A DNA stretch of 54,766 nucleotides from an uncultured Methanobrevibacter sp. (GTDB lineage: Archaea; Methanobacteriota; Methanobacteria; Methanobacteriales; Methanobacteriaceae), in contig NZ_CACWVY010000023.1 of NCBI RefSeq assembly GCF_902764455.1, forward strand, positions 1 through 54,766, read 5' to 3'. A program made the position numbers and the translations under genes. Positions 1-54,766 of the stretch are shown piece after piece. The notes under the pieces are model-generated. The model saw only the letters and a program-made list of their open reading frames with translations. It did not search any database and was not told the DNA's origin. The stretch's first letter is position 1, and every line of letters begins with the position of its first letter.

Positions 1-2
1 CA

Positions 3-176
3 GAAAAAGACAAACAAATAAATGAAATGAAAAAAGGATTTAATGAAAAAATTGAAGAAATTAATGCCCTGAAAGACATTCCTGCAGATACCAAAAAAAA
101 TAATCAATTCAATATTACTCGCCCAGAAATAAGTTCTTATTCAGATACAAGATTAACTTTACTGCAGGTTATGTAG
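3..176 (+). CDS. 3' end of an unidentified gene, partial
   Basis: An open frame enters from the left edge and runs 57 codons to a TAG. The visible tail is lysine- and glutamate-rich (MKKGFNEKIEEINALKD), as in a coiled coil or charged C-terminus, and ends in LLQVM. The gene body is outside the window, so no function can be given. Its end overlaps the end of the convergent membrane-protein gene by 40 bases, which is long for a real overlap. It could be a chance frame, but the charged composition favours a real tail. Confidence 0.45.
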   Translation, partial: EKDKQINEMKKGFNEKIEEINALKDIPADTKKNNQFNITRPEISSYSDTRLTLLQVM

Positions 177-784
177 GCATAGAGATTGTTGATTTGTCTT
201 AATGTAAATCCAACCATAAATGCAGATATTATAGTGCCGACATTAACAGCTGCAAAAATGTTTGTATACCACAGTCCACACATTACCAAAGAAATTATTA
301 CCATTGATGCATCAAAACCCATTTTAATAGTTGAAAATCTCCATCCTGTTACAATAGCTATTGATTCAACACATCCTTCACCAGAAAGAGGCGCTATGTT
401 TGCAGGCATATATACAAATATTCCAAACGCTATTAAAAAGATACTTAAAACAAGATAAGCAACTGCCATCACTGCAGATCCATCAAATGGAATCAAATTC
501 ACAATATACAAAGAAAGATTAGTGAAATATCCGAAAAGGACACAATTAATCAGCTGAAGCAGTCTTCTTTTATGAAATTTTGATTTTAAAATTAAAAATT
601 GGATAAAAACCAGTGCCGCATTAAATACAAAAGTAGTCATTCCAATGTCTATATTGGTTATTAAAGCTAGGGAATATGCAATTGAGCTTATCGGAGTTGT
701 TCCAAGCGTTGAGACTATTGAAAATGCCACACCCATTGACATTATGAACAATCCTACAACAAAAAAACAAATCCTTTTAATCAT
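137..784 (-). CDS. YczE/YitT-like integral membrane protein
   Basis: A 215-residue polytopic membrane protein with about five or six hydrophobic segments. The first segment carries the motif MGVAFSIVSTLGTTPISSIAY, of the type seen in the YczE/YyaS/YitT family (DUF6198). The family has no firmly established biochemical role; some members have been suggested to be transporters or regulators. AAAGGAGT lies upstream of the ATG. A paralogue (GVAFSIKSCLGSAPVSS in the matching place) is encoded 34 bases upstream on the same strand, so the two look like a tandem duplication and probably share a transcript. The family call is good; function is unknown. Confidence 0.8.
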   Translation of the reverse strand: MIKRICFFVVGLFIMSMGVAFSIVSTLGTTPISSIAYSLALITNIDIGMTTFVFNAALVFIQFLILKSKFHKRRLLQLINCVLFGYFTNLSLYIVNLIPFDGSAVMAVAYLVLSIFLIAFGIFVYMPANIAPLSGEGCVESIAIVTGWRFSTIKMGFDASMVIISLVMCGLWYTNIFAAVNVGTIISAFMVGFTLRQINNLYAYITCSKVNLVSE

Positions 785-818
785 AATTTAAATAGACTCC
801 TTTAAAGTATAAATAACT

Positions 819-1475
819 TTACATCTTTTTTAAATCTACAGAATTTCCTGTGATATGAAAATTCAGTTTATGGATATATTTTACGCAGGTGCCTATAAAG
901 AGCGCACTCAAAATTGTTCCAGCCCCCACACTTCCAAGCTCTCCTAAAAATCCGTAACTTAACAGTAAAGCTGTTAATACAATGCATACATCAATATATA
1001 CCTTAATTTTTGAAAATGGACGATTTGATTTAATGGCTATTGCCTGAGTAACTCCTTCAACTGAAAGCGGAATGAGATTTGTCGGAACATAGAAAAATAA
1101 GCCCAAAGCAATAAAAAGAACAGCAAGTGCAGTCATTAATAATGCAATTAAAAGATTATCTGCATTAGGGACGAAATTCATTAAAGAGACTGAAAAACTT
1201 GTAAATACACCAAACAACACACCCACAAATACCTGAAGGAAGTGTTTTTTATTAAAATCATCCCTAAGCAAAATCCATTCTATAACAACAAGCAATGCAT
1301 GAAACAAAAATGTTGCAACTCCAATATTAATCAGCCAGATAAGATTAATTGCATATGGAATTGAACTGACCGGCGCTGAACCCAGACATGACTTGATTGA
1401 AAATGCCACACCCAATGTACAGGTACAGGCCAAAGACATAACTAAACACCCTTTTAAATGTGAGCTCTTCTCCAC
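819..1475 (-). CDS. YczE/YitT-like integral membrane protein, paralogue
   Basis: A 218-residue membrane protein, paralogous to the next gene downstream on the same strand. Shared features are GVAFSIKSCLGS, then GVATFLFHALLV, then a VPTNLIPLS segment matching MPANIAPLS in the neighbour. The start is uncertain. The longest frame begins with GTG and gives a full first membrane helix. An internal ATG at residue 13, preceded by AGGGTG, has the better ribosome binding site but would truncate that helix. No function can be assigned beyond the family. Confidence 0.78.
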   Translation of the reverse strand: MEKSSHLKGCLVMSLACTCTLGVAFSIKSCLGSAPVSSIPYAINLIWLINIGVATFLFHALLVVIEWILLRDDFNKKHFLQVFVGVLFGVFTSFSVSLMNFVPNADNLLIALLMTALAVLFIALGLFFYVPTNLIPLSVEGVTQAIAIKSNRPFSKIKVYIDVCIVLTALLLSYGFLGELGSVGAGTILSALFIGTCVKYIHKLNFHITGNSVDLKKM

Positions 1476-1671
1476 TAAATTGCATATAACTCAATATATT
1501 TTAACTATTATTTAAAAATATTGTCCTACTTTTAAACAAATAAATAAAATTTATTTCACAACAATAAAAAAATTGAATAAAGTGACATATTAAAAATATT
1601 TAATAAGTATAAAAATTAAACATATTAATAGCTGTATACTGGCTAATCGTTATATATCTCGGAGGAATTTA

Positions 1672-2814
1672 ATGAATGATATTTTATTAATGCTTCCCGG
1701 TCCGACAACAGTTCACCCTAGAGTACTCAATGCAATGTCCCAGGCTGTTGTTAACCACAGAAGCGCAAGATATGGTGAAATTTTAACTGAAACTACTGAA
1801 TTGATGAGTAAAGTTTTCCAAACCCCAAATAATTCTTATTTATTAACTGGATCTGGAACTGCAGCAATGGAAGCTGGAATTGCAAATACTGTAGCTCCTG
1901 GAGAAAAAATGTTAAATGTAGTAGGTGGAAAATTCGGTGAACGTTTCATGAAAATAGCTCAAACCCACGGAATTGACGCTGTAGAGTTAGCTGTCGAATG
2001 GGGAACTGCTGTAACTCCTGAAGCTATCAAAGAAGCTTTGGACGCTGATGAAGATATTAAAGCAGTTAGCGTAATTCACAATGAAACTTCCACTGGAGTA
2101 GCTGCACCTATTAAAGAAATCGGTAAAGTAATGAAAAATTATGATGCATTATACATTGTAGATACCGTTTCATCCCTTGGAGGAGACGAAGTAAATGTAG
2201 AAAAATTCGGCATTGACGTTTGTCTTACCGGATCTCAAAAATGTTTAGCTGCACCACCTGGAATGGCAGCAATTACCTTAAGTGACGATGCATGGGCTGC
2301 TGTTGACAAAGTGGAAACCAATACTTTCTACTTGGATTTAAAAGCTGCAAGAAAAAGCGGAGACAAAGTCCCACCTGAAACCCCATATACTCCATCTGTT
2401 TCACTTACCTATGCAATGAACGAAGCTTTAAAGATGGTTATGGAAGAAGGACTTGATGAAAGAGTTGCACGTCACCACAAAGCTGCTAAAGCAAGTGTAG
2501 CTGCTGTTAAAGCATTAGGTTTAGAATTATTCGCTGATGAAGCTGTTTCATCTGCAACCGTAACTGCAGTTAAAATGCCTGAAGGAATTACCGATGCAGA
2601 CTTCAGAGGCACTACCCGTGACAAATACGGCGTAGAGTTAGCAGGCGGTCAAGATCACTTAAAAGGAAACATTTTCAGAATCGGACATATGGGAAATATT
2701 TCCTACAAAGAATTAACCCAAACCTTTGCAGCAATCGGTATGACCTTGAAAGGTTTAGGTGTAATTGACGATGCAGGCGCAGGTGTTGCATCAATTGCAG
2801 AATCATATTTATGA
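1672..2814 (+). CDS. class V aminotransferase (aspartate or alanine-glyoxylate type)
   Basis: A PLP-dependent fold-type I enzyme of 380 residues, the usual length. LPGPTTVHPRVL lies at the N-terminus, VDTVSSLGG carries Asp164 (expected to contact the pyridine nitrogen), and GSQKCLAAPPG holds Lys190, the expected Schiff-base lysine. In Methanobacteriales this subgroup includes characterised aspartate aminotransferases, while relatives act on alanine/glyoxylate or serine/pyruvate, so substrate is uncertain. A strong GGAGGA stands 5 bases before the ATG and fixes the start. It is probably monocistronic: divergent from the gene before it and followed by a T-rich stretch. Codon use is richer in GC than its surroundings, consistent with high expression. 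Confidence 0.92.
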   Translation: MNDILLMLPGPTTVHPRVLNAMSQAVVNHRSARYGEILTETTELMSKVFQTPNNSYLLTGSGTAAMEAGIANTVAPGEKMLNVVGGKFGERFMKIAQTHGIDAVELAVEWGTAVTPEAIKEALDADEDIKAVSVIHNETSTGVAAPIKEIGKVMKNYDALYIVDTVSSLGGDEVNVEKFGIDVCLTGSQKCLAAPPGMAAITLSDDAWAAVDKVETNTFYLDLKAARKSGDKVPPETPYTPSVSLTYAMNEALKMVMEEGLDERVARHHKAAKASVAAVKALGLELFADEAVSSATVTAVKMPEGITDADFRGTTRDKYGVELAGGQDHLKGNIFRIGHMGNISYKELTQTFAAIGMTLKGLGVIDDAGAGVASIAESYL

Positions 2815-2978
2815 TTCTGATATTTTCTTTTTTTTTGAGTCTGTAAAATTTTATAGGCTTATTTGATTTTAAATTTTTACAGTTGAAATTTCACTTCAAT
2901 GAAAATTCATCCTAATTTTTCTTTAATTTTAATTTTAATGGTTAAAAAATAGTAAATTACTTAAATAAGTGAGGATAA

Positions 2979-3170
2979 ATAATATTTTATGACCAAACAA
3001 AATATATTGCCCCTAATAGTAATATAGACTTCATACAACTTAAACTTTTTGAGTTATCTGGTTATTTAAATTTCATCAGAGAGCATTTGAAAAGTAATGC
3101 TCTCATTGTTGCAATTCATCCATGACTTGCAGAAGTCCCGGTATTCTTGCACTAATTAGATAAACTCATA
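2979..3170 (+). pseudogene. decayed coding remnant, possibly transposase
   Basis: The roughly 500-base gap after the aminotransferase holds a broken reading frame. It reads protein-like (YDQTKYIAPNSNIDFIQLKL, then LNFIREHLKSNALIVAIHP) and is cut by in-frame stops with no start. The segment continues past the first stop as LAEVPVFLH. This is what an old insertion-sequence fragment looks like, and a transposase fragment lies further downstream. The family is not recognised with confidence. The rest of the gap is AT-rich with nothing further recognised. Confidence 0.4.
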
Positions 3171-3312
3171 CAAAATATATAAAAAATGTTTAGATACTTA
3201 TCATTTTACATCTCCAACATCCAATAATAATTATTCATAATTTATATCAAACAATAATTTTTTTCACTACCTATCACACAGTTAAATATTATTAAATATA
3301 TAACATAAAATT

Positions 3313-4404
3313 ATGAGTATTAAGGATTTGTTTTCAGATGAAAAGGTGAACACAGGTAGGCAAATGGAACTTGATATAGCAAAAGGCCTTTCAATTATTT
3401 TTATGGTTTTTATTAATTTCCTGATATTGGTTGGGGATTTTAATCATTCAATTAGTTTTACATATAATATTCTTTTTGCAGATGTTTTAGGAGGACCTTG
3501 TCCTGCTCCAATTTTCATGTTTTGTATGGGAGTAGGTATTGTCTATTCAAGGCATAGCCAATGGGACACCATGATTAAAAGAGGATGCATTTTATATCTT
3601 ACAGGCATTTTAGTGAATTTATTTGAATATGTTTTACCTTACTTTACAAGCGGTTCACTATTGGGCAGGTGGGATCTTTACCATATCCATGGCGGATTAA
3701 TATTCTTTTTTTGTGGGATTTTAATATTTGCAGGTTTGTCTTTCGTTTTAATAGGCATTCTTAAGAAATTTGAACTTTCAAACAAATGGCTGATTATCAT
3801 AGCATTGGCAATGTCTTTAATTGGTAGCCTCTTGAGATGTGTTGATTTCGGCACACCAGTTTTAAATATATTCATTGGTTATTTCATTGGAACCAATACA
3901 GAATATACAGCATTTCCATTATTTAACTGGTTTATTTTTCCAATTGCAGGATTAATATGGGGACAATATTTCATCAGAGTTAAAAACAAAGCACAATTCT
4001 TTAAATACTGGCCAATTTTTATTATATTGATTATAATATATTTCGGACTATCTCCAACATTATGGGGAAAAGAATTATTTGCCGGCAGAGGGGTACTGTA
4101 TTATTACATGACAACATTGGACGCAATATTGTGTATAATCTATATTCATGGAGTTATGGGGCTTTGCTATTATTTGGCTAAATATTTGCCGGATAGAATC
4201 AATAAGGTATTTTCAACATTAAGCAGCAACATCAATAGAATTTATATTGGACAATCATTTTTCATACCTTTAACAATAATAGGTTTAGCTTATATATTTA
4301 AAGATATTCTATTTACCGATTTGACATGTGCCATATTTTCAATATTAATTTTAATCGTATCTACAGCCTGTGCTATATTGTCTAAGAAATTAAGAACTGG
4401 TTGA
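3313..4404 (+). CDS. multi-pass membrane protein, HGSNAT/DUF1624-like acyltransferase
   Basis: A 363-residue protein with about ten hydrophobic segments. Near the N-terminus, RQMELDIAKGLSIIFMVFIN resembles the opening R-x-x-x-LDxxKG/RG signature of the heparan-alpha-glucosaminide N-acetyltransferase-like and DUF1624 membrane acyltransferases, and a YHIHGGL segment near residue 120 could hold a catalytic histidine. Such enzymes acylate sugars or envelope components across the membrane. A TATA-like element lies about 20 bases before the ATG and there is no Shine-Dalgarno, suggesting a nearly leaderless mRNA. Transposase remnants lie on both sides. The membrane location is clear; the enzyme assignment is tentative. 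Confidence 0.6.
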   Translation: MSIKDLFSDEKVNTGRQMELDIAKGLSIIFMVFINFLILVGDFNHSISFTYNILFADVLGGPCPAPIFMFCMGVGIVYSRHSQWDTMIKRGCILYLTGILVNLFEYVLPYFTSGSLLGRWDLYHIHGGLIFFFCGILIFAGLSFVLIGILKKFELSNKWLIIIALAMSLIGSLLRCVDFGTPVLNIFIGYFIGTNTEYTAFPLFNWFIFPIAGLIWGQYFIRVKNKAQFFKYWPIFIILIIIYFGLSPTLWGKELFAGRGVLYYYMTTLDAILCIIYIHGVMGLCYYLAKYLPDRINKVFSTLSSNINRIYIGQSFFIPLTIIGLAYIFKDILFTDLTCAIFSILILIVSTACAILSKKLRTG

Positions 4405-4461
4405 AGTGAATATTTTCTCTAGAAAAAATTTAAAACATATTCTTACTTCAACTATTTTAAA

Positions 4462-4752
4462 TCATTGCATGCCTGCTAAGTACATATAAGCAATGTCAAT
4501 TCTTGTTCTCCTTTCAATTTCACGAGATGACAATCCTCCGTCAAAAACACTCATTAAAACTAGTCTAAGCAACATTTCACGAGGATAAGCGAGTTCACCT
4601 GACTTATCACGAAACTCTCGGTTTGCTTCAGAACAATCAATTTAATCGACCACATTTTTAATAAAATAACATGGATGATCTTCAGGAATCAAATTCCTCA
4701 AGTCCATAGGCACCAACATAGTTTGATTAATAGTATCATCTTTCAAAAGCAT
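4462..4752 (-). pseudogene. 5' fragment of an IS1182/DUF772-type transposase
   Basis: Reading the minus strand from an ATG gives an N-terminal transposase segment: VPMDLRNLIPEDHPCYFIK, then REFRDKSGELAYPREMLLRL, then FDGGLSSREIERR and IAYMYLAGMQ. These are hallmark motifs of the IS1182-like/DUF772 N-terminal domain. A TAA falls in frame after KNVVD, and the frame stops after AGMQ, so the catalytic domain is absent. It is a dead, truncated insertion-sequence fragment. No terminal repeats were recognised around it. Confidence 0.82.
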
Positions 4753-4943
4753 AAATAAAACAACCATAAAGATTTATATCTATCATAAGAGATTGTAATT
4801 CATAATATATAAAATTAAAGGAAAAATAAGCAAAAAAAATTTAAAAAATAATGGGAGTCATGTCCCATCCTGATCTGTAATTTTAGTATTTTATAATATG
4901 CATTTGACTGAGATATTGAATCCGGATTTTTTAAAAATTTTTG

Positions 4944-5235
4944 TTATAAGTTATACTAATTTACACTTGAAATTGTACTAACTTATAAGTAATATATTTT
5001 TTACATAGAATTTTTGGTCGTGATAAGTTATAAGTAACATATTTTTACATTGAAATTTTTTTTGTGATAAGTTATAAGTAATATATTTTTTACATCAGTA
5101 TAAGTTATAAGTGAAAAGTTACACTTGAAATACACCTCTCAGTTAAAAATTTTAAGTTATAAGTGAAAAGTTACACTTGAAACACACCCCTCCATTTCAA
5201 ATGTATAAGTTATAAGAAAAAAGTTACACTTGAAA
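4944..5235. repeat. degenerate tandem repeats with TAAGTTATAAGT and TTACACTTGAAA
   Basis: About seven units lie upstream of the GerW-like gene. The last three share a 30-base core, TAAGTTATAAG followed by AAAGTTACACTTGAAA, starting near 5101, 5153 and 5206, a period of 52-53 bases. Earlier units near 4947, 4981, 5024 and 5068 keep TAAGTTATA and TTTTTTACAT but have diverged. Spacers between the last units share an ACACCYCTC-like string. The units do not have the even spacing and dyad symmetry of CRISPR. The TTACACTTGAAA string recurs inverted near 14649 and 51958. Confidence 0.75.
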
Positions 5236-5336
5236 CTTATGTCTAAACTACAAAAAAAGTATTACTGAAATTTAACTAAAAAAATATTTTAAAGATTAAC
5301 ACCAACAATTATATAAGAATAACAGGATGTGAAACT

Positions 5337-5753
5337 ATGTCTGAAAATATTAAAGTAGCAGTAAGTGAACTGCACAAACTCATAAATATAAAAAATGTAA
5401 TCGGCGAGCCAATCGAAACCGAAGATAAAATAATCATTCCAGTTATGAGAATGGGAGTAGGATTCGGTGCAGGCGAAAACCTGACAAGCAATGAAGGTGG
5501 AGCAGTAGGTGCAGGTGCAGGTGTTGAACCAATATCAATGGTACTGATTCCTAAAAAAGGAAATGACTCTGAAGGAGTTCGTGTTCTTGATTTAAGTAAA
5601 GGAACTGAAAAAAATAAAGCATTATCTGATTTAAGTCTAATCATAAGCGACCTTGTAAAAACATACCTGGGCGGCAGTAACGATGATGTTGAATATGACG
5701 AATCAGAATACATAGAACCCGAATTTACAACAAAAGAGGAAATAGAAGAATAG
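5337..5753 (+). CDS. GerW/YtfJ family protein
   Basis: A 138-residue soluble protein with the glycine-rich centre of the GerW/YtfJ family: IPVMRMGVGFGAGE, then GGAVGAGAGVEPISMVLI, then an amphipathic C-terminal part and an acidic tail. In Bacillus, YtfJ (GerW) is a spore protein needed for L-alanine germination, but the family is widespread in organisms that make no spores. The next gene, 10 bases downstream, resembles YtfI (DUF2953), the same pair as in Bacillus, so the two probably act together. The biochemical role is unknown. The block of tandem repeats lies immediately upstream. Confidence 0.85.
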   Translation: MSENIKVAVSELHKLINIKNVIGEPIETEDKIIIPVMRMGVGFGAGENLTSNEGGAVGAGAGVEPISMVLIPKKGNDSEGVRVLDLSKGTEKNKALSDLSLIISDLVKTYLGGSNDDVEYDESEYIEPEFTTKEEIEE

Positions 5754-5763
5754 GAATTACCAT

Positions 5764-6336
5764 ATGTTAAACATCCTAGGGATGATTATTTTAATAATCA
5801 TCTTATTTATTATTATTTTGCTCTATATCGGAGTTAAGCTGGCTTTTGTTTATGAAAAGCAGGGCAGCGAATTTAAAGGATGTTTAAAAATACTTATTTT
5901 AAAGAAAATTAAAATTTATTCTGTTAATTTTCCTTCTGATGATGAAGAAGAAAACGAAGATGAAGAGGAAAATGAAGACCGTGATTCCTCACTCATTGAA
6001 CTAATAAAACCGTGTTTAGGATACTTCAAAGAATTTATAAAGTCTTTTATCAAATGCATTAAGATTACAAGGCTTGAAAACCACCTGATTTTTGGACTTG
6101 ACTCCTATGCAGACACTGCCAAATACATCGGATATATCTGGAGTCTGATTATTATTGTAAATGAGGTTCACAAAAATGCAAGATTAACAGCTGAGCCTTC
6201 ATTTAACGGAAGCAGATTAGACGGCAAAGGAGCAAACGAGCTTGATATCAATCTTTTGAAGTTACTTCCTTCTGCAGTCAAACTGATTTCTAAAAAAGAA
6301 GTCCGCCAATTAATAAAAGGTGTTAGAAATGGATAA
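5764..6336 (+). CDS. DUF2953 (YtfI-like) membrane-anchored protein
   Basis: A 190-residue protein. An N-terminal membrane helix (residues 2-28, nearly all I and L) is followed by a short beta-rich part, an acidic stretch (DDEEENEDEEENEDRD, about residues 60-75) and a C-terminal domain with GLDSYADTAKYIGYIW. This order matches DUF2953/YtfI proteins. It follows the GerW/YtfJ-like gene closely and overlaps the next ORF by 8 bases, so the three form an operon. The role is unknown; membrane anchoring of the GerW-like partner is a reasonable inference. Confidence 0.75.
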   Translation: MLNILGMIILIIILFIIILLYIGVKLAFVYEKQGSEFKGCLKILILKKIKIYSVNFPSDDEEENEDEEENEDRDSSLIELIKPCLGYFKEFIKSFIKCIKITRLENHLIFGLDSYADTAKYIGYIWSLIIIVNEVHKNARLTAEPSFNGSRLDGKGANELDINLLKLLPSAVKLISKKEVRQLIKGVRNG

Positions 6337-6589
6337 GCATATTATCAGCTTTTTAGAAGACATTGTGGGATATGAAGAAATTCAGGAGTATGAATTTGAA
6401 AAACTTTACGGTTTTACATTTGTCTTTAAAAAAGCAATATTTACAATCAATGATAAAATTTCATCTGCAGAAATAAAACCTGTCGGAATAATTTTTGAAG
6501 AAAATGGTGAATATTACCTTGCACCTATAGATGTAATTGATGAAATAGAGCAAGTTGTTAAAGAATTTGTTGAAAAGGAAATTATTTAG
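6329..6589 (+). CDS. small conserved-looking hypothetical protein
   Basis: An 86-residue soluble acidic protein, not recognised. The frame can open at a GTG 9 bases earlier, but AGGTG sits just ahead of the ATG chosen here, which makes the ATG the better start. It overlaps the end of the DUF2953 gene by 8 bases, indicating translational coupling in the GerW/DUF2953 operon. The body alternates beta-like strands (YGFTFVFKKAIFTIND, KPVGIIFEENGEYYLAPI) with a C-terminal helix. Its end overlaps the convergent TPP-enzyme gene by 8 bases. Confidence 0.7.
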   Translation: MDKHIISFLEDIVGYEEIQEYEFEKLYGFTFVFKKAIFTINDKISSAEIKPVGIIFEENGEYYLAPIDVIDEIEQVVKEFVEKEII

Positions 6590-8114
6590 GTAGAGGGACA
6601 TCCTCACTTCTAACAATCACTTCAACAACAATAGGACCCTTAAGGTCTTTTTCAAGAAGGTACTCCAAATCAGACAGCCTGTCTATGCGAACAGCATCTA
6701 TAAAATAGCTTGAAGCTAATTTTACAAAATCAGGATTTTGGAGTTTTATCTGGTACGGTTTCATATCATAGAACTGCTCCTGCCATTGTCTGATGATTCC
6801 AAATTCTGAATTGTTCAAAATGAATATGATTATATCCAGATTATTTTCCCTGATGCATGCAAGTTCCTGAAGGTTCATCTGAAAGTCACCGTCACCGACT
6901 ATGCATACTATTTTTTCACCAGTTGCAAAACTTGCACCGACAGCAGCTGGCAATCCGTATCCCATAGGTGCAAGACCTCCTGAAAATAACAGCTGGCCAG
7001 GTTTTAGTGATTTTTTTAAAAGTGTGGTCCAGGTGGTGTGACTTCCCGCATCTGAAGCTATAATAGTATCGTCAAATTTCTCCAAGATTCTTTTGATGGC
7101 AGCTTGAGGAGCTAAATCATCGTCAAGACCACTAATTTCAATGGAATTGTCTATTTTTAAAATTTCATCAATCCAGTGAACTGGTTTGAAGTTTATTTCA
7201 TCTAAAAAGTCTTCAACCTTTCCATGAATCTGACAATCACCAACCAGAACGTCCTTGTTGATGTTTACATGAATGAGATTATCCGGAATTTGAGGCAGTG
7301 TTCTCTCACTTGCTCTGATTCCAAGTCCTATTATGCAGTCGGCATTTTCATATGCATATTTTGATCTTGGTGAATTTCTAATTCCTGCAAGACCCAAATT
7401 CAAATCATCCCTGTCTGATATTATGCCCTTTGCATGAAATGTTGTGGATATGGGAATCTGATATTTTTTTGAAATTTCATAAATCTTATCTCTCTGTGAG
7501 ATTGCACCTGCACCCAATATCAAAAGCGGCTTTTCAGAAGAGTCAATAAGTTTTTGAGCATCAGAAACCTTTGACAGGTCATCCTCACACAGATAGCACA
7601 AGTCAAATTCCTTAAAATCTTCTGACATGAGCACATCCTTTGATAAGTTAATATGAATCGGACCTTTAGGCATATTTTTAAGCTCATAAAGTGCTGCCTT
7701 TAAAACGTAAATTGCTTCTGTACCATTTAAAGGATTATATGATGCACGAGTAAGAGGTTTTAAGACCTCAACTTGCGGAAGACTTTGGAAATAATCACTT
7801 CCACGATATTTAAGCTCATTATCACCTGTCAAAAGCAAAATAGGAACATTGTCCTTAAATGCAGTTGCCAGTGCCATTGTAAAGTTTAAAGCACCCGGTG
7901 AAACAGTTGAAATGCATACTCCGATTTTTCCGCTTGATCTAGTATAGCCGTCTGCGGCATGGGCTGCAGCCTGTTCGTGGCGAACCAGAACGTGGTTAAT
8001 ATCGGATTTTGATAATGCTTTGTATAAAGGCAATATCTGATCGCCTGGAATTCCAAAAACGTCTTTAACGCCTTCATTTTCTAAGATTTCAACCAGCTTA
8101 TCTGCTACATTCAC
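6582..8114 (-). CDS. thiamine pyrophosphate enzyme, acetolactate synthase large-subunit-like
   Basis: A 510-residue TPP enzyme. FGIPGDQILPLYKAL opens the PYR domain, and RHEQAAAHAADGYTR holds Glu47, the glutamate that activates thiamine. The C-terminal PP domain has VGDGDFQMNLQELACIRENN, the GDG-to-NN metal/TPP motif. It is shorter than a typical biosynthetic acetolactate synthase (about 560-590), and no regulatory ilvN gene is adjacent, so it may be a catabolic or other 2-oxoacid decarboxylase/ligase rather than IlvB. It overlaps the upstream dUTPase-like gene by 4 bases (ATGA), implying coupled translation. Confidence 0.85.
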   Translation of the reverse strand: MNVADKLVEILENEGVKDVFGIPGDQILPLYKALSKSDINHVLVRHEQAAAHAADGYTRSSGKIGVCISTVSPGALNFTMALATAFKDNVPILLLTGDNELKYRGSDYFQSLPQVEVLKPLTRASYNPLNGTEAIYVLKAALYELKNMPKGPIHINLSKDVLMSEDFKEFDLCYLCEDDLSKVSDAQKLIDSSEKPLLILGAGAISQRDKIYEISKKYQIPISTTFHAKGIISDRDDLNLGLAGIRNSPRSKYAYENADCIIGLGIRASERTLPQIPDNLIHVNINKDVLVGDCQIHGKVEDFLDEINFKPVHWIDEILKIDNSIEISGLDDDLAPQAAIKRILEKFDDTIIASDAGSHTTWTTLLKKSLKPGQLLFSGGLAPMGYGLPAAVGASFATGEKIVCIVGDGDFQMNLQELACIRENNLDIIIFILNNSEFGIIRQWQEQFYDMKPYQIKLQNPDFVKLASSYFIDAVRIDRLSDLEYLLEKDLKGPIVVEVIVRSEDVPLPK

Positions 8115-8569
8115 TCTTCCGCCTCCTGGTAAGACCCGTTGTACTCTCCTGAGCCTTCAACCGGAAATACAACTGCCTGGGCAATCCTGTCACCTGATTT
8201 GATTTTAAAGTCATATTCCCCATGATTGTAAATCATAAACATCAGTGTTCCGTAAAATCCAGGATCTCCAACTGCGGTCTGAACTGAAACAAATGACCTT
8301 AAAAGTGTTGAGCGGGGAAGGTAGAGCATAGTATATCCTTTGGGAATTTTAATTTTCCTTTTTATGCTTGCCAGATATGCTTTATGAGGCTTTAATGTGT
8401 AAATGTCACCTTCAAGTTCTTTAATTTCAGGCAAATTTTTTTCATTGTCTATTAGTGAGCCTTCAGAGCATTGTATGTAAATTTTATCAAGTTCAAGGTC
8501 AATTCCGGATGGCTGTACCAAATCTGCAAAGTCCGGAAACAGCTTAACGAGTTCTTCTTCACCGAGCAT
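8111..8569 (-). CDS. dUTPase / dCTP deaminase family protein
   Basis: A 152-residue protein with signatures of the trimeric dUTPase/Dcd fold: QPSGIDLEL near the N-terminus, LPRSTLLR in the middle, and TAVGDPGFYGTLMF plus a GDRIAQAVVFP strand near the end. Members hydrolyse dUTP to dUMP or deaminate dCTP, keeping uracil out of DNA. The motifs fit a dUTPase better than a pure deaminase, but this is not certain. A TTG three codons upstream is possible, but AAAGGA is correctly spaced only for this ATG. It overlaps the TPP-enzyme gene by 4 bases, with no evident metabolic link. Confidence 0.82.
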   Translation of the reverse strand: MLGEEELVKLFPDFADLVQPSGIDLELDKIYIQCSEGSLIDNEKNLPEIKELEGDIYTLKPHKAYLASIKRKIKIPKGYTMLYLPRSTLLRSFVSVQTAVGDPGFYGTLMFMIYNHGEYDFKIKSGDRIAQAVVFPVEGSGEYNGSYQEAEE

Positions 8570-8635
8570 AATTATCAAATCCTTTAATAATCTATATATA
8601 CTCCATAGATAATAAATTTTAATTGGTGATAAAAA

Positions 8636-8824
8636 ATGCCTGTAATTACAATAGCTGGAAATAACGGAATAACTTTAGAAAATAAAAGAGAAATGGTAAA
8701 AAAAGTATCAGAAATTGTTGCTGAAGCATATGAATTACCTGTTGAAGCAATAACCGTATTGGTTCAGGGCTACGACAAGGAAGACATTGGAGTAGCTGGA
8801 GAACTTCTATCTGACAGGGAATAA
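8636..8824 (+). CDS. 4-oxalocrotonate tautomerase-like protein
   Basis: A 62-residue protein beginning MPVITIAGNNGIT. After removal of methionine, the N-terminal proline is the catalytic general base of the 4-OT tautomerase family. The rest has the beta-alpha-beta layout with REMVKKVSEIVAEAYELPVEAITVLVQ. Members are small homo-hexamers that isomerise 2-hydroxymuconate-like enols; the physiological substrate in methanogens is unknown. It is transcribed divergently from the dUTPase-like gene, and the 66 bases between them must carry both promoters. Confidence 0.88.
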   Translation: MPVITIAGNNGITLENKREMVKKVSEIVAEAYELPVEAITVLVQGYDKEDIGVAGELLSDRE

Positions 8825-8829
8825 TTACT

Positions 8830-9759
8830 TTATTCCTTACTTTTTTTATAATAATTACCGTCCTTTACAAGCAGATTCATTTCAATAAGTTCACCCAGAT
8901 TTTTATCTATCTTTTCATCGAAGTTTTTGGATTTGTATCTAATCATTGCCTTTTTAATATCTTCAAATGTGGATGAATCATCAATTGCATCATAAATGCT
9001 TTTCTGGAAAGGCGTTAATGTAAAAATAATCTCATCGAGAGCCTGAGCTTTACCTGTGACATTGCCGAAATCCCAGTAGTCATCCTTAACTTTAACATTA
9101 AGCTCCTCTTCCAGCTGCACAATTTTGTCTTTTAGAAGGTCAAGGTGAGGATAACTTGCAAGACCGTATTTGTGCTTGGATATTTTAGCTAAAAACTCTT
9201 CATAACATTTTTTAAGATCAATATTTTTTGAATAAAATGAATCAAGAACATATACATTATCGTCAATGACTTTAACTACCTTATAGTCACCTGAATCCTC
9301 GCAGTAGTTAACAGTTTCAAATTCATTGACATTCCACATATGATCCATAAGGAAATTTCTCACAAACTCCGCATCTTCAAGACTGTCATAATATCCGAAG
9401 ATATAGTCATCACCGGCAATACGTTTTTTGATTACGAATGTATCAAATACCTTTAAAATATTGAGACCATATTTTGAGTTGTTCGGGTTTCTTTTATGCT
9501 TTTTAACCAGTCTTGAAACAGTATCTTGGGAGGGTTTTTGTTTGTATTTGGCAAGAAGATATATTTTATCCTCATAAACTGTTAAAACAAGGTAATTTTC
9601 ATCATGCCCGATGATTTGAGGAGTTTTATTTAAATCCCAGTCATTTTCAACCAAAAAGTCCCTGATAAATATTGCATCGTCCAGATTAGTTATTTTTGCA
9701 TAGGTTTTGGATGCCTTTACAATAGTATATGAGTTTCTGTTTTCCCTGATGTATTTCAT
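8830..9759 (-). CDS. hypothetical protein with two AP2-like repeats and a winged-helix-like C-terminus
   Basis: A 309-residue soluble protein with a clear internal duplication. Residues about 8-75 and 105-180 each run beta strands into a helix ending IRDFLVENDWDLNK or VRNFLMDHMWNVNE. The layout (FGYYDSLEDAEFVRNF) is like AP2/integrase N-terminal DNA-binding repeats. The last 90 residues (FTLTPFQKSIYDAIDDSSTFEDIKK) look like a winged-helix reader. DNA binding is therefore an inference. The TATA-like string TATATATTG lies just upstream and the mRNA may be nearly leaderless. It ends 6 bases from the convergent tautomerase gene. Confidence 0.65.
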   Translation of the reverse strand: MKYIRENRNSYTIVKASKTYAKITNLDDAIFIRDFLVENDWDLNKTPQIIGHDENYLVLTVYEDKIYLLAKYKQKPSQDTVSRLVKKHKRNPNNSKYGLNILKVFDTFVIKKRIAGDDYIFGYYDSLEDAEFVRNFLMDHMWNVNEFETVNYCEDSGDYKVVKVIDDNVYVLDSFYSKNIDLKKCYEEFLAKISKHKYGLASYPHLDLLKDKIVQLEEELNVKVKDDYWDFGNVTGKAQALDEIIFTLTPFQKSIYDAIDDSSTFEDIKKAMIRYKSKNFDEKIDKNLGELIEMNLLVKDGNYYKKSKE

Positions 9760-9819
9760 TGTATATATATTGAACTTACTATTAAAAAAAATATTGGATA
9801 AAAAAAGAAAAAAAATGCT

Positions 9820-10527
9820 TTAATTGAATTTAACAGAAGCTGCCACCTGTTTAATTAAAGCTAAATTGTCACCGCCAATGAGAACAACCTGATTGTCATG
9901 ACTCAGACATGCCACATAATCATCATCTTTAATGGCCGGAGTTATATCATCATCAAAGGACAATTTGACTGAACCGTTGGAATTATCCTTGTCTGAAAAT
10001 TCCATGCCTTTTGATGAAATGGAGAGGTTGTCACCTTCTGCTTCGGAAACGCTGAAATTGTCTTTGGAAAGGGCTACAGAATCGCCGTCAACAGAGAAAT
10101 TCAAGCCTTTTTTTGGAATAAAGCTGCTTGCAAAATCAAATGCCTCCTTGAATGAACCGTTGACATTGCCTGCTTTTATATTCGGATTTTTGAGCTTGAC
10201 TATTGTGCAGTTTGCATTTTCCTCAACAACGTCATTGCCTTTTTTCAGGTCATTTAAAAACTTGGCGGCCATGTCATTGCCTGAGCGGGAGTCATTGAAA
10301 TAGACTATGCTACTGATATCCTTGGAATTGTTTGCGGTATTTTCATAAACAACAAGAGCCATATCTGTCCCATTAGCACTGATGTTGGTTGTAGCCTGCT
10401 CGGAAAAATCACACTCTGCAGGAAGATTGATGCTGAAGTTAGTAAACTCAATAGCACCTGCTGCAGATATTGTAAATGCAACGAGAACTACAATCACTAT
10501 ACTCAATATTTTAGAATTAATTTTCAA
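9820..10527 (-). CDS. secreted protein of a five-member local paralogous family
   Basis: A 235-residue exported protein. A signal peptide or membrane anchor (residues 5-26, ILSIVIVVLVAFTISAAGA) is followed by FTNFSINLPAECDF and, at the end, VLIGGDNLALIKQVAASVKF. The same start (DF-x-F-x-M-x-x-P) and finish (G-x-D-x-x-x-LK-x-M-x-x-S-V/I-x-F) occur in four proteins encoded between 48.8 and 51.6 kb, so this is a paralogous extracellular domain. A middle insertion rich in serine, aspartate and lysine is unique to this member. The function is not known; the location is outside the membrane. Confidence 0.7.
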   Translation of the reverse strand: MKINSKILSIVIVVLVAFTISAAGAIEFTNFSINLPAECDFSEQATTNISANGTDMALVVYENTANNSKDISSIVYFNDSRSGNDMAAKFLNDLKKGNDVVEENANCTIVKLKNPNIKAGNVNGSFKEAFDFASSFIPKKGLNFSVDGDSVALSKDNFSVSEAEGDNLSISSKGMEFSDKDNSNGSVKLSFDDDITPAIKDDDYVACLSHDNQVVLIGGDNLALIKQVAASVKFN

Positions 10528-10603
10528 ATAATCACCATATAAAAATATGGAAACAGGTAATAAAAAAACTATCGAAAAAAAAAAGAAAATAAGAAAATAA
10601 TTC

Positions 10604-12784
10604 CTATTTTTTAACAGTTACTGTCTTTTGAACAGTGTCTTTTAGATAAGTTGCCTTATATGTTATTTTTTTGCCGACTTTAAGGTTTGAGGTTTTAAAG
10701 ACAGCTTTTGAAATTCCATTTTTGTTGGTTTTGACTTTTAAGGTTTTACCGTTGAATTTAAATTTAATAACCTTATTTTTAACTTTGCCTGAAAGCTTGG
10801 CTTTTAAAACCACATTTTTGGATGATTTTTTAACTTTAACAGTGCTTAAACTCAAAATATGTTTTACAGTGAGCTTTTTGCTTGTTGAGGCAGATTTGAA
10901 AAATGCCTGAATCCTGTACTGGCCAGGTTTTAATTTGTTAACCTTAAGTGTGGCAATGCCTTTCTTATCTGTTTTGACCTTAAGTGTTTTACCTGCAACC
11001 TTGAAGGTCACATAGGTATTTTTAGCAATCTTATCGTTTATATAGACTTTAACTTTGGCATTATTTGTATAGGCAACATTAACGTTCGCTATTTTAACTT
11101 TAGTGTTTAAAACATCGAAAAATGCAAATAATGTGACATTATATCCGTTATCTCCAATATAATATGCATCAACATCATATGTTCCGATTTTGAAGTTTTT
11201 AAGTGAAAGACGTGCCTGGCCGTTTTTAATTTGGACAGTGAAGTTTTGGCCGTTAATACTGAAGATTACTTTTCCTTTTGAAGTCTTTAGGGTTTTGACA
11301 ACAACTGATTTGTCCTCACCGACATAGATTTCATTAGGACATGTTATATCCGGTTCGACTTCAAGATAATCGGTTCGATTGCTTAGGTTAAAGTCATCAC
11401 CTGTATAAGTTGCAAAGATTTTATAAATGTCAGGCTCGAGATTACCCAAATCGATCAGGGCATATCCTTTGACAAGTTTTGCGCTTTTGAAAAATTTATC
11501 GTTAACGTATACTTCAAGACTGCCTTTAGCTGAAGGAGGAAGTGTTAAATGTACCTCTTTTTCAAGGCCGATGTAGGAGGATGACTGAATGTAAATCTCG
11601 TATTCAATTGTGAAATTTGTTGATTCTGACCAGTTGTAGTATTTATCATCTCCCTTGAAGTCAAAATTGAGTGTGTGGTTTCCGGCAGGAAGTCTTGAAA
11701 CATCTATTTCAATCCAGCCTGAATTGTCTATTTCAAAATCTCTGATTTGAGCACCGTCAATAGTAATGTTAATCAGATTTTTGTTAAAGTCTGTCGGCAC
11801 GACTATTACGACCTGACCTCCTTCACCGTATATGAATGATCCATAATCAAAGATATCCACATAATAGTCCACATTGACCTGCACTTTTTTGGATTTGGAA
11901 AATTTGCTTGCATTGTACTGGACTTCAATCATATGCTGGCCGCAGGTTATTTTTGGAAATGTTGAATATAAAAATTCACCGTATTTGTCGAGTTTATCTG
12001 AAAAGACTTTTTTGCCGTCAACAAAGACGCTTACAACACCGTCAGTATTGTTGATTATCCTTGCACTTATGCAGTCGTCATGTTCGAGAATGATATGGGA
12101 AGGTATGTCTATCAGCATGTCAACAACAGTGAAGTTGAAAGTCCTGTTGAATTTCTTATAGTACTTATCCCCGCTGTAAACCACAGTCAGGTTATGGCTT
12201 CCAAGAGGCAGTGTGTTGAATTTTGTAACATTCAAAAAGCAGTACTGACGTGCAGTGAAATTATCTGCAAAAATACCATCAATATAAATTTTAACTTCCC
12301 CATTTGCAGAAAAGGGGAAAAATAATGATGCACGAGCCATCTCATCATCCTTTAGAATTTCTTCAGTAAATCCCGGAGTTGTAAAGTTAGAAGGAATATT
12401 CATGACTTTAAGAGTGTGATTTGACGGGATTAAAGTATTGTTGAAAAAGAGATCTATTTTGTAGTTTAGATGGTCTGTATTTCTGTTAACAACTATTAAA
12501 GAAATTGCCTTTTTAGGAATTGAGATTGGAATCTTGACGGATTCTGATATGTTTTCATTGTAAAATTCCACATTATTGATTGTTGCTTTTAGATTTCCGC
12601 TTGTATTTTCCGGAATTTCAACATCAATATATCCCAAATCTTCTTTATAAACAGTATCATTGAATGATACCTTTATATCATCGACTATTTGCGTTTCGTT
12701 GGCGGCATCTCCTGATGCGGAAATTGGAGCCATCACGCAAAAAGCGAGTAAAAATATTAAAATTAACAATAATTTTGATTTCAC
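10604..12784 (-). CDS. adhesin-like secreted protein with Ig-like repeats
   Basis: A 726-residue exported protein. The start is taken at a GTG preceded by GAGGCG at good spacing, which places a signal peptide (KLLLILIFLLAFCVMAPISA) right at the N-terminus; the frame stays open 14 codons further to an ATG with no such site. About six beta-sandwich repeats follow, each with GxHxLxVxYxGDxxY-like strands (for example LPLGSHNLTVVYSGDKYY). A basic C-terminal module (KKITYKATYLKDTVQKTVTVKK) is shared with the next gene. These are typical methanogen adhesin-like proteins, thought to bind host or microbial partners. There is no C-terminal membrane anchor; the cationic module may hold it to the wall. 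Confidence 0.85.
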   Translation of the reverse strand: MKSKLLLILIFLLAFCVMAPISASGDAANETQIVDDIKVSFNDTVYKEDLGYIDVEIPENTSGNLKATINNVEFYNENISESVKIPISIPKKAISLIVVNRNTDHLNYKIDLFFNNTLIPSNHTLKVMNIPSNFTTPGFTEEILKDDEMARASLFFPFSANGEVKIYIDGIFADNFTARQYCFLNVTKFNTLPLGSHNLTVVYSGDKYYKKFNRTFNFTVVDMLIDIPSHIILEHDDCISARIINNTDGVVSVFVDGKKVFSDKLDKYGEFLYSTFPKITCGQHMIEVQYNASKFSKSKKVQVNVDYYVDIFDYGSFIYGEGGQVVIVVPTDFNKNLINITIDGAQIRDFEIDNSGWIEIDVSRLPAGNHTLNFDFKGDDKYYNWSESTNFTIEYEIYIQSSSYIGLEKEVHLTLPPSAKGSLEVYVNDKFFKSAKLVKGYALIDLGNLEPDIYKIFATYTGDDFNLSNRTDYLEVEPDITCPNEIYVGEDKSVVVKTLKTSKGKVIFSINGQNFTVQIKNGQARLSLKNFKIGTYDVDAYYIGDNGYNVTLFAFFDVLNTKVKIANVNVAYTNNAKVKVYINDKIAKNTYVTFKVAGKTLKVKTDKKGIATLKVNKLKPGQYRIQAFFKSASTSKKLTVKHILSLSTVKVKKSSKNVVLKAKLSGKVKNKVIKFKFNGKTLKVKTNKNGISKAVFKTSNLKVGKKITYKATYLKDTVQKTVTVKK

Positions 12785-12882
12785 GATTTTCGCCTCTAAA
12801 TTATATTTGAATATATCTATATTCAAACTAATATAAAACTGATTGGCAAAAAATTAAAAAAAAAGAAAAAATAGATAAAAAT

Positions 12883-14508
12883 CTATCTTTTAACTGTGAC
12901 ACCAACTTTAACAGTGTCTTTTAGGTAAGTTGCCTGATAGGTTATTTTTTTACCTGACTTGAGTTTTCCTAAAACTTTTGATGGAATAGTAAGTATTGCA
13001 ACACCTTTTGAATTGGTTTTTACCTTGGTTGATATACCTGGGAATTTGAAACTGATCCATTTGTTTTTAAGGTATTTTCCGTTGACTTTAGCCAAACTTG
13101 CCTGAATGACAAGACTTTTTGCTGACCTTTTAACAGTTACTTTTTTAAGTGTCACAAGATGTTTTACTGTCAATATTTTTGTTACAGTTTTACCAAGAGC
13201 TATTGTGGTTATTTTATAGTTTCCAGGAGCTTTTGTGATTTTTAAGCTTGCATAACCGTTTTTATCAACAAATGTGGATTTAACTTCAACATTGTTGATT
13301 TTAAATACTACTCTTGCGCCGGCAGCAGGTTTAGAACCGATTGTTACTTTTACCTTGTAGATTCCGTTGGCAGTATATACTGTATTGAAATTGCTTGCTA
13401 TTACAACGGAATTTGTAGGATTTACAGCTTTAAAGGAAGCATAGATTCCTTCACCATCATTAAATGAAGATGATTCTTCAAAATTGACATAACCATATTT
13501 TGCATCATTGATTTCAAATCCAGTAATGTCATAGTTTCCAGAAGCCAGTCCGATTGACGGGATTACAATATTGCCGTTTTTATAAGCTATATCAAAGTCA
13601 ATATAATCATCTAAAGCATCACTATATATTGAAAGTAAAAATGAACCTTGAGCATCTTTAGGCAAATCAACTGACAACACATTGTCTTTTCCTATAGTGA
13701 TTTTATCTTTAACATTGATTTTAGGATAAACATCTAAAGATGCTTCCTGGTCGAAAAGATAATCATCATCACTAAATTCAAAACGATAGGTATACATTCC
13801 CATATTTAAATTGGAAAATACTGCTTTTGAAACACCATTAATTACATCAAAATAAATCACTTCACCGTCAATATAATCCCCTTCACCATCAAAACGGGAA
13901 GGAGTAACATATAATGTTCCGCTAATGTTTCTGTGTAAATTCAAGATAAATGTTGCACTTTCTCCAAGAGCTACACTTTTAGGACCTGTGAATTCATAAT
14001 CAACAATACTTAAAACCATTTCACCGTCAGTTACTGCATAATCATCACCTTCATATACAAATGTTAATAAATGATCTCCGATAAACTCATCTTCTGCAAA
14101 ATTAAGGTCAGATATTTTTACCTGAGCAAATCCGTTAACTAACTCAACACCTGCCAGATAATCTCCGGTATCATAATCCCCTTCAAATACTGAAAGATTA
14201 CCGTAAGCATCACTTGGAAGGGTTAAGCTGGCAATAACTGCATCATCCATATAATAAACCGGACCCAATTCTTCATTGACCTCTACAATAATTTCATCTT
14301 CATCCACTTCCCAGTCATCGTCGTCTTCATCTTCACTATCATCATACCAATCGTCAGAATCATCCCATTCGTCAACTGCCGAAAGAGCATCATCGCTCTG
14401 GATTGATAAATCATCAGCTGAAGCAATATCGCCATTAGCGCTGACAGCTCCAACCGAGAGTATGGTCAAAAGAATCAGACAAACTAAAAAAATTTTTTTA
14501 ATCTTCAT
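12883..14508 (-). CDS. adhesin-like secreted protein with acidic N-terminus
   Basis: A 541-residue exported protein. The signal peptide ends near VGAVSANGD. Residues about 45-75 are almost all D, E, W and S (DDWYDDSEDEDDDDWEVDED), which could bind cations. Ig-like repeats follow (GDHLLTFVYEGDDYAV; YTYRFEFSDDDYLF), then the basic C-terminal module (GKKITYQATYLKDTVKVGVTVKR), nearly identical in plan to the neighbouring adhesin. The two are tandem relatives on one strand, probably with separate promoters. A role in surface attachment is inferred from the family. Confidence 0.83.
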   Translation of the reverse strand: MKIKKIFLVCLILLTILSVGAVSANGDIASADDLSIQSDDALSAVDEWDDSDDWYDDSEDEDDDDWEVDEDEIIVEVNEELGPVYYMDDAVIASLTLPSDAYGNLSVFEGDYDTGDYLAGVELVNGFAQVKISDLNFAEDEFIGDHLLTFVYEGDDYAVTDGEMVLSIVDYEFTGPKSVALGESATFILNLHRNISGTLYVTPSRFDGEGDYIDGEVIYFDVINGVSKAVFSNLNMGMYTYRFEFSDDDYLFDQEASLDVYPKINVKDKITIGKDNVLSVDLPKDAQGSFLLSIYSDALDDYIDFDIAYKNGNIVIPSIGLASGNYDITGFEINDAKYGYVNFEESSSFNDGEGIYASFKAVNPTNSVVIASNFNTVYTANGIYKVKVTIGSKPAAGARVVFKINNVEVKSTFVDKNGYASLKITKAPGNYKITTIALGKTVTKILTVKHLVTLKKVTVKRSAKSLVIQASLAKVNGKYLKNKWISFKFPGISTKVKTNSKGVAILTIPSKVLGKLKSGKKITYQATYLKDTVKVGVTVKR

Positions 14509-14672
14509 GATAAAATCCCCTGATATATATAATTATATTTATCTAAAACAATACTATATAATTATATTTGTAATATTATTTAGGCATTTTTTAGATACAA
14601 ATTAGTCCTTAAGATTAATTAATCCATGTGAGTTGGATTAGAGGTATATTTCAAGTGTAACTGCCTGAAATC

Positions 14673-14834
14673 ATGAATATGACCAAATGCTTTCAAAAAT
14701 ATAATGTTATAAATGATTTTATCCAAAAAATAAATGCTGAGCTGAAGATTCCTCCAAACTACAAAACGGGCAAAAATCCTGAGTTACTGGCAAAAAATTT
14801 TCATACAGTAACAGGTTCAAATCACCCTGATTAG
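14673..14834 (+). CDS. possible 53-residue protein
   Basis: A short frame, MNMTKCFQKYNVINDFIQK, followed by INAELKIPPNYKTGKNPEL and ending FHTVTGSNHPD. The composition looks protein-like and unlike the AT-rich flanks, but there is no clear ribosome binding site and no recognised family. It could be the remnant of a longer gene. It occupies most of the 616-base gap between the acidic adhesin and the TetR gene. The rest of that gap is AT-rich, apart from a TTTCAAGTGTAA string that matches the repeat block near 5.1 kb. Confidence 0.3.
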   Translation: MNMTKCFQKYNVINDFIQKINAELKIPPNYKTGKNPELLAKNFHTVTGSNHPD

Positions 14835-15124
14835 AGTATAATTTTTTAAAAGCAGCTTTTTTGAAAAAATCAAAATTTTAAATTTAGAAAAATACAAATA
14901 ATAACAAGACAAGGCCAGATTCACCCTGAAAAAAAATTCAAAAATTCTGAGTTACCGGCAATAACAGTGCTTTATTGGAAAAAAATTTTTTTCTAGACAA
15001 TGGCTTAAAAAGGCCAAAATTGAAAAAATCCTCTTGGATATATTTTGCTTTTGACATGTGTTTCAATTCACCTCACGAAAAAGAAATGAATAAATTTATA
15101 ACGATTTATAATATAGTATATATT

Positions 15125-15715
15125 ATGGCAATTGAACTTGACAGCACTGAGGAAAAAATAGTAAGCGCAACCTATAAAATCCTTCTACGAGACGGCAGGG
15201 ACAAGGCTACAACCAAAAGAATATCCAAAGAGGCCGAAGTCAATGAAGTAACAATATTCCGGAAGTTCAAAACCAAAAAGAACCTGATTGAAATTACCGA
15301 AGAATATTACCTCCAACGCTTTCAGGACACTGTTGAAAATATTTTTGAGTTTAATGAAGATGATGAGCTTGAAGATTATCTTCAAAAAAATTTTAAAGGA
15401 ATGTTAAATCTTCCTGAAGAAGAATTCCGTATAATTAAAATAGCTATGGAAGAAGTGGACGATGTTTTAAGCAAAAAACTTATAATCGCTTTAATTACAG
15501 ACACTATCCTTAAAAAATATGAAGAATTCTTTACCCTTCAAATCGAAAAGGGTAAAATCAGGGATGTTGATGTGAAGGCCATAAGCCTGACTGTTTTCAG
15601 TATAACATTCCAGTCTGTCGTTTTATGGAAAGTATACAACAAAACTCCTAATGAAGAAACAAGAGATCTTTCAGAAAGTTTACTGGACATCATCTATAAC
15701 GGAATCAAACCTTAA
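15125..15715 (+). CDS. TetR family transcriptional regulator
   Basis: A 196-residue regulator. The N-terminal helix-turn-helix is plain: TEEKIVSATYKILLRDG, then TTKRISKEAEVNEVTIFRKF with the YxYF-like recognition turn, then KKNLIEI. The C-terminal part is all-helical, as in TetR ligand and dimer domains. The frame remains open for 50 codons upstream, but that stretch reads as untranslated promoter sequence, and the ATG used here puts the HTH at the usual place. TATA-like sequence directly precedes it, so the mRNA may be leaderless. The structured RNA array, the AEC transporter and the micropeptide array lie downstream. It is a candidate ligand of the shared palindrome there (inference). Confidence 0.88.
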   Translation: MAIELDSTEEKIVSATYKILLRDGRDKATTKRISKEAEVNEVTIFRKFKTKKNLIEITEEYYLQRFQDTVENIFEFNEDDELEDYLQKNFKGMLNLPEEEFRIIKIAMEEVDDVLSKKLIIALITDTILKKYEEFFTLQIEKGKIRDVDVKAISLTVFSITFQSVVLWKVYNKTPNEETRDLSESLLDIIYNGIKP

Positions 15716-15746
15716 TTCTTACAGTCCAGATTAATTAAAGGAAAAT

Positions 15747-15830
15747 ATGGCAGACTTCATAGATAGTCAGCTCCATCGCCAAAACACCAACAACATTACT
15801 GATTTTGAGATAAAATACTCCTCATATTAA
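15747..15830 (+). CDS. possible 27-residue peptide after tetR
   Basis: A 28-codon frame with AAAGGAAAAT ahead of its ATG, 31 bases after the tetR stop. It begins MADFIDSQLHRQ and ends EIKYSSY. It ends exactly where the first repeat unit of the RNA array begins. It could be the last gene of a tetR transcript or chance; no family is recognised. Confidence 0.3.
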   Translation: MADFIDSQLHRQNTNNITDFEIKYSSY

Positions 15831-15940
15831 CATTTAAATTTAAAAATAAGATTATATTATAACTATTTTATCTAAAAAAATATAATTATTTCATTTTAAG
15901 TCAAAAAAAACAATATAAATAAGCAAATATATGTAAAAAT

Positions 15941-15973
15941 CTTTATATATGGATAGTTTCATATATTTAATTG
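15941..15973 (+). promoter_or_regulatory. promoter of structured RNA unit 1
   Basis: TATA box CTTTATATAT, then GG, then TTAATTG ending 33 bases from the box start, identical in spacing to units 2 and 3 and to the micropeptide promoter. The palindrome found in the other three is decayed here to an AT-rich string around a conserved AAGC, so unit 1 may escape the shared control. Confidence 0.75.
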
Positions 15974-16115
15974 TGCCTTGAAGTAATTCAAAGGCACAGT
16001 CAAAAAAAATCATTGACCCATTAAGTGAATATCCGAATTTATTTTCGGAATATTCCCGTTTTAATTAGAAAATTGGGAGGCCATACTCCCAATTTCTCTA
16101 AGAACTAATTTTTTT
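15973..16115 (+). ncRNA. structured RNA, unit 1
   Basis: Predicted to start at the G of TTAATTG, 27 bases from the TATA centre. Stem 1 is GTGCCTTGAA paired with TTCAAAGGCAC. Stem 2 is GAATATCCGAA paired with TTCGGAATATTC, with one bulged A. Stem 3 is AATTGGGAG paired with CTCCCAATT around a very short loop. A run of seven T near 16109 is a likely end. It is the smallest copy: the loop of stem 3 is about 6 bases rather than about 30, and the later GGGAATA hairpins are degenerate. A non-coding RNA of no known family as far as I can tell. Confidence 0.7.
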
Positions 16116-16283
16116 ATCCATTTACCTGATTTGAGGAACAAAAAATATCACCTGCTTGAAAAACTTATATGATTTTAGAGAGAATATAAATATCCCATAT
16201 CCTAATTTAAATTTAAAAATAAGATTATATTATAATTATTTTATCTAAAAAAGCATTATTATTTCTTTTTAAGCCAAATAACA

Positions 16284-16303
16284 ATGCAAGTAAGCACTTG
16301 CAT
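16284..16303. promoter_or_regulatory. palindromic operator of RNA unit 2
   Basis: A perfect inverted repeat, ATGCAAGT-AAGC-ACTTGCAT, ends 8 bases (GCGAAAAA) before the TATA box of unit 2. The size and symmetry suit a dimeric helix-turn-helix protein. At this upstream position it could recruit an activator or interfere with TFB/TBP. The same geometry recurs at unit 3 and at the micropeptide operon. Confidence 0.78.
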
Positions 16304-16311
16304 GCGAAAAA

Positions 16312-16344
16312 CTTTATATATGGACAGTTTCATATAATTAATTG
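16312..16344 (+). promoter_or_regulatory. promoter of structured RNA unit 2
   Basis: GCGAAAAA serves as the likely BRE region, then CTTTATATAT, then GG, then TTAATTG ending 33 bases from the box start. Spacing is identical in all copies. Confidence 0.78.
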
Positions 16345-16610
16345 TGCCTAGACAAACACACTGGCACAGCCAAAAAAAAATCATTGACCCTTTAAATGAA
16401 TATCCGGATTTATATCCAAAATATTCCCGTTTTAATTAAAAAATTGGGAGTCCATAAAATACACACCTCGAACATATAATAAACTCCCAATTTTTCTTAA
16501 AACTTATCTTTTTATTCATTCACACGATTCGGGGAATAAAAATATTCCTCAAATCTAAAACTAATCGTTTTTACCATATTGGAGGGAATAGAAATATTCC
16601 CTCACCCTAT
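16344..16610 (+). ncRNA. structured RNA, unit 2
   Basis: Stem 1 is GTGCC/GGCAC. Stem 2 keeps GAATAT/ATATTC with an inner GGAT/ATCC. Stem 3 is AATTGGGAG/CTCCCAATT around a loop of about 35 bases containing CACCTC. Two further hairpins follow: GGGGAATA/TATTCCTC, and a perfect 9-pair GAGGGAATA/TATTCCCTC capped by a GAAA tetraloop of the GNRA kind. The 3' end is uncertain. Stem sequences differ from unit 3 in ways that preserve pairing, for example the GAGGG and TTGGGG versions of the last stem. Confidence 0.72.
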
Positions 16611-16720
16611 TTTAAATCAAAATAAAAACTACACCTGCAGTATTTAAATTTAAAAATATGAGTTTATTTTAATTATTTTATTTAAAATAGCATTATTATT
16701 TCTTTTTTAGGCAAATAAGA

Positions 16721-16740
16721 ATGCAAGTAAGCACTTGCAT
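16721..16740. promoter_or_regulatory. palindromic operator of RNA unit 3
   Basis: The same perfect palindrome as at unit 2, ATGCAAGT-AAGC-ACTTGCAT, again 8 bases (GCGAAAAA) before the TATA box. Confidence 0.78.
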
Positions 16741-16748
16741 GCGAAAAA

Positions 16749-16781
16749 CTTTATATATGGATAGTTTCATATATTTAATTG
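16749..16781 (+). promoter_or_regulatory. promoter of structured RNA unit 3
   Basis: CTTTATATAT, then GG, then TTAATTG at the shared spacing, with the predicted transcript start at the G before TGCC. Confidence 0.78.
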
Positions 16782-17030
16782 TGCCTGGGACGAACTCACA
16801 AGGCACATAAAAAATTCATTAACCCTTTAAAAAAATATCCGGATCAAATCCGGAATATTCCCGCATAAATTAGAAAATTGGGAGACCCATAAATAGCATA
16901 CCTCTAAAATTAACTCCCAATTATCTTTAAATTGATCTTTTGATTCATTCACAAGATTTGGGGAATAGAAATATTCCCCAACTCTTTAAATTTATGGTTT
17001 TACCATATCGGGGAATAAAAATATTCCCCC
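16781..17030 (+). ncRNA. structured RNA, unit 3
   Basis: Stem 1 is TGTGCCT/AGGCACA. Stem 2 is AATATCCGGAT paired with ATCCGGAATATT with the same bulged A as unit 1. Stem 3 is AATTGGGAG/CTCCCAATT with a loop of about 30 bases holding ACCTC. A perfect 10-pair stem TTGGGGAATA/TATTCCCCAA follows with a GAAA loop, then GGGGAATA/TATTCCCC with an AAAA loop. Transcription may run on to the hairpin at 17083. Confidence 0.72.
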
Positions 17031-17082
17031 ACTCCCTTTAATTTAAATTTACTTAAAAAAAAATTTTCTCCATTTAATCCCT

Positions 17083-17106
17083 GGGAGATTTTTAATTAAA
17101 TCTCCC
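17083..17106. terminator. hairpin between RNA array and AEC gene
   Basis: A 9-pair stem, GGGAGATTT/AAATCTCCC, with a 6-base loop, followed by TATTTTTT on the plus strand. It sits between the last RNA unit and the convergent AEC transporter gene, so it could end transcription from both sides. Confidence 0.55.
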
Positions 17107-17126
17107 ACACACTACAAAACTATTTT

Positions 17127-18029
17127 TTAGCTTAAAAAACCTATGATTGCAGTTAATGTAAACACACTTAAAACAACATTTGTAAATGTTAAAGATCCCA
17201 TCAAATCAGCATCAAGGCCATATTCTATAGCAAGCACCAGAGCATTTCCTGCAGTTGACATACCTGCTTCAAGAATTGCAATATTAAATGCCATACCAGA
17301 TATCTTAAATATTGAAAGCATACCAAACATTACTAGAGGAGCAATCACCAGCTTAATGACAGATACCGCTATTGAAGGAGAGATATAGTTTTTCACATTT
17401 CCAAAATCAAGTGAAAGACCAAGTGCCAGCATGATTAATGGTATTGTAGCCTGTCCGAAATAGTTTAGAGTGTTTTCAACAACATAAATCAGCGGAATAT
17501 TGAAAACATTAAATATCAATGCCAATATCACTGCCCAGACCGGCGTAAATGTCAGTGCTTTTTTAAGAGCTTCCTTCCTGTCGCCTCCAAACTTGCTTGC
17601 AAGGATAACACCGTAGAGAACTACCCATGCTGATGTTGCAAGATCATAAAACACCGCATTGATAAATCCTTCATTTCCAAAAACACCCAGCGATACAGGA
17701 AATCCTATAAATCCTGTATTCATGATTGATGCTCCAATAATAATTGTCCATGTGGTCTTATTGGAGTAATTTCTCGCTCTGCAGTAGGCATATGCAATGA
17801 CTATAAGTATGCATGTCAGAGCAAAACCCAGAACCGGTAAAAAGAGCATGTTTTGAGATATCTGGGCATCATACAGATTTATAAAAATCATTGCAGGAAG
17901 TGCGATGTATAAAACAATCTTTGAGAGAAGTTCCCTGTCCGATTTTTTTAAAAAACCCTTTTGCCTTAAAAATACGCCTAACAGAATCATTATTGTCGGC
18001 ACTAAAATAACTTCAATTGGACTTGCCAT
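17127..18029 (-). CDS. AEC family (auxin efflux carrier-like) transporter
   Basis: A 300-residue protein with about ten membrane helices. The opening VILVPTIMILLGVFLRQKGFL and the central VVENTLNYFGQATIPLIMLALGLSL are typical of the AEC/membrane transport protein family, which exports or imports small carboxylates such as malate or malonate; auxin transport does not apply here. GAGGAATTTT precedes the ATG and TTATATATC lies about 55 bases upstream. The micropeptide array is upstream on the same strand, so read-through from it is possible. Confidence 0.88.
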   Translation of the reverse strand: MASPIEVILVPTIMILLGVFLRQKGFLKKSDRELLSKIVLYIALPAMIFINLYDAQISQNMLFLPVLGFALTCILIVIAYAYCRARNYSNKTTWTIIIGASIMNTGFIGFPVSLGVFGNEGFINAVFYDLATSAWVVLYGVILASKFGGDRKEALKKALTFTPVWAVILALIFNVFNIPLIYVVENTLNYFGQATIPLIMLALGLSLDFGNVKNYISPSIAVSVIKLVIAPLVMFGMLSIFKISGMAFNIAILEAGMSTAGNALVLAIEYGLDADLMGSLTFTNVVLSVFTLTAIIGFLS

Positions 18030-18338
18030 CTAAAATTCCTCAATTAATCAGTTCGATATTACTATTTAATATTTTTTGATATATAAGATAATTATTATTT
18101 TAATTTGAATTTAGATAAAAAATCGTGATTTTCAATAATGAAATTTTTTTCGAGTAAGTGGAAAAATTCACTTGAATTTGAAATTTGGACCTCTTGGAAC
18201 ACATTATCATGAAAAAAATTTGAATTTGTTAAAAATACCAACATCAGGCAATACTTACCACTGCATAATAAATCCATAAAATATCATTGATTAAATTAAT
18301 TATGTGAAAATAACATGTAAAATTATTAACCGGATTTT

Positions 18339-18443
18339 ACATTAACGATGATGATTTGATAAATAGATGTCAGATGAAAATGCAGATATATATGTGCACA
18401 TTGAAAAACAGCAATTGAGATGGGAAATCTTTAACGTTAATGT
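18339..18443. repeat. dispersed 100-base element, copy A
   Basis: Bounded by ACATTAACG and its inverse CGTTAATGT, with GATATATATGTGCAC in the middle. It is about 80 per cent like copy B, 226 bases away, and homology extends some 25 bases to the left. It lies in the 660-base gap between the AEC gene and the micropeptide terminator, where no convincing gene is seen. Confidence 0.7.
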
Positions 18444-18564
18444 TAGGAACCTGCTTGATAATGGTGACTACAGCAGCACCTGCAGAAGTATATGGAAACT
18501 ATGAAATATTATTGATAATATGAAATTTGGTAAAAATTACCTGCAAAATTATTAATCTAATTTT

Positions 18565-18669
18565 ACATTAACGATGATGATTCGATAAAATAGACTTAAA
18601 TAAAAATGTAGATATATATGTTCACGTTGAAAAACAGTAATTTAGATAGAAAATCTTTAATGTTAATGT
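18565..18669. repeat. dispersed 100-base element, copy B
   Basis: Same layout and exact length as copy A: ACATTAACG at one end, TGTTAATGT (one change) at the other, and GATATATATGTTCAC in the middle. It ends just where the T-run of the micropeptide terminator begins. Confidence 0.7.
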
Positions 18670-18670
18670 T

Positions 18671-18726
18671 AAAAAAAAAGTCAGTACTTAGTTACTGCCT
18701 GCAAGTCATTTAATTCCAACAGGCAG
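18671..18726 (-). terminator. hairpins and T-run at the end of the micropeptide operon
   Basis: On the minus strand, CTGCCTG pairs with CAGGCAG. Immediately after, CAGTA pairs with TACTG just before nine T. The two hairpins share the bases CAG, so they exclude each other, as in an attenuator. The T-run alone could terminate archaeal transcription. Confidence 0.6.
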
Positions 18727-18728
18727 CA

Positions 18729-18752
18729 TCAACACTTTTTGTCAAATCGCAG
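18729..18752 (-). CDS. micro-ORF 5, possible CTG start
   Basis: A perfect GGAGGTG is followed after 5 bases, the same spacing as in the other units, by CTG and then RFDKKC and a stop. The codon in the start position is CTG instead of ATG, so it may be a decayed start or one used weakly. The peptide would be 7 residues and, like all the others in the array, contains one cysteine. It is the last unit before the terminator. Confidence 0.3.
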   Translation of the reverse strand: MRFDKKC

Positions 18753-18805
18753 AGTTACACCTCCACTGGATTTTTTTACAGATTCTATGAGAACCTTGAA
18801 TTTTA

Positions 18806-18829
18806 TTAGAGATCAAAGAAATCACACAT
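18806..18829 (-). CDS. micro-ORF 4, seven-residue peptide MCDFFDL
   Basis: GGAGGCG with a 5-base spacer precedes an ATG that opens only seven codons, MCDFFDL, then TAA TAA. The leader matches the other units (GGAGGYGAAATY-ATG), so the ribosome binding site is conserved although the peptide is unrelated in sequence. This is either a genuine heptapeptide with one cysteine or a strongly diverged unit of the array. Confidence 0.5.
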   Translation of the reverse strand: MCDFFDL

Positions 18830-18852
18830 GATTTCGCCTCCAGTAATTTAAT

Positions 18853-18906
18853 TTAGAAACTTTCGAATTCTTTTAAAACTTTAATGGTTTCTTCCAAACA
18901 GCTCAT
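18853..18906 (-). CDS. micro-ORF 3, 17-residue peptide
   Basis: It encodes MSCLEETIKVLKEFESF, identical to micro-ORF 2. A perfect GGAGGTG stands 5 bases before the ATG. The helix would be amphipathic, with L4, I8, V10, L11, F14 and F17 against charged E and K, and there is one cysteine at position 3. No membrane segment is present and no known family is recognised. Too short for standard gene calling. Confidence 0.75.
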   Translation of the reverse strand: MSCLEETIKVLKEFESF

Positions 18907-18941
18907 AATTTCACCTCCAACAATTTTATCTTGAAATACTA

Positions 18942-18995
18942 TTAGAAACTTTCGAATTCTTTTAAAACTTTAATGGTTTCTTCCAAACAGCTCAT
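18942..18995 (-). CDS. micro-ORF 2, 17-residue peptide
   Basis: It encodes MSCLEETIKVLKEFESF with GGAGGTG at 5 bases. It repeats unit 3 at a period of 89 bases, including the intergenic part. Identical peptides with almost unchanged codons suggest recent duplication or conversion, or selection for dose. Confidence 0.75.
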   Translation of the reverse strand: MSCLEETIKVLKEFESF

Positions 18996-19051
18996 AATTT
19001 CACCTCCAACAATTTAATTTTTGAAAAGCTATTAGAATCCTTCGAATTCTT

Positions 19052-19117
19052 TTAAAACTTTAATAGTTTCTTCCCGAATTCTTTTAAAACTTTAATAGTT
19101 TCTTCCAAACAGCTCAT
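19052..19117 (-). CDS. micro-ORF 1, 21-residue variant peptide
   Basis: First in the transcript. It begins MSCLEETIKVLKEF and then diverges to GKKLLKF. The cause is an exact 32-base tandem duplication (19043-19074 and 19075-19106) that shifts the frame; without it the peptide would end EFEGF, almost as in the other copies. The ribosome binding site is AAAGGTGA, weaker than in later units. About 71 bases of leader separate it from the predicted transcription start. Confidence 0.7.
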   Translation of the reverse strand: MSCLEETIKVLKEFGKKLLKF

Positions 19118-19210
19118 ATTTTCACCTTTTAAATTTTTTTTAATTCAACAACTGAATACAAATTTTTTGTTTTGAACTTGTCATGTCCAATTAATACTTT
19201 ATACAAGACC

Positions 19211-19248
19211 ATATAAATAGTTTTTCGAATGTAAGTGCCCACTTACAT
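19211..19248 (-). promoter_or_regulatory. promoter and palindromic operator of the micropeptide operon
   Basis: Read on the minus strand: palindrome ATGTAAGT-GGGC-ACTTACAT, spacer TCGAAAAA of 8 bases, TATA box CTATTTATAT, GG, then TTAATTG ending 33 bases from the box start, giving a start near 19188. Every element and every distance matches the promoters of RNA units 2 and 3, 2.5-3 kb away on the opposite strand. The remaining sequence to the next gene on the right is the promoter region of the zinc-ribbon operon and holds one CGTTAATGT site at 19332 and GATATATAT near 19359. Confidence 0.8.
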
Positions 19249-19428
19249 CTTAAAATGACAAAAATAAGAATAATATTCAATATTTTTTAAAAATAATAGC
19301 TATAACAAGGTTATAACATCACAAACAGGAGCGTTAATGTGATTTGAAAAAAATCAGATATATATTTATAATCCTATTTTGAAAATTAATATTATAGTAA
19401 AAATGTGAATAACATATGGAGGAATTCA

Positions 19429-20058
19429 ATGGGACTCAACATAAACATAGAAGTACAGAATGATGACGAATTCAATCAGCAACTGCAGATATATCTGGCA
19501 CAGGGCTACAAACTGCAGAGCAATTACAATGGAACCGCAATTTTAAAGAAAAAATCCTATAACTTAGGCGTTTTGATTGTGCTTATTTTATTATTTTTAA
19601 TCGGAGCAATAATCTACTACCTTCTTGCAGATGATGATATCGTAACCATCAAAAACACAAACGGCACAAGATCCTCACAAACCTACAATACAACTGCAGA
19701 TGCCAACAATTACGTTGAATACTGTGAAGACTGCGGACACGGATTATTTAAGGACTCCAAATTCTGTCCAGGATGCGGAAAGGATTTAACTAATAACGGA
19801 ATAACTCCTGAAGCTGAAAAATGTCCGAACTGCGGTGCTGAAGTGATGGACGGTGCAAAATTCTGTCCGAACTGCGGACAGGACTTAAGTGAAGTTGAAG
19901 AAGTGAAAAAATGCAGAAACTGCGGTGAAGAACTGATGGATGAAGCTAAATTCTGTCCGAATTGCGGTGAAGACGTTACTTCTAAAAAAGAAATTACAGC
20001 AGAAGAAACTGCAGAAGTAATCCAACTAGAATCCGGCGAAGAAAACAAAGAGGAATAA
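19429..20058 (+). CDS. membrane-anchored zinc-ribbon protein
   Basis: A 209-residue protein. The start is the ATG after GGAGGAATTCA; an in-frame ATG eight codons earlier lacks a ribosome site. Residues 1-40 form a small soluble domain, then comes one membrane helix (LGVLIVLILLFLIGAIIYYLL), then three CxxC-x(10-12)-CxxC zinc ribbons in tandem (CEDCG/CPGCG, CPNCG/CPNCG, CRNCG/CPNCG) and an acidic tail. Zinc ribbons of this kind mediate protein or nucleic-acid contacts. It forms an operon with the next zinc-ribbon gene, 1 base away. Confidence 0.82.
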   Translation: MGLNINIEVQNDDEFNQQLQIYLAQGYKLQSNYNGTAILKKKSYNLGVLIVLILLFLIGAIIYYLLADDDIVTIKNTNGTRSSQTYNTTADANNYVEYCEDCGHGLFKDSKFCPGCGKDLTNNGITPEAEKCPNCGAEVMDGAKFCPNCGQDLSEVEEVKKCRNCGEELMDEAKFCPNCGEDVTSKKEITAEETAEVIQLESGEENKEE

Positions 20059-20059
20059 A

Positions 20060-20476
20060 ATGACATATTGCAGCAATTGCGGTAATGAACTAAAGGAAGG
20101 CGCTAAATTTTGTGACAAATGCGGAACTGCAGTAAACGGAGGCAGAACCGGACCTGAGCACACTAACATTAACAGAGGAACAACATGTCAAAGATGCGGC
20201 TCTTTAGTTCCCTTTGGAAATACTGCATGTGCACAATGCGGCGCCCCAGTATATAAAAATGAACATAATGCAGCCATAATCATAGGATACTTATGTTCAG
20301 TCTTTTTCCCGCTTGTTGGAATAATAATCGGAATATATCTGCTTACAAGAGAAAACAAGGACGTTCACAAACACGGAATAATCATGATAGTTCTGGCAAT
20401 TGTAATAAGCATTATTGTCTTTATACTTTTCTTTTCATACATGTCTTATGTAAGCAGAATGAGCTATTACTATTAG
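20060..20476 (+). CDS. zinc-ribbon protein with C-terminal membrane helices
   Basis: A 138-residue protein. There are two zinc ribbons, CSNCG/CDKCG at the N-terminus and CQRCG/CAQCG near residues 45-62, then two hydrophobic segments (IIIGYLCSVFFPLVGIIIGIYL and IIMIVLAIVISIIVFILFF). It is translationally linked to the preceding zinc-ribbon gene, whose last codons supply AGAGGA. This plan is common in methanogens and bacteria for small integral membrane proteins of unknown role. Confidence 0.8.
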   Translation: MTYCSNCGNELKEGAKFCDKCGTAVNGGRTGPEHTNINRGTTCQRCGSLVPFGNTACAQCGAPVYKNEHNAAIIIGYLCSVFFPLVGIIIGIYLLTRENKDVHKHGIIMIVLAIVISIIVFILFFSYMSYVSRMSYYY

Positions 20477-20511
20477 GTTAAGTGTTAATTCACATTAACC
20501 CTCTTTTTTTT
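20476..20511 (+). terminator. hairpin terminator after the zinc-ribbon operon
   Basis: GGTTAAGTG pairs with CACATTAACC (one bulge) around TTAATT, followed directly by CTCTTTTTTTTT. It overlaps the stop region of the helicase gene coming from the other side. Confidence 0.65.
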
Positions 20512-23446
20512 AATCATTTACAAAATAAGAATAAAGTTCGTCTTTAACTTCTTTTTCAATTTTAAATTTAAAGTTAACAATAGGCTGATTCTTGCCGTTA
20601 ATGTTACGGTAAACCTGTCTGTAGCTTAATGGAGTCAGTTTACCGATATAGTAAAACTCGATTCCTTCATCGTTGCTTTTTTGTATAAACAGTTGAGTGT
20701 CAACGCCGTTATAGTTAATCAATGGCTCAAGTTCAGGTGATGAGGTTTTACGGTTGTTTCTGCTCATCCAGTTGAAAGTGTTTTTGTTGATGAAATGGTC
20801 TTCGTAGTTTATTGTCTCAGAAATGTCTTCTGCCTTGTTATAGGTTACAAAAATCGGACAGGTATTGTATTTGATTTTATATCCTCCGATATTCTGACCG
20901 TTCATGAACCTCTCCCAGTTCATAAGCCTCAAAACGTCCTCACGGGAGTATTTTTCATAGAGTTTAAATTCATCAGGTGAAGAGTATATATTATCGTATT
21001 TGAAAAATCCGTACTTCAGGGCGTCATTTAAATGATTTACAAATACTGGATTTGTAAGGGCAACTCTAAAAGACTCTGAAATTTCAAATCTGTAATCTTT
21101 GTTGTTTTTGAGATCTCTGAAAACCTCCTCATTGAAATTGAAAAACAAATTATGCGGACTCACAACAATCTTTTCTATGGTATTTGCCTGATAGCCTTCG
21201 CCTTTTTCTTTTAGATAAAAATTCAGACTTAAAAAGTTGATTGCACCTTTTATTGAATCAAACTGGTCAGTTAAATCAAAGTTCTCATCAAGGCATCTTT
21301 CGATTTGTGAAACAGTGAAATACCTGTTATATTTTAGACATTCAAGTATTATAAGCTCATGAGGCCTTATTCCCTTTAAAAGCTTTTTGGATATGAACTT
21401 CAGATGGTCAAGATTGTCAATGTGTGACTTGTAGTCATCATCGATTTCACAGAGGAAATTGTGATATGTCGGAAAGTCCTTGTGATTGAGGATAAGTTCA
21501 GGGTTGAATTCTGCATTAACAGCAAAGTCATATAATAAAGGCATCCTTCCAAGCTTGTATTTTAACTGATTGTACTTTTCCTTAAAGAGTGCCTTCTTAT
21601 TAAATGATGAATTGTTGATTGACTCATATATACGCTTTCTTGAAACTTCATCAAAGTTTATCGAAGAGGCGCCCGGGATGATTTTGCTTCCCTCCATGAG
21701 ATACTTTCTGATTTTGTCCTTGTCATAGGAGCGGTCTCCTGAAAGGGCAATCGGAATCATGAAGTTGTTTTTATAGTTTCCAATGAAATCAAGGATTACA
21801 ACATACTCCTTGCTTTGATATTTCCTCAAACCTCTTCCGAGCTGCTGGATAAAAATGATTGGAGACTCGGTAGGTCTTACAAGCAGGACCTGGTTGATTT
21901 CGGGAATGTCAACACCCTCATTGAAAATATCCACTGTAAAAATAAACTCAAGCCTGTCGGGGTTTTCATCATTTGTAAGTCTGTCAATTGCATCAAGACG
22001 GGTTTTTTGTGAATCGTCACCTGTAAGGACAGTTGAAGCATAACCCCTCTTGTTGAACTTTTCTGATAAAAGTTCGGCCTCACGCTTTCTTGAACAGAAA
22101 ACCAGAGCTTTTCTTCTATCGCCTGAATAACCGTAGAAGTTTGACTTTTCAATTAGATAATTTACCCTTTTATCAGATGATAAAAGATTGAAATCACTGA
22201 AATCGTCGTCAATCTCTCCGTTTTCAAACTCAACGTCAGTTATTCCAAAATAGTGAAATGGACACAATAAATCCTCTTCCAAAGCTTCCTGAAGTCTGAT
22301 TTCATGAGCGATGTTATTGTCAAATAAATCATAAATGTTAAAGCCGTCGGTACGCTCAGGTGAAGCTGTCATTCCCAAAAGGAACTTAGGCTTGAAGTAG
22401 TTTAAAAGCTTGATATATGAATGGGCACCTGCCTTGTGAACCTCGTCAATAACGATAAAGTCAAAGTGGTCTTTGGCGTATTGTGTGTAGATTAAATCCT
22501 TGGACATGGTCTGGACGGTTGCAAAGACGTAATTTTTATCAAAATCCTTGGAATTTCCAGAAACAAGACCGAAATTTTCATGGTCATCAAAAACATGCTT
22601 GTAAGCCTCAACTGACTGCTTTGCAATCTGTTCCCTGTGAACCAGAAAGAGAAATCTTTTGGGTTTGAAATCCTTAACCGCAAATGCTGATGCATAGGTC
22701 TTACCTGTACCTGTAGCTGATACAAGAATTGCCTTGTCTTCACCCATCTTGATGAGGTTTCTGAGGTTTTCGAGAAACTCCTCCTGCATATAGTTTGGAG
22801 TAAGCGTGATGTTTTTTTCCTTGATTTCTTTTGTAATCTTTCTTAAATCAGTGAATTTCTTATGGTCTTCATAGATTTTTTCATATTTAGAAATAACATC
22901 ACATAAAGGATCAGCCTGAGCCCATAATGTGTCAAACTCACGTCTGATTTGAGAAAGCATCTCACCTTCAGCCATACTTGAAAACTCGACATTCCACTCC
23001 TTATTGACACTTAAAGCATTCATTGTCATATTGGAACTGCCTACAATACCTGTGTAGACGTCGTTTTTTCTGAAAATATATCCTTTGGTGTGAAAGCCTT
23101 CCTTTTCCTGACTGTAAAGCTTGACTTCAATGTTTTTAAATGCCTGGAGTTTTCTTAAGGCCTTAGGTTCTGTAAAGTTTAAATAATCAGTGGTGAGGAT
23201 TTTACCTTTAATATTGTTTTTTTCCAAGGTTTTAAGCTCTTCTAGAAGCGGAGTGATTCCACCCATGGTGATGAAGGCTGCAGAAATGAAAAACTCATCG
23301 CAGCTTTTAAGCTCGTCCTTAATTGAATTAATGACCTTGGTGTCTCTGTCATTGTATAGAAGTTTTGGCCTGAAATCCATGTTGGAGTCGAGAGTCTCAT
23401 CTATGAATGCTGTTCTAGCCCCTTCCATGATTTCATCAATGTTCAT
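20510..23446 (-). CDS. PLD-nuclease / superfamily II helicase / DUF3427-type protein
   Basis: A 978-residue fusion. An N-terminal phospholipase-D-like nuclease has FHTKGYIF (residues 118-125) and GSSNMT (136-141). The helicase core has ATGTGKT (244-250), DEVH (334-337) and QLGRGLRK for motif VI. A long C-terminal region ends in a beta-rich part resembling DUF3427 (FIQKSNDEGIEFYYIGKLTP). Such proteins are regarded as DNA-targeting defence effectors and often neighbour a NUDIX gene, as here. The upstream NUDIX and coiled-coil genes are within 5 bases, so this is a three-gene operon. Confidence 0.85.
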   Translation of the reverse strand: MNIDEIMEGARTAFIDETLDSNMDFRPKLLYNDRDTKVINSIKDELKSCDEFFISAAFITMGGITPLLEELKTLEKNNIKGKILTTDYLNFTEPKALRKLQAFKNIEVKLYSQEKEGFHTKGYIFRKNDVYTGIVGSSNMTMNALSVNKEWNVEFSSMAEGEMLSQIRREFDTLWAQADPLCDVISKYEKIYEDHKKFTDLRKITKEIKEKNITLTPNYMQEEFLENLRNLIKMGEDKAILVSATGTGKTYASAFAVKDFKPKRFLFLVHREQIAKQSVEAYKHVFDDHENFGLVSGNSKDFDKNYVFATVQTMSKDLIYTQYAKDHFDFIVIDEVHKAGAHSYIKLLNYFKPKFLLGMTASPERTDGFNIYDLFDNNIAHEIRLQEALEEDLLCPFHYFGITDVEFENGEIDDDFSDFNLLSSDKRVNYLIEKSNFYGYSGDRRKALVFCSRKREAELLSEKFNKRGYASTVLTGDDSQKTRLDAIDRLTNDENPDRLEFIFTVDIFNEGVDIPEINQVLLVRPTESPIIFIQQLGRGLRKYQSKEYVVILDFIGNYKNNFMIPIALSGDRSYDKDKIRKYLMEGSKIIPGASSINFDEVSRKRIYESINNSSFNKKALFKEKYNQLKYKLGRMPLLYDFAVNAEFNPELILNHKDFPTYHNFLCEIDDDYKSHIDNLDHLKFISKKLLKGIRPHELIILECLKYNRYFTVSQIERCLDENFDLTDQFDSIKGAINFLSLNFYLKEKGEGYQANTIEKIVVSPHNLFFNFNEEVFRDLKNNKDYRFEISESFRVALTNPVFVNHLNDALKYGFFKYDNIYSSPDEFKLYEKYSREDVLRLMNWERFMNGQNIGGYKIKYNTCPIFVTYNKAEDISETINYEDHFINKNTFNWMSRNNRKTSSPELEPLINYNGVDTQLFIQKSNDEGIEFYYIGKLTPLSYRQVYRNINGKNQPIVNFKFKIEKEVKDELYSYFVND

Positions 23447-23451
23447 ACAAT

Positions 23452-23601
23452 CTACTCGTTTTCAATGTGTTTGATTAAATCGTTGAGTTTGTCAATTTGA
23501 ATTTGAAATTCCTCTTCTCTAGGAGTGCCTTTGACTTTTTCGAGTTTATTTTCAAGTTCTTCTAGTTTGTTTTTAGCAAGTTCCAGTCTTTTGTCTGCCA
23601 T
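23452..23601 (-). CDS. small coiled-coil protein in the helicase operon
   Basis: A 49-residue protein, MADKRLELAKNKLEELENKL and onward, that is almost entirely heptad-like helix, ending LIKHIENE. It starts 1 base after the NUDIX stop and ends 5 bases before the helicase start, so it sits inside the operon and should be translated with both. No strong ribosome site is visible, which suggests coupling. It may be a bridging or regulatory subunit; that is inference from position and shape. Confidence 0.7.
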   Translation of the reverse strand: MADKRLELAKNKLEELENKLEKVKGTPREEEFQIQIDKLNDLIKHIENE

Positions 23602-23602
23602 T

Positions 23603-23995
23603 TTAATCATCCATAGTTTCTTTTAGATAATCGATAATCTTAATGTCTGCAGGAATCCAGTTAACCTCATCAAGCTGATCTTTTGAAAGCCACCTGGCGT
23701 CGTTGTGCTCCAATAGCTTTGGAGTTCCTTCAGTGATTACAGCTTCAAAACAGTCCATCTTAAGATAAAATGTAGGATACTGGTATTCAAGGTTTAAAGC
23801 AAATTTTACAGGTTTAATAGTGCAGTCAAGCTCTTCTTTGATTTCTCTTATGAGAGCTTCCTCTTTAGTTTCTGAATTTTCAATTTTGCCGCCCGGAAAT
23901 TCCCACATGTTAATGAATTCACCGTAGCCTCTCTTGGTGGCCAGGATTTTGTTGTCTTTTTTTATAATAGCTGCTACAACATTTAAAGTTTTCAT
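23603..23995 (-). CDS. NUDIX hydrolase, MutT-like
   Basis: A 130-residue protein with a complete Nudix box: GGKIENSETKEEALIREIKE, fitting GX5EX7REUXEEXGU with G36, E42, R50, E51, E54 and E55. MutT-type enzymes remove 8-oxo-dGTP or other (deoxy)nucleoside triphosphates; here it heads an operon with a coiled-coil peptide and a PLD-helicase. That context suggests a defence-linked role on nucleotides or nucleotide signals (inference) rather than routine sanitation. Confidence 0.9.
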   Translation of the reverse strand: MKTLNVVAAIIKKDNKILATKRGYGEFINMWEFPGGKIENSETKEEALIREIKEELDCTIKPVKFALNLEYQYPTFYLKMDCFEAVITEGTPKLLEHNDARWLSKDQLDEVNWIPADIKIIDYLKETMDD

Positions 23996-24050
23996 GTTTT
24001 TCCTCTGGTTTAATATTTGGCAGCTTACGTTATATAGTTTAATAAAAGAG

Positions 24051-25010
24051 TTAACCCCATTGTTTTATAAAGTTAGTTATAGTTGTTTCATCAACTAATT
24101 GGAAAGACCCATCCCAATCAATTGAAATTAAATCATATTTCTCCAATTTATTAATAAGAATAATAATCTGACCTTTTGTATAACCTAAATCCAATAAATC
24201 TCTTTCATTAAATGTTTCAGAAGGTTTAAAATATTCTAAAATCTTTTTAAGTTTTAAAACAGTGATTTCTTTATCTAAACAATCAAAACATTTATCACTT
24301 TTACTATCACAGTCTAATGAATTACCGCATATAGTACATTTACTTTCAGATTTGTATCCTTCTTTAAATTTTTTTGCTAAATCCAGATATTCTTCATTGA
24401 AAATTATTCTTGCATCCACTCTTTGTTTGGAGTCCCTTTTAGACAATTCTTCTAATTCCTTACTCAATTCAACACTATTATAAAATAAACGAGTTTGCAT
24501 ATTCAACCGTGTTTCGGCAGGAATATTATCAATATACACAGGGAACATAAAATCATAAGCCTTTAATGGAATTAATTGTGAAACAACATCTTTAGATAAA
24601 CCCCAACCCTTACTGCTATATGATTTTCCAACCAATAGATCAGTATCTATATAATTAATGTTATCTGAATTAAATTCATCTAAAGATGCATCTAATTCTC
24701 TTTTATTGAATTTTATCTCAATAGGAACCTTAAAATTTTCATCTTTTGATTTCAGATCCCTAAGGTGATTTTTTAAAGGTTTTCCTTTATAAAACAACCG
24801 AGGATTAATAACAATCCTACATGGCGATATTATACCCCTAATTCTAATATAACATTCTTTTTCATATCTCAATACAGGAATAAATTCACGAATATCAAAT
24901 AAGTTTAAAGCCCATCCTGATGGAACATCTTTAATTCTCATTCCCAAATTAACATGAGTTAAAATTGAATAATCGCAATCTTTTTCTTGTAAAACTGGTT
25001 TATTTGACAT
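24051..25010 (-). CDS. hypothetical defence-associated protein with zinc finger and winged-helix-like end
   Basis: A 319-residue protein not assigned to a family. Two similar beta-rich halves (GWALNLFDIREFIPVLRYEKE; GWGLSKDVVSQLIPLKAYDF, each followed by CRIVINPRLFYKG or TRLNMQTRLFYNS) show an internal duplication. Next is a four-cysteine cluster, CTICG then CFDC, around residues 222-242. A C-terminal region, FNERDLLDLGYTKGQIIILINKL, resembles a winged helix. It is the last gene of the methylase/helicase/ATPase block, 6 bases from its neighbour. DNA or modified-base recognition is a plausible role. Confidence 0.65.
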   Translation of the reverse strand: MSNKPVLQEKDCDYSILTHVNLGMRIKDVPSGWALNLFDIREFIPVLRYEKECYIRIRGIISPCRIVINPRLFYKGKPLKNHLRDLKSKDENFKVPIEIKFNKRELDASLDEFNSDNINYIDTDLLVGKSYSSKGWGLSKDVVSQLIPLKAYDFMFPVYIDNIPAETRLNMQTRLFYNSVELSKELEELSKRDSKQRVDARIIFNEEYLDLAKKFKEGYKSESKCTICGNSLDCDSKSDKCFDCLDKEITVLKLKKILEYFKPSETFNERDLLDLGYTKGQIIILINKLEKYDLISIDWDGSFQLVDETTITNFIKQWG

Positions 25011-25016
25011 TTTAAA

Positions 25017-25445
25017 TCAATCACTATTATCTTCTATAAAATCATGAATTTCCATTTGGAATTTTTTTAGCCTATTTCCTTTTTGAGAATTTTCTTCTAA
25101 ATCTTTAAGTGCAATAATGCCTGTATTTGCATATTCCATAGCAATATCAGCTACTTTTAAATCATCATTTACAATTTCTGTATCTTCAGAGTCAGATATT
25201 GCAATCGCATACATTAAAGACAATTCTTCTTCAGTTAATTGATTCATAACAAATGTATCATTACCACTAGCTTTCGGATTTTCAAAGGGTGTTTTAAAAC
25301 CTATAGAAAATCCTAATGCCATAAGAAGTAAGAAATTTTCCCGTTTAATTATTCCTTCACTTCTAGGAGAATTTAAAATTTCTGATTTCTTAAAAAAATC
25401 CTTATAATTCTTCTCAATATAAAAATGGTTTGACATATTCCCCAT
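25017..25445 (-). CDS. small helical defence-associated protein
   Basis: A 142-residue, mostly helical protein. It contains NSPRSEGIIKRENFLLLMALGFSIGFKTPF, a layout that reminds me of DndE-like ribbon-helix proteins without being convincing. The start follows the ATPase stop by 2 bases and uses GAGGGG in the ATPase end, so the two are translationally coupled. That coupling to a DndD-like ATPase supports a subunit role. Function is unknown. Confidence 0.65.
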   Translation of the reverse strand: MGNMSNHFYIEKNYKDFFKKSEILNSPRSEGIIKRENFLLLMALGFSIGFKTPFENPKASGNDTFVMNQLTEEELSLMYAIAISDSEDTEIVNDDLKVADIAMEYANTGIIALKDLEENSQKGNRLKKFQMEIHDFIEDNSD

Positions 25446-25447
25446 AA

Positions 25448-27412
25448 TTATTTCCCCTCAATAATTATTTGTTTTTCAGATTCAGATTCTCTTAAAGAGT
25501 ATTCATTAACATGTTTTTGTTTATATAATTGTTTAACTGGCTCAGAATATTCTTCTTCAAGTAAAAATAAGAGTAATTGCTTTTCTTCACTTACATTTAA
25601 ACAACTTTTAGCTACATTTAATCTTTGTTCACCACCAGTTCTTGCTAAAAGTGTATCAACAACCAATGGAGAATCAAATCCGGAAACTGAATGAATAGCT
25701 AAAATAAATGCCAAAGCTAAAAGTTCAACTTCAGAAGCACTTGCAGAGGATTTAGATGGTCTACCATCTTCATCGAATAATTTAACTTCATAATTCTCAT
25801 TAATTTCAATTTCACCGTAAGTCTTAGATTTACGTATTAAACCAAAGAACATTTCTTTTGTAACTTCCTGAATAATTTTTCTAGTTTCAGCCATCATGTC
25901 TTCTTTAACATTCTTAATGACCACTAATGCATCAGTACACAATTTTATTTTTGCAGAAATTTCACGATATTCCTCTTCTTCTTCAAGTAAATTTAGATAT
26001 TCTTCATGTAATTTTTCTATGCATCTCTGCAATTTTTTATTGTTTTCATTTAGATTATTTAATTCCGTGTTTTTTTCAGGCAATACTTCCAATAATTCAT
26101 CACGCCTATCAATACTATCTTTAAGATGCTCATTAACCTTAATTGTATGATAAAATTCTTTTATTTCACGTTCTAATGTTTTAACTGCATTATCTAAATC
26201 AGATATGTCCTCCATCAATTCTTTTTCAGATTTAATATAACTTTCTTGGATATTTTTAAAACGATTGAAAAATTTTTTATTATCGTTTAAAATTTTATCC
26301 TCTGGAGAAATAAGATATAATTTAGCTTTTTTCTTTTTAATATAACTCATTAATTCATCGTCAAAAATCCGATCACATACTTTACACGAATGATCATGAA
26401 GCGAATCTTCCAAAATATCTTCATCAATAGGATACACATAAGAATCATCCTTATTTTCTTCAATTAAATTTAATGCTTTAATAAAAGCATGTTTAGCTAA
26501 AATTTTTGGAGATTCCTTAATAATAAGATCATTTAAACTTTTCTCCTTAGAAGATATTTTTTCATTATTCTTATTCTTTTGAATAATTTTAGCATTTCTT
26601 TTCTTTTCAACATCCTTAATAGATGGAACTGAACCTAAATTATTAACTAAACTTTTCAATTCATTTTCTAATGATTTATAAGAATCTTTTAAATTTTCAT
26701 ATCTATCTTTTTCAGATTTTAAAAACTCAGATTGTTCATTATATTCCTTTAATTTACTATCTGCATCCGAATTAGGATTTCCTTGTTTTCTAAGGTATTT
26801 TAACTTTTCATTTAATCGCTCTTCCATTTCATCTAAAACAAAAATATGAGATAATGTGAATACTTGGTCTTTTATAGCTGTAGACATTAAAAAATAATTA
26901 TCTAACTGTTCACCATCAAAAAAGAAAAATTCCTTAATAGCTTCAGGAATAAATGATGACACTAACAACTCACACTCACCAATGTCTCTGCACACATTAG
27001 ACTGAGAACCTTCAATTTCAGTTACAGTGAACTCCTGATCAATCCATTCCTCACGTTTACCATTATTTTTGTAATAATCACTATGAATACTATGAATTTT
27101 AAAAATATCAGAACGTTTATAAATTAATTTTAATCCATCACCCGCAACAGTAATCCTAACAGAAGCTTTTTCAAAATCATTATCCGAATTATTACTTACT
27201 TCTGTATTTAAAGTAGGCAATGCATCATCTTGGTCTTTAATTTTAGGTTCTTCATTATAAAGACACCAAGTCATTGCATTTAAAAAAGTTGTTTTTCCAG
27301 CTCCGTTTTCAGCAATAACCACATGGATATCATTATTATTTTCATTATTGAAGTTAATTGATGTATCAACATATTTTCTAAAATTTTTAAATTGAATTTC
27401 TTCAATCCTCAT
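25448..27412 (-). CDS. SMC/Rad50-like AAA ATPase, DndD-like
   Basis: A 654-residue ABC-type ATPase. Walker A, AENGAGKTT, is at residues 34-42. FFFFDGEQL (about 162-170) is the motif seen in DndD-like ATPases. Long coiled coils flank a CKVC element at 343-346, like a zinc-hook or hinge. Near the end, SSASASEVELLALAFILAI and PLVVDTLLAR supply the ABC signature region and D-loop. The frame opens 9 codons earlier, but the ATG used here begins MRIEEIQFKNFRKY as in the family. Its start overlaps the 57-residue ORF by 11 bases. It probably senses or clamps DNA for the helicase. Confidence 0.82.
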   Translation of the reverse strand: MRIEEIQFKNFRKYVDTSINFNNENNNDIHVVIAENGAGKTTFLNAMTWCLYNEEPKIKDQDDALPTLNTEVSNNSDNDFEKASVRITVAGDGLKLIYKRSDIFKIHSIHSDYYKNNGKREEWIDQEFTVTEIEGSQSNVCRDIGECELLVSSFIPEAIKEFFFFDGEQLDNYFLMSTAIKDQVFTLSHIFVLDEMEERLNEKLKYLRKQGNPNSDADSKLKEYNEQSEFLKSEKDRYENLKDSYKSLENELKSLVNNLGSVPSIKDVEKKRNAKIIQKNKNNEKISSKEKSLNDLIIKESPKILAKHAFIKALNLIEENKDDSYVYPIDEDILEDSLHDHSCKVCDRIFDDELMSYIKKKKAKLYLISPEDKILNDNKKFFNRFKNIQESYIKSEKELMEDISDLDNAVKTLEREIKEFYHTIKVNEHLKDSIDRRDELLEVLPEKNTELNNLNENNKKLQRCIEKLHEEYLNLLEEEEEYREISAKIKLCTDALVVIKNVKEDMMAETRKIIQEVTKEMFFGLIRKSKTYGEIEINENYEVKLFDEDGRPSKSSASASEVELLALAFILAIHSVSGFDSPLVVDTLLARTGGEQRLNVAKSCLNVSEEKQLLLFLLEEEYSEPVKQLYKQKHVNEYSLRESESEKQIIIEGK

Positions 27413-27575
27413 TAAGATACCCCTTACAATATTTATCAATTAATTCATCATATTTTGCATTCCATTGGCGCAATCCCCTATTTTCTTCAACGAATATTTC
27501 TTGAAGAAAATTTGAAACAGAATCATTACCTGAATTCTTTTTTAAACTTTCATATATTTTTCTCTGAGTATTCAT
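27402..27575 (-). CDS. 57-residue protein in the defence operon
   Basis: A small frame between helicase and ATPase, MNTQRKIYESLKKNSG and onward, ending DKYCKGYLNED. It starts 9 bases after the helicase stop and overlaps the ATPase start by 11 bases, so its position fits an operon gene and not a chance frame. The sequence is charged and helical with no recognised motif. It is easily missed because of its length. Confidence 0.6.
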   Translation of the reverse strand: MNTQRKIYESLKKNSGNDSVSNFLQEIFVEENRGLRQWNAKYDELIDKYCKGYLNED

Positions 27576-27584
27576 AGCAACACC

Positions 27585-29651
27585 TTATAAATTTTTATTC
27601 AATTCCTTAATCACATAATCATAATTTTCGGCAATATATCCAATTTGTTTATATCTCTCTTTTTCTCTTTCAAAGATGAATTTTTCGAATTTTTGTAATG
27701 ATTTATCCAATCTATCCCCAGAAGGCCTAACTATCAAATCATAAATATCCGCGTGAGTTTTACCTTCATAACGTCGGATAACTCGACCAATTCTTTGAAT
27801 AAATTCTCTAGAACTATTGCTACTGCACATAAATATTGCTTTTGAAGCAGATGGAACATCAACCCCCTCATCCAAACAATGCATAGCAACCAATACGTGA
27901 TAATTTCCATCATCAAAATCTTTTAAAATCATTTCTCTTTCAGATAAACCCCCATATTCTTTTAAAGGAGTAGTTTTTTCTTCCATAGTAAACTTATGGG
28001 CAACGATATTTTTTCTAGCAAGAATATTTAAAACTTTATCAATCTGATTATGACTACAGTAAATAATCAATCCAGAATAATCATCAATATCATCCAGTAC
28101 TTCTTCAAATACATTAAATTTATTGAAGGCATCTTTTATTAAATCAGCTCTTTGGAAAAGTAAATTAGCTTTTTGTTTACTGTATTCTTCATCTTGGAAT
28201 TTAAAGAGATTTAACGTTATTTTTTTGTATTTTTCAAGTTCTTCTTTTGTTAAACTTAAAAAGTAAGGATGGTAATTATAAGGAGTTAAATAAGATTTTC
28301 CGGTACGAGGATTATAAAAATTATAAATTGCATCTTCTAATGATATTTTATATAATTCATCACCAAAAAACTCAAAAAGAAAATCAGACTCTTCATCTGA
28401 ATACCTAGTTGGAGTAGCACTTAATCCTAATCTGAAATCATATAATTTATCATTTAAACCATTTGTTCTATAAGGAGAACCCAAACCATGCATTTCATCT
28501 CCAATTAAAAAATAGTTAAATTTTTTATATTCTTTAAGATAATTTATGAAATCATCACTTGCTAGAGTATCATGAGTGGTTAATACAACCAAATTATTAA
28601 TGATATGTAACCTTAAATCCAATAAGCCATCTTCTAATGCTTTTCTCCATTTCGTATCTCCAGTAGCAGTAATTACCCTATCCAAATTTAAACCAAGATC
28701 TTCAATAGATTTATTCCATTGCGGAAGTAAATGTTTAGTCGGAGCAGTAATCACTGTTAATAATAAAGAATCATCAAGAAGTAACTTTTGCAAACATCCT
28801 AATGCTGTATAAGTTTTACCAGTTCCTGTTGCCATGACAAAAATGCCTCTTTTATCATTATCAAACCATTTATCCCTTGCATCAATTTGATAATCATATA
28901 ATTCAATTTTTGGAGCCATAGGAGGAATTGTATCATGAAAAATTAAATCATCAAAATTCTCAGGAGCATCATCAATTAATTTTTGTTCAATTGCCTCAGG
29001 AATGTCCAAAATCTTATATGACTCTGAATTTGAATTCCATAAATCAGTGAATGTAACTAAATTTTCTTTGAGATGCTTTAATTCACCAAGATTCCAATCT
29101 CTAAATAAATGAAATTCTTCACCATTCTTTTCCCAAGCAGCAGATGTCTCATTAATTGAACCACTAAAAGAAATAAGATTATTTTTACAGTCATACATTA
29201 AACCTATCTTATAATGTAAAATTCCACCACCATTAGTAACAGGAATTCCATTTTCATCTGTCTTAACCGCAACTCTAATTCTCAATTGTTTATTTGCAAT
29301 CATCCACCCTAAAATTTTAACATGATTTTTAACAATTTCATCTTCAATAGAATTTAATTCATTTAAAAAATTAGAAGTCAATATTTCTTCAGGATGTTTT
29401 GAAGCAAAATTAATCATATTAACATCTGCCGGATTTAAATCAACACCACATAACAAATCCATTTTACCATTATTTAATATAAAATCTTTTAAACCAATAG
29501 CAACAGAAGCTAAACTTTTTGAATTGAAATAACCTACAACCCTACGGTATTTTTTAGAATTAGCTAAAGCAGGAATATAAAAATCTTTCAACAAATTATC
29601 TTTTTGAGAATCATAATGTTCTTTGAAATTTAATTCCTGAAATGTTTTCAT
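27585..29651 (-). CDS. PLD-like nuclease / superfamily II helicase
   Basis: A 688-residue fusion. The N-terminal PLD-like domain has HYKIGLMYD (146-154) and SGSINETSAAW (163-173). The helicase has ATGTGKT (274-280), DEMH (385-388), GLSATPTR, and QRIGRVIRR for motif VI. It resembles proteins annotated as DNA phosphorothioation-dependent restriction enzymes and helicases of methylase-linked defence systems. Downstream lie the 57-residue ORF, the SMC-like ATPase and two accessory genes; upstream is a Dam-like methylase. A restriction or anti-phage effector is the likely role. Confidence 0.85.
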   Translation of the reverse strand: MKTFQELNFKEHYDSQKDNLLKDFYIPALANSKKYRRVVGYFNSKSLASVAIGLKDFILNNGKMDLLCGVDLNPADVNMINFASKHPEEILTSNFLNELNSIEDEIVKNHVKILGWMIANKQLRIRVAVKTDENGIPVTNGGGILHYKIGLMYDCKNNLISFSGSINETSAAWEKNGEEFHLFRDWNLGELKHLKENLVTFTDLWNSNSESYKILDIPEAIEQKLIDDAPENFDDLIFHDTIPPMAPKIELYDYQIDARDKWFDNDKRGIFVMATGTGKTYTALGCLQKLLLDDSLLLTVITAPTKHLLPQWNKSIEDLGLNLDRVITATGDTKWRKALEDGLLDLRLHIINNLVVLTTHDTLASDDFINYLKEYKKFNYFLIGDEMHGLGSPYRTNGLNDKLYDFRLGLSATPTRYSDEESDFLFEFFGDELYKISLEDAIYNFYNPRTGKSYLTPYNYHPYFLSLTKEELEKYKKITLNLFKFQDEEYSKQKANLLFQRADLIKDAFNKFNVFEEVLDDIDDYSGLIIYCSHNQIDKVLNILARKNIVAHKFTMEEKTTPLKEYGGLSEREMILKDFDDGNYHVLVAMHCLDEGVDVPSASKAIFMCSSNSSREFIQRIGRVIRRYEGKTHADIYDLIVRPSGDRLDKSLQKFEKFIFEREKERYKQIGYIAENYDYVIKELNKNL

Positions 29652-29749
29652 TTGAATCCCTTTAATTAAAAATACAAATTACAGTTAGAGAAAATTTAAT
29701 TGCTTAATGACCCCCAATCCAAGCGCATCTCCATAAAATACTTGTTTTT

Positions 29750-29790
29750 GATCAAAATTTTACTAAAAGAGATCAAAATTGTATGAGATC
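29750..29790. promoter_or_regulatory. cluster of three GATC sites upstream of the helicase gene
   Basis: GATC occurs at 29750, 29771 and 29787, the first two within GATCAAAATT. A minus-strand TATA-like box (TTTATATACT) lies at 29845-29854, so the sites would fall in the leader of the helicase operon. The neighbouring gene encodes a Dam-type methylase, so methylation could mark or regulate this leader (inference). Confidence 0.4.
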
Positions 29791-29886
29791 ATAAAATTGT
29801 TCTCACTTCGTAAAATTGCTTTCATTTAAGAATTTATTTAATAAAGTATATAAATTATGCATATAAAAGAATTTAAAAAAAATAAT

Positions 29887-30828
29887 TTAATAGTTATAAA
29901 TCAAAAGTTCATTAATTGGCCCTCTTTTGTTGCCTTTAGAATTAATTGAACGCCTTACTTCAATTTTTTTATGATTGCAAATTTTCAATCCCAATTTTCC
30001 ATAAGTATCTTTAAAGAAATTATTGTCAGGATCATGATTTTTTGGGTCAGAATTGCTTAAAATGAATTTTGCACCTCTATTATCAATCCATTTACAAAAT
30101 TGACTTAGTTCTTTCTGTTCATTAATACCGAAACCTTCAGCACTATAACTTGTAAAACTAGTTTTTTTAATAGGCAAATAAGGAGGATCCAAATATACAA
30201 ATGTATTTCCATCAATAAAATCTTTTGAAGCCATATAATCTTTTGAAACTATAGTTACTCCTTTTAAAGCATCATGCACATTTTCAATATTCCCTTCATC
30301 ACATATTGAAGGATTTTTATATTTACCAATAGGAACATTAAACTTACCACTTTTATTGACCCTATACAAACCATTGAAACAAGTCCTATTTAAAAAAATC
30401 ATCTGTGCTGCTCTAATAATATGGTCATAAGAATAATTTTTGTAATCAAATTCTTCTAAATTATTATTAAAATCACTTCGAATATCATTGAAATATATTC
30501 TTCTTTCATCTTGATTCATTTTTAAAAAAGCATTAGAATACGATTTAAGTTTAGAAATTAATTTTTTATATTTATTTCCTTGAATAACATCATATGTTAA
30601 AATTAATTCCCTATTTATATCCCCTAAATAAGCTTCTTTTATTTCAAATTTACTAATTAAATGAAAAAAAACTGCTCCACCGCCTAGAAATGGTTCTGCA
30701 TATTTTACAATAACATTTGAATCTTGAATTTCGTGAGGTAATTTTTTATCAATACACTTGATAACCTGCTTTTTACCACCTGCCCATTTTAAAAAGGGTT
30801 TTGCATTTTTTTCATTACTAGATGACAT
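29887..30828 (-). CDS. dam: DNA adenine methylase, D12 class (Dam/DpnIIA-like)
   Basis: A 313-residue N6-adenine methyltransferase. FLKWAGGKK at residues 12-20 and EPFLGGGAVFF near 45-55 bind AdoMet, and DPPYLP at 214-219 is the catalytic motif, followed by TSFTSYSAEGFG as in Dam and DpnIIA. The usual target of such enzymes is GATC, though this is not proven here. The frame opens at a TTG seven codons earlier, but AAGGA fits the ATG used. It leads the block of defence genes and probably protects host DNA from the linked nuclease-helicase. Confidence 0.88.
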   Translation of the reverse strand: MSSSNEKNAKPFLKWAGGKKQVIKCIDKKLPHEIQDSNVIVKYAEPFLGGGAVFFHLISKFEIKEAYLGDINRELILTYDVIQGNKYKKLISKLKSYSNAFLKMNQDERRIYFNDIRSDFNNNLEEFDYKNYSYDHIIRAAQMIFLNRTCFNGLYRVNKSGKFNVPIGKYKNPSICDEGNIENVHDALKGVTIVSKDYMASKDFIDGNTFVYLDPPYLPIKKTSFTSYSAEGFGINEQKELSQFCKWIDNRGAKFILSNSDPKNHDPDNNFFKDTYGKLGLKICNHKKIEVRRSINSKGNKRGPINELLIYNY

Positions 30829-31220
30829 CAAATAATTCCTTAAAAACAATTAGATATATAAATATTCATGAAAAATAAGAAAAAACCTATTTCATGATCA
30901 ATAAAACTTTTATTAAACAACCTATTAAAAAATACCGATTTGTTCTTCTAAATAACATATAAAAACAATCCTAGAAAAATTTTTGAAAGTAAATATTTAA
31001 CATATAATATAAACATATAATAAAGATAATACTTCCAATATTATTTTTATTAAATCTTTCTTAACATCAATATCATCTAGCCCATTTAATTCTATTATAA
31101 CAAAAATAAGAATTAAAAATACATTAATTAAATTAAAATTATTTAAATTTATGGTTATTTGGTTTATAAACAATAATACATTAATTATTTTAATAAATAA
31201 TCCATAAAATACTCCATAAT

Positions 31221-31250
31221 CTAAACTCAAATTTAACTTTGAGTTTAAAT
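31221..31250. repeat. short inverted repeat at the 5' end of the silent hsdS
   Basis: CTAAACTCAAATTTA is followed at once by TTTGAGTTTAAA, making a small palindrome. TAAATTTGAGTTTAG (minus strand) is an exact match to the start of the expressed hsdS at 34798-34812. TTTGAGTTTA on the plus strand is the start of the silent hsdS. A related AAACTCAAATATAAC stands at 33508-33522. These are likely sites for the adjacent recombinase. The 389 bases between dam and hsdS are otherwise AT-rich with no convincing gene. Confidence 0.5.
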
Positions 31251-32495
31251 TCAAATAACCATAATTGGATAGATTGTACTCTTGGCGATATTGTCACATT
31301 TAAAAGAGGATATGATTTACCTAAAGATAAAATGAACAAAGGAAAATATCCGGTTGTTGGTTCTAATGGTATTATTGGTTATCATGATGAGTTTACTACA
31401 GAATCTCCAGGAATTACTGTTGGCCGTAGTGGGAATGTGGGAAATCCATTTATTGTTAAAGGAGATTCATGGTCTCATAATACTACCTTATTTGTTGAAA
31501 AATTTAAGAATGTTGATCCTTACTTTGTTTACTATTATTTAAAAACCATTGACCTAAAACAATTTGCTGGAGGTAGTGCAGTTCCTACTTTAAACAGAAA
31601 TCATATTCATCCTATTGATATAAGAATTCCTCGAGATATAAATGAGCAAAAGAAGATTAGTACATTATTATTAACTATTGATGAAAAAATTGCTGTTTGC
31701 GAATCTATAAATAAAAATTTAGCAGCATTGGCAAAGACTATTTTTAGAGATAGGTTTATTTTTTATAAAGGTTATGAATCTCAAATGATTAAAACTGATG
31801 TTGGAGAAATTCCGAATACATTTGAAGTTAAATCAGTTGATGAGATATCAAAAGATGTTGTTTGTGGTAAAACTCCTTCTACAAAAGTAGAAGAAAATTA
31901 TGGGGATAAAATGCCATTTATAACAATTCCAGATATGCATGGTAATGTTTTTGTAATTGATACTGAGAGAAAATTATCTGAAATAGGAATAAAAAGTCAA
32001 ATTAAAAAGATATTGCCTGAAAATAGTATTTGTGTTAGTTGTATTGCCACTGCAGGATTAGTTTCGCTTACTTCTGAAGAAAGTCAAACAAATCAACAAA
32101 TTAATAGCGTCATATGTAAAGAAGGGATTAGTCCTTATTTTGTTTATCTTTATATGGAAGAATTATCAGAATATATTAAAATGCTTGGATCAGGGGGAAG
32201 CACTACATTAAATCTAAACAAAAGAGAATTTGGTAAAATAGAACTTGTAATTCCTCCTCAAGAGGACATGATTGAATTCCATAAACAAATATCTCCTATT
32301 TTTGAAGAAATTAAAACCAATCAATATGAAATAGAAAAATTAACTAAATTACGAGATACATTACTTCCTAAGTTAATGTCTGGTGAGATTGATGTTTCAC
32401 AGATAAATTGTGACTTGCAGATAACACACAAGCAAAATTGTATAAATGAATTTACATTAACATTTCACAATAATATAATAGAGGCATTAATATGA
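31239..32495 (+). CDS. hsdS: type I restriction specificity subunit, probably silent copy
   Basis: A 418-residue HsdS with two target recognition domains. TRD1 starts WIDCTLGDIVTFKRG and ends NRNHIHPIDIRIP. A conserved helix region follows (EQKKISTLLLTIDEKI), then TRD2 with PSTKVEENYG. The second conserved helix ends LTKLRDTLLPKLMSGEIDVS. The frame starts with TTG and no ribosome site precedes it, unlike the other hsdS, so it is probably a stored allele. It is inverted relative to hsdR-hsdM-hsdS and overlaps the recombinase gene by 4 bases. The C-terminus has 24 extra residues beyond the family end. Confidence 0.85.
   Translation: MSLNSNNHNWIDCTLGDIVTFKRGYDLPKDKMNKGKYPVVGSNGIIGYHDEFTTESPGITVGRSGNVGNPFIVKGDSWSHNTTLFVEKFKNVDPYFVYYYLKTIDLKQFAGGSAVPTLNRNHIHPIDIRIPRDINEQKKISTLLLTIDEKIAVCESINKNLAALAKTIFRDRFIFYKGYESQMIKTDVGEIPNTFEVKSVDEISKDVVCGKTPSTKVEENYGDKMPFITIPDMHGNVFVIDTERKLSEIGIKSQIKKILPENSICVSCIATAGLVSLTSEESQTNQQINSVICKEGISPYFVYLYMEELSEYIKMLGSGGSTTLNLNKREFGKIELVIPPQEDMIEFHKQISPIFEEIKTNQYEIEKLTKLRDTLLPKLMSGEIDVSQINCDLQITHKQNCINEFTLTFHNNIIEALI
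32358..32383. repeat. hsdS: inverted repeat inside hsdS genes, left arm
   Basis: A 26-base exact inverted match to 33675-33700 within about 80 bases of high similarity. It encodes TLLPKLMSGE in both hsdS genes. It could support inversion of the recombinase segment or gene conversion. Confidence 0.75.
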
Positions 32496-33478
32496 AAACT
32501 AAAATCATTTCCAAAATTCAAAATCAAATGAAACCTTACCTAAACCAAGGCCAATATATAAAATTAACAAGTTCCTTGCTAGATTCCTTGCAAGACATAG
32601 ATATTATTGATAACAATAATGAATTAAATGAAGTGGATAATTTTAAATTATTGAACCTATTCTTATCTGCTAAACAAGTTGAAGGATGTTCCGAAAAAAC
32701 AATCATATATTACAAATCCACAATAGAAAAAATGTTACAAAAAATAAAAAAACAAGTCTACAACATTAACACGGATGATTTGAGAAAATATCTTTTTGAT
32801 CACAAAAATGAAAAAATGTCATCAAAAACAACCATAGACAATATAAGAAGAGTTTTTTCAAGCTTTTTTTCATGGCTAGAAGATGAAGATTACATTATTA
32901 AAAATCCTGTAAGAAGAATACATAGAGTAAAAACTGGTCGAGTGGTTAAAGAAGTATTAACCGATGAAAATTTAGAAACATTACGTGATAATTGCAGTGA
33001 AATAAGGGATTTAGCAATGGTTGAACTACTAATATCAACAGGAATAAGAGTAGGAGAATTAGTGCGGCTGAATATTGAAGATATTGATTTCTATGAACGA
33101 GAATGTATAGTATTTGGAAAAGGTGAAAGTGAAAGAGTAGTCTATTTTGATGCAAGAACAAAAATACATTTAATGGAATACCTTCAGTCTAGAATAGATG
33201 ATAACCCTGCATTATTTGTTTCTTTAAATAGTCCATATGATAGATTAGGAATCAGCGGAGTAGAAACACGAATAAGAGACCTTGGAAAAAAATGCAATAT
33301 TAACAAAGTCCATCCCCACAAATTTAGACGAACAATGGCTACAAACGCAATTGACAAAGGAATGCCTATTGAACAAGTACAAAAATTATTAGGGCACGTG
33401 CAAATTGATACAACAATGCAATATGCAATGGTGAACCAAAGCAATGTAAAACTAGCCCACAGAAAGTTTATTGGTTAA
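32492..33478 (+). CDS. tyrosine recombinase of the hsdS inversion locus
   Basis: A 328-residue XerC/D-type recombinase. The N-terminal SAM-like domain is followed by the catalytic set: R186 (TGIRVGEL), K210 (FGKGESERVV), H276 and R279 (HKFRRTMATNA), H302 (LLGHVQIDTTMQY) and Y311. It lies between two oppositely oriented hsdS genes, the classic arrangement for DNA inversion that switches type I specificity. It is translationally coupled to the silent hsdS by a 4-base overlap. Confidence 0.88.
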   Translation: MKTKIISKIQNQMKPYLNQGQYIKLTSSLLDSLQDIDIIDNNNELNEVDNFKLLNLFLSAKQVEGCSEKTIIYYKSTIEKMLQKIKKQVYNINTDDLRKYLFDHKNEKMSSKTTIDNIRRVFSSFFSWLEDEDYIIKNPVRRIHRVKTGRVVKEVLTDENLETLRDNCSEIRDLAMVELLISTGIRVGELVRLNIEDIDFYERECIVFGKGESERVVYFDARTKIHLMEYLQSRIDDNPALFVSLNSPYDRLGISGVETRIRDLGKKCNINKVHPHKFRRTMATNAIDKGMPIEQVQKLLGHVQIDTTMQYAMVNQSNVKLAHRKFIG

Positions 33479-33615
33479 ATTATTGTTTAGTTCTCTGAAA
33501 ATCTTATAAAACTCAAATATAACACTGTTATTATTAATATAAATATAGCTCAAATTAATGTTGAATTTAAAAAATAAGAACAAATAGCTGTTTTTGAATT
33601 GAAAATATAAAAAGA

Positions 33616-33641
33616 AGAATAACAGTAACCACCGTTATTCT
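33616..33641. terminator. hairpin between recombinase and hsdS
   Basis: AGAATAAC pairs with GTTATTCT around 10 bases, overlapping the stop of the expressed hsdS. It may be a terminator for converging transcripts; there is no long T-run. Confidence 0.4.
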
Positions 33642-34807
33642 AAATCACAATTTATCTTCGAGACATCGATTTCGCCAGACATTAACTTAGGAAGTAATGT
33701 GTCTCTTAATTTAGTTAAACTTCCAATTTCATTTTGATTTATGTATATTTTATCAAAAAATACTTTACTAATATTTTCAAATTCAAATAATGAGTTTTCA
33801 TCAGGTAAAACAACATTAACCATTTTTAAAGATTTTTGAGTAATTAATGGTTGAGTTGAACCAGTATTTAAAGAATCATAATCAATTCTTTTTAAAAGTT
33901 GATAGACAAATCCATAATATTTAGATTTAATTACAAATGTATTATCTGAAGGGAAACAAGGATAATTAACTCTTTGAACAACACCATGTGTACCAACACG
34001 TCCAATAATCAGAATATCCTCATCATATGAAAACTCTTTTGTGTACCCCATGATTTTACTTGCACCAAACAAAGGAATATTAAAATCATCTGTTTTTGTC
34101 TCAGATTTTTCATCTGGACGATCTCCACTTGTTATTTGAATTAACTCTCCAAAATCAATATTTTTCCATTCTTTAGGTATTTTTCCCCAATCAGTTTTAA
34201 CTAATGAATCTTCATCATAATCACTACATTTAACAAAATAATCATCAAAAATTAAACTTAATTGTTCTTCTAAATTTTTATTTATTTTTTTGTTTGTTTC
34301 AATTTTTTTATCAAAATATTGAATTATAGTAGCTATCTTATTTTGAGTATTTAAATCGGGCAAAATTATATCTAAATCTTTAATTATCTTTGTTGTTAAA
34401 CTTCCTCTAGTACTTGCATGATCCGAAAGTTGCCGTAACTCAGGATATCTAAATTTTAGATTATATAATAAATAATGAATGTTTACTTTATCATTAGGAC
34501 TTATAACAATAACAGATTGATTGACATATGTATCAATCATTACCATACTTGATTGTCCTCTAGTAAAACCTTGTCCTGCCGATGCAATTACAATATCACC
34601 TTTATTCGCTAATTTTGTAGATGAATTATTAGCACCTTCTTCTGTGATGAACTTATCAGTAGCGTAAATATAAGTATTTCTAGTTTCCCCAGAAGATAAC
34701 CAATTTAAATCTCCATCCCAATATTCTTTAATTTTTGTGGATGGAGTTCCACCAGAAAATATTTTTCCTAACTCTCCAATTTTACAAGATTCCCATTCTA
34801 AACTCAA
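33635..34807 (-). CDS. hsdS: type I restriction specificity subunit, expressed copy
   Basis: A 390-residue HsdS. TRD1 begins EWESCKIGELGKIFSGGTPSTK, the central helix region is NTQNKIATIIQYFDKKI, TRD2 begins WGKIPKEWKNIDFGELIQ, and the C-terminal helix is LTKLRDTLLPKLMSGEIDVS. The start is a TTG at the right distance from GGAGTG; the GTG three codons upstream is part of that ribosome site. It follows hsdM by 38 bases, so it is the active allele in this DNA orientation. The TTTGAGTTTA at its start and the 26-base run at its end are inverted in the silent copy. Confidence 0.88.
   Translation of the reverse strand: MSLEWESCKIGELGKIFSGGTPSTKIKEYWDGDLNWLSSGETRNTYIYATDKFITEEGANNSSTKLANKGDIVIASAGQGFTRGQSSMVMIDTYVNQSVIVISPNDKVNIHYLLYNLKFRYPELRQLSDHASTRGSLTTKIIKDLDIILPDLNTQNKIATIIQYFDKKIETNKKINKNLEEQLSLIFDDYFVKCSDYDEDSLVKTDWGKIPKEWKNIDFGELIQITSGDRPDEKSETKTDDFNIPLFGASKIMGYTKEFSYDEDILIIGRVGTHGVVQRVNYPCFPSDNTFVIKSKYYGFVYQLLKRIDYDSLNTGSTQPLITQKSLKMVNVVLPDENSLFEFENISKVFFDKIYINQNEIGSLTKLRDTLLPKLMSGEIDVSKINCDLE
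33675..33700. repeat. hsdS: inverted repeat inside hsdS genes, right arm
   Basis: Exact 26-base inverse of 32358-32383, near the 3' end of the expressed hsdS. Confidence 0.75.
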
Positions 34808-34845
34808 ATTTATCACTCCTTTAAATAAAAATTCTAAATTTAAAT

Positions 34846-36348
34846 CTAGAATTCAAATCCAATCTCCTTTAAACTTTGGCGAATCTTTGCTTCAAGTTCA
34901 TTAGATTCTTTAAACAATTCATCCAACTCTGCTGTTAATGTTTTCATCTTCTCTTCAAATGGTATTCCATCATCTTCTTCAGGTTTAAATCCTACATAAC
35001 GTCCAGGAGTTAAAATAAAATCATGTTTTTTAATCTCTTCCAAATCACTGACTTTACAGAATCCTTTTTCATCTTCTAAAGAACCTTCTTCAAATTTATT
35101 GAAAGTATCTGCAATTAATTCAATATCTTCATCAGTTAGTTCACGCAATTTCCTTGAAACCATTGTTCCCATTTCACGTGCATCAATAAAGAGAGTTTTT
35201 CCTTTTTGTTTCTTGTTACGATTTAAAAACCAAAGACAAACTGGGATTCCTGTTGTATAAAACAGTTGTGTCGGTAATGCAACAATACACTCCACCAAAT
35301 CATCTTCAACGATTGCCTGCCTTATTTTTCCTTCACCAGAAGTAGTTGAAGACAGCGATCCGTTAGCTAAAACCAAACCTATTTTTCCTTTTGGAGACAA
35401 ATGGTGAATCATATGCTGCATCCATGCAAAGTTTGCATTTCCTTTTGGCGGAATTCCATATTTCCACCTTACATCATCCTGCAATTGTTCCTGTCCCCAT
35501 TTTTTAAGGTTAAATGGCGGATTCGCCATTACAAAATCGGCTTTAAGAGTCTTGTGCAAATCATTTAGAAATGTATCCTCCTGATGTTCTCCAAGGTCTG
35601 CTTCAAGTCCACGAATGGCCAGATTCATTTTTGCCATTTTCCAGGTTGTTGGATTGGATTCCTGACCATAAATTGACAGATTATTTATATTTCCACTATG
35701 ATTATCAATGAAGTTTTTAGACTGGACAAACATTCCTCCGGAACCACAGCAAGGGTCGTAGACACGACCATCATATGGTTTTAAAACTGAAACCAAAGTT
35801 TTTACAACACATGCAGGAGTATAAAACTCTCCCGCCTTTTTACCTTCAGTTTCAGCAAACATACTTAAGCAGTATTCATAAGTACGCCCCAAAATGTCTT
35901 TTTTATCCCCTTTTTCAGACATTTGGACATTAGTAAATATGTCAATTACTGCACCCAGTTTCTTTTTATCAAGTTCAGGTCGAGAAAAGTTTTTAGGTAG
36001 AATTCCTTTAAGGGATTTGTTATTGTCCTCAATAGCTTTCATCGCATTATCTATTGTTAGGCCGTTTTCTGCAGTATTTGCTTTAGCAGCAATTTCTGAC
36101 CAACGAGCTTCTGGCGGAACAAAAAATATATTTTCAGAAGTATATGCATCAATATCTTCTTCAAAACCTTCATCCTCTTCAACCAGTTCCTGATATTTTT
36201 CTTCAAATTTATCAGACAAATATTTTAGAAAGATTAAACCTAATACTACATGCTTATATTCTGCAGCATCCATTGAACCTCTTAATTCATCAGCTGCATC
36301 CCAAATTTGCTTTTCAAATCCAATTTCACTACTATTTTCTTTTGCCAT
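34846..36348 (-). CDS. hsdM: type I restriction modification methylase subunit
   Basis: A 500-residue HsdM. The helical N-terminal domain (FEKQIWDAADELRG, HVVLGLIFLKYLSDKF) is followed by AdoMet motif I, DPCCGSGG (198-205), and the N6-adenine motif IV, NPPF (276-279). It forms the M2S methyltransferase with HsdS and the restriction complex with HsdR. It lies 8 bases after hsdR and just before the expressed hsdS, so the three are one operon. Confidence 0.93.
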   Translation of the reverse strand: MAKENSSEIGFEKQIWDAADELRGSMDAAEYKHVVLGLIFLKYLSDKFEEKYQELVEEDEGFEEDIDAYTSENIFFVPPEARWSEIAAKANTAENGLTIDNAMKAIEDNNKSLKGILPKNFSRPELDKKKLGAVIDIFTNVQMSEKGDKKDILGRTYEYCLSMFAETEGKKAGEFYTPACVVKTLVSVLKPYDGRVYDPCCGSGGMFVQSKNFIDNHSGNINNLSIYGQESNPTTWKMAKMNLAIRGLEADLGEHQEDTFLNDLHKTLKADFVMANPPFNLKKWGQEQLQDDVRWKYGIPPKGNANFAWMQHMIHHLSPKGKIGLVLANGSLSSTTSGEGKIRQAIVEDDLVECIVALPTQLFYTTGIPVCLWFLNRNKKQKGKTLFIDAREMGTMVSRKLRELTDEDIELIADTFNKFEEGSLEDEKGFCKVSDLEEIKKHDFILTPGRYVGFKPEEDDGIPFEEKMKTLTAELDELFKESNELEAKIRQSLKEIGFEF

Positions 36349-36356
36349 TAAATCAC

Positions 36357-39300
36357 CTAAGCTGCTTCATCTACCCATAACTCACATTGAGCAATAACTT
36401 TTTCTAATGCCCCAGCCATCTCTTTTGGAGGATAATCATATTTTTTAAGTAATTTTTTAACTATAAGTCTCATTTTAGCCCTTGCAGACTCTTTTTTCTG
36501 CCAATCAATTGTTCTATTGGCTCTCAGTGCTTCTGTTAATTCCTGAGTAATTAAAACTAGTGTTTTATCATCATAGAAATCACGAATATTTTCTGGAAGA
36601 GCTATTGCATTATAAAATGCCAATTCTTCTTCGGTTAATCCTAATTCTTCACCTTCATTATGGGCATTTTTAATTAATTCTGCCATCTTAACTAATTCCT
36701 GAATAACTTCTTCATTAGATATATTTCCTTTAATATATCTTTCCATTGTTTCTTTAAGCATCTGAGAGAATTCCTCTGATTTAACCAAATTAGTTTTTTT
36801 ATAAACTCTTACTTGCTCATTCAATAACTTTTCTAAAATCTTAATTGCCAAATTTTCCTCCCTCATATTAGCAACTTTATCTAAAAAGTCCGGATCAAAT
36901 AATGAAATTTCATCAGCCACATCAATTACACTAATGACTCCCTCACTTTTAATAGATTGTTTTAGTAATTCAGAAATCCTTTCATTAATTTCATGGAAGG
37001 ATAAATGTTTATCTGAATTCAATTTAACTAAAACAGATCTGACAGCTTCAAAAAATGCTGCTTCAAATCTTTCTTTTTCTTTTGCAACACTTCGACATAA
37101 AGATAATGCATGTTTAAGCATCAGTGATTGTTTAATATATTCCTTTTTCTTTTCATCCATTAAGGGATGTTCAAAGAAATTAACTCCCCCACTTATTACA
37201 TTTGACCTTTCTAAATTACTATCACCAAAAAATTTAGAGTAATCATAACCATAGAACAAATTACGGCAAATTTCAAGTTTTTCCTGGAATTTCGGATAAG
37301 CTACTTTTTCAACATCCATCTCACCATAGTTTTTGTTGTCCCTATCAGTATATTCACTCATAGCTTTTCTTAAAGCGGATGCTATACCAATATAATCAAC
37401 AATTAGACCGCCTTCTTTTCCTTTAAATACCCTATTTACACGGGCAATAGCTTGCATCAGGTTATGGCCTTTCATTGGTTTGAATACATACATTGTCGAG
37501 AGTGATGGCACATCAAATCCCGTAAGCCACATGTCTACAACAATTGCTATTTTCATGGGGTCATCATCATCCTTAAATTTGTTTTCCAATTGTTTTTTGT
37601 AAGATTTATCTCCAATGATTTCATTCCATTCCTTTGGATCTTTATTAGAACCACTCATTACAACTTTTATTTTCTCATTCCATTCAGGGCGCAGCTCCAA
37701 TATTTTTTTATACATTTTTATAGCAATTTCTCTTGAATAACCAACAATCATTGCCTTTCCAGTAAGTTCATATTGACGATTTTCTTCGTAGTGATAGATT
37801 ATGTCCTGACAGATATCTTCAATGATTTCAGGAGCTCCAAGCAAACTTTCCATTTTACTTAATTCATGTTTGCTTCTCCAAATATCATAATCCTGAGCCT
37901 CTTCAGCTAATTTATCATACTCCTCATCAATTAATTGTAAAATTGACTCATCCAAATGTATTTTTGCAACACGACTTTCATAACTTAATGGAACTGTAGC
38001 TCCATCTTCTACTGACTGAGTCATATCATAAATATCAATATAATCACCAAATACTTCCCTAGTGCTTTTATCTATTCTAGAAATTGGAGTTCCAGTAAAA
38101 CCAATATATGTTGCATTTGGAAGTGCATTTCTAATTCTTCTTGCAGCGCCTATTTTAATTTCACCTGTTTTAGGATCTACTCTTTCTTCAAGACCATATT
38201 GACTTCTATGAGCTTCATCTGAAATAACAATAACATCCTTTCTGTCTGTTAAAACATCACTAGATTCTTCAAATTTTTGCATTGTTGTAAAAAATATTCC
38301 ATTGGCTTGGTGGTTATTTAATAATTCAGTTAAATGTTTCCTACTTGTTGCTTGTATTGGAATTTGTCTTAAAAAGTCAGCACATTTTGTAAATTGCTCA
38401 TATAACTGTTGGTCCAAATCATTTCTATCAGTGACAACAACAAATGTAGGACTATTAAGCTCATTTATGAGTTTTTTAACATAAAATACCATAGATAAAC
38501 TTTTTCCACTACCTTGAGTATGCCAAAACACACCTGCTTTTCCATTTGTTTCAATAGCATTTAAAGTTGATTTAACAGCTTTATTTACTGCAAAATACTG
38601 ATGATATGCACCCATAATCTTTATAGAGTTTTTAGTATCTTTAGAATAAACAGTGAAATATTTTAATATATCTAAAAAACGAACTTTGTCAAATATTCCA
38701 TTGAAAAAAGTATTAAAATCCGCCCATTTTGTTGACTCGTAACTTCCATCCACAGATTTCCATTCCATAAACCTATCTTCAGGAGCAGTTATTGTACCTG
38801 CTCGAGATTCCGCCATGTCACTCATAACACAAAAAGCATTGTAATTAAATAATGATGGAATAACATACATATACCTATGCAACTGATTATATGCTTCAGA
38901 TACATCAGTATCGTCTCTAGAAGGTGACTTAAGTTCAATAACTACTAATGGAAAACCATTAAGAAAAACAACAATGTCAGGACGTTTAATTTCTTTTTCT
39001 TCAATTGTCCATTGGTTAATAATAGTAAAAGTATTATTTTCTATATTTTCCCAATCTACCAATTTAATTAGTGTTGCTTTTTCCTCACCATCTTCCCAAT
39101 AATTAACAGATACACCATTTTGCAGATAATCCATAAATTTTTCATTTTTATATTCCAAACTTCCGATACCAAAATCTTGAATAATATTAATTGTATTCTC
39201 AATGGCCAAATTGCTTTTATCAGAATTAATTGAATATATATTTTCTAAATCAGCCATAAACAAAGGATTTTTATAATCTCTTTCAATTTCAGGACCGTAA

Positions 39301-39389
39301 TAGTGAGAATATCCTAAATTTTGAAATAATTCAATTAAGGATTTTTCATAAGAATCTTCATTATAACCAGAAATATTAATCAACTCCAT
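36357..39389 (-). CDS. hsdR: type I restriction endonuclease subunit
   Basis: A 1010-residue HsdR of normal length. The nuclease core has RPDIVVFLNGFPLVVIELKS, with D138 and E152-x-K154 of the PD-(D/E)xK fold. The translocase has TQGSGKS (291-297), DEAH (391-394), GFTGTP and a QAIARVNR motif. The helical C-terminus binds the methylase. It is the first gene of an hsdR-hsdM-hsdS operon. No defects are visible, so restriction should be active. Confidence 0.93.
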   Translation of the reverse strand: MELINISGYNEDSYEKSLIELFQNLGYSHYYGPEIERDYKNPLFMADLENIYSINSDKSNLAIENTINIIQDFGIGSLEYKNEKFMDYLQNGVSVNYWEDGEEKATLIKLVDWENIENNTFTIINQWTIEEKEIKRPDIVVFLNGFPLVVIELKSPSRDDTDVSEAYNQLHRYMYVIPSLFNYNAFCVMSDMAESRAGTITAPEDRFMEWKSVDGSYESTKWADFNTFFNGIFDKVRFLDILKYFTVYSKDTKNSIKIMGAYHQYFAVNKAVKSTLNAIETNGKAGVFWHTQGSGKSLSMVFYVKKLINELNSPTFVVVTDRNDLDQQLYEQFTKCADFLRQIPIQATSRKHLTELLNNHQANGIFFTTMQKFEESSDVLTDRKDVIVISDEAHRSQYGLEERVDPKTGEIKIGAARRIRNALPNATYIGFTGTPISRIDKSTREVFGDYIDIYDMTQSVEDGATVPLSYESRVAKIHLDESILQLIDEEYDKLAEEAQDYDIWRSKHELSKMESLLGAPEIIEDICQDIIYHYEENRQYELTGKAMIVGYSREIAIKMYKKILELRPEWNEKIKVVMSGSNKDPKEWNEIIGDKSYKKQLENKFKDDDDPMKIAIVVDMWLTGFDVPSLSTMYVFKPMKGHNLMQAIARVNRVFKGKEGGLIVDYIGIASALRKAMSEYTDRDNKNYGEMDVEKVAYPKFQEKLEICRNLFYGYDYSKFFGDSNLERSNVISGGVNFFEHPLMDEKKKEYIKQSLMLKHALSLCRSVAKEKERFEAAFFEAVRSVLVKLNSDKHLSFHEINERISELLKQSIKSEGVISVIDVADEISLFDPDFLDKVANMREENLAIKILEKLLNEQVRVYKKTNLVKSEEFSQMLKETMERYIKGNISNEEVIQELVKMAELIKNAHNEGEELGLTEEELAFYNAIALPENIRDFYDDKTLVLITQELTEALRANRTIDWQKKESARAKMRLIVKKLLKKYDYPPKEMAGALEKVIAQCELWVDEAA

Positions 39390-39496
39390 ACAATATTACA
39401 AGCTAACATCAAAATTGATTAATAATAAGTTTATAACAAGTATTATATTAAATTTATTCAATTAACCCCATTTAATCATTTTAAAATAAAAACATC

Positions 39497-39596
39497 ACAT
39501 TAACAAGTAAAATGTCATAAATAGAGAATTTAAACTCTAGGATATGTATCCTCAACCGAAATTATACTCCAATAATAGAATCATTGCCGTTAATGT
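39497..39596. repeat. dispersed 100-base element, copy C
   Basis: Starts ACATTAACA and ends CGTTAATGT, with GGATATGTATCC in the middle. Together with copy D it fills much of the 520-base gap between hsdR and the secreted-protein gene. Confidence 0.6.
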
Positions 39597-39688
39597 AAAT
39601 CATGATTAAAATAAAAGAAAGTTAAGAAGAGATACTGAATTTAATTACTCAAAATACAATAAATAAACTAGACTCAAACTCCACATTA

Positions 39689-39790
39689 ACATTAACGATT
39701 CAAAACTCCAAAATCACACCTGATTAAAGCCTATGATATATATCCCCGTGAAAAATCAGGTTTAAAAATGCAAAACCTAAACGTTAATGT
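39689..39790. repeat. dispersed 100-base element, copy D
   Basis: ACATTAACGATTCAAAACTC at one end, CGTTAATGT at the other, GATATATATCCCCGTGAAAA in the middle. Its left 50 bases are nearly identical to copy E, so this gene is flanked by matching elements. Confidence 0.72.
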
Positions 39791-39911
39791 AAAAAACGAC
39801 TAAAATAAACAAAAACTCTCAAAATATTAAGCAGATAATTAAGGCATTATAAAAATAAATATATACAAAAATCTACATAATAGCAATTAAATAATGTCAA
39901 GAGGGTTTAAA

Positions 39912-41123
39912 ATGAGAAAGATTTTTCTAATTATACTTGTTATTCTAGCAATTGTATCAGTCAGTGCCGTTTCGGCATCGGAAAATATAACTGCTGATGA
40001 TTCACTTTTAAGTGAAAGTTCACAAGAAAATCCAAATGACAACACATACAATAGTGAAATCACAGCAAAATACGATGAACCTAACGAAAGAGTCAAGATT
40101 TATGTTAAAGAGAATTATGGTGAAAAAGAGGATGCCCTAGTTGAAAAGGTCAGGTGTAAATTTGACAATAGAACTACAAAATCTACTGACAGCTACATTG
40201 ACGGATATAATGGTGCATTCTATGCTATTTCCACCAGTTCATTGGATAAAGGAAAACATCAGGCCGAAATCGGAATTGTGGATTCCTTTTATAAGGCAAA
40301 ACCTATACTTTTTGATTTTACAGTAAACAAAAAGATAGCTACATTACATGCAGTTAAAATCACAACCACTTCAGACATCATCTTAAAGGCCACAGTTAAA
40401 TGCAACGGCAAGAATGTCAATGAGGGAAAGGTAACCTTTAAAATCAAAGGCAAAAGTTATACTGCAAGTGTGAAAAATGGTATTGCAACCAAAAAGATCA
40501 AATTGGGTAATGGATATTATACCTATAAAGCCACATTCAAGTCATCTAAGTTTAGTGCCAAATCAAGCAGCAATCATGCTATAAAAGGAAATAAATATTA
40601 TACATTTAAGCAAAAAGGAGTTTATGGGGGAACATATTCAATCAACATTCCATTCAAAAAGTACCTGAAATTGGTTGAAGCTAAAAGAAATGGTTATTAT
40701 AAATATTTCACATTAAAAACAGGAAAAACCGACAAGTTCATCAGTTCCAAAGAGATTTACACTACAAAAACCGTCTACAAATGGAAGCAGGTTAAGGTTT
40801 TAGATTATACTTCCTATTGGGACACCCAGGAAAGTTATACATTTAGCCTATCCAAATATTACACTAACGGCTGGACATATGTTGGAGGATACGGCAAGAC
40901 TTATTCAAATGGATACGATCATTATTCCATCTTTAAAAAGAAAGTGAAGACCACTCAAAGGGTATATGTCGGATCCAAAACTGTTTATTCGTCTAAATCA
41001 TATCCGCTCAGATTCTTCATAGGCGTTAATGAAAACAGCAAATTATATTGTAAATGGGGCGTTACCCGTGAAAATCAGCTCAAAGCGTGTATTGTAATCC
41101 CACATTGGAGCGGAAGATTATAG
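39912..41123 (+). CDS. secreted basic Ig-like surface protein
   Basis: A 403-residue exported protein. The start is the ATG after AGAGGG, which places the signal peptide (IFLIILVILAIVSVSAVSA) at the front. One Ig-like repeat near residues 150-215 has the family strands NVNEGKVTFKIKGKSYTASV. The C-terminal half is rich in lysine and tyrosine (YWDTQESYTFSLSKYYTNGW) with no membrane anchor, so it may attach by charge to the wall. Two copies of the 100-base element stand upstream and one downstream. Not recognised beyond the adhesin-like group. Confidence 0.75.
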   Translation: MRKIFLIILVILAIVSVSAVSASENITADDSLLSESSQENPNDNTYNSEITAKYDEPNERVKIYVKENYGEKEDALVEKVRCKFDNRTTKSTDSYIDGYNGAFYAISTSSLDKGKHQAEIGIVDSFYKAKPILFDFTVNKKIATLHAVKITTTSDIILKATVKCNGKNVNEGKVTFKIKGKSYTASVKNGIATKKIKLGNGYYTYKATFKSSKFSAKSSSNHAIKGNKYYTFKQKGVYGGTYSINIPFKKYLKLVEAKRNGYYKYFTLKTGKTDKFISSKEIYTTKTVYKWKQVKVLDYTSYWDTQESYTFSLSKYYTNGWTYVGGYGKTYSNGYDHYSIFKKKVKTTQRVYVGSKTVYSSKSYPLRFFIGVNENSKLYCKWGVTRENQLKACIVIPHWSGRL

Positions 41124-41155
41124 CACTCACGAGAGTGCTCTCTTTTTTATTTTTT
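41122..41155 (+). terminator. hairpin terminator after the basic surface protein
   Basis: GCACTC pairs with GAGTGC around ACGA, followed by TCTCTTTTTTATTTTTT. It starts inside the stop codon. Confidence 0.75.
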
Positions 41156-41255
41156 ACATTAACGATTCAAAACTCCAAAATCACCTGATTAAAAGCTATG
41201 ATATATATCCCCCTGAAAAATCACTTCCAGAAATCAAAAAGGCGACCGTTAATGT
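41156..41255. repeat. dispersed 100-base element, copy E
   Basis: ACATTAACGATTCAAAACTC to CGTTAATGT with GATATATATCCCCCTGAAAA inside; closest to copy D. Confidence 0.72.
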
Positions 41256-41345
41256 AAACTACACCTAAAAATAAACAAAGATTAAACTAAAAGTATCACT
41301 AAATTAAGCGGAAAAATTAAGGGATAGAATACCCCCGCAAATAGA

Positions 41346-41498
41346 TTATTTCCACACTAAATTTAAAATTATAAATATTACCTGCAAAATCAGCAAAACA
41401 GTTATGAGAGTTTTGTTTTCCTGGTTTGGATTTCTCAAAACTGTCATTGCTAGTGCAATAACAATAAGTATTCCCGCTACTGCCGACAACACTGACAT
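41346..41498 (-). CDS. 50-residue two-helix membrane protein
   Basis: A small protein with a strong ribosome site (GGAGGTCAAATC before ATG). It has one hydrophobic segment, LSAVAGILIVIALAMTVL, a short polar loop (RNPNQENK) and a second segment, LITVLLILQVIFIILNLVW. It is transcribed away from the NSS transporter, with 137 bases between them. Small membrane subunits accompany some NSS transporters (MetS with MetP in corynebacteria), so a partner role is possible but unproven, since the gene is divergent rather than cotranscribed. Confidence 0.65.
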   Translation of the reverse strand: MSVLSAVAGILIVIALAMTVLRNPNQENKTLITVLLILQVIFIILNLVWK

Positions 41499-41635
41499 GA
41501 TTTGACCTCCATATTTCTTAATAATATTTTTAGAACAATCATATATTAAATTAACCCTGTAAAAATCCCAAACCTAAACATAAATCAACATATTTATATT
41601 ATTTTTAAAAGAAAGAAATAACTGGTGAGGGATTA

Positions 41636-43090
41636 ATGAATAATCAAAGTCAATGGAATTCAAGAGTTGCATTTCTTTTATCAATGATTGGTGCGGCTGT
41701 CGGACTTGGAAATATATGGCGTTACAGCTATGTGGTCTATTCCCATGGAGGAGGGACTTTTTTTATTCCATATTTAATTGCAATTCTGATTATGGGAATT
41801 CCATTTCTTATACTTGAATACGGTATAGGATACAGGCACAAGGATTCCTTTTCAAATATCCTCAAGGGCATCAATCCCAAGCTGGAGTATGTCTCCTGGG
41901 CGCTGGTTCTGATTATTTATTTTGTTTTGATTTATTATCTTGTTATTGTAAGCTGGGATCTAGTATATCTCGGGTCAAGCATTAATTTCGGCTGGGGAGC
42001 GGATTCCGCATTGTATTTTGTTAGAAATGTTGGCGGAAGCTCTAATCTGGCCAATATGGCAAACTTTATAATTCCGACAACCGTTGCAATGGTGATTGTA
42101 TGGATTTTTGTCTGGTACATTTCACACAAGGATTTGAATGAAGGAATAGGCAGGGCTTCAAAAATATTAATGCCACTGCTTTTTTTTATAATGGCGTTTA
42201 TTATCATTTTCGCAGTGACACTTCCTGGAGCCGGTATTGGAATAAGCGCACTTCTAAATCCGGACTGGCAGATGCTTTTAAATGTTAATATATGGCTTGC
42301 TGCCTTTTCACAGATTATTTTCTCATTGAGTATGGGAGAGTCAATTTCTCTTACATATGCAAGTTACCTGCCTGAGGGGTCTAAATTAACGGACAACGTT
42401 CTGATTGTGGTTTTTGCAAACTGCGCATTTGAAGTAATAACTTCATTCGGAATATTTTCCATTCTCGGATATATGTCCTATACTTCAGGAACGCCGATGG
42501 TTGAGCTTGTAAGTGAAGGTACAGGACTTGTATTTGTTGTATTTCCGATGATTTTTAATGTTATGGGATTTTTCGGACGTATAATTGCACCCCTGCTCTT
42601 TATAGCAATATTATTTGCCGGAATTTCATCAGCAGTTGCAGTATTTGAACCTATGATTAATTCCACTGTCCATAAGCTCAGCTGGTCCCGTAGAAAAGCG
42701 GTGACTGTATGGTCAGTTGTGGGATGTATAATTTCACTTGTCTTTACAACAGGAATCAGCAGTTATCTGGTGGGCATTGTCGACAGTTTCATTACAGAAT
42801 TCTGCATTCTCTTTTTAATCGCAGTTCAATGCATAATATTTACATGGTTCTATGACATTGAAGAGGTTATTCCGATACTGAATGAAAATGACAGAGTTAA
42901 AGTTGGAAAAACATGGTTATTTACACTTAAATATATATTGCCGATATTTTTACTGTTAATGTGGATTAATGGGGTATATCATTTGCTTTTAAATGCAAAA
43001 ACATTTGAATTAACTGTTTATGTGATAATAACAGTTATTATTCTGATACTGAGCTATATTTTTACAAATATTAAAGAAAAGCCACAGTAA
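41636..43090 (+). CDS. sodium-dependent transporter, NSS (SNF) family
   Basis: A 484-residue protein with about twelve membrane helices. WNSRVAFLLSMIGAAVGLGNIWRY is the helix 1 signature of the neurotransmitter:sodium symporter family, holding sodium and substrate contacts, and helix 6 has FSQIIFSLSMGESISLTYASYL. Prokaryotic members import amino acids with sodium (LeuT, MetP). GGTGAGGGATTA precedes the ATG. The divergent small membrane protein may be linked. Substrate is unknown; amino acids are likely. Confidence 0.92.
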   Translation: MNNQSQWNSRVAFLLSMIGAAVGLGNIWRYSYVVYSHGGGTFFIPYLIAILIMGIPFLILEYGIGYRHKDSFSNILKGINPKLEYVSWALVLIIYFVLIYYLVIVSWDLVYLGSSINFGWGADSALYFVRNVGGSSNLANMANFIIPTTVAMVIVWIFVWYISHKDLNEGIGRASKILMPLLFFIMAFIIIFAVTLPGAGIGISALLNPDWQMLLNVNIWLAAFSQIIFSLSMGESISLTYASYLPEGSKLTDNVLIVVFANCAFEVITSFGIFSILGYMSYTSGTPMVELVSEGTGLVFVVFPMIFNVMGFFGRIIAPLLFIAILFAGISSAVAVFEPMINSTVHKLSWSRRKAVTVWSVVGCIISLVFTTGISSYLVGIVDSFITEFCILFLIAVQCIIFTWFYDIEEVIPILNENDRVKVGKTWLFTLKYILPIFLLLMWINGVYHLLLNAKTFELTVYVIITVIILILSYIFTNIKEKPQ

Positions 43091-43158
43091 CCAGGAATTT
43101 TAAGAGTTTTTTAAAAAAATAGAAGATGCTGTGTATTCACTACACAACAAAAATTAAA

Positions 43159-45435
43159 TTATTTTTTTCTTTTTTGAATTGAAAAACTGCCGAATAACAC
43201 AATGAAAACAGCAATAATGCATGTTATCGGATTTCCGCAGGCAGGCATTCCAGCAGATTCTTCTGATTTTTTTGAATCAGAATTAACGGGAGCTGTTTTT
43301 TGCGGTTCAAAAGCTGGAGGCTCAGGAGGAATAATATCTTCGCCATTTTCATCGACATTAACTGTTACAGCATATCCTGAAGACGTATTATTTTCCCTGC
43401 ATGATACATTTGCCTCATTTGTAAAGCTTCCTTCTTTAAGGGCAATGCAGTATATGTCCAATGTTGCATTTTCACCATTTGCCAGATAGCTTATGTTCCA
43501 TTTTCCGCTTAGAGGATCATAATCCCCTTTGGAGGCATTATATGATACAAATTCAAAATCTGACTGCAGTTTATCAGTTGCCATAACTTCATGGGCATCA
43601 CATGGACCATTATTGAAGACGGTTATAGTCCATTTGACAGTATCTCCAACAAAGACTTTTGAAGGCTCTACGGTCTTTTCAATGCTCAGTTTGCAGACCG
43701 GCTCTTTAATATATATTGAATTGCTTACGATTTCATTGGTTCTGATATTATAAGAGATAATTGAATGCTTTCCGGGTTTCAAACTGCTGATGTTAAAAGC
43801 ACATACGCCCTCCTTATTGCTGGATGCATCTTTTAAAGTGCCGTCAATACAAAAGTTAAATTCTGAAGATTCTTTTAAAATAGTACCGTTTTCATCCAAT
43901 CCAGTTACATTAAAGAAAGTGGCATATCCGTAATATTCCTCCAAATCACTGGAAAAGAGTGTCTTTTTGACTGTGATTTTTGCAGTGGTCTGATTCTTGC
44001 CGAAAGGTCCGTCATATGATATCAAAGCGTCATATTCTCCAGGCTGCATTGTAATGGCAAGTGAAGCATAACCTCTAGGTGAAACTGTGCGCTCATAGAC
44101 AGTCCCATTTACCTCAATTGAGACTTTCTCGCCAACTAAAGGGACGCCGTAATTATCTTTGAGATAAACATCCAAACTTTTATAATATGTTTTGTAAGTA
44201 TTGACGTCCTGTGATTTTATAGTTACACCATAATCTGTTGCATAACCTGTTACGTTAACTATTTCGCTGCTGCCGTCAACGTGTGAAAGTATGCTGTATT
44301 GTCCTTTTGTCTTTGGACGGACATTTAAAGTTATTTCCGGAGAATTCACAGACGAAGATAAATCCCATTTCACCTCATGGGCTGATGAATCATAAGTGAA
44401 GTTACCCCATGAAACTTCCGCATTTACAAACTCGACTGCATCATCAAGGGTAAAAACAACAGTCATATCCCCATCAGCATTATTTATTCTGTAATGAACA
44501 GGGGTTTTGCTTCCGACAAGTACATTATCTGAACTGTTCAGCACTTCAATGTGTGAATCTATTGACTGATTTTCGAAAATGTAGGTTGTTATATATAGCT
44601 TGTCCGGATTATCCGGAATGATTGACTTCGGGAAATACTTGTCGTTAAAGTAACAGTAGGATACGATTTTTGAAGTGTTCAAACCGACATTGCGTCCGTT
44701 ATCATCTGTTACATAGATATCAACACCATACTTTTGCCCATCTGAGGTATCATGTGGCTTGTAATCATATGAATAAACATTACGCCTGTTCCAGCCGTTA
44801 TTTTCAAAGGAGCAGATTTCAATAATTGCATCAACAGGATTGATTCCATAATCATAATAACTTCCATGACGAAATCCAGTGTCATAATTTGGAATAATCA
44901 GATAGTCTCCAGGCTCCAGCTTTCCAAATATACACTTCTGAGCAAAGGCAATTCCGTAGCTTCCGTCAGGTGCCTTGAGGCAGAAATGACCAACATTGAA
45001 CTTCTTAAAAATATTCTGAATCTGAGCAAATGAGTCATTTGAAAAGTTTTTGGAGAGAATCATGTCTCCGGCAAGCGCCTCGATAGTCCTTGTGTCACTA
45101 ATGTTTCTGCTGTCTCCGCCATGGCTTGCAAACCATCCGTCTTCACTAAGCATTACATGGATAAAATGAGAGCCAGGCGTATCAATCTCCTGAACAATCA
45201 TTTCCTTATCGTCCAAAGTATCATTGTGAAGGGTAACCCCATAGCCGTTAACAGGTGAGTCCTGTCTAAATGCAAAAACAGTTTCATCCTCTTCCTGAAT
45301 GACAAAAGAACAGCATTCAGAATTTTCCTTATTAAAATCCATATCCCCGTCAGTTTGATTCCCATCATTAGCCGATACAGCAGATATGGAGAAAAAAACT
45401 ATTAAAATTACTATAAAAACAAACTTAATATTCAT
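43159..45435 (-). CDS. adhesin-like protein with DUF11 domain and C-terminal membrane anchor
   Basis: A 758-residue exported protein. A signal peptide (IKFVFIVILIVFFSISAVSAN) follows the ATG chosen here; a GTG three codons earlier would be part of the leader. Residues about 45-300 form an unrecognised domain with WFASHGGDSRN, VGHFCLKAPDGSYGIAF and LEPGDYLIIPNYDTGFRHGSYYDYG. An Ig-like part follows (YKSLDVYLKDNYGVPLVGE), then a DUF11-like repeat (VEPSKVFVGDTVKWTITVFNNG) and a terminal helix, IAVFIVLFGSFSIQKRKK. The layout fits a membrane-anchored surface protein; Cys and His in the first domain leave an enzymatic role open. Confidence 0.78.
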   Translation of the reverse strand: MNIKFVFIVILIVFFSISAVSANDGNQTDGDMDFNKENSECCSFVIQEEDETVFAFRQDSPVNGYGVTLHNDTLDDKEMIVQEIDTPGSHFIHVMLSEDGWFASHGGDSRNISDTRTIEALAGDMILSKNFSNDSFAQIQNIFKKFNVGHFCLKAPDGSYGIAFAQKCIFGKLEPGDYLIIPNYDTGFRHGSYYDYGINPVDAIIEICSFENNGWNRRNVYSYDYKPHDTSDGQKYGVDIYVTDDNGRNVGLNTSKIVSYCYFNDKYFPKSIIPDNPDKLYITTYIFENQSIDSHIEVLNSSDNVLVGSKTPVHYRINNADGDMTVVFTLDDAVEFVNAEVSWGNFTYDSSAHEVKWDLSSSVNSPEITLNVRPKTKGQYSILSHVDGSSEIVNVTGYATDYGVTIKSQDVNTYKTYYKSLDVYLKDNYGVPLVGEKVSIEVNGTVYERTVSPRGYASLAITMQPGEYDALISYDGPFGKNQTTAKITVKKTLFSSDLEEYYGYATFFNVTGLDENGTILKESSEFNFCIDGTLKDASSNKEGVCAFNISSLKPGKHSIISYNIRTNEIVSNSIYIKEPVCKLSIEKTVEPSKVFVGDTVKWTITVFNNGPCDAHEVMATDKLQSDFEFVSYNASKGDYDPLSGKWNISYLANGENATLDIYCIALKEGSFTNEANVSCRENNTSSGYAVTVNVDENGEDIIPPEPPAFEPQKTAPVNSDSKKSEESAGMPACGNPITCIIAVFIVLFGSFSIQKRKK

Positions 45436-45615
45436 AAAATCCACTCAGATAATATTATATTATGAATTAGATTTATTTAAATATTGCACCGCAGAATAAG
45501 AGCCTTTTTATATTCCCGTGAAAATTCAGGTATAAAAATCCGGTTAAAAATAAACAATGATTAAATCAAAAGTATCACTAAAATAAAAAAAAGTTAAAAA
45601 ATTAAATTAAATTTT

Positions 45616-46503
45616 TTAAACTTTTAAATAGAAAATTTTAACCCTGAGAAGGACATACCTATTAGGATAATCCTCATCAGGCAGTTCCCACCGGCCATCA
45701 TCAAATTTGCAATTTTCTATGTCAGTTACAATTTTTCCATTGTATTTATTTTTGAAATAGAATATTGCTTTAGTAATGACAGTGTGTTTTGATTTCTTTT
45801 TAAAGATAACTTTCACTTCTTTTTCATCGAAATCATTTTTATATTTAAGAGCAATTTTATCTTTAGTTTTTAAAACTTTAGTGGCCTTTGATTTAAGAAT
45901 GACAGAAAATTGTTTTCCTATTAGGATTTTAGACTCTTTATTGATTTTGTATCTCTCATCAGCAGAAGTAATTACCACTTTATGAGATCCAGGCTTTAAA
46001 ATTTTAGTATTGAATTTAGCTATACCTCTATAATTGGTTTTAACAGTGTATGTTTTACTTGTGGAACCTGTAAAAATCTTTAATTTGATTTTTACGTTTT
46101 TAATAGGAATATCATCATCATATCTGTCTTCAATTTTTATCTTAAAATAGTTATTAGATTTATATCTAAAAGCTACTGCATCAGCTTCAGTTTTGGTTGC
46201 AATTTTTCTAACAGGATTTTGACTGATAACGGAAGGTTGGTTGTTAGTTTGAGAGTTTGTAGAATTAGAATTTTTATTTGAATCAACATTAACAGTTGAA
46301 GAATTTGAATTATCTGAAATATTAGATACTGAATTTTCTAAATTACCTGTAACTTCTTTAACAGTATTTGAAACCTCAGAAATTTCTTCAGAGGAATCAG
46401 GAAGGCTCGTTGAATTTAAATCACTTGTGGCAGATACTGCAGATATTGTAATGAACAAACATAACAATACTGTAAATATTATTGAAATTTTTTTAATATT
46501 CAT
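45616..46503 (-). CDS. secreted Ser/Asn-rich protein with Ig-like domain
   Basis: A 295-residue exported protein. GGAGAG before the chosen ATG and the signal peptide IIFTVLLCLFITISAVSA fix the start; the frame is open 23 codons further without support. A low-complexity Ser/Asn/Val stretch, residues about 30-100, precedes an Ig-like domain (NNYFKIKIEDRYDDDIPIKN; KPGSHKVVITSADERY). The C-terminus is basic. This is a typical small adhesin-like protein. The 180 bases between it and the preceding anchored adhesin contain a fragment like the middle of the 100-base element. Confidence 0.72.
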   Translation of the reverse strand: MNIKKISIIFTVLLCLFITISAVSATSDLNSTSLPDSSEEISEVSNTVKEVTGNLENSVSNISDNSNSSTVNVDSNKNSNSTNSQTNNQPSVISQNPVRKIATKTEADAVAFRYKSNNYFKIKIEDRYDDDIPIKNVKIKLKIFTGSTSKTYTVKTNYRGIAKFNTKILKPGSHKVVITSADERYKINKESKILIGKQFSVILKSKATKVLKTKDKIALKYKNDFDEKEVKVIFKKKSKHTVITKAIFYFKNKYNGKIVTDIENCKFDDGRWELPDEDYPNRYVLLRVKIFYLKV

Positions 46504-46810
46504 TGTTAATCTCTCCTTAATATGATAAAACATATTGGTAAATAATATATGAACTACATAATATATAAACATTTACACCAATCAAAATCAGCTTCAAAAA
46601 TCCAAAACGTTAATGTTAATGTAAAATCAGGTTAAAAACAAGCAATGATTAAAAAAAAAAAGAATAGTAATAAAAGACATGTAGAAATTGTGGAACAATC
46701 ATTAATACAAATCCACAATTAAAATGCCCTTCTAATAATAGACTATAAAAACATAATTATTAATAAATTTAATAACAAATATAACACCAAAACATATAAA
46801 GGTCATCATT

Positions 46811-48712
46811 ATGAAATTCAATTTAAAAAAAGGAATAATGATTTTAAGTTTGATAATGATTTTATTTACAACAGTTAGTTTCATATCAGCAAACGAAAAC
46901 AATACCTCCACAATAGCATATCAAACTGAAGAAAATATTGAAAATAATTTAGAAATAAAAACAGATATGGATGATTACTATTCCTCGCAAAATAATATTG
47001 AAGAAAATTGTACACATAATTTTGAATCAGATAAATTACAATTGACTTCCGAAGATAAACTTGGATACGACTATATTTCTGACCATACTTTTGAAATTGA
47101 CACTACACAAGAAAAAAATTATGGAACTTTAACTATTAAAGGAGCACATCCTACAATTTATTTAGCTAAAGGATATGGAAATTGGTATAAATACACAGCT
47201 AAAACATACTATAGTTATAATAAAGGAAAATATTCTACAATAACAATTGAATTACCAAAAATTGAGGGAAAACACCAATATCGATTAGCTACACATTACA
47301 ATAATCTAGCAGATATTGATTATTTTAATATCAACATAAAATACAAATCTTTTTTAACAATCACCAATGCAAGTGTTGATATTGGAAAACAAGCTTCTGT
47401 CAATATAAAAATAACTGCTAATTCATATTATGCAAGTAACATTACAATAAACATTAATGGGCAAACTTATACTTTATCAAAGAGTTCTACAAAGTTTACA
47501 ACAACAATAACTAAACCCGGCCATTATGTAGGTACTGCTAAATTAAATCTCAATGGATATGCCACTTCTAGTGAAAAATTTTACATTAATGTGTATGAAG
47601 AGCCGTTAATTGTAGCACAGGACTATTATATTACTATATTAGGTCAAGAATATAAACTAAATATCTATGTTGTTAATTCAAATGGAGATCCAATAAATGG
47701 AGGAAAACTCTATTTAAATGACACATCAGCTCCAGTGAAAAATGGTTATGCCCAATTTATTTTAAATCCAAAAGACATTGCATTTGATTATTACACTATT
47801 AAATATACCCCCGGAAGTTCAAGTTACTATAAATCAATTTCAATTAAAAATGCATTCCCCATTGCAACAATATCTGCAACAAAATTAACCATTGATCCAA
47901 TAAACACCATTGCAGGAACTAAAATTAAAAATATCAAATACACTATTACAGATAGTTTAGGTGATAAAATTAATCCTTCAGGATATTTTTTAATTAATGG
48001 AAAAAAATATAATTCCTTAAAAGATTTTAAAGCTCCTAAAAAAGGAGGTACATACAAATATACAGTTAAATTTGTTCCAGACCTAATTTTATATGCAAAT
48101 AGTACTGCAACCCTAAAAATTGTAAATAAAATTAAAACTAAAGTTAAAGTAAAATCAGTTAGTGGATATGAAAATAAAAATGTGAAAATCACAGCAATAG
48201 TTAAAGATAACCTGGGTAAACATGTTAAAAAAGGAACTGTGACTTTTAAAATTAGAGGTAAATCATATAAAGCAAAAGTTAAAAACGGAAAGGCTACAAA
48301 AATCATTAAAGTTCCAAAACCTGGGTCAAGAGGGATATACTACTATTATTACAATAAAAACGGTAGAGAAATACAAAAATCAGTTTACGAATCTGAAACA
48401 TACAAATGCAAAGTAATATTTAAAGGAGATTCTAATTATATTAAAAGCTCATCAACATTTAAAGTAACCTCTAAAAAGAAATCCACATCTAACTACTATC
48501 ACACCCCATATAATCCTCCATCTGAATCACCAAGCAGCAGTAGCAAAAAAACTACAACAAAGAAATCAAATACTAAAACTTCAAGTAAATCATACGGATA
48601 TTATCCAACATATCATAAGCCACAACCTTGCTTAAATCCAGATTTATTTAAAAAAGAACCTGCCATAAACACAAACAATATTAAAATAAGCGATATTAAA
48701 ATAATTGTTTAG
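46811..48712 (+). CDS. adhesin-like secreted protein with repeats and Ser-rich tail
   Basis: A 633-residue exported protein. The signal peptide ends near VSFISANENN. Several Ig-like repeats follow (DIGKQASVNIKITAN; LNIYVVNSNGDPINGGKLYL; ENKNVKITAIVKDNLGKHVK). The tail (residues about 560-600) is almost all S, T, K, P and Y, suggesting a wall-spanning or glycosylated stem. No membrane anchor is seen. The 307-base gap before it holds a CGTTAATGT site at 46608 and otherwise only AT-rich sequence. The product is probably a surface adhesin. Confidence 0.78.
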   Translation: MKFNLKKGIMILSLIMILFTTVSFISANENNTSTIAYQTEENIENNLEIKTDMDDYYSSQNNIEENCTHNFESDKLQLTSEDKLGYDYISDHTFEIDTTQEKNYGTLTIKGAHPTIYLAKGYGNWYKYTAKTYYSYNKGKYSTITIELPKIEGKHQYRLATHYNNLADIDYFNINIKYKSFLTITNASVDIGKQASVNIKITANSYYASNITININGQTYTLSKSSTKFTTTITKPGHYVGTAKLNLNGYATSSEKFYINVYEEPLIVAQDYYITILGQEYKLNIYVVNSNGDPINGGKLYLNDTSAPVKNGYAQFILNPKDIAFDYYTIKYTPGSSSYYKSISIKNAFPIATISATKLTIDPINTIAGTKIKNIKYTITDSLGDKINPSGYFLINGKKYNSLKDFKAPKKGGTYKYTVKFVPDLILYANSTATLKIVNKIKTKVKVKSVSGYENKNVKITAIVKDNLGKHVKKGTVTFKIRGKSYKAKVKNGKATKIIKVPKPGSRGIYYYYYNKNGREIQKSVYESETYKCKVIFKGDSNYIKSSSTFKVTSKKKSTSNYYHTPYNPPSESPSSSSKKTTTKKSNTKTSSKSYGYYPTYHKPQPCLNPDLFKKEPAINTNNIKISDIKIIV

Positions 48713-48811
48713 AGTAAATAAATTTTACTCTACTTTATTTTTTAGTGAAAATTAAATAAGAAAATCATGTGAAATATTTTTGCAATAAATATTCCACAAA
48801 ATTTAAAAAAA

Positions 48812-49279
48812 CTATTTAAACTTAACAGAATGTGCCATTTCCTTTAATGAATCAAAATCACTACCCATTATGAATAGCATTTTGCTACCTGTACTTACCG
48901 CAGCAATAGCGGGATGAGTATCATCAACAGTTTTTGGTTTAAGTATTTCAACATTTCCATCCTGTATTTCATAACATTCATTCAAATCAGCAACTGAAGA
49001 CTCAAACATTTGTTGAACAAAAGCTACAGAAGAATTTTGAGAAAATACTGGTGAATCCATATACACCATTGCTAAATTTTCACTAGAATAAATTATATTT
49101 ATAGATTCAATTTCATCATTACTAGGTTGTTCTTCTTTTTGAAAGGAAACACCTTTGGGAGTTTTCATTGAAAAATGATTATCAAAATCACGAACAGTTA
49201 AATCGGATGCACTGACGCTACCAATAACTAAAAGAGATGCAAAACTTATTATTAATAATAAAATCCATTTGTTATTCAT
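48812..49279 (-). CDS. secreted single-domain protein of the local family
   Basis: A 155-residue exported protein with a signal peptide (WILLLIISFASLLVIGSVSAS) and one copy of the small extracellular domain: VRDFDNHFSMKTPKGVSF at the start and FIMGSDFDSLKEMAHSVKF at the end. It lies 8 bases after a longer relative on the same strand, so the two are a tandem pair in one transcript. The domain is unrecognised; its compact form here suggests the minimum unit is about 125 residues. Confidence 0.72.
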   Translation of the reverse strand: MNNKWILLLIISFASLLVIGSVSASDLTVRDFDNHFSMKTPKGVSFQKEEQPSNDEIESINIIYSSENLAMVYMDSPVFSQNSSVAFVQQMFESSVADLNECYEIQDGNVEILKPKTVDDTHPAIAAVSTGSKMLFIMGSDFDSLKEMAHSVKFK

Positions 49280-49287
49280 TTTACCAC

Positions 49288-49815
49288 CTATTCATAAAAT
49301 TCAATTGTATTTACCATTGTTTTTAAAAAATTCAAATCATTTCCTCCAACACCAACAAGTTGATGACCTCTTTGAATCAAAATAGTCTCGGTAAAATTAG
49401 ACTTGTCAACCGTGCTACCAACTTTACCATTAGCTTTTTTGTTATGTACTATAATCAAATCACCGTCAACATTAACTGTAGCATTTCCTGAAGAATTAGA
49501 AATTTCCACAAAAGCATTTACAACTTCATGTGTAATTAAAGGAGAAACCGCATATGCAACGAAAAATTCATTATTTTTATCAAGATAAGTGTAACCTTGA
49601 CCAAATAATTGATCACCAGAATTATTCCAGGATTTTAAAAACTTTGTATCCTTTGGAACATTCATTGTAAATTCTGAATTAAAATCATAGACTTTCATCC
49701 CATTAGGAACTCCACCATCTGAACTATTGTTCTTTAATATAAAAGCCAGACTAGCACTTAATGCTATAATGGCAATTATTAATACTATGATAATTATCTT
49801 ATGTTTCTTTTCCAT
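49288..49815 (-). CDS. membrane-anchored protein of the local family
   Basis: A 175-residue protein with an uncleaved-looking N-terminal helix (IIIIVLIIAIIALSASLAFIL) and the same extracellular domain: VYDFNSEFTMNVPKDTKF near the start and GVGGNDLNFLKTMVNTIEF at the end. It is divergent from the zinc-ribbon member of the family at 49893, with 77 bases between, so both may share control. Function is unknown. Confidence 0.72.
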   Translation of the reverse strand: MEKKHKIIIIVLIIAIIALSASLAFILKNNSSDGGVPNGMKVYDFNSEFTMNVPKDTKFLKSWNNSGDQLFGQGYTYLDKNNEFFVAYAVSPLITHEVVNAFVEISNSSGNATVNVDGDLIIVHNKKANGKVGSTVDKSNFTETILIQRGHQLVGVGGNDLNFLKTMVNTIEFYE

Positions 49816-49892
49816 TTTATCACCATTATTATAATATTGATAGTAAAATCATTTAAATCATTACTATTAAATATTAAACACAGAGGCCTTAT

Positions 49893-50603
49893 ATGGAAAA
49901 TTATTGTAAAAATTGTGGTGCAGATATCAAAGACAATGCTCAGTTTTGTCAAGAGTGCGGAACAAAAGTTGAAAATATTTCAAAATTATGCTCCAAATGT
50001 GGCGAAAAATTAGATGATGACTCAGAATTTTGCCAAAAATGTGGAACTAAACTAAAAAATACCTGTCCCAATTGTGGAGCAAACACCGAAGAGAGTGAAA
50101 ACTTTTGTGAAAACTGCGGACATGATTTAAACACACAAAAAATTGTTAAAAATGAAAATTTAATTGAAAAATATAAAATTCCTATAATTATTACCCTAAT
50201 TATAATAATATCCATTATTGGAATTCAAATAGTGCCATCCATTATGGATTATGCTATTGGAACCCAAATAGTATATGTAGATGAATTTAATTATAAAATA
50301 CCAGCAAATTTCAATTCTACAACTGAAAAACTGGTTAAATCAGATGATCCAGGCGTTTCAAACCGTTGGAGCAATGGTAATGAATATATTGAAATATGGG
50401 TTTTACCTCCAAAACACGAAGAAGATAGTGCAGACAGCATTATATCAAATGTTGGGGGAGGAATACATAATAAATATGGTTATACTGGATACTATAATAA
50501 ATTTACTGATGGGGGAGAAGCTTTTTCATATTCTAGGAATAATAAAGCAATTACAATATTCGTATCTGACGAAAAATTATTTGATAAAATAGAAGTTTTA
50601 TAG
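49893..50603 (+). CDS. zinc-ribbon membrane protein with extracellular domain
   Basis: A 236-residue protein. Three zinc ribbons stand at the N-terminus (CKNCG/CQECG, CSKCG/CQKCG, CPNCG/CENCG), then one membrane helix (IPIIITLIIIISIIGIQIVP), then an extracellular part starting VDEFNYKIPANFNS and ending FVSDEKLFDKIEVL, a distant copy of the local domain. The next gene follows by 9 bases. The layout (cytoplasmic ribbons, helix, outer domain) suggests signalling or assembly at the membrane, but there is no direct evidence. Confidence 0.75.
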   Translation: MENYCKNCGADIKDNAQFCQECGTKVENISKLCSKCGEKLDDDSEFCQKCGTKLKNTCPNCGANTEESENFCENCGHDLNTQKIVKNENLIEKYKIPIIITLIIIISIIGIQIVPSIMDYAIGTQIVYVDEFNYKIPANFNSTTEKLVKSDDPGVSNRWSNGNEYIEIWVLPPKHEEDSADSIISNVGGGIHNKYGYTGYYNKFTDGGEAFSYSRNNKAITIFVSDEKLFDKIEVL

Positions 50604-50612
50604 GAGGAAAAA

Positions 50613-51575
50613 ATGAAGTGCCCTAATTGCGGAGAAGAAAATAATCCCGATTCCAAATTTTGTAAAAATTGTGGAAACTCATTGGAAAGTATTGTAACTC
50701 CAGAAAACACACCAAAAACATTAGAGAAAAATAAAATTATTATCATTGCATTAGTTGCCGTTATAATCATATTAGCAGTAGGCGTAATCTTTGCCGGAGG
50801 ATTTTTAAAAGGAAACGTGCCTCTTGAGACAATGGACTTTGAAATATTTAAGATGGATGTACCTGAAGGGTCAAATTTTGTTGAAACCAGTTCCATTCCA
50901 AATTATGGTTTTGGAGGATTTGTAGGTCTTCAAAATGGAGGAAAATATTCAAAAGAAGTTAATTCACTACTCATATCAAATATAGCCGGTTCGTCACACC
51001 CTTCAGCAGTTAGTTTAGATAGAACTGAAGGTGATATTAAAGTATTTAAAGACAATCAGGGGCATGATACTTATTACATCGTTAGAGAACTTGACGGATA
51101 TGAATTTGTTTTAATTGGAAATGATGATCAAACCATGATTAAAATGCTTAAATCAATACAGATTACCGACAAAGACAAATTGGCATCTCAAAGTTCACAG
51201 GAATCCAGCAGTTCACAAACAAGTTCATCAAAACCTTCATCATCAAGCCCTTCCTCAATTTCAATTTTGGGAGGAAGTTTCTCAACAGGAAGTGCCGATG
51301 AAGATAAAACATATGCCAGAATCAATGTTGGAACTTCACATGCTGGTGAAGATGTTATTGTTCAAATTTTCTATTCAAGAGACGGAAATAGCTTAAATAA
51401 TGGTAATATGGTGCCTGCTACAGTTCACTCTGACGGTTATCTTGAAATAGCTTCAGCAGATGCATATCTGTATTATCCAGATTATGCGACAATTAAAATC
51501 TATGATTCAAATAGTAAGCTTTTAACAACTAAAAGCGTTTCTTTAAGTCCGACAAGCGGTACTCAAACATTTTAG
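50613..51575 (+). CDS. zinc-ribbon membrane protein with extracellular domain and Ser-rich linker
   Basis: A 320-residue protein. One zinc ribbon (CPNCGEENNPDSKFCKNCG) is followed by a helix (IIIIALVAVIIILAVGVIFAG), the local extracellular domain (MDFEIFKMDVPEGSNFVETS to LIGNDDQTMIKMLKSIQI), a serine-rich linker (residues about 193-215) and a C-terminal beta-rich domain (ARINVGTSHAGEDVIVQIFY). GGAGGAAAAA precedes the ATG. It is cotranscribed with the preceding zinc-ribbon gene. The linker suggests the last domain is displayed away from the membrane. Confidence 0.75.
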   Translation: MKCPNCGEENNPDSKFCKNCGNSLESIVTPENTPKTLEKNKIIIIALVAVIIILAVGVIFAGGFLKGNVPLETMDFEIFKMDVPEGSNFVETSSIPNYGFGGFVGLQNGGKYSKEVNSLLISNIAGSSHPSAVSLDRTEGDIKVFKDNQGHDTYYIVRELDGYEFVLIGNDDQTMIKMLKSIQITDKDKLASQSSQESSSSQTSSSKPSSSSPSSISILGGSFSTGSADEDKTYARINVGTSHAGEDVIVQIFYSRDGNSLNNGNMVPATVHSDGYLEIASADAYLYYPDYATIKIYDSNSKLLTTKSVSLSPTSGTQTF

Positions 51576-51598
51576 AGTACCATTCTTTTTATTTTTAC
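51558..51598 (+). terminator. hairpin terminator overlapping a stop codon
   Basis: GGTACTC pairs with GAGTACC around 10 bases that contain the last codons of the zinc-ribbon gene, followed by TTCTTTTTATTTTTA. Confidence 0.65.
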
Positions 51599-51628
51599 AT
51601 TAAAACTAAAATTACAAAATAAATATTG

Positions 51629-52082
51629 GCTTTGTAGAAATCCTCATTTTTCTTGAATATATTCCTTGTTTGAACGTGTTTTTGCTTTATACTCAATAAT
51701 ATCCATTTTTTGCTCGTGTTTTTAATGGTATTTGATTTTTTGCTTTTGTTTATTCGTTCTGACGGGTTTAATATCCTATACTCCATCTGCTAGGCTGTAT
51801 TTTGGATTGTATTTTTTTATATTTCTTATTGCTACTATTACAGCATGTGTCGAATCTTGGGCTCCTTTAGGCTACAAAATGAGGAATTTATTTTGACTCT
51901 ACATCGATTGAAATATAATTTTTTACGTATATTACTTATTTTTTCAAATTTATGTGAAATTTCAAGTGTAAATCTTAATACTTGACAATTTAGGTTATTT
52001 TTATTGAATTTAAAGCAAAAATTAAAATAAAAATAGATTTTAAAAAAATTTTGCAAAAATCAAATAGGATTTCTACAAAGTC
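51629..52082 (-). mobile_element. decayed insertion sequence with terminal inverted repeats
   Basis: The ends carry CTTTGTAGAAATCCT and its inverse AGGATTTCTACAAAG, bounding about 455 bases. Inside, the minus strand holds broken transposase-like text: KGAQDSTHAVIVAIRNIKKY, then YSLADGV with a stop, then DIKPVRTNKQKQK, with further stops. The size is far below a full element, so it is an internally deleted, non-autonomous remnant. The family is not identified. Confidence 0.65.
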
Positions 52083-52144
52083 TTTATTAATTAAAATCAG
52101 ACCCAAAAATTAAATAATTGGACGAATTCACGTGAGTAATTTAA

Positions 52145-52801
52145 CTAATTACCCACATACATAGACCCAGAAGAACCGTCCGGATTTGTATAATACTCAA
52201 CATGTTCTGAGCTGTCATAATAAGTATGATATCCTCCTTCAATATCTCTTTCAACATCCCCATTTGCATAGGTTTTTTCTTGAATACGATATCCTGGAGC
52301 ATAATCCCAGCTCACAAAATCTCTTGAACCAACAACATCATTATCGCTTGATTGTTCACTGCTTTCCGATGATGTTTCCTGCTGAGTAACAGGCTGTTCA
52401 GTAACTGTCTCTTTCTGTTTAATTGTTAATTTTTGAGTTGTATTGTTTCCAGTGTAATTTGCATCTCCGGCAAATGTCACATTAACTGTGTATTTTCCTT
52501 TGCCCAAATCAACTTTCATATGGGCAGCACCTTTGGAATTGGTTTTTAAGGTCTTATTAGCAACCACTTTACCATTCTTATCAGTAATAGTCACATTAAC
52601 CTTTGCCTTTTTAATAGGAGTCTTGTTCAAGTCAGTCAGCTTTACTGTTAAATTATCGCCTTTGTATAAAGTCTTGTTACTTGTTACTGTTATTTTTGAG
52701 TCCTTATGAGCATTTGATGACGGCATGAACATCACACCCACTGCAACGCCAATAACAACAATCAAAATAACCAGAATAATTAAAATATGTTTGCTTTCCA
52801 T
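52145..52801 (-). CDS. membrane-anchored Ig-like protein
   Basis: A 218-residue protein with an N-terminal helix (ILIILVILIVVIGVAVGVMF), one Ig-like domain (LTDLNKTPIKKAKVNVTITD; GKYTVNVTFAGDANY), then a Q/S/E-rich linker and a unique C-terminal tail with YAPGYRIQEKTYANGDVERD and repeated tyrosines. It is a tandem paralogue of the next gene upstream on the strand; the helix and Ig parts are about 70 per cent alike but the tails differ. Display of variable tails on a common scaffold is inferred. Confidence 0.72.
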   Translation of the reverse strand: MESKHILIILVILIVVIGVAVGVMFMPSSNAHKDSKITVTSNKTLYKGDNLTVKLTDLNKTPIKKAKVNVTITDKNGKVVANKTLKTNSKGAAHMKVDLGKGKYTVNVTFAGDANYTGNNTTQKLTIKQKETVTEQPVTQQETSSESSEQSSDNDVVGSRDFVSWDYAPGYRIQEKTYANGDVERDIEGGYHTYYDSSEHVEYYTNPDGSSGSMYVGN

Positions 52802-52820
52802 AAAATATCACCCCTACAAA

Positions 52821-53435
52821 TCAATCATGATACACTCCTGCTTTTTCATCCCAGGCATCTCTGGAACCGTGGTAATGTCCGCCATGCTCAGGAGTATACT
52901 GCCAACCCAACTCATCAGCTTCTTCACGAGTTACTCCACCTGAATCAACAGCAGGACGATAATCATTTTGACTGGAAGAAGAGGAACTCTCTTCAGCATA
53001 TGATTCACTAGACTGCTGGCTTTCAACTGGCTCATCAACAGCTTTTTCTTCTATTTTCAGCTTTTGAGAGGTACTGTTTGCTGTGAAATTGTCGTTTCCG
53101 GCAAATGTCACATTAACAGTATAGTTACCATTATCCAAATCCAATTTAAGATTTGCCTTACCATTAGAATTTGTTTTTAAAGTTTCATCAACAACAACTT
53201 TACCATCCTTATCCTTGATGGTTACATTAACGCTGGCCTTTTTAATAGGAGTCTTGTTCAAATCAGTCAGCTTAAATGTTAAGTTATCTCCACTATACAA
53301 AGTATTATTACTTGTTATTGTTATTTTTGAGTCATGTTTGGCAGTAATTGAATGCATTGACATCACTCCAATCACCGCTGCAAGAACAATTATAACAATT
53401 ACCAAAAGAGCAATAATAATGTTTTTATTATTCAA
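52821..53435 (-). CDS. membrane-anchored Ig-like protein, paralogue with His-rich tail
   Basis: A 204-residue protein. The start is a TTG after AAGGGGGGAT. An N-terminal helix (IIIALLVIVIIVLAAVIGVM) and an Ig-like domain (LTDLNKTPIKKASVNVTIKD; GNYTVNVTFAGNDNF) are followed by a serine-rich linker and the tail EHGGHYHGSRDAWDE, which has several histidines and could bind metal. It lies 19 bases upstream of its paralogue, so one transcript is likely. Confidence 0.72.
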   Translation of the reverse strand: MNNKNIIIALLVIVIIVLAAVIGVMSMHSITAKHDSKITITSNNTLYSGDNLTFKLTDLNKTPIKKASVNVTIKDKDGKVVVDETLKTNSNGKANLKLDLDNGNYTVNVTFAGNDNFTANSTSQKLKIEEKAVDEPVESQQSSESYAEESSSSSSQNDYRPAVDSGGVTREEADELGWQYTPEHGGHYHGSRDAWDEKAGVYHD

Positions 53436-53534
53436 TTAATCCCCCCTTCAATAGGAATATATATGTAGTATAAGTGTAATATAAGTTGTGAATATCACCT
53501 GCACAAAAAACCTGTAAACTCCAAAGAAATATCC

Positions 53535-53606
53535 ACATTAACGATTGAAATATCCAAAATCAAAGCTAAATAGATGCATGTATATATGTGGGTCAATGAG
53601 TTTATA
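53535..53606. repeat. partial dispersed element, copy F
   Basis: The left end ACATTAACGATTGAAA and a middle TGTATATATGTGG resemble the 100-base elements, but the right CGTTAATGT is missing. The rest of the 395-base gap before the last gene is AT-rich with no other feature seen. Confidence 0.45.
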
Positions 53607-53830
53607 GTTGATGTAGAGCATCAATAGCAGGGTTGCCCTCTCCAAATTCAACTTTAAAATTAATTATTATTGACGGTTTAGTGATTTTTACTTACGAATC
53701 CGCCATGAAATACTATTTTAAATTTTAAATTATATAATGAAAATTTATTATAATTTTTAGAAATATTATCAGTATACAATTTAAAAAAGCAAATATTTAT
53801 AATAATAAATAATAAAATTAGTATATAGTT

Positions 53831-54766
53831 ATGATAATTCGTGAGACTTATTTAAAAAAAATTCGCAAATTCATTGATGAAGAAGAGATAAAAGTTATCA
53901 CCGGCCTTAGAAGATCAGGTAAAACCTATTTCTTAAAGCAAATAATAAATGAACTTAAAGAAAATGGAATTAAAGATAGCAATATAATATATCTCCCTTT
54001 AGAATCTGCAAAGTACGATGAAATTAAAACATATAAAGACCTGAATAAATTTATTTTTAACGAAGCACAAAACATTAAAGGCAAAATTTTTTTATTCTTT
54101 GATGAAATCCAACTTATTAAAGATTGGCAAAAAAGCATTAATGCATATAGAATTGACTTAGATGCTGATATTTATATAACCGGCTCAAATTCAGAAATTT
54201 TATCAGGAGAGCTCGCAACACTACTTTCAGGAAGATACATTAAAATAGAAATCTTCCCTTTTTCTTTTAATGAAATTTTAGAATATCATAAAATGAAAAA
54301 TGGGCAAATAACTTCAAATGATGAAATAAAAATTTTTAATGAATATATGAAATATGGCGGCCTTCCAAGAACTTTGAATTTCAATGAAGAGGAAAAAATT
54401 GATTATTTAACTGATATTTTTTCAACAATTGTATTGAAAGACATTATTTCAAGAAACAACATTCGTGATGTTGTATTTTTAGAAAGGCTGATTAAATTCA
54501 TAATAGTAAATACAGGTGAAATTTTTTCTGTTAACTCTATTCGAAATTTTTTAAAACATGAAGGAAAATCTGTTTCAACAAATACAATCAGCAATTATCT
54601 AAAACAAATTGAAGACGCATATATTATAATTAAATCCAAAAGAGAAGAAATCAAAACTAAAAAAATCTTAACAACAAATGAGAAGTACTATTGTATCGAT
54701 CCAGGATTTTATGAAATCCAAACAGGATTTAATAAATCAAGAGGTAAAATTTTAGAAAATATTGTT
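53831..54766 (+). CDS. AAA ATPase with DUF4143-type C-terminus, partial
   Basis: An open frame of 312 codons runs off the right edge. Walker A, GLRRSGKT, lies at residues 25-32, Walker B is IFLFFDEIQ, and ITGSNSEILSGELATLLSGRY is the AAA_14 sensor region. The part from YMKYGGLPRTLNF on starts the DUF4143-type helical domain. Many archaea carry multiple such ATPases with unknown substrates. The start is a leaderless-type ATG next to AGTATATAG. Confidence 0.85.
   Translation, partial: MIIRETYLKKIRKFIDEEEIKVITGLRRSGKTYFLKQIINELKENGIKDSNIIYLPLESAKYDEIKTYKDLNKFIFNEAQNIKGKIFLFFDEIQLIKDWQKSINAYRIDLDADIYITGSNSEILSGELATLLSGRYIKIEIFPFSFNEILEYHKMKNGQITSNDEIKIFNEYMKYGGLPRTLNFNEEEKIDYLTDIFSTIVLKDIISRNNIRDVVFLERLIKFIIVNTGEIFSVNSIRNFLKHEGKSVSTNTISNYLKQIEDAYIIIKSKREEIKTKKILTTNEKYYCIDPGFYEIQTGFNKSRGKILENIV

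Follow-up and report, generated by a model that had tools for sequence, protein, structure and literature searches.

Tandem units behind a TetR-family gene in Methanobrevibacter as probable regulated structured RNA genes

What is encoded by three tandem repeats that lie directly 3' of a gene for a TetR-family regulator in an uncultured Methanobrevibacter sp. (GCF_902764455.1, contig NZ_CACWVY010000023.1), and by what are they controlled? The window, that is, the whole stretch of 54,766 nt analysed here, had been described in an initial annotation as containing, in these repeats, a new class of archaeal non-coding RNA. The reading that we favor, with a probability of roughly 0.6, is that the repeats are tandem, free-standing structured RNA genes placed behind the TetR gene and belonging to a regulon probably controlled by that TetR. 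Small RNAs are known in methanogens, an example being the trans-acting sRNA162 of Methanosarcina mazei (PMC3510493). Like the window units, sRNA162 comes from a free-standing gene for a structured RNA with its own promoter (PMC3510493), but no common sequence or structural family links the two, and the window units differ in their tandem arrangement, in the palindromic operator that they share and in having a TetR gene as neighbor.

Layout, folding and coding potential of the units

The three direct-repeat units start at positions 15832, 16205 and 16642 of the plus strand (unit 1, 15832–16204; unit 2, 16205–16641; unit 3, 16642–17059). With unit 2 as the reference, the aligned units are 74% (unit 1) and 81% (unit 3) identical, and the upstream 145-nt blocks 66% and 92%, respectively. 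The order of elements is the same in all three, as the initial annotation had recognized: an AT-rich block, a TATA box, the motif TTAATTG, located about 24 nt past the TATA box and running into a TGTGCC/GGCACA hairpin (stem 1, the 5' leader hairpin), stem 2 with one bulged A, TTCCCG, stem 3 (AATTGGGAG/CTCCCAATT) and the GGGAATA hairpins. Stems 1 and 2 are separated by CATTGACCC or CATTAACCC.

In units 1, 2 and 3, in this order, folding places stem 1 at 15970–15999, 16342–16369 and 16779–16807, and stem 3 at 16071–16094, 16442–16492 and 16876–16922. Stem 2 is found at 16027–16055 and 16834–16859 in units 1 and 3 (folding and pair comparison), and at 16398–16426 in unit 2 (pair comparison), with TTCCCG at 16424. 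Stem 3, GGGAG/CTCCC in units 2 and 3, encloses a loop of 6 nt in unit 1 and of about 30 nt in the other two (33 nt in unit 2, with ACACCTC at 16463; 29 nt in unit 3, with TACCTC at 16899). Two GGGAATA hairpins are clear from folding in unit 2 (16531–16603) and in unit 3 (16960–17029), and degenerate in unit 1; their loops being either GAAA or AAAA, depending on the copy, the earlier description of them as GNRA-capped is true only in part. The view of unit 1 as a reduced form is borne out, its TATA box and stems being kept and its operator and long stem 3 loop lost.

Relative to dinucleotide shuffles, the folding energies of the three units have z-values of –5.3 (unit 1 to 3 range to –7.5; the middle value is –6.3), with 0 shuffles as good, and the columns invariant among the three copies are concentrated in the stems (53 of 61, vs. 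79 of 121 elsewhere in the body; p = 0.0013). The three copies show little covariation: a two-sided change with pairing kept (A-U to G-C) is seen in one of 25 core pairs. The statement that the stems keep pairing through changes was thus overstated, having this one change in its favor and, against it, two broken core pairs in stem 2 of unit 2; the stems of unit 1 are perfect in the same comparison. No protein frame fits the units, in agreement with the first description, the longest frames (31 and 33 aa) being devoid of a ribosome-binding site, and the units pass a strict non-coding rule (no ORF of at least 70 aa, and ribosome-binding sites absent from the vicinity of any start codon), which also drops some sites that look non-coding by eye.

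The window and ten related loci gave 0 families above the gathering threshold in Rfam 15, and tRNAs were ruled out, none being detected. A covariance model built from the three copies and run against 67 genomes of the genus retrieved these three copies, with E-values of about 1e-38 to 1e-40, and everything else at E ≥ 0.26, the unit bodies occurring in no other of these genomes; given that the model finds just its own three copies, an RNA family is not visible at the sequence level. Of the class proposed initially, structured archaeal non-coding RNAs in tandem stand as the best reading, with Methanobrevibacter as the host, but a class defined by sequence does not, over these 67 genomes. A mobile element was also considered and rejected, as full units are found nowhere else in the genome and the remaining matches cover mainly the promoter part. 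A genus-wide search with the pattern ATTTATATA-N-CATTRACCC was uninformative, because the TATA spelling used misses even the units of the window.

A palindromic operator shared with genes for small secreted proteins

Each unit has a promoter of its own. In units 2 and 3, which both carry ATGCAAGTAAGCACTTGCATGCGAAAAACTTTATATATGG, the TATA box is preceded by a 20-bp palindrome, ATGYAAGT-N4-ACTTRCAT, hereafter the operator; the promoters at 16284–16320 (palindrome 16284–16303, TATA 16313–16320) and 16721–16757 (palindrome 16721–16740, TATA 16750–16757) match the genus-wide pattern exactly. In unit 1 (promoter 15913–15949) the operator position is degenerate, with 8 mismatches to the pattern, indicating that the operator has been lost while the TATA box (15942–15949) remains. 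This control context, the two palindromes and their degenerate counterpart, had escaped the initial annotation. With up to two mismatches, 42 of the 67 genomes of the genus have the promoter pattern, at 180 sites in total, whereas its reversed control gives 0 sites in the same 67 genomes; all 38 named GTDB records with the promoter are Methanobrevibacter.

Several tandem operators beside a regulator gene could also be decoys, arrays that merely titrate the regulator and whose transcripts are by-products. Such a role is very improbable: regulator titration leaves unexplained why unit 1, with its operator lost, should have kept its TATA box and perfect stems, and a decoy would have no use for a TATA box, a leader hairpin or a GGGAG/CUCCC element.

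When up to four mismatches are allowed, 206 distinct operator sites could be read. An ORF of at least 70 aa lies downstream of 119 of them, and in 107 of these 119 its product has a hydrophobic, signal-peptide-like N-terminus. Most sites thus precede small secreted proteins, and a minority precede structured RNAs that are non-coding, often arranged in tandem and unlike one another in their bodies; further targets are a small zinc-ribbon-like protein and a series of microproteins. The former, a conserved protein of about 60 aa (MKMHKICPRCGSRNVDWIIPQNWSQC...) that looks like a zinc ribbon, is found behind the operator at L039, L091, L105, L148, L151, L160, L240 and other loci; microprotein operons lie behind it at L149, L153, L154, L157, L163, L259, L260 and L251, and MTFEEAVEEIWRYNGLI exemplifies a microprotein so placed in several species. 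The window itself contains another member of the regulon, on the minus strand at 18806–19248, in which operator and TATA box (19248–19212) lead into a tiny ORF present in three tandem copies (MSCLEETIKVLKEF...) and into MCDFFDL, all of them provided with a ribosome-binding site. The tandem copies read MSCLEETIKVLKEFESF or a longer variant, and their 17–21 aa sequence occurs in no other of the 67 genomes.

The leader hairpin is common to coding and non-coding members: over 50 nt at the point where the RNA is predicted to begin, the mean folding z is –1.09 for coding and –1.50 for short or non-coding members, compared with +0.06 and –0.57, respectively, further on. The units resemble the genes for adhesin-like or small secreted proteins of Methanobrevibacter in promoter and leader hairpin, which are the same, and differ from them in having no reading frame. 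Since such protein genes also occur as tandem copies (e.g., at L137), the units might be decayed secreted-protein genes, left over from a duplication of promoter and leader hairpin with loss of the coding part. We consider this improbable, because decay of a protein gene leaves unexplained the conserved stems, which downstream of the leader change less than the loops; the folding z-values of –5 to –7.5, the absence of a frame from the units and the presence in three other species of non-coding units behind a TetR gene, sharing CUCCC, also speak against it.

Linkage of the operator to the TetR-family gene

The gene upstream of the units (15125–15715, plus strand) encodes a protein of 196 aa with a TetR_N domain (Pfam, E 7e-7), and in many species homologues of this protein show linkage to the palindrome. 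Another homologue, 51% identical to it, is encoded in the same genome (G000:C14:25913-26491, minus strand). Among the 33 readable TetR loci, 15 have the palindrome (up to two mismatches) within about 1.5 kb, the expectation from the density of full promoter sites being about 0.005 sites per TetR locus. Non-coding units directly 3' of the TetR homologue are present, besides the window, in G064 (two, in tandem), G036 (two) and G023 (one), that is, in four species including that of the window. In a further two genomes, G011 (L068) and G017 (L067), both lacking the full promoter pattern, the palindrome lies across the start of TetR itself, which suggests autoregulation.

Co-occurrence points in the same direction. 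Operator sites are present in 31 of 34 genomes with a close TetR homologue (E ≤ 1e-45) and in 11 of 33 without one (p = 7e-7, uncorrected for kinship), and the three TetR genomes scored as operator-less include G036 and G064, whose operators deviate slightly from the pattern. For the 11 operator genomes without a close homologue, another regulator, gaps in the assembly or divergence must be allowed for. As far as such sequence comparisons go, the link between the TetR protein and the palindrome regulon is probable. A dyad of about 20 bp with a central spacer, near the regulator gene and, in two species, over its own start, is what would be expected of a TetR-family operator; a difference is that here the dyad, to which binding is predicted, lies upstream of the TATA box on most targets. 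In archaea, a dyad in this position more often means activation.

Non-coding members in other species and possible modes of action

Strictly non-coding operator sites number 17, in 15 species. CTCCC occurs at 14 of these 17 (shuffle mean 1.07) and at 22 of the 187 other sites, and GGGAG, GGTGAG or GTGAGAA is found ahead of it at 8 of the 17 (shuffle mean 0.01), compared with 10 of the 187; in a wider hand-picked list, which is not independent evidence, the GGGAG-type element precedes CTCCC in 18 of 37. The ATTRACC linker is a weak candidate for a hallmark of the class (4 of 17 non-coding sites vs. 10 of 187 others). In a sister group, non-coding RNAs of about 115 nt are present in G077 (three copies in tandem), G005 and G084 (two copies in each genome) and G008 (one copy); in their consensus fold, an inner hairpin is enclosed by pairing of GGUGAGAA with UUCUCCC, and four pairs are changed on both sides. 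The C run in the hairpin loop of the G008 RNA (L199:163 onward) is possibly a length-variable tract. What recurs across species is the control site, the position behind the TetR gene, the 5' leader hairpin and the GGGAG/CUCCC element, and the RNA bodies differ.

The GGGAG/CUCCC hairpin could also be a mere terminator or 3'-end cap, uninformative as to the function of the RNA. It is followed by U-rich sequence in the predicted RNA of the window and by a U-run in several species, and a GGGAG hairpin is also present at 17083–17106, behind a convergent transporter gene; however, of 36 other genes of the window only 2 have CTCCC in the 200 nt behind them, as do 23 of 108 coding genes of the regulon, the former count having led us to reject it as an ordinary terminator sequence. 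A terminator or cap is therefore possible, though we would not expect it, and it is compatible with the units being RNA genes.

The promoter without a frame, the conserved stems, the occurrence of non-coding units at the corresponding position in other species and the shared CUCCC together make regulated structured RNA genes the best reading of the units, and that they are regulated non-coding RNA genes is likely. In this reading, the TetR protein would bind the palindrome, which lies upstream of the TATA box in target promoters and, in two species, across the start of TetR itself, such that the RNAs would be made together with surface proteins; unit 1, having lost its operator, would not share this coupling. 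The predicted RNA begins about 24 nt past the TATA box and would include, in this order, the 5' hairpin, CATTRACCC, the second hairpin, TTCCCG and the GGGAG/CUCCC hairpin.

Such an RNA may act post-transcriptionally as a small RNA, with the C-rich segments UUCCCG, CUCCC and ACACCUC (the last in the unit 2 loop) pairing with G-rich ribosome-binding sites of mRNAs. In a computation ignoring accessibility and covering part of the genome, six start regions of the regulon had no advantage in duplex energy over 36 control genes (p 0.38–0.74), which counts against the simplest form of this step; given these limits of the computation, pairing is retained as a tentative and rather doubtful mechanism. 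The same lack of a pairing preference for co-regulated mRNAs, and the recurrence of hairpin order and GGGAG/CUCCC in spite of bodies that differ between species, would suit an RNA working via a protein partner, for which the 5' and GGGAG/CUCCC hairpins would be handles and the fast-changing parts irrelevant, but we regard this alternative as unlikely.

Tandem paralogous regulatory RNAs, with several similar genes under one regulator, are known in bacteria, the Qrr RNAs being an example. By analogy the window units may be compared with them, as several similar RNA genes with one putative regulator; they differ in having an archaeal promoter, bodies that are not conserved between species and no known chaperone. 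What is new here is that one operator is shared, that it is linked to TetR and that the RNA bodies turn over fast, the operator and its RNAs being absent from the open literature searched, which leaves out most subscription journals. It is conceivable, at somewhat less than even odds, that the window units represent a genus-wide class of small RNAs of gut methanogens, set apart by no common sequence but by control site, leader hairpin and GGGAG/CUCCC element, with bodies that turn over fast and wired to a TetR that also controls secreted surface proteins. Methanobrevibacter species are major methane producers of gut and rumen, and the control of their surface proteins is largely unknown; with a promoter signature of 37 nt and a candidate regulator, the regulon is open to direct tests, and its RNAs would exemplify wiring that is conserved while the RNA content changes fast.
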